Positions 1-32,711 of a stretch of 32,711 bases of DNA are shown piece by piece. Origin of the DNA: Akkermansiaceae bacterium (GTDB lineage: Bacteria > Verrucomicrobiota > Verrucomicrobiia > Verrucomicrobiales > Akkermansiaceae); assembly GCA_947491475.1 (NCBI GenBank), contig CANLKN010000039.1, forward strand, positions 1 to 32,711, given 5' to 3'. Position 1 is the stretch's first letter. Every line of letters starts with the position of its first letter. Below the pieces are notes generated by a model. It was not told the DNA's origin. It worked only from the letters and a program-made list of their open reading frames with translations, and made no database searches. The translations under genes and the position numbers were made by a program.

Positions 1-175
1 AGGAAAGCACCCGGCAGCCCGAGAAATTCTCATACATCCGCAGATACATCCGGAACGCCTCGCATTCCCGCTCGCCGAAGACCAAGCGCCGGTCCACCAC
101 CCGCGAAATGCAGTGGTAAATCGCGGGTTTCACCGCCGAGTCCTGCCACTGCACCAGCCATCGTGCCCGTCTCAT
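1..175 (-). CDS. IS200-like / RAYT transposase, N-terminal part (runs off window)
   Basis: Read on the minus strand from the ATG at 175, the first 58 codons give a protein beginning MRRARWLVQWQDSAVKPAIY, followed by HCISRVVDRRLVFGE and a Tyr-rich helix. This matches the N-terminus of Y1 (HUH) transposases of the REP-associated tyrosine transposase group, in which a Y-H-x-x-x-R start precedes the HUH motif. The HUH and catalytic Tyr lie outside the window. Such proteins nick and join single-stranded DNA at hairpins. No Shine-Dalgarno sequence or flanking REP hairpin is obvious. It lies 52 bp beyond the remains of a YceI gene, so it may be linked to the damage there. Family assignment is from the N-terminus only. 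Confidence 0.7.
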   Translation of the reverse strand, partial: MRRARWLVQWQDSAVKPAIYHCISRVVDRRLVFGERECEAFRMYLRMYENFSGCRVLS

Positions 176-227
176 GCGGGACAACCTGCCTGCTGCTGCT
201 CTACGGTGCAAGAGAATTTCTGTTTAT

Positions 228-506
228 TTATCTGTCACTATAATTATTACAATCCTTGCGATTGATGTCGAACTTGGCATGGATCTTCGCCTTGCCATCC
301 GTCACGCTGGCGGCCGCGGGGAAGCTGATGTTCCTTGTGTTGCCGATCAGCGTGAGATTGCCGGAAACCTCGTAATTTCCCTCGGAAACCGGCTTGATCG
401 CGGTCAACTCGAAGGTGGACTCGGGGAATTTCTCCACATCGAAGAAATCCGCGCTCTTGAGGTGGCCGGTGAGCTTTTCGTCGTCCGACCAGATCTGGGA
501 AGGAAA
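228..506 (-). pseudogene. YceI-family protein remnant (both ends missing)
   Basis: The frame immediately after the pirin stop codon reads DDEKLTGHLKSADFFDVEKF and then ELTAIKPVSEGNYEVSGNLTLIGNT, which is the middle of a YceI-like lipocalin domain (periplasmic isoprenoid-binding family). The signal peptide and about the first 60 residues are absent. The C-terminus degenerates after FDINRKD into CNNYSDR and a stop, where intact members continue with a further strand. The fragment is in the same frame as pirin and starts one codon group after its stop, so a deletion probably fused the two genes. No start codon makes sense for it. I regard it as a dead fragment. Confidence 0.75.
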
Positions 507-1235
507 TCAGGCGAGATCGAACATCAGCGCCTCAAGGCCGTCGCTGCCGGATTGGATCTCAAGAAGACCGGCTTCTTCAATGGATGCCGCATCGCCCGGC
601 AACAACTCAATCCCTGCCAGAGTGGCCGCGCCGCGGATGACGTGAAGCCAGATGCCGCGTCCGTTTGTCAGGTTGTGGCGGATTGTTTCGGCGGTTTCGC
701 AACGCAGCAGATAGACCGAGGCATCCTGCGCGATGCGCGCCGATCCATCGCGGCCGTCAGGTGAGATCACCACGGTCTTGGCGGTAAGTGTGGCGGGCGG
801 CGTCCACTCGGTGTAGGCCGGTTCCAATCCACGCTCGGCAGCCGTGATCCAGATCTGCAGGAAACGTGCGGGCTTTGTTTTACTAGGGTTGAACTCGGAA
901 TGGAAGACGCCTGTGCCGGCGCGCATCAACTGGATCTCGCCGGGCTTGAGCACGCGCTGGTTGCCCATGGAATCCTGGTGGGCGAGGCTGCCCTCGAGCA
1001 CGTAGGAGAAAATTTCCATATCGCGGTGCGGATGGGTCGGAAACCCTCCGCCTGGAGCCACGCGGTCGTCGTTGATCACGCGCAGCGAGCGGAATCCCAT
1101 CTGCGCCGGATCATAGTAGTCCGCGAAGGAAAACGTGTGACGGCTTTCCAGCCAGCCGTGATTCGCATGCCCGCGCTCCGCGGCGCGGCGGATCCCGAGG
1201 GTATGGCTTCCAGTGTTGGTGTGGCTTGCAGTCAT
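507..1235 (-). CDS. Pirin family protein (bicupin, YhhW-like)
   Basis: The 242-residue product has the pirin N-terminal cupin, with the metal-ligand pattern HPHRDMEIFSYVLEG and, about 40 residues later, GTGVFHSEFNPS (His and Glu ligands). A shorter C-terminal cupin ends in ALMFDLA. Pirins of this group are iron-binding, cytosolic, and some (YhhW) cleave quercetin; the natural substrate is usually unknown. The start is set at the ATG of MTASHTNTG because the 60 codons upstream have no pirin similarity and run through the promoter region shared with the LysR gene. It is transcribed away from the LysR regulator, which is its likely controller. The stop is followed directly by a YceI fragment, so the native downstream DNA is lost. 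Confidence 0.9.
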   Translation of the reverse strand: MTASHTNTGSHTLGIRRAAERGHANHGWLESRHTFSFADYYDPAQMGFRSLRVINDDRVAPGGGFPTHPHRDMEIFSYVLEGSLAHQDSMGNQRVLKPGEIQLMRAGTGVFHSEFNPSKTKPARFLQIWITAAERGLEPAYTEWTPPATLTAKTVVISPDGRDGSARIAQDASVYLLRCETAETIRHNLTNGRGIWLHVIRGAATLAGIELLPGDAASIEEAGLLEIQSGSDGLEALMFDLA

Positions 1236-1325
1236 GCGTTGATCATACCTGCCCGCTCCGATGCGGCTAATGCCAAGTCCGCATGCATACCATGCCATCC
1301 ACGCATGACCCTGACATGCGGATGA

Positions 1326-1343
1326 CGCGTGCGGCCGCACGCG
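1326..1343. promoter_or_regulatory. 18-bp perfect palindrome between divergent pirin and LysR genes
   Basis: CGCGTGCGGCCGCACGCG reads the same on both strands and lies in the 182-bp divergent spacer. A second, looser inverted repeat, GCATG-N5-CATGC, is at 1281-1295. LysR proteins bind dyad sites in such spacers, so these are candidate operators for autoregulation and for control of pirin. No mapped promoter supports this; a GC-rich palindrome can also arise by chance. Confidence 0.4.
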
Positions 1344-1417
1344 GGATTTGTATTCCGGTATTTTCGAGCATGCGATTAGGGCTGGCCGGGTGGGCGGGAT
1401 TTGGCGATGTTTCACGG

Positions 1418-2305
1418 GTGGAATTGAAGCGTCTCAGGCACTTTGTGGCGGTGGCGGAATCCGGCGGAATCAGTGCGGCGGCACGCAAGCTGGGGCTCAC
1501 CCAACCGGCGCTCAGCCGGCAGATCAAGGCCTTGGAGGATGATCTGGGCGTGACTTTGCTCGACCGCGGTGCCCGTTCCTTCTCACTGACGCCGGCAGCG
1601 GACGCGCTTTTGGCGGATGTGCGCAAGTTACTCGATTTTTGTGATGCGATGACCTCGCGGGTGCGCGCCGCCGCGGCGGGTCTGCCTTTGCGCATCGGTT
1701 ACTCTCCCTCGCTGGCGGGCGACTTTCTGCCGTTTGCCATAGAGAGTTTCACCCAACTTCATCCGGGGCTGCGCGTCAGTTTGCACGATGCCTCGTCGCT
1801 GGAAATGCAGCAGGCCTTGTTGGAGGGCCGGCTCGACCTGATGGTGACCGTCCCATGCACTGCGGCGGATGTGATTCATTGGACGACTCTGCGCGAGTGC
1901 GGGTGGCGGCTCGCAATGAGCGCCCGCCATCGTTTGGTCGCGGCGAAAACCATCAAGGCGTCCGACCTCGCGGATGAGCGGCTCTTGTTGTTTGATCGCG
2001 GGCAGTATCCCGACTACTGGAGCCGTGTGAGCGGTTATTTCAAGGAGCATGGGATCCAGGCCAAGGTGGCTGGCGAGTTCGATGGCATCGCCAGTCTGGC
2101 CGCCGCGGTGGAGGCCAATCTCGGCTGCGCGATTATTGCCGAGAGCAGCAGCCTCGTCCGCGATGGCAGCGAACGCGTGTTATCGCTACCGATGGATCCG
2201 CAGCCGGAGCCCATCATTGTGGCAGCCGGGGTGGTAGCGCGACATCAGACACCCGCGCACGTGCTGGCATTCATCGAGGAAATGAAGTTGCAGGCGGGCA
2301 GGTGA
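1418..2305 (+). CDS. LysR-family transcriptional regulator
   Basis: The 295-residue protein starts with a winged helix-turn-helix at about residues 2-60 (LRHFVAVAESGGISAAARKL, then LTQPALSRQIKALEDDLGVT). It is followed by a periplasmic-binding-like effector domain that begins near LRIGYSPSLAGDFLP. Length is normal for the family. I chose the GTG of V-E-L-K-R-L-R-H-F because LysR proteins begin within a few residues of this motif; an in-frame ATG at 1370 would add 16 residues. It diverges from the pirin gene, the classic arrangement for a LysR regulator and its target. The inducer cannot be read from the sequence. It converges with the DUF4126 gene, leaving only 12 bp between the stops. Confidence 0.92.
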   Translation: MELKRLRHFVAVAESGGISAAARKLGLTQPALSRQIKALEDDLGVTLLDRGARSFSLTPAADALLADVRKLLDFCDAMTSRVRAAAAGLPLRIGYSPSLAGDFLPFAIESFTQLHPGLRVSLHDASSLEMQQALLEGRLDLMVTVPCTAADVIHWTTLRECGWRLAMSARHRLVAAKTIKASDLADERLLLFDRGQYPDYWSRVSGYFKEHGIQAKVAGEFDGIASLAAAVEANLGCAIIAESSSLVRDGSERVLSLPMDPQPEPIIVAAGVVARHQTPAHVLAFIEEMKLQAGR

Positions 2306-2317
2306 GCATCTTGCGGG

Positions 2318-2965
2318 TCAGGCTGCCGCGGGTTCAGTCTGCCGGTTGCGGCGCAGGCTCACGATGCGTTTCCACAGCCAGATCGCGAAAGCGCTGCAGA
2401 AAATCACGATGCCGATGAAAACAAACAACGCGATGGTCGGAAACAGCCCGATCAATGCCAGTCCGCCCAGAACCAGCCCATCCTCGGCAACGCTGGTCAC
2501 CGTGTTGGAGACCGGTTCCGGTGAGAGGTTCACGACCGCGCGCACACCCGCCTTGGTCCCGTGCGTCGAAAGTGATGCGGTGCCGGCCACCAGCGCGGCG
2601 ATCACCAGCACCACGGGATCCATGCCGCCGAGTGCGGTCAGCGCCAGCACCACTCCGCCGATCGGGCGGATCAGCGTGTGCAGGCTGTCCCACGCAGAAT
2701 CAACCAAGGGCACCTTGTCGGCGAAGAACTCGATGAGAAACATGCCCGCCGCAACACCGATGATCCACGGGTTTCCGAGAACGGCGAGTTGCGCGTATTC
2801 GCCTGCCAGATCCAGCCAGCCGAATCGCACCGCCAGAGCCGCCACCAGCACGGTGAGGTAGAGGTTCACGCCGGCAAGAGTTGCAAGTCCGAGGGCTACG
2901 CCAAGTTGGTCGAGCAGGGTCACGCCCGCGATGCATAGCGCATGCGCCGCAGGCGTGCAAACCAT
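2318..2965 (-). CDS. DUF4126 family membrane protein
   Basis: The 215-residue protein is hydrophobic with about five membrane segments: near residues 18-45, 65-85, 95-130, 160-180 and 180-200. It carries the family signature LGLATLAGVNLYLTVLVAAL near the N-terminus and a central glycine/alanine stretch with GTASLSTHGTKAGVRAVVNL. DUF4126 proteins have no known function. The start is taken at the first ATG, preceded by a run of G about 9 bases upstream; a GTG at V-T-L-L-D-Q-L would drop about 15 residues. The C-terminus is basic and cytoplasmic (WKRIVSLRRNRQ). It stands alone on the minus strand. Confidence 0.8.
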   Translation of the reverse strand: MVCTPAAHALCIAGVTLLDQLGVALGLATLAGVNLYLTVLVAALAVRFGWLDLAGEYAQLAVLGNPWIIGVAAGMFLIEFFADKVPLVDSAWDSLHTLIRPIGGVVLALTALGGMDPVVLVIAALVAGTASLSTHGTKAGVRAVVNLSPEPVSNTVTSVAEDGLVLGGLALIGLFPTIALFVFIGIVIFCSAFAIWLWKRIVSLRRNRQTEPAAA

Positions 2966-3033
2966 CTGTCAACTACCCCCAGCGAGCCTGGAGTGGGCCA
3001 AGGGCCGTTCGCCACCGACACCATTGCATGGAA

Positions 3034-3620
3034 TTAAACCAAGATGGAACTCAGCAAGGACAGTGCAAGGGCGGTGGCATCGTTGCCCAGTGGATAGGGG
3101 TTTTCATAACGGCAGAGAATTGCCACTCGAGGAGCTGGCTCGAATTCGGCTCGAATCTGTTTAGCCGCCCTATTCCGGACGGATGCTGAGTCCACTTGGC
3201 ATCGGCCAGCATGATGTGTCCGGCGCGGTGCGGCAGGAAATCCGCCTCCTTGGTCCGGTCCCGCCAGAACGCAAGCTGCCAAGCGCCGATCCCTCTCCAG
3301 ATAGGTGGCCACGTAGGATTGGAAAAATCCGCGGGCATCGATTTCCGGTTTTTCGTAGAGTTCCGGAAACCCGCCCCGCAACATCGCCTGTTCGACTGTG
3401 GTTTAGGGACGGGCGCGGAGGAGCTCGGCGTAACTCAGACCGCCAAGCGAAAATACCGCAGCCTGTCCGGCAAGAGACTCTGCCACTCCCGACATCAATT
3501 CGAAGGGTTGCGAACCGGTGAGAATAAATTGGCCGTTTTCGTTGCGGCGTTCGTCAACCTCCCTTTTCAAGTGCCGAACGAGTCCCGGAGCATACTGGAC
3601 TTCATTGACAATCAAGGACG
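3034..3620 (-). pseudogene. AAA_14/DUF4143 ATPase, broken by deletion, stop and frameshift
   Basis: Three pieces of one family are visible. The first (3403-3615) reads NEVQYAPGLVRHLKREVDER and ILTGSQPFELMSGVAESLAG, which is the Walker B and sensor region of the AAA_14 ATPase; the Walker A part is missing. After a stop, LRGGFPELYEKPEIDARGFF and YVATYLERD follow in frame, the start of the DUF4143 domain. In another frame GAWQLAFWRDRTKEADFLPH and ILADAKWT-like residues follow, which belong to the C-terminal nuclease-like part. Intact proteins have roughly 150 residues between YLERD and AFWRDRTK, so an internal deletion with a frame change is clear. Such ATPases are often toxin-like or mobile. 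This copy cannot be functional. Confidence 0.8.
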
Positions 3621-3864
3621 ATCAGTCGTTCAATCCACATAATACAAATTGTAGGACGCTATCGCACAATTTGCAGCGACGTCCGAACTACTCCCCCGAA
3701 GCAAGCATGGTGCTGGCCGCGCTATGACATCAACCGGATCGCTCGCGGCCATACGCTTACACCTATGCGATTGAGGCAAAAATCCTTTCAGGTGAAAAAG
3801 ACCTAAAGTGTTCAGTCAGAGTGATTTTGATCCTGATTTCCAGTCATAACTGACTGATTCCAAA
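3621..3864. other. Non-coding stretch downstream of tRNA-Asn
   Basis: I see no gene here. There is an 8-bp inverted repeat with a 13-base spacer (CAAATTGT at 3645-3652, ACAATTTG at 3666-3673). A small hairpin, CAGTCA-TAAC-TGACTG, lies at 3841-3856, just beyond the 3' end of the tRNA gene. The hairpin lacks a T-run on the minus strand, so it is a weak terminator candidate. The sequence is more AT-rich than the coding DNA around it. Confidence 0.4.
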
Positions 3865-3939
3865 TGGCTCCGGCGGTTGGGATCGAACCAACGACCTAGT
3901 GATTAACAGTCACCCGCTCTGCCGCTGAGCTACACCGGA
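3865..3939 (-). tRNA. tRNA-Asn (anticodon GTT)
   Basis: On the minus strand the cloverleaf folds fully. The acceptor TCCGGTG pairs with CGCCGGA, including one T-G pair. The D stem is GCTC/GAGC, the anticodon stem GGTGA/TCACT has loop CTGTTAA giving anticodon GTT, and the T arm is GTTGG-TTCGATC-CCAAC. Discriminator G is followed by a genome-encoded CCA. No integrase or attachment repeat is seen next to it, although decayed accessory genes lie on its 3' side. Confidence 0.96.
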
Positions 3940-4044
3940 TTTTGTTCCTTGCGGACGCGGGCGGGAAGATGGGATCCGCTGGCGGCTTGTGGCAAGGGAA
4001 AAATGGTGGGATTAACATGGGCAGAGAAAAATCACGGCAGCAAT

Positions 4045-4245
4045 TCAGCCGCCGGCGGCGAGGGTGACGATTTCGACGCGCGCGCCGGGCTGGACCAAGG
4101 TTTGCGCGTGGTCGCGGGGAAAGACGGCCTGTCCTTCGAGTTCGACGACGACGGGCTTGCCGTCGAGGCCGAGGTTTTGCAGGAGCTGGCCGATGCTGAT
4201 GGGCTCGGGATGCGGGTGCGGCGCGCCGTTGAGGGTGATGGTCAT
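4045..4245 (-). CDS. thiS: ThiS-like sulfur carrier protein
   Basis: The 66-residue protein has the ThiS beta-grasp pattern: MTITLNG at the start, then ISIGQLLQNLGL, KPVVVELEGQAVFPRDHAQT and a C-terminal VEIVTLAAGG. The terminal Gly-Gly is the tail that is adenylated and thiocarboxylated so that sulfur can be passed to the thiazole ring of thiamine. I start at the ATG that overlaps the stop of the DUF2851 gene (ATGA); there is no Shine-Dalgarno sequence, so translation is probably coupled. ThiG, ThiF and ThiH are not next to it. A sulfur carrier for another pathway, such as a MoaD or CysO type, is possible, but length and ending fit ThiS best. Confidence 0.85.
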   Translation of the reverse strand: MTITLNGAPHPHPEPISIGQLLQNLGLDGKPVVVELEGQAVFPRDHAQTLVQPGARVEIVTLAAGG

Positions 4246-5615
4246 TTCCACTGGAGGAGTTGTTCGGGGAAGGGGCAATTGTCGCAATCGGAAAAATCCT
4301 CGAGGCAGAAATCCTGATAGACCTGGAGCAGCGCCTGGTGGTGGCAGACGCGGCGCGTCCACGGCTGGGCGGCCTTGAGCGAACCGAAGAGTCGGATGGC
4401 GCAGCGCTTCACTTTGTCGTTGGGCGCGGAGTTGCGAAGTTTGTGATAAGCGCGAAAGGTCATGCCATTCTCGCGCATGGCGAGCGGCGCGAGGTGGTTG
4501 GCGACGAGTTCGAGCGCGTGGCTGCGGCCGAAAAGCGAGACCCGGCCGGGCGTGGCGGTGGAGGTGAGCGTGTGGCGGTGCGACCAGAATTCGTGATCAA
4601 GCGCGTGGAGGAAATCGACAACGGGTTTCACGGCGAATGGCCGGGCAAGCGCGAGGCGACGGTATTGCGGCCAGACCTTGGTGAGTGCCGCCAGCGCACC
4701 GACCCGCCGGTGCGGGTGGTTGGCGGGGCGTTGGCCGTGGGTTTTCCACGGGATGGCGCGGTTGCCGGTGGCCTCGAAACGGGCGCGGCTTTTCCACCAT
4801 GCGTCCCACAGGCCTCGCAGGTAATCACGGGTGTCGGGCGGCGCTTGTTCGTGGAGGTCGGGCGAGAGGAATCCGGCGGTGCCGAAAAGCACAGCCTCGG
4901 CGGCGGGGCCTTCGGTCTTGAGCAGGGCGAGCGGCGCGCGCTGGGCAAGCAGGCGCATGGCCAGTGCGTTGCCACGGTAGCCGAGTGTCTCGGCGGTGGA
5001 TTGGAAAAGCGCGGCGTCGCGACCGTGGACGTCCTCGGTTTTGAGCCAGCGGGTGGCTTTCAGGTTGGCCCGGTAAAGCGCCGCCTCGTCGAGTAAGCTG
5101 GTGACCGCACTGGTGGTGAGATGTTTGAGCGGATAAACACAGCGGCCGGGATGGGCGATGGCCACTTCGCGCTGCGGGCGGTTGAGTGCATCGGAGAGTT
5201 GAAGCTCGCTAATGAGCACTTGCGGCACCTGACGGTGCTCGTAGGTGCGGATGAAATTTTGGCGACCGCCGGATTGGAAAACCACGTGCAGCACGACATC
5301 GCGGAAGGCGGGATTGGTGGCGTGGCCATGGGCCTCCCATGCGGCTGAATCCGGGTCGAGCTCAAGAGGACCGGTTCGCGTTTCGCCGCCGATATCCACC
5401 GCGCATTGGATGAAATCCGGGCCTGCGCCGCGGTTCCACTCGCCGAACTGGACGATTTTAACCGGCTTGCCGCAAGTCGTGCGGAAATCGCGGCCGAAGG
5501 CTCCCGCAAACCACAATGCCTGGAGTTCGAGCTCCGATGGCAGCGATGGCGCCGCCGTTTCCGCAAACAACAAGGGCGGGTGCCAGACCGATTCTAACAG
5601 GAATTCGTAAGTCAT
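4242..5615 (-). CDS. DUF2851 family protein
   Basis: The 457-residue protein matches the DUF2851 family throughout. It starts TYEFLLESVWHPPLL, has the conserved GEWNRGAGPDFIQCAVDIGG near residue 65, and LELDPDSAAWEAHGHATNP with DVVLHVVFQ shortly after. The PDF...GPLEL...W..HGH pattern resembles a nuclease-like core, but no activity is established. The C-terminus has a cysteine cluster (FCLEDFSDCDNCPFPEQ) that could bind metal. There is no signal peptide, so it is probably cytosolic. It sits 19 bp after the TIGR03790 gene and overlaps thiS by four bases, as part of the long minus-strand run. Confidence 0.85.
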   Translation of the reverse strand: MTYEFLLESVWHPPLLFAETAAPSLPSELELQALWFAGAFGRDFRTTCGKPVKIVQFGEWNRGAGPDFIQCAVDIGGETRTGPLELDPDSAAWEAHGHATNPAFRDVVLHVVFQSGGRQNFIRTYEHRQVPQVLISELQLSDALNRPQREVAIAHPGRCVYPLKHLTTSAVTSLLDEAALYRANLKATRWLKTEDVHGRDAALFQSTAETLGYRGNALAMRLLAQRAPLALLKTEGPAAEAVLFGTAGFLSPDLHEQAPPDTRDYLRGLWDAWWKSRARFEATGNRAIPWKTHGQRPANHPHRRVGALAALTKVWPQYRRLALARPFAVKPVVDFLHALDHEFWSHRHTLTSTATPGRVSLFGRSHALELVANHLAPLAMRENGMTFRAYHKLRNSAPNDKVKRCAIRLFGSLKAAQPWTRRVCHHQALLQVYQDFCLEDFSDCDNCPFPEQLLQWK

Positions 5616-5634
5616 CGATGGGGTGCGGGGATCA

Positions 5635-7239
5635 TCATGATTTTCCGGCGGCAGGACTGGCCGGTGGCGGTGGCGGTGGGGGGGGAGGAGGATCCAGAAT
5701 CAGGATCCATGCGGCAAGGCTTTCGGCCTCGGGGATCGGGCCGTAGGTCAGTTGGGCGTCGCGCAGGCCGCGCAGGGCGAGGTCCTTGCGGTTGGCGGCG
5801 CGGTCGATGGCGATGATGTGGAAGTCCTGGCGCATCCTGTCCTCGGTGCGGACGTAGGCGGCTTTGGCGTTGCGGAAGTGCATGACTGCCTCGGCGGCGA
5901 GTCCTTGTTTGAGAAGATCGAGGCCCACCGCTTCGTAGAGAGTGCCGCTGTTGAGGCGTGCGGCGGCCTGTTCGAGTCGGGCACGGCGTTCGGAAGCATT
6001 GCCCGGCCATTGCAGGTTGGCAGCGCGCACGGCGCGGAAATCCTTGTCCTCCTTGTGGATCTTGCCGGTGCCGGCGAGATGCTTGAACGGTTGGTAAAGC
6101 GGATCGCCGAGGATCACGCCTTGCCATGAGGTGACGGGCATGGCCATCCAACAAGCTTCGACCCATGAAAATCCATCTAACAACCGTTGATGAAGCAGGC
6201 CAAGATCGTGAGTGAGGTGAAGGTAAGGTTCGAACACATTACCGAGTGTGACCGCCGCTCCACGCTCCAGCAGCGGGGCACACCAGTTCTGGTTCGCATT
6301 GCCGAGTTGAGCGCCACTGAACGAATGCAGGTGCGCCGCCACCGCTCCCTTGCGGAACTTGAAATTCGGATTGAGAAACGGTCCGTTGACGCTGCCATCA
6401 TACCAACCGAAATAAACCGAGGCCTCACCCATGGGGTAGTTTTTCGGCAATGTCTCATTGAAACGGTCGATCACCGTGGGGATACCCGCGCGGTTGCTGG
6501 CGGTGGCCAGGGTTTCCAGCCACTGGTCTCCCTGCGGGAACTTGTTGGCGATGTCCACATAAGTCATGCCCCACAGCCCGGTCTCTTCGGACTCGATCGC
6601 ATCGCGGATCATCCGCTCGCAAGTGGCATTTGAAGCGGCATCGATTCTGGCTGTTAGAACAAGAAACGGCAGGCGTGCGTCGTTGATTTTCTTATCCGAC
6701 TTGTGATAACGATTTTGCAGCACTCCCTCGATGGGGACGCCCTCCACGCCAAACATCGCGAGTTCCGAATCCACCGCCGCGTCATCGCGGGCGGAGGTGG
6801 GATCTTTGGGTGCGGCCGGTGCGGGCTGTGATGGGCTGCCTGCCGTAGCGGCGGGAGGTGCGGGCTTTGGCTTGGCTTGGATTCGCAGCGGCACGCCGCG
6901 CATGCTCACCAGCACGCGGATGTCGTTTGCGATTGGCAGCGTGAGGCCGGCGGGGTCGCGCCCGCGTTTCCACCAACCACGGGTGTCGAACTGGCGGCGC
7001 AGCGGTGCTGAGATTTTTTCCTCATACTCGGCGCGTGAAACATCCGCCACAGCCGGCATTTCGAGGCCGATGAGGTTTTCCGGCGGGATGCCGCGGGCGT
7101 CGCGATAGAACTCCGCGAGCTGACGGGATTCCGGTATGGCGGAGTTGTAAAGGATGGCCACGGATTCCGGCCGTGGCGCGGCGCTTGCCGGCAGGAGGAA
7201 CCCCGCCAGCAGAAAGATCACCGGAACAAGCACGCGCAT
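5635..7239 (-). CDS. TIGR03790 family secreted protein
   Basis: The 534-residue product has a signal peptide (MRVLVPVIFLLAGFLLPASA). It then matches the TIGR03790 family: VAILYNSAIPESRQLAEFYR, ARGIPPENLIGLEMP, and further on GLWGMTYVDIANKF and SYFGWYDG-like residues near the middle. Members are of unknown function, widespread in Verrucomicrobia, Planctomycetes and Acidobacteria, and exported. Odd points are a Pro/Ala-rich insert at about residues 125-155 and a run of ten prolines near the C-terminus before ASPAAGKS. I start at the second ATG because it directly precedes a good signal peptide; the first ATG (7275) adds 12 residues. It lies between the metallo-hydrolase and DUF2851 genes. Confidence 0.85.
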   Translation of the reverse strand: MRVLVPVIFLLAGFLLPASAAPRPESVAILYNSAIPESRQLAEFYRDARGIPPENLIGLEMPAVADVSRAEYEEKISAPLRRQFDTRGWWKRGRDPAGLTLPIANDIRVLVSMRGVPLRIQAKPKPAPPAATAGSPSQPAPAAPKDPTSARDDAAVDSELAMFGVEGVPIEGVLQNRYHKSDKKINDARLPFLVLTARIDAASNATCERMIRDAIESEETGLWGMTYVDIANKFPQGDQWLETLATASNRAGIPTVIDRFNETLPKNYPMGEASVYFGWYDGSVNGPFLNPNFKFRKGAVAAHLHSFSGAQLGNANQNWCAPLLERGAAVTLGNVFEPYLHLTHDLGLLHQRLLDGFSWVEACWMAMPVTSWQGVILGDPLYQPFKHLAGTGKIHKEDKDFRAVRAANLQWPGNASERRARLEQAAARLNSGTLYEAVGLDLLKQGLAAEAVMHFRNAKAAYVRTEDRMRQDFHIIAIDRAANRKDLALRGLRDAQLTYGPIPEAESLAAWILILDPPPPPPPPPPASPAAGKS

Positions 7240-7282
7240 GGCCGCGAAGATTGCCGGGTGCCGCCCGATATGCAAGAGTCGT

Positions 7283-8071
7283 TCAAAGAGCGATTTTCAA
7301 TCCATCCCATGCGACGTGCACGCCGGCCGGTAGTTCGAGGCCGAGGATCGTGTGATCGTTTTCGTGACCGAGGTGGGTGAGCCAGGCCTCGCCGGGCGTG
7401 GCCTGGCGGATGATTTCGAGCGCCTCGCCGATCGAACAATGCGTGGGATGGGGCTCGGGGCGCAGGGCGTCCACGATCAGGATGTCCACCTCGCGGAGTT
7501 GCCACATGGTGTCGTTGGGGACGCGTTTCACATCCGGCAGATAGGCGATGCTGCGGGCGTGCGGGTGGTCGAAACGATAGCCGATGGTTTCGACCGCAGC
7601 ATGCTCGACCGGCAGCGGCGTGATTTTCAAATCGCCGTAAAAAAATGGTCCATCGATGATGCGGGGATCGGGTTTCACATATCCCTTGTAAATGTTTTTC
7701 TCAGAAAAGGCCCAGCCGAACATCTGGATCAATGTGTCCATGCACTCGCGGGTGGCGTGCATCGGCAGCAGTTCGTCACGCCTCCAACAAAAGGCGCGCA
7801 ACTCATCGAACCCGGCCACGTGGTCGAGGTGAGAGTGGGTGTAGAGCACCGCGTCGATCTCGCGCAGGTCTTCGCGCAGAGCCTGTTCGCGCAGGTCCGG
7901 GCCGGAATCGACCAACAACGAGGTGCCGCCCATTTGAATCAGCGCGGAGGAGCGCGAGCGTTTGTTGTGAGGATCGGACGAGGTGCAAACGCGGCACTTG
8001 CAACCGATTACCGGCACTCCCACCGAGGTGCCTGTGCCGAGAAATGTGAAAGTGCCTTGCATCGGAGCCAT
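7283..8071 (-). CDS. MBL-fold metallo-hydrolase, PhnP-like phosphodiesterase
   Basis: The 262-residue protein begins FTFLGTGTSVGVPVIGCKCR and has the metal-binding motif THSHLDHVAGF near residue 80. It also has a later Asp in SIAYLPDVK and a His in the closing THLGHENDH. The early cysteines in IGCKCRVCTSSDPHNKRSR resemble the structural zinc site of PhnP, which hydrolyses cyclic phosphodiesters. Many bacteria outside phosphonate operons have such a gene; the true substrate is unknown. No phn genes are nearby. It begins four bases after the uppS stop, so the two are probably co-translated. An ATG three codons later is an alternative start. Confidence 0.87.
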   Translation of the reverse strand: MAPMQGTFTFLGTGTSVGVPVIGCKCRVCTSSDPHNKRSRSSALIQMGGTSLLVDSGPDLREQALREDLREIDAVLYTHSHLDHVAGFDELRAFCWRRDELLPMHATRECMDTLIQMFGWAFSEKNIYKGYVKPDPRIIDGPFFYGDLKITPLPVEHAAVETIGYRFDHPHARSIAYLPDVKRVPNDTMWQLREVDILIVDALRPEPHPTHCSIGEALEIIRQATPGEAWLTHLGHENDHTILGLELPAGVHVAWDGLKIAL

Positions 8072-8075
8072 ATCT

Positions 8076-8786
8076 TCACAGCGCTCCGAAACGGCGGTGG
8101 CGGCGCTGGTATTCGCGCACGGCCTCGATCAGGTCGTTGCGGCGGAAGTCCGGCCAGAATTTTTTCACAATGACAATCTCGGCATAACTGATCTGCCAGA
8201 GCAGGAAATTCGAGACGCGCATTTCACCGGAGGTGCGGATGAGCAGGTCCGGGTCCGGGATGCCGGCGGTTTGCAGATGCGATGCAAACCGCGTGCAATC
8301 GATCTGCGAGGGCTCGATTTTTCCGGCGGCGGCATCCATTGCAAGGGATCGCGCGGCGGCAACGATTTCCTCGCGGCCACCGTAGGACAAGGCCAGCACC
8401 AGGGTCATCGCCGTGTGCCCGGCGGTCTGGGCGATGATCTTGTCGAGCAGCTTGCGGGTCTTGGCCGGCAGGCGGTCGAGTTGGCCGATGGCGGTCAGCC
8501 GGATGTTCTGCTTTTTGAGATCCTTGGCTTTTTCCGCGAGGAAACGGTCCAGCAGCTCCATCAGGGCCTTCACCTCGGATTCCGGACGGTTCCAGTTTTC
8601 AGAGGAAAACGCATAAACCGTTAGATACTCCACGCCCAGCTCGATGCAGGCGTCGGTGACTTCCCTGACAGATTCCGCCCCCGCGCGGTGGCCTTCGCGG
8701 CGCGGCAGTCCGCGCTCCTTGGCCCAGCGGCCGTTGCCGTCCATGATCACGGCGATGTGACGGGGGATGTCGGGGAATTCGGGCAT
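8076..8786 (-). CDS. uppS: Isoprenyl transferase (undecaprenyl diphosphate synthase)
   Basis: The 236-residue product has the cis-prenyltransferase signatures in order. IAVIMDGNGRWAKERGLPR at residues 10-30 includes the catalytic Asp; YAFSSENWNRPESEV is near residue 70, and LLIRTSGEMRVSNFLLWQ with SYAEIV is near residue 190. It adds isopentenyl units to farnesyl diphosphate to make the lipid carrier for peptidoglycan and O-antigen synthesis. I start at MPEFPDIPRH; the 33 codons further upstream translate a tandem repeat and are not part of the family. It follows purA by 52 bp and precedes the MBL gene by four. Confidence 0.96.
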   Translation of the reverse strand: MPEFPDIPRHIAVIMDGNGRWAKERGLPRREGHRAGAESVREVTDACIELGVEYLTVYAFSSENWNRPESEVKALMELLDRFLAEKAKDLKKQNIRLTAIGQLDRLPAKTRKLLDKIIAQTAGHTAMTLVLALSYGGREEIVAAARSLAMDAAAGKIEPSQIDCTRFASHLQTAGIPDPDLLIRTSGEMRVSNFLLWQISYAEIVIVKKFWPDFRRNDLIEAVREYQRRHRRFGAL

Positions 8787-8796
8787 GGTTGAAAAA

Positions 8797-8835
8797 TCGG
8801 TCGGATCAGACGGATCGGACGGATCGGACTGATCC
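8797..8835. repeat. 9-bp tandem repeat in the purA-uppS spacer
   Basis: On the minus strand the spacer holds four 9-base units in a row: GATCAGTCC, GATCCGTCC, GATCCGTCT, GATCCGACC. The repeat fills most of the space between two co-directional genes, leaving no room for a typical promoter. The unit contains GATC, so each copy could be Dam-methylated if the host has that enzyme. No role is apparent. Confidence 0.85.
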
Positions 8836-8838
8836 CTA

Positions 8839-10110
8839 TTATGATGCCACCAGGGTTTGCGTCCTGTCCGGGCCAACGCCGACAAACGCGATGGGTGCGC
8901 CGCAGAGTTCGCCGAGGCGGGTGAGATAGGCTTTCGCGCGTTCCGGCAGATCCTCGTAGCGGGTGCAGGCGGTGGTGTCGCTCTGCCAGCCGGGCAGCGA
9001 TTCGTAAACCGGCACGGCGCGGTCCCAGGCCGAGCGGTCGGCGGGTGGCAGGTCGTGGATTATCCCGTCGATGTCGTAGCCGGTGCAGATTTGCAGGGTT
9101 TCGTAGGCATCGAGGCCGTCCACGTTGGTGACGGCCAAGCCGGTGACACCATTGACCATGCAGGCGAAACGCAGCAATACCGTATCGAGCCAGCCGCAGC
9201 CGCGCGGGCGACCGGTGGTGGCTCCGAATTCACGACCGAGGCCGTGGAGGTAGTCGGAGAGTTCTTCATCGCAGGTGGGGAATGGGCCCGAGCCGACGCG
9301 GGTGGTGTAGGCCTTGCAAACGCCGATCACCGCGTCGATGGCAGTGGGCGGCAGGCCGGTGCCGGTGCAGGAACCGCCGGAGGTGGTGTTCGATGAAGTG
9401 ACGAAGGGATAAGTGCCGAAGTCGATATCAAGCAAGGTTCCCTGGGCACCTTCGAAAAGCAGGCTCTTGCCCGACTTCCATGCCGCGTGCAGCACCGGAA
9501 TGGTGTTGGTGACGTGGGGGCGGAGGCGCTCGAAGGCGGTGTAAACTTCGTCGATCACCTGGGCGGCATCGAAAGTGGTTAGATCATAACGGGCGAGAAC
9601 TTCATTCGCTTCGGCGCAACGGCGGGTGATTTGCGCCGTGGCGAATGCCTTGTCTAACAAATCCGCCATGCGCAGACCGCAGCGGTTGATCTTGTCGGCA
9701 TAGGCCGGACCGATGCCGCGTTTGGTGGTGCCGATCTTCTGATCGCCGAGCGAGGCCTCGCGGGCGGCGTCGAGCTCCTTGTGAAACGGCAGCACGACGT
9801 GGGTGCGGTCGGAAATGAGCAGCTTGTCCGGCGTGATGGCGATGCCCTGGCCCTCGATGCGTTCGATTTCCAGAACGAGCCCGACGGGATCCAGCACTAC
9901 GCCATTGCCGATGACGTTGGTCTTGTCGTCCCAGAGGATGCCGGATGGCAGCAGGTGGAGGACATATTTCCTGCCGCCGGCGATCACGGTGTGACCGGCG
10001 TTGTTGCCGCCCTGGCCGCGGATGACGACATCGGCGGATTCCGTGAGGTAATCGACGATCTTGCCCTTGCCTTCGTCCCCCCACTGGAGGCCGGTGATGA
10101 TGGTGTTCAT
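8839..10110 (-). CDS. purA: Adenylosuccinate synthetase
   Basis: The 423-residue protein matches PurA along its whole length. It has the GTP-binding loop GLQWGDEGKGKIVDYL at the start, GGNNAGHTV near residue 37, IGTTKRGIGPAYADK near residue 125 and GAQGTLLDIDFGTYPFVTSS near 215. It joins IMP and aspartate with GTP, the first committed step to AMP. The C-terminus is PIAFVGVGPDRTQTLV. The start ATG has no Shine-Dalgarno sequence; the 30 bp upstream are AT-rich and include a TATTATAAC-like stretch, perhaps an internal promoter. It follows carA, so nucleotide genes are grouped here. Confidence 0.97.
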   Translation of the reverse strand: MNTIITGLQWGDEGKGKIVDYLTESADVVIRGQGGNNAGHTVIAGGRKYVLHLLPSGILWDDKTNVIGNGVVLDPVGLVLEIERIEGQGIAITPDKLLISDRTHVVLPFHKELDAAREASLGDQKIGTTKRGIGPAYADKINRCGLRMADLLDKAFATAQITRRCAEANEVLARYDLTTFDAAQVIDEVYTAFERLRPHVTNTIPVLHAAWKSGKSLLFEGAQGTLLDIDFGTYPFVTSSNTTSGGSCTGTGLPPTAIDAVIGVCKAYTTRVGSGPFPTCDEELSDYLHGLGREFGATTGRPRGCGWLDTVLLRFACMVNGVTGLAVTNVDGLDAYETLQICTGYDIDGIIHDLPPADRSAWDRAVPVYESLPGWQSDTTACTRYEDLPERAKAYLTRLGELCGAPIAFVGVGPDRTQTLVAS

Positions 10111-10122
10111 GTTATAATATCA

Positions 10123-10140
10123 ATTCGCGTCCATTCGCGG
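10123..10140. repeat. Short ATTCGCG repeat in the carA-purA spacer
   Basis: Two copies of ATTCGCG with a 10-base period (ATTCGCGTCC then ATTCGCGGTT) lie in the 30-bp gap. This unit resembles a short intergenic repeat seen in several GC-rich bacterial genomes. No function is apparent. Confidence 0.5.
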
Positions 10141-11292
10141 TTAAATTTCTTTGGTTCTCTCTATCAATTCCGCAAACTCCTCGAAGAAGTAGGAGGCGTC
10201 GTTCGGGCCGGGGGCGGCTTCGGGGTGGTATTGGACGCTGAAGACGGGGAGTTGCTTGTGGCGCATGCCTTCGACGGTGCCGTCGTTGAGGTTGATGTGG
10301 GTGACTTCCACTTCGGGCGGCAGCGAATCCGCATCCACGGCGAAACCATGGTTTTGCGAGGTGATGGAGACTTTGCCGCTGCGCAGGTCCTTGACCGGTT
10401 GGTTGCCGCCGCGGTGGCCGAACTTGAGCTTGAAGGTCTTGCCGCCGAAGGCGTGGCCTAACAACTGGTTGCCGAGGCAGATGCCGAAGATCGGTTTCTT
10501 GCCGATGAGTTGGCGGAGCTCCTCGTGGATGTAATCGAGCGCCGCCGGATCGCCGGGGCCGTTGGAGAGGAAAATTCCGTCCGGATTTTTCGCGAGCACC
10601 TCGGCGGCGCTGGTGGTGGAGGGGACCACTTCGACCTCGAAGCCCGCCTGGCGCAGGCGGCGCAGGATGTTGAACTTGATGCCGAAGTCATAGGCGACGA
10701 TGCGGTGGCGCACCGGCGGCAGTTCCTCGTAAGGGCCGGCGTGGCCGGTGCAAACATTCGGCAGGATCCATTCGCGCGATTCGTCCTGCCAATGGTAGGC
10801 GGCATCCGTGGAAACTTCCTTCACGTAGTCCATGCCTTCCATCGATGGCGAAGCTTTCGCGGCGGCGATGGCTTCATCGGCAGTAAGTTCGGTGCTGACA
10901 CAGGCACGCATGGCACCGAGCGAACGCAGGTGCTTGGTGAGTGCGCGGGTATCGATGCCCTCGATGCCGAGGATGCCGTGGCCCGCGAGGTATGCGGCGA
11001 GCGGTTGGCTGGAACGCCAGTTTGAAGGCACCTCGCAGAGCTCGCCGATGACAAAAGCGCGGATGTGCGGTTCACAGGACTCGGCGTCCTCGGGATTGAC
11101 TCCGTAATTTCCGATCTGCGGGTAGGTCATGGCCACAATCTGCCCGCGGTAGGACGGATCGGTGATGACCTCCTGGTAGCCGGTCATGGAGGTGTTGAAA
11201 CAAATTTCCCCGGTGGTGGTTCCGGTGGCTCCGAACGCGGTTCCTTCGAAACAGCGTCCGTCTTCAAGGGCGAGAATGGCGGTTATGGGCAC
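10141..11292 (-). CDS. carA: Carbamoyl-phosphate synthase small subunit
   Basis: The 383-residue protein starts [20 protein letters not shown] and has the CarA N-terminal domain ([20 protein letters not shown]). The class I glutamine amidotransferase domain follows, with nucleophile Cys in [17 protein letters not shown] and the His-Glu pair in [12 protein letters not shown]. It releases ammonia from glutamine for the CarB subunit, feeding arginine and pyrimidine synthesis. CarB is not in the window. I start at the GTG of V-P-I-T-A-I-L-A-L, as in other CarA proteins; a TTG 13 codons upstream would add residues with no family match. It is the first gene of the minus-strand run that continues into purA. 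Confidence 0.96.
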
Positions 11293-11339
11293 GGCGGGCG
11301 CGAAACTAGGCAGCCGCTCCGGGGGATGCAAGAGCGGGC

Positions 11340-11503
11340 TTACTCACGAGCCCGCGAATCGATCACAATCGTCACAGGACCGTCGTTCACGAGTGCGATT
11401 TTCATGTCACCGCCGAAGATACCCCGGGCGACGGGTTTGCCGGTTTCCCGCTGGATGGCGGCGCAGAATGCTTCGTAGAGTGGCTCGGAATGTTCCGGGT
11501 AGA
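11340..11503 (-). pseudogene. Second copy of the dtd 3' end
   Basis: The minus strand reads [52 protein letters not shown] and a stop. Aligned by eye with the last 52 residues of the intact dtd at 12182-12634 it differs at about seven positions. The DNA is clearly diverged as well, so this is not a fresh duplication. Similarity fades upstream of about 11500, where the intact gene has its SQFTL region. The fragment lies 47 bp before carA, where the end of a dtd-carA pair would be expected. The two copies are direct repeats flanking the nucleotidyltransferase unit. Confidence 0.88.
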
Positions 11504-11554
11504 GAATGCGCTCTGCTGCTTGCCGCGTCCGTGGCTGCGTGCTAGTGTTCCGCC

Positions 11555-11737
11555 ATGCCGGAAAATAACGGGGAAATGATCCGCAAGCGAGTTGGTGGCA
11601 GCATGCGCAACATTCCCATCATGAGGCGGGTGGAAAGCTTGCGCGAAAACGCCCGATTCCTCCGCAAACAAACCCGCTGGATGCCCCCTGCCGACGATGG
11701 AACCCTCATTCGAAAAACTGTTGGTGCACCTCGCTGA
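11555..11737 (+). CDS. Small basic protein upstream of a nucleotidyltransferase
   Basis: This 60-residue reading frame begins MPENNGEMIRKRVGGSMRNI and is strongly basic, with several Arg and Lys. It overlaps the start of the nucleotidyltransferase gene by 41 bp in another frame. I do not recognise a family. The pairing of a small gene with an overlapping DUF6036-like gene would fit a toxin-antitoxin or abortive-infection pair, but the overlap is larger than usual and the frame could be spurious. The unit is flanked by repeats of dtd, which suggests it was acquired. Confidence 0.4.
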   Translation: MPENNGEMIRKRVGGSMRNIPIMRRVESLRENARFLRKQTRWMPPADDGTLIRKTVGAPR

Positions 11738-12167
11738 CGGGGAGGTGGATTTCATCCTGGTGGGCGGCTTGGCGGTCACCTTGCAGGGATACGTCCGCTT
11801 CACTGAGGACGTGGACATCCTGCTATCCAATGAGCCCGCCAACATCCGTCGTTTCATGGATGTGATGGGGGTTTTTGGGGAAGGATTTGCAAGGGAGTTG
11901 ACGCCGGATGATTTCCTGGACGAGGAAGGCGCGGTCCGGATCATTGAGGAACTGGAGGAATGCCAACTCGACGTGTTCACGGTGATAGCCGGCCGCAAGT
12001 ATGCGGATGTCTTGGTGGATGCCGATCATTTTGATGTCCGCGGCCGGATCGTTCGCTACGCATCGAAGGCCTCGCTCATCGCTTGGAAAGAGCGCTCCGT
12101 CCGGGAAAAGGACCGTATCGACGCTGCCGCGCTGCGTCGCTTGTTAGAGAGCCAGTCGGGTGGTTGA
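11697..12167 (+). CDS. Nucleotidyltransferase-fold protein (DUF6036-like)
   Basis: The 156-residue protein has the minimal nucleotidyltransferase motif FILVGGLAVTLQG followed by RFTEDVDILLS. This is the GG...DxD pattern that binds nucleotide and metal. It is followed by an Asp/Glu-rich middle and a C-terminal YASKASLIAWKERSVREKDR helix typical of DUF6036 and AbiEii-like proteins. Related proteins are found in toxin-antitoxin and phage-defence loci, where some add nucleotides to tRNA or to protein. The gene is inserted against the direction of the surrounding operon and sits between two dtd 3' ends. Its stop is 15 bp from the dtd stop. Function as a toxin is a guess. Confidence 0.75.
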   Translation: MEPSFEKLLVHLADGEVDFILVGGLAVTLQGYVRFTEDVDILLSNEPANIRRFMDVMGVFGEGFARELTPDDFLDEEGAVRIIEELEECQLDVFTVIAGRKYADVLVDADHFDVRGRIVRYASKASLIAWKERSVREKDRIDAAALRRLLESQSGG

Positions 12168-12181
12168 TCAGAAAGACCGGA

Positions 12182-12634
12182 TCACTCGCGCGCCCGGCTG
12201 TCCATGACGATGGTCACCGGACCGTCGTTGATGAGGGAAACCTGCATGTCGCCGCCGAAGACGCCGCGGGCAACGGGTTTGCCGGTTTCCCGCTGGATGG
12301 CGGCGCAGAACGCTTCGTAGAGCGGTTCGGAATGTGCTGGGGCCGCCGCGCGGATGAACGACGGGCGGTTGCCCTTCTTGGTGGAGGCGTGCAGGGTGAA
12401 CTGGCTGACCACCATGACCTGGCCGCCGGTTTCGGCCACCGAGAGGTTCATTTTCCCCTCGGCATCGCCGAAAATCCGCATTCTGGCGATCTTGCCGGCG
12501 AGCCAATCGACATCCGAAGCGTCGTCGATTTCCTCCACGCCGAGCAGCACCAGCAAGCCGGGGCCGACGCGGGAAATCATTTCGCCGTCGATGGCCACCG
12601 AGGCTTCGGTCACTCGTTGGATCACCGCTCGCAT
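12182..12634 (-). CDS. dtd: D-aminoacyl-tRNA deacylase
   Basis: The 150-residue protein is a full-length Dtd: [18 protein letters not shown] at the start, then [20 protein letters not shown]. The catalytic SQFTLHAST motif is near residue 90 and [15 protein letters not shown] ends it, containing the Gly-cisPro pair that reads the chirality of the substrate. It removes D-amino acids (and glycine) wrongly attached to tRNA. It starts nine bases after the ROK gene stop, so the two are likely co-transcribed. Its 3' end is repeated at 11340-11503, beyond an inserted gene pair. Confidence 0.96.
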
Positions 12635-12643
12635 GAGACCGTA

Positions 12644-13663
12644 TCAGGCGTGATTTCCAAATGCCAACTGCATCGCCTTGCGCGCGCTGCCGTAAGCGGC
12701 GGCCCCGTCGCCGCCGATGGCCCACTCGATGCGGGTGGTCGGTTCGTGCGGTGGCAGCGGGCAACGCTGGTAGGGGAGCATCGCCCGCTCGGCGAAGCCT
12801 TTGCGGACTTCCTCGATGAACCAATCGCGGAAACTGGTTTCGGACAAACCGCCGCCGATGGTGATGAGACCGGGATCCAGAATGCTGGCGAGGTCGCCGA
12901 GGCCGTGGCCGAGCACGTTGGCTTGCAGCGCGAAAATTTCGCGGGCGAGGGCATCGCCGTGTTCGGCGAAGTCGCGGAGTTTGAATGCCTTGGCCTCGAT
13001 GGTCTCAGCGGACGTGGCCAGCGGGTGTTGCGCGTTTTCCGGGCGGGCGAGGGCTTTTGCGAGTTGGCGGCGCAGGGCCATGAGCGAGACCCAGCCTTCG
13101 AGGCAGCCCTTGCGGCCGCGGCCGTCCACCGGCAGCTCGCCATCTTCAAACCGCGGCACCGAGAGATCGCCGACTTCCAGCGCGAGGCCGTTGTTTCCCT
13201 CGTAAAGCACGCCGCCCGGCAGGACCAGACCGCCGCCCAGCCCGGTGCCGGGTGCCACGTAGAGCAGACCGCCGCTGTGCTCCGGGCGATACATCCACTC
13301 GCCGAAGGCCGCCGCATTGCAATCGTTGGTCATGAAAACCGGCTTGCCTATTTCCTTGGAAAACCCGCTGCGGATGTCGGTGCCCACCCAGTCGTCGCCG
13401 AGGTTGGCCTTGCCCCAGACCACGCCGTTGGAGCACGGGGCGGGGACATCGAGCCCGACGGCGGCGATTTCCTCCACGCTGATGCCGACGTTTGCGGCGA
13501 GTTTTTCCATCGCCTCGCGCAGTTGGCCGAAGGTGCGCCGGTAGCCATCCTTGACGAAGCTCGGCACTTCCACGATGCCGCCGGACGGTTCGCCAGCGGC
13601 ATCGACGAGCATGCATTTGATGGTGGAACCTCCGATATCCAGTCCGGCGAAGTGGGTTTTCAT
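12644..13663 (-). CDS. ROK family sugar kinase (glucokinase-like)
   Basis: The 339-residue protein has the ROK phosphate-binding start FAGLDIGGSTIKCMLVDAAG, the catalytic Asp in FMTNDCNAAAFGEW and the glycine-rich VAPGTGLGGGLVLPGG. It has LEVGDLSV-like residues before the metal-binding loop and ends with LDPGLITIGGGLSET. ROK proteins phosphorylate glucose, mannose or amino sugars, or act as repressors; no helix-turn-helix is present here, so kinase is favoured. The zinc-binding loop, usually C-x-C-G-x-x-G-C, reads GRGRKGCLEGW, keeping only the last Cys. I start at MKTHFAGLDIGG. It is followed by dtd and diverges from the rhamnosidase gene, hinting at sugar use. Confidence 0.85.
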   Translation of the reverse strand: MKTHFAGLDIGGSTIKCMLVDAAGEPSGGIVEVPSFVKDGYRRTFGQLREAMEKLAANVGISVEEIAAVGLDVPAPCSNGVVWGKANLGDDWVGTDIRSGFSKEIGKPVFMTNDCNAAAFGEWMYRPEHSGGLLYVAPGTGLGGGLVLPGGVLYEGNNGLALEVGDLSVPRFEDGELPVDGRGRKGCLEGWVSLMALRRQLAKALARPENAQHPLATSAETIEAKAFKLRDFAEHGDALAREIFALQANVLGHGLGDLASILDPGLITIGGGLSETSFRDWFIEEVRKGFAERAMLPYQRCPLPPHEPTTRIEWAIGGDGAAAYGSARKAMQLAFGNHA

Positions 13664-13795
13664 GTGGGGCGTTGGTTGGCGTGTGCTTGCGTGCGGCGCA
13701 GCGCTTATCAGATGGGAATTCCTGCGGCAAGAGGCGACAGCGATGTGATTCAACACCCCATCGTTTGCACTGGACAGCACGGGAAGCGGGCCGGG

Positions 13796-16177
13796 ATGAT
13801 CCGGCCAACCTGTTTGACGATGAATGCCCGATCCATGTTAGCCGCCGCCCTTGCCATGTCTGCCGCTCCGGCGCAGGCGGGGTCCGAAACGAAATTCAGC
13901 GCCGCGCTGCCGGTCTGGCCGGCGGGTTTGGAAAAGGAGCGCAACATCCAGGCGGTGTTCCGCGCGACCTTCGAGGTGCCGGAGGGCAAGGAGCTTAGCC
14001 TCAGGCTCACCGCGGCATCGCTTTACCGGTTTTCGGTGAACGGAGCTTTCGCCGGTCATGGTCCGGCACGCGGCGGACATGGTTTCAACCGCGTGGACGA
14101 GTATCCGCTAAGCAAACATCTGCACCCGGGAAAAAACGAGCTGGTCATCGAGGTGGCGGGATATAACTGCAACAGTTATTATCTATTGGACCAGCCATCG
14201 TTCCTGCAGGCGGAAATCATCGTCGGCGCTCAAGTGCTCGCCGCCACCGGAGTGAAAGGATTCGAGACGTTCATCGACCGCTCGCGCGTTCAAAAAGCGC
14301 AGCGCTACAGTTTCCAGCGCACGTTTTCGGAAATCTGGCGGCTGCCAGGGAAATGGGAGCCCGCAGAGAGCGCGGTGGGCACTGCCCTGCCGCTGGCCAC
14401 GAGGCGCGTGCCTTATTCCACCTTCGAGCTGCGCCGCCCGACCGCCCACCTCGCGGCGGGCACGGTGGAAGTGGGCGAACTGCCGAAGCGCCTTTGGAAG
14501 GACCGCTCGCTCACGCTGGTGGGCCCGAAGTTCGCCGGCTTCCCGGAGAACGAACTGGAAACCATTCCGTCCATCGAACTGCAGGCGGTGAGAACCGTCG
14601 CCAGCGGTCCGGCCGGGAAGGAGATCAAGCTCGGTTCTAACAGTTTTCACACGCTCGACTTCGGCACCAACTTCACCGGCTTCATCGGCGCCACGGTGAC
14701 GGTGCGCGAAAAGACCCGCCTGTTTTTCACTTTCGATGAAATCCTCACCAAGGGAGATGTGGATTGGAAGCGCATGCAATGTGTCAACATCGTCCAATAC
14801 GAACTTGAGCCGGGCACCTATCAGATCGAGTCCTTCGAGCCCTACACGATGCGCTATCTCAAGTTGCTGGTGCTGGAGGGCGATTGCGATTTCGGCGATC
14901 TCTATCTGCGCGAGCTGGTGAATCCGGACGCCGCGCGCGGCACCTTCGCCACCAGCGACGCGCGCTTCAACCGCATCTTCGAGGCCGCGCGACAGACCTT
15001 CCAGCAGAACGCCACGGATGTCTTCATGGACTGCCCGTCGCGCGAGCGCGCCGGCTGGCTGTGCGACAGTTTCTTCACCGCGCGCGTGGCGCTGGACTTG
15101 TGCGGCGATACCACGGTGGAGAAGAACTTTTATGAGAACTTCGAGCGCTCTCCCTCGTTCCCCCACATTCCGGACGGGATGCTGCCGATGTGTTTCCCTG
15201 CGGATCACAACGATGGCGTATTCATCCCGAACTGGGCGATGTGGTTCGTGCTCCAGCTTGAGGAATATGCCGTGCGCAGCGGCGACCGCCAGCTCGTCGA
15301 TGCCCTGCGCCCGCGGGTGCTCGGGCTCTTCGATTATTTCAAGCCGTTTGAAAACTCCGACGGCTTGCTGGAAAAACTTGAGAGCTGGATCTTCGTGGAG
15401 TGGTCCAAGGCCAACGGGCTGGTGCAGGATGTGAACTATCCGACCAACATGATCTACGCCGCCGCGCTGGATTCCGCGGCACGGTTATATGATATGCCGG
15501 AACTCGCGGAAAAGGCCGGCCGCATGCGCGAAACCATCCGCAAGCAATCGTTTGACGGCACGTTTTTCGTCGATAACGCATTGCGCAAGGAGGACGGCAA
15601 ACTCGAGGTCACCACCAACCGCACCGAGGCCTGCCAGTATTATGCCTTTTACTTCGGAGTCGCCACGACGGAATCCCACCCGGAACTGTGGCGCACGCTG
15701 GTCGAGGACTTCGGCCCCGGCCGCAAGCAGACCAAGGCGCATCCGGAAATCCACCCCGCCAATTTCCTCATCGGCAATGTGCTGCGGCTCGAACTGCTTT
15801 CGCGCGATGGCCGGGCCCGGCAGTTGTTGGATGAATCGATCGGCTATCTTCTCTACATGGCGGATCTCACCGGCACGCTGTGGGAGCACGATTCGCATGT
15901 GGCGAGTTGCAACCATGGCTTCGCCTCGCATGCGTCGCATGTCTTTTACCGCGATGTGCTGGGCTTTCATCAAGTGGACCGCCTGAAGCGGAGAATCGAG
16001 CTGCATTTCAACGACCTGCCGCTCGATTGGTGCGAGGGTTCGATGCCCACGGCGGACGGGCCGCTCAAACTGCGCTGGTGGAAGGACGGCGAAAAAACCG
16101 CCTACAGTTTGGAGGTGCCGGAGGGCTGGCAGGTGGAGGTTTCCAATCCATCCGGCAGGGAGCTGGTCCGGCACTGA
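13796..16177 (+). CDS. GH78-type alpha-L-rhamnosidase, secreted
   Basis: The product has about 793 residues. A signal peptide (ARSMLAAALAMSAAPAQA) is followed by beta-sandwich domains that include SLYRFSVNGAFAGHGPARGG and an (alpha/alpha)6 barrel. The barrel contains DVFMDCPSRERAGWLCDSFF, which matches the D-C-P-x-R-E-R catalytic motif of GH78 enzymes and carries the acidic residues needed to release terminal rhamnose. Later pieces such as LWEHDSHVASCNHGFASHAS are also typical. It would act outside the cytoplasm on rhamnose-rich glycans or flavonoid glycosides. The start is the first ATG of the hydrophobic leader; one eight codons on (13820) is equally possible. It diverges from the ROK kinase. 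Confidence 0.88.
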   Translation: MIRPTCLTMNARSMLAAALAMSAAPAQAGSETKFSAALPVWPAGLEKERNIQAVFRATFEVPEGKELSLRLTAASLYRFSVNGAFAGHGPARGGHGFNRVDEYPLSKHLHPGKNELVIEVAGYNCNSYYLLDQPSFLQAEIIVGAQVLAATGVKGFETFIDRSRVQKAQRYSFQRTFSEIWRLPGKWEPAESAVGTALPLATRRVPYSTFELRRPTAHLAAGTVEVGELPKRLWKDRSLTLVGPKFAGFPENELETIPSIELQAVRTVASGPAGKEIKLGSNSFHTLDFGTNFTGFIGATVTVREKTRLFFTFDEILTKGDVDWKRMQCVNIVQYELEPGTYQIESFEPYTMRYLKLLVLEGDCDFGDLYLRELVNPDAARGTFATSDARFNRIFEAARQTFQQNATDVFMDCPSRERAGWLCDSFFTARVALDLCGDTTVEKNFYENFERSPSFPHIPDGMLPMCFPADHNDGVFIPNWAMWFVLQLEEYAVRSGDRQLVDALRPRVLGLFDYFKPFENSDGLLEKLESWIFVEWSKANGLVQDVNYPTNMIYAAALDSAARLYDMPELAEKAGRMRETIRKQSFDGTFFVDNALRKEDGKLEVTTNRTEACQYYAFYFGVATTESHPELWRTLVEDFGPGRKQTKAHPEIHPANFLIGNVLRLELLSRDGRARQLLDESIGYLLYMADLTGTLWEHDSHVASCNHGFASHASHVFYRDVLGFHQVDRLKRRIELHFNDLPLDWCEGSMPTADGPLKLRWWKDGEKTAYSLEVPEGWQVEVSNPSGRELVRH

Positions 16178-16372
16178 ACTCCGGCGGTCCTCACCCCGGC
16201 GGCGCGGCGACCTGCGCGAGTGTTTCCATCACCGCGCTCACCGATGCCGTCGGAGGTGCCAGGGCAGCGCGAAGCAACCGTCAGGCTGCGGGCCAGGAAA
16301 TGCAGGCGGCAAAGCCCGCTTTCGTCGAAAATCACCGAGCCCTCGCGATCGACAATGGATTCAACGGGTTCA

Positions 16373-17161
16373 TCAGCCGTGACTGGCGCGCATGCTGTCG
16401 CCGGGTTGGAGTTTGGCTTCGATCTCCGCGCGCAATGAGTCGAAGTCGTTCTGGGCGCCAGCTCCGTTTTCCAGCACCCCCACCGGCAAGCCGCGGGCGC
16501 TGGCCCGGACAAACAGCCCGTCGCGCGGGATCTGTGTTTTGAAAACCATTTCGGGAGGCAGCAGTTGGCGCAGCGCGACGGCAGCCTCGGTGCTTTCCGG
16601 GAGATCGTTCTGCACCATCGTGAGGCATACGCCCAGCACGGTGAGGCGCGGGTTCATCACCCGCAGACGGTTAATGGCTTCCAGCAGTTTCGGCACCGAA
16701 CGGATGCCCAGCGGCTCGGCCTGTTGCGGGATGATCACCGCCTCGCTGGAAACAATCACATCGCTCGTCACGCCGAACAGCCCGGCGGCGGTATCGAGAA
16801 TGCATAGCTCAAAGCCATGGGCCGCCGCGCCGCACAGGAAATCCCGCACCCGGGCGAGATGCGCACCCATGCCGCCGCCGGCCTCGTAGTCGCTGGCCTG
16901 GCCGCTGGCCACCAGAGAGAAAGTTTCCAGCCGGGTGGGCACGATCAGGCGCTCCAATGGGATCCCGGGGTCCTGCAGGTAGTCATAAAATCCGGTAAGC
17001 AGGCGCGATTGGCGGGTGAGCGAGAGACCCACGGAGCCTTGGGGATCCGCATCCACAAGCAGTGTGCGCACTCCGGCGCGGGCGAAGGCATGGGCGAGAT
17101 TGATCGAGACCGTGGTCTTTCCCACTCCTCCTTTTTGGCTTGAAACGGCGATGTTGAGCAC
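16373..17161 (-). CDS. ParA family ATPase
   Basis: The 262-residue protein opens MLNIAVSSQKGGVGKTTVSI with the deviant Walker A of ParA/MinD proteins. It has LLVDADPQGSVGLSL (switch I) near residue 38 and LCILDTAAGLFGV (switch II) near residue 115. The start is a GTG. It lacks the N-terminal helix-turn-helix of plasmid type Ia ParA. No parB or centromere-like repeat is nearby, so a role in chromosome segregation is not shown; orphan ParA proteins also position other cargo. The 195 bp downstream, up to the rhamnosidase stop, show no convincing gene. An open frame there (VESIVDREGSVIFDESGLCR) lacks a start and may be a remnant. Confidence 0.88.
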   Translation of the reverse strand: MLNIAVSSQKGGVGKTTVSINLAHAFARAGVRTLLVDADPQGSVGLSLTRQSRLLTGFYDYLQDPGIPLERLIVPTRLETFSLVASGQASDYEAGGGMGAHLARVRDFLCGAAAHGFELCILDTAAGLFGVTSDVIVSSEAVIIPQQAEPLGIRSVPKLLEAINRLRVMNPRLTVLGVCLTMVQNDLPESTEAAVALRQLLPPEMVFKTQIPRDGLFVRASARGLPVGVLENGAGAQNDFDSLRAEIEAKLQPGDSMRASHG

Positions 17162-17278
17162 GCGACTACGAGAATTGTTGCCGGAGGATAGCTTCGGCTT
17201 GCCACACCGGAAGTCTTTTCTTCATGCTGCAGCCACCCCGGACCCGCGGGTATGTCAGATCCGCAATCGCCTGCCACC

Positions 17279-19519
17279 ATGAAAACCCGAATCCCCTTCC
17301 CTAGGCCTCTCGCCGCGCTGCTTGTCTGCCTAGCCACCGTGGTTTCGGTTTCCTGTCGCAAGGAAAGAAACGAGGACCCGCGCGACAAGGCACCCGTCGG
17401 CAAGATGGCACCGGAGTTGCTCACCAACCAACTCGGCAGATACCCCGGCGCGGTTTACCGCAGCCAGGCGCTTTCACCGATCCACTGGCAGCCTTGGACC
17501 AAGGAAACCATGGAAAGTGCCAAGGCCGCGCACCGGCTGATGTTTTGTGTGATCGCCACCCCGCAGCAACCCAGCTTCCAAGAAGTGCTGGCCGCGTTGG
17601 ACATGGATCCCACAGCGGTGCAGGACATCAACGATGATTATGTGCCAGTGCTCATCGATGGCGATGCCAGCCGTGAAATGGGCATTCTCACAGCGGATCT
17701 TTGCCTTGAGATCGGCCGCCCGCTCAACCTGCCCTTGTTCGTTTGGATGACCTACGAGGGCAATCCGGTGGCATGGATCCCGGTGCCGCCGTCCGAACCA
17801 GCCGCCGTGCGCGAGTTGTTCAACCAGTCGCATTCGATGGTTGCCCAGATGTGGCGTGAGGTGCCAGAATATGTGCTCAAAAACAGCAGACTCGACAACG
17901 AAAACCGCCGCGCGCGCATCAAGCAGCGCAAGGTCGTCAAGGTGATGAGCGAGCAACCGGCGGAAGACCTCGTGCGCTGCCTGCGCCAACTCGCCTCGCT
18001 CTACGATCCCTACAGCCGTAGCTTCGACGAGACCGGCGGACTTTTCCCATCCAGCTCGCTGGAGCTGCTGGCGTCCGCAGCCATACATCCCGGCCTGCCG
18101 GATGACGCCCGCGAGCGCTGCATTTTCACCACGCGGGAACTGCTCAAGGACTTGCTCTCAAGCGCCATGTTCGATCCCCTCGACGGTGGGGTGTTCGCCG
18201 CGCGCCGGAACGTTTCCTGGGCCTTGCCGGTCTTCAACCGCGATTGTACGACACAAGGCCGGGTGGCAGTGGCCTTGCTCGCCGCCTGTCACGCCACCGG
18301 CGACCCGCGCGCGCTGGAAAAGGCGCTCAATATCATTTCCTACACGGAAAAAGCACACCGCACGCAGGATGGCTTGTTCGTCGTTGGTCTTGCCCCCGAA
18401 AGCGATCCCGCCAAATGGATGTGGAGTGTGGAGGAGGTTAGCCAGATCCTCGGCCCGCAGGACGCGGATTGGTGGATCAAGGCCACCGGCATGCAAGGCC
18501 TCGGCAACCTGCCATCCGAGGTGGACCCACGCCGAGAATATTTCCGCAGCAACACGCTCAGCCTCACTCAAACCGTGGCCGAAATCGCCGCCGGACTCTC
18601 GATGCCGGTGGAAACCTTCACGCCTCGTTTCGAGGCGGCCAGGGCGAAGCTGCTCGCCGTGCGCGAAAACCGCCTCGGCAAAACCCTGCGCGATGCATCC
18701 GCCCACGCTCCCTCCACATTTCGCATGGTGTCCGCCTATGCCGCGGCATTTAGCATCACCGGTGATGAAAACTACCGGCAAAAAGCCATCTCGCTCCTGA
18801 AACTGGCGCGCGAATCCTTCGCCGCAGGCGTGGAATTGCGGGTCTTCGCCACCGATGCGCCGGCTCCCGTCGGTGCAGGCAGGGCTTTCCTTTACGCATT
18901 GGCCATTCAGGCCATTCTCGATGTGGCGGCGATCACCTCGGACGAGCAGTGGTTGCTCTGGTCCGAAGACCTCGCCACCAGCGCTGCGGAGTGGTTCACC
19001 GGTGATCAATTGCTCAAGGAGTGCAAATTTGACGCCCAGCTTGTGGACCTCCCCGTCACGGAGCTGGTCATGTTGTTCGATGACTCCACCGCCGGGCTGG
19101 TTTCCATGGCCGAGTGCCGACTGGCCGAGATCGGGCGTCCGTTGGTGGCGAGCTTCAGTGAACTGGCCACCCCCTTGCCTACTTATTCGCTGGACCGGCC
19201 GGTTCTTCACACCGACCTGCTTCTGGCCACCATGGCGCGCCACTTCAGGGCCACTGTGGTTTACTCGGCAGACATTCCGCCGGCTCTCAAACTTGCCATG
19301 GAACGCCTGCCACTGCGCATGGTCCAACGCCGCGCCGCCAAGCCGGCTGACGCGATGCCAGCCGGTGCAGTGAAACTCCTGCTCGGTGAAGACGAGCAAA
19401 GCCTTATCATCACCACGCCCGAAGCCTTGCAGGATGCGCTCTTGCCCTCGCCGGTAATTTCGGAAAATCTCCAGCCAAGCGCCCCTGTTTCACCGCAATC
19501 CATCACCCCAGACCCATGA
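17279..19519 (+). CDS. DUF255/YyaL-like lipoprotein with degenerate thioredoxin domain
   Basis: The 746-residue protein has an N-terminal hydrophobic leader ending VVSVSCRKERN, a likely lipoprotein signal though the box is imperfect. A thioredoxin-like domain follows (about 60-190; LMFCVIATPQQPSFQEVLAA). It is followed by the alpha/alpha barrel pattern of the YyaL/SSP411 family: ETGGLFPSSSLELLASA, MFDPLDGGVFAARRNVSWAL, MWSVEEVSQILG and GRAFLYALAIQAIL. In usual members the thioredoxin part has C-H-W-C; here those cysteines are gone, so redox activity is unlikely. Function is unknown. It diverges from parA (117 bp) and overlaps the next gene by ATGA. Confidence 0.78.
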   Translation: MKTRIPFPRPLAALLVCLATVVSVSCRKERNEDPRDKAPVGKMAPELLTNQLGRYPGAVYRSQALSPIHWQPWTKETMESAKAAHRLMFCVIATPQQPSFQEVLAALDMDPTAVQDINDDYVPVLIDGDASREMGILTADLCLEIGRPLNLPLFVWMTYEGNPVAWIPVPPSEPAAVRELFNQSHSMVAQMWREVPEYVLKNSRLDNENRRARIKQRKVVKVMSEQPAEDLVRCLRQLASLYDPYSRSFDETGGLFPSSSLELLASAAIHPGLPDDARERCIFTTRELLKDLLSSAMFDPLDGGVFAARRNVSWALPVFNRDCTTQGRVAVALLAACHATGDPRALEKALNIISYTEKAHRTQDGLFVVGLAPESDPAKWMWSVEEVSQILGPQDADWWIKATGMQGLGNLPSEVDPRREYFRSNTLSLTQTVAEIAAGLSMPVETFTPRFEAARAKLLAVRENRLGKTLRDASAHAPSTFRMVSAYAAAFSITGDENYRQKAISLLKLARESFAAGVELRVFATDAPAPVGAGRAFLYALAIQAILDVAAITSDEQWLLWSEDLATSAAEWFTGDQLLKECKFDAQLVDLPVTELVMLFDDSTAGLVSMAECRLAEIGRPLVASFSELATPLPTYSLDRPVLHTDLLLATMARHFRATVVYSADIPPALKLAMERLPLRMVQRRAAKPADAMPAGAVKLLLGEDEQSLIITTPEALQDALLPSPVISENLQPSAPVSPQSITPDP

Positions 19520-20589
19520 GTTTCCAAGCCGTAGCCTGCTTTTCCGTTCTCTTTAGCCTCGTTTTTGCCTCCCACGCGGACATTTTCACCCTCAAGGACG
19601 GCAGCACTCTCGAGGGTGCCATCCTGCGTGAGGAAAATGGGTCCTATGTGCTTGAGGTGCAGGTCACCAAATCTATCAAGGACGAGCGCGTCGTGCCCAA
19701 GGAAGACGTCGTCAAAATCCAACGCGCCAAGGGCGACCTCACTGCCTTCGAATCGATCGCTAAGCTTGCTAAAATCCCTGACCTGCTCACCGAGGAGCAA
19801 TACGCCGAACGCATCCGCACGGTGGAGAAATTTCTAAAAGACCACCGCGGCAGTGACAAATCCCGGGATGCGCGTGCAATCATCGCCAGCCACAAGGCCG
19901 AGCTCGAACAAATCGCCGGCGGCGGCATCAAGATGGATGGTAAAATCCTCTCGCCCACCGAATACCGAGCCAATGCCTTGGAAATCGACTCCACAGTGGC
20001 TGCAAACCGGATCAGGACACTGCTCACCGAGGGACTCTATCTGCAGGCGCTTCGTGAGTTTATTCCCTTCGATGCCGACTTCCGCAACACCAAGGATCAC
20101 AGCGCCCTGCTGCCTATCATCACGCAGACGATCCGCAGCTACATCGCCCAAGTGGAGCGCGAGTTGGCTGGCTATGACAAGCGCATGGCCGAGCGCCAGA
20201 CCGGCCTCGCCCGCATGCAAATGGACGACCGCCGCAAAACAGAGGCCGCGCTCAAGGAGGAAAGCGCCGCTTTGGAAGCGCGCTTCAAAAGCGAAAAAGA
20301 CGCCAAAGTCGGCTGGGTCAGCACCGACCCTCATTTCAAGCCTTCACTCGATGAAACCCTGACCTTTGGCAGGCAGGAAATCAGCCGCCTTGCCAACCTT
20401 CCCAGCATGCCGCAAACCGATGCCGGCAAAGCCTATCGCGAGGCATTTCAAAAAATCCAGAACGCCGAGAACACCGCCGCTATTACCGCCGCGCTCAGCG
20501 AGGCCCGAGCCGCCATGGTCCCGCAGAGATACCTCACCATCATCGAAGCCGCAGCCGCCAGCGCCACCAGCACGCTCGCGCCCAAGTGA
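19516..20589 (+). CDS. PTPDL-type exported protein
   Basis: The 357-residue product has a short signal peptide (FSVLFSLVFASHADIF). A small beta domain follows, FTLKDGSTLEGAILREENGS and YVLEVQVTKSIKDERVVPKE, and then the family signature region IPDLLTEEQYAERI. The name-giving Pro-Thr-Pro-Asp-Leu is here Lys-Ile-Pro-Asp-Leu. The rest is charged and helical, probably coiled coil (residues 210-270). Such proteins are common in Verrucomicrobia and have no known role. Its ATG overlaps the stop of the DUF255-like gene, so the two probably work together in the cell envelope. Its stop overlaps the start of an RHS fragment. Confidence 0.75.
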   Translation: MSFQAVACFSVLFSLVFASHADIFTLKDGSTLEGAILREENGSYVLEVQVTKSIKDERVVPKEDVVKIQRAKGDLTAFESIAKLAKIPDLLTEEQYAERIRTVEKFLKDHRGSDKSRDARAIIASHKAELEQIAGGGIKMDGKILSPTEYRANALEIDSTVAANRIRTLLTEGLYLQALREFIPFDADFRNTKDHSALLPIITQTIRSYIAQVERELAGYDKRMAERQTGLARMQMDDRRKTEAALKEESAALEARFKSEKDAKVGWVSTDPHFKPSLDETLTFGRQEISRLANLPSMPQTDAGKAYREAFQKIQNAENTAAITAALSEARAAMVPQRYLTIIEAAAASATSTLAPK

Positions 20590-20910
20590 CCACTTTGATT
20601 TCACCTGCTCACGTTTTCCATTACCGCTCCTCATTCACCCGCGACCTCGACCGCAAACCCACCAGTCTCGGCCGCGACACCGGCTGGCAGCTCAAAAACG
20701 GCGGCACCATCGAGAACGAAGCCCTCTACACCTGGTCCGCCACCCACGGACGCTTGTCTCAAATCTCAAATCCGCAAATTTCAAATCTCCAGTTCACCTA
20801 CAACTACGTTCTCAACTCCAATCTCATCGCCACCGTCACCAGCCCCGCCCATACCGTCACCAACACCTGGGATCCAACCCGCGACGCTCTGCTCGTGAAG
20901 GACAACCGTC
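20586..20910 (+). pseudogene. RHS core fragment
   Basis: The frame reads FTRDLDRKPTSLGRDTGWQL, NGGTIENEALYTWSATHGRL, then FTYNYVLNSNLIATVTSPAH and NTWDPTRDALLVKDN. These are typical YD/RHS repeats from the inner part of a large RHS protein. Both the thousands of bases expected upstream and the ~350 residues expected downstream before the tip are missing. Similarity stops near 20910, just before the toxin-antitoxin pair. At 20757-20795 the DNA holds near repeats of TCAAATC. The fragment begins directly at the stop of the PTPDL gene, so an RHS gene was cut off there. Confidence 0.85.
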
Positions 20911-20976
20911 TGTCGGGGCCGAAAGTCCTTGGCAAAACGACCGCATGGGCTATCTTCACCTTCGAAATCCGCATTC

Positions 20977-21252
20977 ATGAGCGCCATCGCCCGGACCATT
21001 GATGACCGCCTGAGCCGTCTGCCTCCACCGCGTGCGGCGCGTATGGAGCAGTTGATTGTCGGACTCTTGGATCTCGTGGAGCCGGAGCCCCCCCAGGCCG
21101 GGGACGAGACCATGGACCGGCTGAGGCGGGAGCAGGCATTGGCCGCACTTGACCGCATCGCCGCGCGCGGCGGCATAGCCGGCATTCCGGAGCCGGTGGC
21201 CTGGCAGCGCGAACAACGCGGTGACCGGCCGCTTCCGGGGCGGGCACCATGA
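20977..21252 (+). CDS. Antitoxin-like protein (partner of VapC-like toxin)
   Basis: The 91-residue protein begins SAIARTIDDRLSRLPPPRAA and ends GIPEPVAWQREQRGDRPLPG. The closing P-V-x-W-Q-R-E-x-R-x-D-R-x-L-P-G is a pattern seen in antitoxins that precede PIN-domain toxins. The start ATG follows an in-frame RHS-like leftover; its stop overlaps the toxin ATG by four bases (ATGA), the usual coupling in such pairs. It would bind and block the toxin and repress the operon. I see no clear DNA-binding fold by eye. Confidence 0.75.
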   Translation: MSAIARTIDDRLSRLPPPRAARMEQLIVGLLDLVEPEPPQAGDETMDRLRREQALAALDRIAARGGIAGIPEPVAWQREQRGDRPLPGRAP

Positions 21253-21629
21253 GACTGCTCGACAGCAATATCGTCATCCATGCCGTCCAGCCGTCGAACG
21301 CCTGGCTGAGAAAGGAAATCCTGGAGGAACCCTTCGCCGTCTCCCAAACCACGAGGGTGGAGGTTCTCGGGTGGCATCTCATCACTGCCGAGGACCTGTC
21401 GGATCTGACGACCTTCATTGCCGCCGGCACACTTCTGTCCATCACCGACAACGTGGCTGACCGCGCGGTGATCCTGCGCCAACAGCGCAAAATGTCACTG
21501 GGCGACGCCCTCATCGCGGCAACCGCGCTGGAATACGGCTGCGACCTGGTAACACGCAATACCCAGGATTTCCGGCATATTTCCGGCCTGCCGCTCGTCA
21601 ATCCCTTCGACCGGAGTCCGGGCGGATGA
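21249..21629 (+). CDS. PIN-domain ribonuclease toxin (VapC-like)
   Basis: The 126-residue protein has the PIN-domain acidic residues. Asp is in [10 protein letters not shown] at the start, Glu in TRVEVLGW near residue 38, Asp in [15 protein letters not shown] near residue 90, and Asp in [11 protein letters not shown] near residue 104. VapC toxins cleave tRNA or rRNA when freed from their antitoxin. The length is normal and no key residue is missing, so it may be active. Its stop overlaps an ATG that opens the frame of the orphan RHS tip, so the toxin pair could drive translation of that tip. It sits between two pieces of RHS, which suggests it was inserted into an RHS locus. Confidence 0.9.
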
Positions 21630-22444
21630 AGATGAGCGCCGCACCGACAGCACCGCCCTTGCGCCATCCGGGGGAGTCGCAAAAATGCCCGGGCCGGCAC
21701 CGGAATCCCGGCGACAACGAGCCGCCGCCGCAAAGCGGGCCGTTTTCACGCCGCAAACTCCCGCGCCCTACGGAACCCGGAAATCCGCCCACTTCACAGT
21801 CAGCCGGAAGATTGAAGCGGAGCGCCCGCCGCGCCAAGCCGGGCGGTGTGTCTTTCTACGGTTACAGGTGGTATGACCCGTTAACAGGCCGCTGGCCATC
21901 AAGGGATCCGATTGAGGAAAGGGGTGGAGTTAATTTGTATGGATTTGTGCAGAATGACGGCGTGAACCGGTGGGATCTTCTAGGGATGGCGAGTCCAGAA
22001 TGTATCGAAGCTTCTCTGGCAGCTCTTGAACAAGGCCAGAAGCTGCTCAAGGAGTTGTTAAAATATGATCCGATTGAGGATGCTAAAGGTGGACATGTGC
22101 ATGCATACGGGATCACCAAGCCGGGAGGCCACTATAAGGAGATCAAGGACCTCCAAAGGGGCCTTAAGAACAAGTTGAAAACTGCCTACGAGAAATGCAA
22201 AGACGATGACGATAAGCCAGACAAAAGGCCAATGCCCTATCGAACCCTTAATGAACTAGCAAATAAACCGATTCAGGTGCCTCCAGGTATTGTTGGTGCA
22301 CCAGGAGATCCAGGTGGAATCCAACCGTTCAGTAGCGATGAGTTTATTTTTGTGGGCTTGGGTGGGGCGGCTCTGAAGCTTGTAAATGCCACAGGAAAAT
22401 GTGTGATAGTGCTTTGGGAAGGGGCAATGGCTGGTGCACATTAA
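21626..22444 (+). CDS. Orphan RHS tip with C-terminal toxin-like domain
   Basis: The 272-residue frame has three parts. Residues 1-75 are a Pro/Arg-rich linker without family similarity. Residues 76-120 are the end of an RHS core: [40 protein letters not shown] and LGM, the point where RHS proteins normally cleave off their toxin. Residues 121-272 are a unique domain with [20 protein letters not shown], a Lys-rich middle and a hydrophobic end ([15 protein letters not shown]). I do not recognise its activity. The DNA is AT-richer than the linker. It lacks the large shell and secretion domains, so it is either a displaced cassette awaiting recombination or a remnant. The next gene overlaps it. 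Confidence 0.75.
21857..21880 (+). repeat. 24-bp sequence shared by both RHS tips (copy 1)
   Basis: Twenty-four bases coding for YGYRWYDP are identical to those at 24337-24360 on the other strand. Upstream of this point the two loci are unrelated; downstream they are similar but diverged. The identity may mark a recombination boundary, or reflect a conserved RHS motif with shared codons. Confidence 0.7.
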
Positions 22445-22883
22445 CGGGGCAGAACAAGAGCAGGAACATTTTAACATTTTCATGAAATCGCTAGATGTTA
22501 TTAATGCGTTCTCCGAAAGAGAAATTCTTGATCGAGAAATCAGCTCGTCCGAGTTCGAAGACATGGCTTGCTCCCTTGCTAGATTGATAGAGCGCGACCA
22601 GCTGAATTTATTGCCTTTGTTGATGATCTATATCCTGAAGCATCAGGATGATGGACGGGCGACCAATTATGGAGAGATGATAGTTTTTTGTCTGATGCCG
22701 CAGCCTGATGGCTGGAAAAATCTAATCGATGACATGAGCGTGGCGGAGGTTGATGCCACGCTGAAATGGCTGATTTGTGCTAAAAACTTCCCTTTTTCGG
22801 TGAACTGCATGGATGAATTGCGCCTAGCGATTGAGTTGTTTAACGAACGGTCTGACTCGGGAAAAATGGGTTGTAAATCTTGA
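22434..22883 (+). CDS. Putative immunity protein for RHS tip 1
   Basis: The 149-residue protein starts at a GTG eight bases after GGAAGGGG, a fair ribosome site, and overlaps the end of the RHS toxin frame by 11 bases. It is acidic, soluble and mostly helical: [40 protein letters not shown] and [21 protein letters not shown] recognise no family. Position, size, overlap and low GC are those of immunity genes that protect the cell from its own RHS toxin. An ATG at 22482 is an alternative start. Confidence 0.65.
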
Positions 22884-23296
22884 CAGAATATCTCCGGGCC
22901 ACCATCTCAACACCCTCCAAAAGATCGTCGCTCCGCCCCACCAAACATCCCGCTGCGTGCTGTCACGTGAGCTGCTCGCCTTCGGAGCCAGGCCCCCTGC
23001 CACGCTGCAAACCAACACCCGGCATCCCGAGCCCTCTGTCCATGCCTCAAAAAAATCCCGGGGTCCGGGGCAGCGCTCCGCAATACGCCGTGGAACAATC
23101 CACGATTCTACAACCGTAGTGGAACCCAAACCCGACATCAACACGGCAACCCCACAAAAATCAGACGATCACACTTTGGTAATCATCAACGGTGTCAATT
23201 TGGGATTTAACAGCAAGGCGCACCGCGCCCAAATCCAGCCTCGATTAAAAATCAAAAAAACACCTTGTTTCGATCTGATACTACTGACCCCGTTCA
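22884..23296. other. Spacer between two converging RHS cassettes
   Basis: I find no gene in this 413-bp stretch. The first 280 bases are GC-rich, unlike the AT-rich immunity genes on either side. The frames open in it have no recognisable domains or ribosome sites. It may be older chromosomal or RHS-derived DNA onto which the two cassettes abut. The last part (23180-23296) becomes AT-rich, with no clear terminator. Confidence 0.5.
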
Positions 23297-23626
23297 CTAA
23301 ATTCCCGAAATCGCAAATTCGTATACATTCCAAAGACCAATTGATAGCCATGTAATAGTAAATACAATCCAAAATTTTATATTATTTTTCATTAGCAAAA
23401 CTCCTATTAATCCAAGCATCCATATTGCCAGCGATATTATAGAACTTAAAATAATTTTTTCGTTCCAATATTGGAAACCGGTTACAAGCTTATACAAAGG
23501 ACCTGATATAAAAGCTAACAGAGATCCAAAGTTTTCATTATCTCCATTTGCGGGGAATTTACGCAAGAACAATGCAGATGAAGCAATGATATAAACCAAT
23601 GAAACTGATAATTTATTAATCACCAT
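23297..23626 (-). CDS. Small membrane protein, putative immunity protein for RHS tip 2
   Basis: The 109-residue protein is hydrophobic with three or four membrane segments: [54 protein letters not shown] and [20 protein letters not shown]. It is very AT-rich. Its ATG overlaps the stop of the RHS-tip gene (ATGGTGA), so it is coupled to it. Membrane immunity proteins are common partners of toxins that attack the membrane or cell wall. No family is recognised. Assignment rests on position and size. Confidence 0.65.
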
Positions 23627-24931
23627 GGGGATCTAACTTCGATGTATTCTCGAGTATATGCACCGGGTTCATCTTGAACTTGATAAACTCCTCCGATATA
23701 CTTTTTAAGCAAGAATGCATATACAGACATTCTAACACCAGACTTCCCGCGATCTAGCATGTCTGCCAATATCACCGGCTCGACATCATGATAATAATGA
23801 GCACGTGTTCCAGGCTTATACAAATCTGCTGTCCCGTGAGTATTTGCATCTAAGATAATGTAGCCTTTTGTGTCGTAAATGCACTGATTACCTGGAGTAT
23901 GAGCTTTGCTTCTCATGCTCCAAACAGCTTTTGGATGAAGCCCCTTTTCCCAACTTGTTGGCTTCACGGGATCCGCCCATACTTTGTCATCTGGGTTTTT
24001 TGGACTACCAGACTTTACGTCTATGCAAAGAGGGCATCTTTCTAAACCGCGCCAAAAGCCTATGTTTGCAGCTTCAAGTCTTCTCCATTCATTAAAAACC
24101 ATTTCGCCGGAATAAGAAGCTGGGTAGTATACTCCCCCCCATGGCGGAATACCTGGAGTATATCCTGCTGGAATATCAGGAGGAATATTTCTTAATTTCA
24201 AAATCCTCTCAGCTTCAGATAGAGTGTAATGTCCAAGGAAGTCCCATTTATTTACCCCATCATTCCCGACGAACCCATACAGGTTCACTCCACCTTCTTC
24301 CCCAATCGGATCTCTAGATGGCCACCTGCCGTTCAGCGGGTCATACCACCTGTAACCGTAATCAGTCACACGCGGCCTCAAACCGCGTGATTTCGGGGTT
24401 TTCGGGCGATTCCTGCCCCTTGGAACGGGGTGATTTCCGGCTGGCGGGCTGCCATTTGGCGGCGGTTTGGGACCGGAAACGGGCGCTCCGCCAGCGGGTG
24501 GATCGTCGTCGGGTGGCAGATCCGGTCTCGCTTGGTCCACAGCCGTCATCGGAGAGGTGCGGGCGATGGGATGTGGTGCGGCGGTTACCATCACGGCTTC
24601 AATTTCTAGCGTCTCCCCCGCACCAGGGGAAGGCAAATCCTGCTCTGGTGCGTCTGGAATACTGAGGCGGCCGTAAAGGTCGTGGTGTTCGTCAAGCCGA
24701 CCGTGCGGGTGGCAGCTGGCGTGGACCTCGCGCAGGGCGTCGATGTGGACGTGGGTGTAGATACGCGTCGTTTCCATGCGTTCGTGGCCGAGCATTTCCT
24801 GCACATACCGGATGTCGGCACCGCCGCGATGCATATCGGTTGCACAGGAATGCCTCCAAAGGTGACACGAACCGGGCTTGTCGATGCCGCACCCTTCTTC
24901 GCACAAGGCTACGAAGGGCGAGGCTTTAGGA
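23620..24931 (-). CDS. Tyrosine recombinase catalytic part joined in frame to an RHS tip with toxin-like domain
   Basis: One open frame of about 436 codons contains four blocks. The first is the catalytic C-terminus of a tyrosine recombinase: [40 protein letters not shown], holding H-x-x-R, G-H and the Tyr nucleophile. The second is a Pro-rich linker of about 130 residues ([20 protein letters not shown]). The third is an RHS tip, [20 protein letters not shown] to [11 protein letters not shown]. The fourth is a unique domain with [20 protein letters not shown] and [20 protein letters not shown]. No good start codon is present, so expression is doubtful; the recombinase N-terminal half is in the next frame upstream, broken by a GIY-YIG piece. 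The toxin part is AT-rich. Confidence 0.75.
24337..24360 (-). repeat. 24-bp sequence shared by both RHS tips (copy 2)
   Basis: This is the inverted partner of 21857-21880, in the recombinase-RHS fusion. It starts exactly where the Pro-rich recombinase tail ends and the RHS core begins. As for copy 1, a recombination boundary and simple conservation both fit. Confidence 0.7.
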
Positions 24932-25363
24932 ACTCAAGAGCCTTTTTCTCGCAAAGGCCTTACCGGAGGCGGTTTTGAGGTATCGTTCGAAATCTGATGC
25001 GGCAGTTTTTGATTCAAAACCGCCATACCAGACAAGCTTCCATGGGCATCCCGTTTTGGTTGAGATGTTTCCACCCTGATTGTGAACCGATAGTCGCTTT
25101 TTCAGATCGGCGCGGATGAAAAGTGCGGGATCATCCGAGCCGCGCCCGGCAGTCCATGCGGAGAACTGGCGCAGCGCCCAGCGGTGTGCCTCGATGGAGG
25201 GTTGGGAGTAAGCGCGGGCGGCGAGATTCGCGAGGAAGGCGTCGGCGTGCGCAGCGATGCCTTGGAGAGTGCGCGGCTGCGGTGTGGGTGCGCCACCCTT
25301 GCGGCGTCCGCGCATGGCGGTGAGATTGGGGAGTCCGGGTTGGCCTGGCATGGGTGAGGGCAT
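24926..25363 (-). pseudogene. Chimera: tyrosine recombinase N-terminus joined to GIY-YIG nuclease C-terminus
   Basis: The 145-codon frame starts MPSPMPGQPGLPNLTAMRGR. Its first part (AHADAFLANLAARAYSQPSI, EAHRWALRQFSAWTAGRG) is the SAM-like core-binding domain of a tyrosine recombinase. It then passes through RADLKKRLSVHNQGG into STKTGCPWKLVWYGGFESKT and FERYLKTASGKAFARKRLL, the C-terminal two thirds of a GIY-YIG (URI-type) nuclease. The string D-L-K-K-R-L fits both families, so the junction may be a short homology. The GIY-YIG motif itself is absent. The recombinase continues right after its stop, at 24931. Neither protein can be functional as it stands. Confidence 0.75.
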
Positions 25364-25663
25364 ATCGGAGATGCGATGACGTGGCGAGATCCTGTGCAAC
25401 GACGAGTGGGTTTTCCCGTTCGCCGATTGTTCACTTCGCCCTTGATCAGACTCGCCCGGTCTGGCAGAGGTGTGGCGGATGGATAAGAATTTGACCTGCC
25501 AGACCAGCCACCGGATTTCCGGCGCAACGGCTTCTGGCGTGTCGAGTTTCCAATCCCCCCGAGTTCCGCGACAGAATCCCCCGTATTCCACACGGATTTC
25601 ACACAAAATAGCCGTTCAGGACCGCACACCCTGCGTCACCCTGGTCAAACCAGCAACGCACAG
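25364..25663. other. Spacer upstream of hisB
   Basis: I see no convincing gene. The open frame that crosses it is only an upstream extension of the recombinase fragment. The last 60 bases before hisB are AT-rich enough to hold a promoter, but I could not assign -35 and -10 boxes with confidence. Confidence 0.5.
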
Positions 25664-26299
25664 ATGCCCATAAAATCGCAGAAAGCAGCACACTCGGCAG
25701 GTTTCCATGCCGATCCGCGCACCGCCAGACGCAACCGGAAGACCGCGGAAACCGTCATCGATCTCTCGCTCAACATCGATGGCTCCGGAGTTTCTTCGAT
25801 CCATACCGGCCTGCCCTTCTTCGATCACATGCTCACGCTTTTTTCGAAACACGGGCTGTTTGATCTAACCGTGAAAACCGTCGGCGACATCGAGGTGGAC
25901 GCGCATCACACCATTGAGGACACCGGCATCGTCATCGGTGATTGCCTGCGCGAGGCGCTCGGCACCAAGGAGGGCATCCGCCGCTATGGCTGTTGTTATC
26001 TGCCGATGGATGAAACGCTGGCCCGCGTGGTGGTGGACCTCAGCAACCGCCCGCATCTCGAATTTCGCGCACCGGCCGGCACGCCATCCGCGCCTAACAT
26101 GCCATTCAGCCTGGTCGAGGAATTCTGCCGCGCCGTCGCTTCCAATCTGCGGGCCAACATCCACGTCGAGCTGCTCTACGGCCGCGATGGCCACCACATC
26201 GCCGAAGCCATTTTCAAAGGCCTGGCCCGCGCCCTGCGCGACGCCTGCGAACGCGATCCCCGCGTGGTCGGCATCCCCAGCACCAAGGACGCGCTGTGA
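25664..26299 (+). CDS. hisB: Imidazoleglycerol-phosphate dehydratase
   Basis: The 211-residue protein has both metal-binding repeats of HisB, VDAHHTIEDTGIVIGDCL near residue 84 and YGRDGHHIAEAIFKGLARAL near residue 175. It also has FFDHMLTLFSKHGLFDL and YLPMDETLARVVVDLSNRPH. It is the monofunctional dehydratase of histidine synthesis; no phosphatase domain is fused. The N-terminal ~18 residues before RKTAETVIDL are longer than usual, but no later start fits. The stop overlaps the GTG of hisH. Confidence 0.97.
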   Translation: MPIKSQKAAHSAGFHADPRTARRNRKTAETVIDLSLNIDGSGVSSIHTGLPFFDHMLTLFSKHGLFDLTVKTVGDIEVDAHHTIEDTGIVIGDCLREALGTKEGIRRYGCCYLPMDETLARVVVDLSNRPHLEFRAPAGTPSAPNMPFSLVEEFCRAVASNLRANIHVELLYGRDGHHIAEAIFKGLARALRDACERDPRVVGIPSTKDAL

Positions 26300-26919
26300 A
26301 AGCCGCACTCATCGATTACGGCGCGGGCAACCTGCGCAGCGTCGCCAACGCCCTGCGCGAGCTCGGCATCGATCCGCTCATCACCGCCTCGGCGGACGAT
26401 CTCACAGATGCCACCCACCTCATCCTGCCGGGCGTGGGATCATTCGGCGATTGCATGGCGCAGCTGCAAAACCGCAATCTGATCGAATCCATTCAAAACT
26501 GGGTGGCCGCCGGCAAACCCTATCTCGGCATCTGCCTCGGCTATCAACTGCTCTTCGACTCCAGCGAGGAAAGCCCGGGCGTGGCCGGGCTCGGCATCGT
26601 GCCCGGTGTGGTGCGCCGTTTCCAACAAACGCCGGGGCTCAAGATCCCGCACATGGGGTGGAACTCCGCCGTCCCGCGCAAGCCGGACACCGGCAATTGG
26701 GCCGGCCTCGGAGCCGACCCGTATTTTTACTTCGTCCACTCGTATTTTCCCGTGCCGAATGACGATGCGGTCATCGCCGCGGAAACGACCTACGGCACGG
26801 ATACCTTCGCCGCCGCCATTGAAATGCCGAACCTTCTCGCCTGCCAGTTCCACCCGGAAAAAAGCCAGGACGCAGGCCTGCGCCTGATCCGCAATTTCCT
26901 TGGTCTCCCTCTAGTCTGA
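26296..26919 (+). CDS. hisH: Imidazole glycerol phosphate synthase, glutaminase subunit
   Basis: The 207-residue protein starts at GTG overlapping hisB by four bases (GTGA). It has the class I amidotransferase features: [26 protein letters not shown], the nucleophile in [22 protein letters not shown]-like residues and the His-Glu pair in [16 protein letters not shown]. It supplies ammonia to HisF, which is not in the window. Gene order hisB-hisH is common. The spacer to xylA is only 38 bp, so read-through is likely. Confidence 0.97.
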
Positions 26920-26957
26920 TTCCAAGCAACCAAACCAACACCAACCCACACAAAACC

Positions 26958-28265
<1,308 letters not shown>

Positions 28266-28355
28266 CGAGGCCGTCCAACAAAAGATCCCAGAAATCTCAG
28301 GCAATAGCCGGGGACGAGGCTCATCAGCGCCGAGCACCCCGGTGGGGATTTCTCT

Positions 28356-29093
28356 CTATCGGAAAACCCGCGCCGCCACCTGCCGCAGGCCGTCAAGTGT
28401 GATGTCGGGATCGACCACATCGATCTCGCTCACGCCGCGCGCGATCAACGCCGCATCACCACCGGTGGCGATGATTTTCGGCGTGCCGGACAGCTCCGAG
28501 CGGATGCGGGCGATGATTTCCTTCACCAAACCACGATAGCCGAACACCGCGCCTGCCTGCATCGCGTGCTCAGTGGATTTGCCGATGGCCGATGCCGGTT
28601 CTTCCAGTGCGATCACTGGCAACAGCGCGGTTTTTCCGGGTAGATACGCGGACATCGCACCAAGCCCCGGCGCAATCACTCCACCGCAGTAGGCGGGTTG
28701 CTCCGATATCACATCAAAAGTCACCGCCGTGCCGAAATCGATGATGATCGCCGGCGCGCCATGGCGGGTCAGCACCCCGGCGGCATTCGCCAAACGGTCC
28801 GCGCCGATTTGCGCCGGCAATGGGTAATCGATCCCCATGCCCAGAGGACTTTCTTGGCCAAGAAAATGAACCGGGCAGTGAGGTTCGAAAAATTCCTTGA
28901 GCACGGCCGCCTTGTTAGGAACCACTGAACAAATGATGACTGCGGAATATTCCACACACTCTAACAGTGCTGCCAGCGCTTCTGGGGATACCTCCGCCGT
29001 GGGAATCACGCCGCGCCAATCGGTTAGATGTTTATCATCACCGAGTGCGAATTTCGTGCGGGTATTCGAGTTGTCGATCAACAGCCAGGCCAT
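28356..29093 (-). CDS. coaX: Type III pantothenate kinase
   Basis: The 245-residue protein has the CoaX motifs: LLIDNSNTRTKFALGD at the start (phosphate 1 loop), IGADRLANAAGVLTRH near residue 97, IIDFGTAVTFDV near 117 and a closing ATGGDAALI. It phosphorylates pantothenate in the first step of coenzyme A synthesis; this type needs a monovalent cation and is not inhibited by CoA. It starts three bases after the preceding one-TM protein gene and converges with xylA. Confidence 0.95.
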   Translation of the reverse strand: MAWLLIDNSNTRTKFALGDDKHLTDWRGVIPTAEVSPEALAALLECVEYSAVIICSVVPNKAAVLKEFFEPHCPVHFLGQESPLGMGIDYPLPAQIGADRLANAAGVLTRHGAPAIIIDFGTAVTFDVISEQPAYCGGVIAPGLGAMSAYLPGKTALLPVIALEEPASAIGKSTEHAMQAGAVFGYRGLVKEIIARIRSELSGTPKIIATGGDAALIARGVSEIDVVDPDITLDGLRQVAARVFR

Positions 29094-29096
29094 GGT

Positions 29097-29546
29097 TTAC
29101 CAGCGGTGGGTGGTGAAATATTCGAGATTTGAATTCCCTAACCGGGGAATGAGCGAACCCGACCGGATCACCAGTGAACCATCATTGATTTGCAATTTGA
29201 GAGGCCCGTCCAAATCGGCGGGTTCAAGCCAGAACTTGAACCACAAGTCGGTGGTTTCGGCCCCCGTTTTGCTACCGAACGTGGTTTCCGCAGGTTGCAG
29301 CTCCCGGCCCGCGGAAGTGACAAGGCGCACGGGTTTCATCAAATCATGTGCCTGCCCTGGCGTGACCTTGAGATGCACATCCAGCCAGTAAAACGATGCG
29401 TCTTTTCTCACTTGGGCACCCTGCACCATGCAGCGAGCCGCAGGATCCACACTCCACATGTAAGGACGCAGCCAACTCCAGGCGGCGAATCCTGCGGCTA
29501 TCAGCAGGGTGACGATCAGAAAGACACGCAAGGTAGGACGCTTCAC
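29097..29546 (-). CDS. Single-pass membrane protein of unknown function, coupled to coaX
   Basis: The 149-residue protein has one N-terminal membrane segment (VFLIVTLLIAAGFAAWSWLR) and an exported domain with FYWLDVHLKVTPGQAHDLMK, LWFKFWLEPADLDGPLKLQI and ending LEYFTTHRW. I do not recognise a family; the pattern suggests a small beta-rich domain. It is immediately upstream of coaX with three bases between them, so they form an operon. A leader anchored in the inner membrane is as likely as a signal peptide. Confidence 0.75.
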   Translation of the reverse strand: MKRPTLRVFLIVTLLIAAGFAAWSWLRPYMWSVDPAARCMVQGAQVRKDASFYWLDVHLKVTPGQAHDLMKPVRLVTSAGRELQPAETTFGSKTGAETTDLWFKFWLEPADLDGPLKLQINDGSLVIRSGSLIPRLGNSNLEYFTTHRW

Positions 29547-29580
29547 GCGCAGAGGGGAACCCAGCCGAGTCCCCTCTGCA

Positions 29581-29614
29581 AACGAAAACGGGCGGACCGT
29601 TGCCGGTCCGCCCG
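29581..29614 (-). terminator. Rho-independent terminator of amt
   Basis: On the minus strand a 10-bp stem (CGGGCGGACC / GGTCCGCCCG) with a six-base loop is followed by TTTTCGTTT. It lies 26 bp after the amt stop and before the next minus-strand gene, so it separates the two units. Confidence 0.88.
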
Positions 29615-29639
29615 CTGGGAGGATTGGATGAGTGTGCGA

Positions 29640-31199
29640 TTAGTGCTCGTAGCCTTCTTCACCGTGCTCACTGATGTCGAGGCCGACTGTCTCCACTTCA
29701 GCAGAAGGACGGAGACCAATCACCGCCTTGACGATCATGGCGATCATAGCAGTTCCGACGATCGAAATCACCAGCGTGATAGCCACTGCCATGAGCTGAG
29801 CCATGATCAGGCCGCCGTTACCGGATTCCAGGGATTTGGCGAGGCCATTGGTTGCGGCATAGGTGTTGACTGAGGTTAGGTTGCCGTTGACTTCGCTGCT
29901 GGCGAGAACACCCGTCAGGATTGCACCCAGCGTCCCGCCGATGGCGTGGATGCCGAAGGTATCGAGCGCATCATCGTATCCGATCGCCTTTTTCACATAC
30001 ATCACGAAGATGTAGGGGATAATTGCAGCCAGCACGCCGATGATGACCGCGCCAGTCGCATCCACAAATCCACAGGCGGGGGTGATCACAACCAGGCCTG
30101 CCACAACACCCGAGCAAATGCCGAGGATCGATGCTTGGCCCTTCATCATTTTTTCAATGAGTCCCCATACGAAGCCTGCAGTGGCAGCGGCGAGCGTGGT
30201 GGTCATGAAGGCATTGGAGGAAATCCCGTCAGCAGAGAGCGCGGAACCGGCGTTGAAGCCATACCATCCAACCCAGAGCATGCCAGTGCCGACCATACAA
30301 AGCACCATGCTGTGGGGGGACATTTTTTCCTTACCGAAGCCAAGGCGCTTGCCGAGGATGATGCAGAGCACCAGCGCACTCCAGCCGGAAGTCATGTGAA
30401 CCACGGTTCCGCCGGCGAAGTCGATGGCGGTTATTTTCGCATCACCGTTCCAGACACCGTTCATCAGGCCGGTAACCCCCCAGACCATGTGGGCCATGGG
30501 GATGTAGATCACGAACATCCAGATGAAGATGAAAAGCATGATGGAGGTGAATTTCATGCGTTCCGCAATCGCACCGATAATGAGCGCCGGTGTGATGATG
30601 GCGAACATGAGCTGATACATCGCGAAAACATTTTGCGAGACCCAATAACAGTAGTCGGTGTTGGGAGCGCTGGTGACGCCCTTCAGGAAGAAGAATTCAG
30701 TGCCACCAAGGAACGGAGAGTTGAAGCTCTTGCCGAATACCAGGCTGTAACCGACGGCCCACCAAATCAAGGTGACCATGCCAGCGCAGCCAAGACATTG
30801 CGCGAGGACGCTAAGGACGTTCTTTTTGCGTACCAAGCCGCCATAGAAGAGAGCCAGACCGGGAAGTGTCATGAACAACACCAAGGCGGCGCAGGTCATC
30901 AACCATCCGTTGTGGCCCGGGCCGGGGACCCCCCCGACTTTGGACGTCCAGGTGCTGTCACCGGACCCACCGACGCCCACATTTCCAAAGTAGCTCTCCA
31001 AGTCAGCCAACCGCTGCTCGACCGATGCCTCAGCAGGGGCGGCGGCAGGTTCGGCAGGTTCGGCAGTAGGGGCGACTGCTTCGGTCGGCGGCGGCGTCGC
31101 CGGATCCTGCCCGTAAGCGGCAGTTGCCAAAGGGAATACGGTAAGCGCAATCGCCGCGGCCGCAAGGGCCCTCACTTTCATTAGGTATCGACTGGTCAT
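29640..31199 (-). CDS. amt: Ammonium transporter
   Basis: The 519-residue protein has a cleavable signal-like leader (ALAAAAIALTVFPLATAAYG), a Pro/Ala-rich stretch to about residue 60, and then the 11-helix Amt core. FYGGLVRKKNVLSVLAQC, FAIITPALIIGAIAERMKF, GGTVVHMTSGWSALV (first conserved His) and DTFGIHAIGGTLGAILTGVL (second His) are present. The two histidines line the pore. The tail DISEHGEEGYEH is acidic and ends in His. It conducts ammonium across the inner membrane under nitrogen limitation. A glnK gene, its usual partner, is not beside it. A sigma-54 type promoter precedes it. An ATG seven codons in is an alternative start. Confidence 0.96.
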   Translation of the reverse strand: MTSRYLMKVRALAAAAIALTVFPLATAAYGQDPATPPPTEAVAPTAEPAEPAAAPAEASVEQRLADLESYFGNVGVGGSGDSTWTSKVGGVPGPGHNGWLMTCAALVLFMTLPGLALFYGGLVRKKNVLSVLAQCLGCAGMVTLIWWAVGYSLVFGKSFNSPFLGGTEFFFLKGVTSAPNTDYCYWVSQNVFAMYQLMFAIITPALIIGAIAERMKFTSIMLFIFIWMFVIYIPMAHMVWGVTGLMNGVWNGDAKITAIDFAGGTVVHMTSGWSALVLCIILGKRLGFGKEKMSPHSMVLCMVGTGMLWVGWYGFNAGSALSADGISSNAFMTTTLAAATAGFVWGLIEKMMKGQASILGICSGVVAGLVVITPACGFVDATGAVIIGVLAAIIPYIFVMYVKKAIGYDDALDTFGIHAIGGTLGAILTGVLASSEVNGNLTSVNTYAATNGLAKSLESGNGGLIMAQLMAVAITLVISIVGTAMIAMIVKAVIGLRPSAEVETVGLDISEHGEEGYEH

Positions 31200-31273
31200 G
31201 GTGTTCAGGGTTGATCTGTTGGTTGAATGCTGGAATCCGGCAATTTATTTTCCCGGGACAACATCCGGCGAAA

Positions 31274-31290
31274 AGCAAATGCCGTGCCAA
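31274..31290 (-). promoter_or_regulatory. Sigma-54 (-24/-12) promoter of amt
   Basis: On the minus strand TTGGCACGGCATTTGCT matches the RpoN consensus TGGCAC-N5-TTGCW exactly, with the required 10 bases between GG and GC. Transcription would start near 31263, giving a leader of about 63 bases before the amt ATG. Confidence 0.85.
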
Positions 31291-31489
31291 CTTTCAATTT
31301 GCTCAAAATCCCTTTATTTTCTTTGAGGTGGCGAAAATCCCGTGAAAAAAACCGATTCCCGCTTGCCAAGCCCGGAGGTCATCTTTAGGCAGTCGTCCGC
31401 GGAGCCGCTGACCCCGTGCAAAATAAAAGCTGGACAGATCTTACGGAAAAGCGAAGTATTCGCGGCAACGGAGAGCTTCCAGCTGTCAA

Positions 31490-31506
31490 TTGGCACGCGG
31501 GATGCT
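31490..31506 (+). promoter_or_regulatory. Sigma-54-like promoter of the TorF-like gene
   Basis: TTGGCACGCGGGATGCT has the -24 GG and -12 GC with the correct 10-base spacing; the -12 element is ATGCT instead of TTGCT. Transcription would start near 31517, about 68 bases before the ATG. A short inverted repeat, GCGAA-GTA-TTCGC, at 31451-31463 could be an activator site. Confidence 0.6.
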
Positions 31507-31584
31507 AATTCCGAGACGCTCCTGTCTGTTCCACTACCGGCGCAGCCAAGGACGCAAGCAGCAACCGAAAACCAACATAACACT

Positions 31585-32295
31585 ATGCAAAACTACTGCA
31601 AAACCATTGGCGCCCTGGCCGCTGCCTCCGCCCTTGTGGCCGGCAACGCTTCGGCGGAAGTTGAATATGAACTCCACACCGGATACACCAGCGAGTACCT
31701 GTGGCGCGGTCTGATCCTCGGACAGGACCTCGTCGAAGTTGGCGCTGATGTCGCTGGCGAATGGAACAACATCGGCCTCAGCGCCGGTGCCTGGTATGGC
31801 AGCTTCCAGAATGGCGGCGTCTCTTTTGACGAACTCGACGTTTATGGTGAAGCTTCCTATGACCTTGGCTTCCTGACCGCAGCTGTGGGTTATATTTTCT
31901 ACCACTTCCCAAATCAAGGTGGAGCCGTTGTGGACGACGCACAAGAGCTCTATTTCAGCGTTGCCCGTGACCTTGGATTTGCCAATGCCTCCTTGACTTA
32001 CTTCTGGGACATCGAAGAAGACAATCAAGGCTACTCCGAACTGGCTCTTGATCGCAGCTTCGAGCTGAATCAATGCCTTGATCTGACTGTGGCTAGCAGC
32101 GTTGGCTACCTCGTCGAAGGTGGTGACTTCACCTCCTGGACCACCAAGGTGGGTCTCGACTGGGCCTTCGTCGAAAACGCCAAGCTCTCACCATTCGTGG
32201 CGCTGTCGGTCGCTCTCGGAGAGTCCGCCAATAGCTGGTGGGCAAGCACCGAAAACGAACTCGTCGCCGGCTCGATGCTGAGCGTGAGCTTCTAA
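31585..32295 (+). CDS. TorF-like (Gcw_chp) outer-membrane beta-barrel protein
   Basis: The 236-residue product has a signal peptide (TIGALAAASALVAGNASA). It is followed by alternating strands such as YELHTGYTSEYLWRGLILGQ, GLSAGAWYGSFQNGG, DELDVYGEASYDLGFLTAAV and FSVARDLGFANASLTYFWDI, and it ends in SVSF; a terminal Phe is the usual barrel-assembly signal. The YTSEYLWRG start fits the TorF/Gcw_chp family of putative porins, which often lie beside amt and glnK. It could let small nitrogen compounds through the outer membrane. The start is the ATG before the signal peptide; upstream codons are leader. The leader has no Shine-Dalgarno sequence (AACCAACATAACACT). Confidence 0.82.
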   Translation: MQNYCKTIGALAAASALVAGNASAEVEYELHTGYTSEYLWRGLILGQDLVEVGADVAGEWNNIGLSAGAWYGSFQNGGVSFDELDVYGEASYDLGFLTAAVGYIFYHFPNQGGAVVDDAQELYFSVARDLGFANASLTYFWDIEEDNQGYSELALDRSFELNQCLDLTVASSVGYLVEGGDFTSWTTKVGLDWAFVENAKLSPFVALSVALGESANSWWASTENELVAGSMLSVSF

Positions 32296-32328
32296 TTCAA
32301 CGGAGTTTTAAACTTCACAACCAATTCA

Positions 32329-32361
32329 AAGAGCGGTCGCACAAGCGGCCGCTCTTTTTTT
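32329..32361 (+). terminator. Rho-independent terminator of the TorF-like gene
   Basis: An 11-bp stem (AGAGCGGTCGC / GCGGCCGCTCT, one G-T pair) with loop ACAA is followed by seven T. It lies 33 bp after the stop codon. Confidence 0.93.
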
Positions 32362-32565
32362 GGTTGTTCACGCCGGACAGCTTCTGAGTCTTGGCCCCTG
32401 TCCATGGTTTAAATCACAGTGCAAGACAATCTTTCTTCATCATCGCCGCAGCATCGATCAAACCTCTTGCGCCGACCACTAGCCATGGAGCAGAGACGCC
32501 AAATGGAATGGTTTACATACTATTTTTTGCTACTGCCTAGGCTTGATCGCCGTGAGTGTAGTCTA
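32362..32565. other. Non-coding tail
   Basis: I see no gene in these 204 bases. Composition is less GC-rich than the genes before it, and no repeat or RNA gene is evident. Confidence 0.4.
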
Positions 32566-32711
32566 GAGCCTGTCCCAGAATCGGCAATCCCTTGATGGAG
32601 AGGGATTTGGACAAAGAAAAAAGTAGGCATGAGAGCCTAAAAAGACTCCCATGCCTGAAATTCGGGCCTTATGATTTGTTTAGCAGACAAAACCATCCGC
32701 CCGAACCGTGT
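32566..32711 (+). mobile_element. Possible left end of an insertion sequence (runs off window)
   Basis: GAGCCTGTCCCAGAATCGG resembles the terminal repeat of some IS families, and it is followed by an AT-rich leader and a frame opening at 32671 (ATG, then ICLADKTIRPNR). The other end and the transposase body are outside the window, so this is a weak call. Confidence 0.25.

Follow-up and report, generated by a model that had tools for sequence, protein, structure and literature searches.

How does a pair of small genes that carries no recombinase come to lie between two copies of the end of a housekeeping gene? The question is raised by the dtd-carA junction of an Akkermansiaceae bacterium, within a window of 32,711 nucleotides (contig CANLKN010000039.1; the window is the whole stretch of DNA analysed). 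The gene dtd, which encodes D-aminoacyl-tRNA deacylase, is intact there (12182-12634, minus strand; Pfam Tyr_Deacylase, E 1.3e-57), and its last ~53 codons are repeated directly (11337-11499 and 12179-12341; 163 nt, 81% identical), as the preliminary description, which put the length at ~52 codons, had reported along with the two opposite-strand genes between the copies. The repeat is far beyond chance, because the upstream-versus-downstream match scores 101 at this locus and at most 19 in mismatched locus pairs (sets of 492 and 576 pairs). Delimited by the repeat alignment and by similarity to relatives, the second copy comprises codons ~98-150 and the stop (11340-11501, minus strand). This stranded copy lacks roughly the first 97 codons, is open in frame to its own stop (11340-11342), and is the sole second dtd match within the window genome. 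A spacer (11293-11339, minus strand) leads to carA (10141-11292, minus strand; start placed by homology). The ~680-bp insert (about 11500-12178, plus strand), whose borders are given by the repeat and by similar borders at two other sites, L184 and L182, is filled by two overlapping ORFs: S60, a small conserved ORF of 60 aa recognised by ORF calling and conservation (11555-11737, plus strand), and, downstream of and overlapping it, NT, a nucleotidyltransferase-like protein of 156 aa related by profile matches to DUF6036, DUF2204 and AbiEii (11697-12167, plus strand). The insert leaves no room for an integrase-sized gene, and neither S60 nor NT matched a recombinase family in Pfam, NCBIfam, PADLOC or PHROGs; the earlier observation that it holds no integrase is borne out.

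S60 and NT form a conserved two-gene unit. Searching 288 genomes of the order for NT gave 30 further loci (E 3e-37 or better), spread over 29 genomes and four families; phylum-wide, 7 of 387 genomes, the window genome included, match at 1e-25. In 38 of 40 fetched loci, a set that includes weaker and truncated regions, NT is preceded by S60. DNA searches within the genus gave more units, and S60 is present in all seven that were fetched (from G320, G021, G016, G008, G333, G331 and G321). Within the window genome NT is single-copy if a weak match (E 0.04) is disregarded. The closest NT found is 81% identical and lies away from dtd in G321 (L413); that of G016 (L409) is 66% identical and likewise away from dtd. 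No NT relative was found in the viral contigs searched. Truncated or stop-bearing NT copies occur at L189, L191, L207 and L210-L216, which suggests that the gene is gained and lost rapidly.

We examined 46 dtd loci in relatives (34 + 12), of which 21 had both dtd and carA on the fetched stretch and 25 had no carA there. In 20 of the 21, dtd lies directly before carA, as the preliminary description had asked of relatives, with 48-118 nt from the end of the dtd match to carA and a single copy of the dtd 3' end. NT and S60 are absent from all 46 stretches, and the stranded copy in the window keeps the native distance to carA. The exception, G321, has 946 nt between dtd and carA, and within this gap (L232, 7320-7825) lies a gene pair with matches to Unstab_antitox and ParE_toxin; the suggestion that dtd is an insertion hotspot gains weak support from this ParE-type pair at the same junction in one relative. 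Among 73 genus genomes, 10 of them without a dtd match and many of them fragmented assemblies, an intact dtd together with a separate 3' fragment was found in G000 only. Two of the 20 unit-free loci have a damaged dtd: one, in G269 (L241, 4377-4682), has an internal deletion and matches residues 1-70 and 116-150 only, and the other, in G298 (L242, 4633-4830), has the last ~66 codons beside carA with the 5' part missing, no full dtd being found genome-wide in G298.

The intact dtd is a mosaic, similar to that of G016 up to codon ~122 and then to those of G113 and G014. Over the first 291 nt G016 is nearest (0.89, with G014 and G321 at 0.85 and G113 at 0.75), whereas over the last 78 nt the order is G113 (0.94), G014 (0.92), G321 (0.86) and G016 (0.76); for the whole protein, identity is 88% to G321, 87% to G014 and 86% to G016. 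A maximum chi-square comparison of G016 with G113 places the break between gene nt 365 and 375 (P 0.0002), with 66 of 81 informative sites matching G016 over G113 to its left and 2 of 18 to its right. The breakpoint is also significant with the pairs G016/G014 (P 0.004), G329/G113 and G327/G113, and not significant with G016/G321 (P 0.07). From gene nt 366 the intact gene shares its longest identical run with G113, 54 nt; for scale, its longest with G016 is 52 nt. We read this distal end (12182-12262, minus strand) as probably foreign.

The stranded copy is also composite. Its last 78 nt are nearest to G016 (0.86), so the proposal that the ends of relatives should match this copy better than the intact gene holds for G016, and the reverse is true of G113 and G014. 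Its first 81 nt are closer to the intact copy (0.88) than to G016 (0.77), G014 (0.70) or G113 (0.67); thus, no one donor accounts for every piece. The break falls at gene nt 387-391 (P 0.0004), with 13 of 15 informative sites matching the intact copy on its left and 2 of 16 on its right. By similarity and this test, the part from 11340 to ~11404 (minus strand) is G016-like and read as native, and that from ~11405 to 11501 (minus strand) resembles the intact copy. The conserved stretch GVFGGDM (codons 124-130) is bordered by the two breaks, one from each copy. Of 60 control triples that did not include the window, 7 reached P of about 0.02 or less; in G014 (P 0.004) and G321 (P 0.001) the break among these was a similar switch, from G016-like to G113-like sequence, near nt 335. 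Since these two genomes have no NT unit beside dtd despite the switch within the gene, the distal ends of dtd may be exchanged independently of the unit, and the foreign end in the window may be unrelated to the insertion. As a separate observation, dtd of G014 (L113), G321 (L232) and G113 (L235) has a common distal type joined to more different 5' parts, which suggests repeated exchange of this end among them.

Which of the two ends is the native one? Of the six relatives compared, G016 is the closest on either flank: on one side in ROK (86%; detected in G016 and G113 alone of the six) and in the 5' part of dtd (89%), and on the other in the spacer with the first carA bases (91%), carA (89%) and purA (89%). 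Because G016 is nearest on both sides, the stranded, G016-like end is favoured as native; as judged from these similarities, this polarity is supported, not beyond doubt. The opposite polarity, in which a dtd with the G113-like end was resident and the unit arrived with a G016-like leftover from a relative of G016, would agree with the presence of that end type in G014, G321 and G113, all without the unit at dtd, and with the S60-NT unit that G016 carries elsewhere. However, it would not lead one to expect that the 5' part of dtd and ROK are also nearest to G016, or that carA-purA shows no sustained rise in identity toward the junction (in 125-nt blocks, the first is at 0.95 and the others, a short final one excepted, at 0.84-0.95), and we regard it as unlikely.

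The two dtd copies differ mostly at synonymous sites (pS 0.49, pN 0.085), and in their common middle part seven changes are synonymous and one is nonsynonymous. The same is seen at L204, where the layout of the window recurs at the 3' end of an unrelated gene of 662 aa, with a 123-nt duplication whose copies give pS 0.47 and pN 0.087; relatives of that gene have only ~62% protein identity, too distant to name the native copy. Since the changes are mostly synonymous, the stranded copy would have diverged mostly within a working gene, whereas a stranded fragment is expected to gather nonsynonymous changes freely. This disfavours the simple tandem duplication that had been named earlier as the finding that would overturn the replacement model; we set it aside as unlikely. 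It also weighs on an origin by plain insertion, in which a long target duplication of the resident gene arose and its copies then diverged. Duplications do flank S60-NT at other sites, yet the excess of pS over pN both here and at L204, together with the mosaic similarity of the copies, makes that origin decidedly unlikely at dtd.

The other insertion sites show how far the arrangement at dtd can be generalised. Similar unit ends recur at four sites; relative to the NT start, they lie near -195 and +482. Flanking repeats, by contrast with these ends, vary in length, from 163 nt in the window and 123 nt at L204 to 14-27 bp at the gnd site (L182, an insertion common to L181) and none at L184; with such a range there is no fixed-length duplication. 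At gnd, nine relatives were fetched, of which five gave two-sided matches, all single-copy, overlapping by 14, 14, 17, 24 and 27 bp. At L184 the unit, from -195 to +482, replaces about 10 bp in G242, and the flanks lie 14 and 32 bp apart in other relatives, so no duplication accompanies it. Only 5 of 48 loci (the window, L204, L186, L198 and L182) exceed every null repeat score, and 43, the seven added genus loci included, have no repeat above the null; the apparent shared insertions L181/L182 and L202/L203 were counted separately. Two of the five were rejected as gene-end duplications: the L186 repeat consists of a short motif found more than once in its own upstream copy, and the L198 repeat is intergenic. 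The L186 unit is absent between the same flanking genes in 8 of 8 relatives examined, and for L191 a two-sided empty site was not found among the matches listed. Thus, the element with a replacement gene end envisaged in the preliminary description is supported at dtd, by the mosaic and the breakpoint, and is not supported as a rule, given L184, the 14-27 bp at gnd and the 43 loci without a repeat. At least one flanking gene presents its 3' end to the unit in 25 of 29 cases, and three units lie between two 5' ends, as judged by ORF calling (29 of 41 loci counted; 12 weak or truncated ones omitted; the neighbour script did not resolve the window, although dtd ends beside the unit). Such a share could be about what is expected anyway.

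Prophages and islands such as e14/21 in icd replace the 3' end of a gene, and the window has the same outward geometry of a replaced end and a stranded native end. It differs in having no integrase and no fixed attachment site, and in its size of only ~680 bp. A remnant of such an element, which brought a replacement gene end and then lost its integrase, is highly improbable given the variable or absent duplication elsewhere, an insert with room for S60 and NT only, and the lack of a terminal signature: 28 units (13 of 41 loci omitted) had no terminal k-mer in common, and terminal inverted repeats were no better than shuffles in three of four units, that of L182 being marginal (3 of 200 shuffles reach its score). 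With neither a terminal motif nor a convincing inverted repeat at its ends, and no fixed-length target duplication, S60-NT does not behave as a transposon. At gnd and dtd, the sequence that flanks the unit in two copies is single in unit-free relatives, as after a long target duplication; at dtd, the mosaic and the synonymous divergence argue against the derivation of both copies from one resident sequence.

The unit, the two diverged copies that flank it, the mosaic structure of dtd and the lack of the unit at this junction in relatives are observed; on this basis we give an even chance to the following account: the recombinase-free S60-NT unit entered the dtd-carA junction together with a foreign dtd 3' end, by homology-anchored insertion, and stranded the native end. 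The ~680-bp unit would move between genomes of the order without a recombinase of its own. The incoming DNA would have carried the unit and, attached to it, the end of a related dtd; homologous recombination would have occurred at or beside the GVFGGDM stretch, and on its other side this DNA would have been linked to the resident sequence near codon 98, through illegitimate joining or as a consequence of a circular incoming molecule. The result would be a complete dtd that ends in the new sequence, and a native end left beside carA. If NT is a nucleotidyltransferase toxin and S60 its partner, retention would be favoured after such rare insertions. The breakpoint within dtd and the abrupt unit-dtd junction near 11500 fit a one-sided homologous join; no donor molecule for the insertion was seen.

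The main rival to this favoured account is the transfer of a pre-formed allele: the unit would have inserted at dtd elsewhere with a long target duplication, and the allele of dtd, unit and leftover would then have been transferred by a double crossover, one crossover in dtd and the other in the leftover. The position of both breaks at the edges of a single conserved stretch fits such an exchange, as do the recurrent unit ends, the 14-27 bp target duplications at gnd relative to empty sites, and the occurrence of the closest NT in G321, of the same genus, though away from its dtd. Yet no relative with the dtd-unit-leftover arrangement was found, the separate fragment being confined to G000 among the 73 genus genomes, and the mostly synonymous differences are unlike those expected of an old leftover. 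We consider the two steps possible but rather improbable.

The nearest parallels to homology-anchored insertion of S60-NT at dtd are long-duplication insertions of restriction-modification units and homology-facilitated illegitimate recombination. In excerpts of three papers, restriction-modification units are described as inserted with long, variable target duplications (PMC3031569, PMC3874152, PMC4978471, which in turn cite Nobusato 2000 and Furuta 2010). As far as those excerpts go, they too are small addiction-type gene units unlinked to a known mobile element, with variable flanking duplications on the order of 100 bp; here, however, the cargo is S60-NT, the dtd copies are diverged and mosaic, and one site has no duplication. 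Homology-facilitated illegitimate recombination has been proposed, in the part of the source available, for T6SS effector-immunity arrays and orphan Rhs 3' regions (PMC5361080), where, on that partial account, a homologous anchor on one side and a non-homologous join on the other likewise strand the old 3' part downstream. At dtd, in contrast, the same housekeeping gene is made whole again by the end that arrives, and the small unit carried along is separate from it. More broadly, S60-NT might spread on exchanged 3' ends of host genes, stranding the old end and being retained by toxin-antitoxin selection, a generalisation that we advance tentatively and hold to be doubtful. The window shows how a tiny addiction-like pair could settle beside housekeeping genes, leaving them unbroken, in the absence of its own recombinase, and the family offers many comparable insertion sites for separating long target duplication from homology-anchored insertion.

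NT resembles AbiEii-type nucleotidyltransferases, to which MenT is also related. The NT family profile matches PDB 8an4, labelled as of the AbiEii/AbiGii toxin family (E 2e-4), and Pfam matches to DUF6036, DUF2204 and AbiEii occur among its members, 9 of 14 matching AbiEii at E <= 0.01. The window NT itself stays below the Pfam cut-offs, with 21.9 bits against DUF6036 (cut-off 23.6), 16.1 bits against AbiEii (curated cut-off 22.5) and a similarly weak match to DUF2204. Across the 14 members, residues G23, G24 and D40 do not vary and D38 and D92 hardly do, and we take these residues to be the expected nucleotidyltransferase motif. S60 had no useful family match in Pfam, NCBIfam, PADLOC or PHROGs, and in these databases none to known antitoxin families, unlike the partners of AbiEii-type toxins; no description of an S60-NT unit was recognised among the papers listed by a literature search. 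S60-NT is probably a toxin-antitoxin-like pair. In 27 loci, the overlap of S60 and NT (11697-11726 in the window) has a mean DNA identity to the window of 0.86, compared to 0.68 in the next 90 nt, and this conservation is probably due to double coding.
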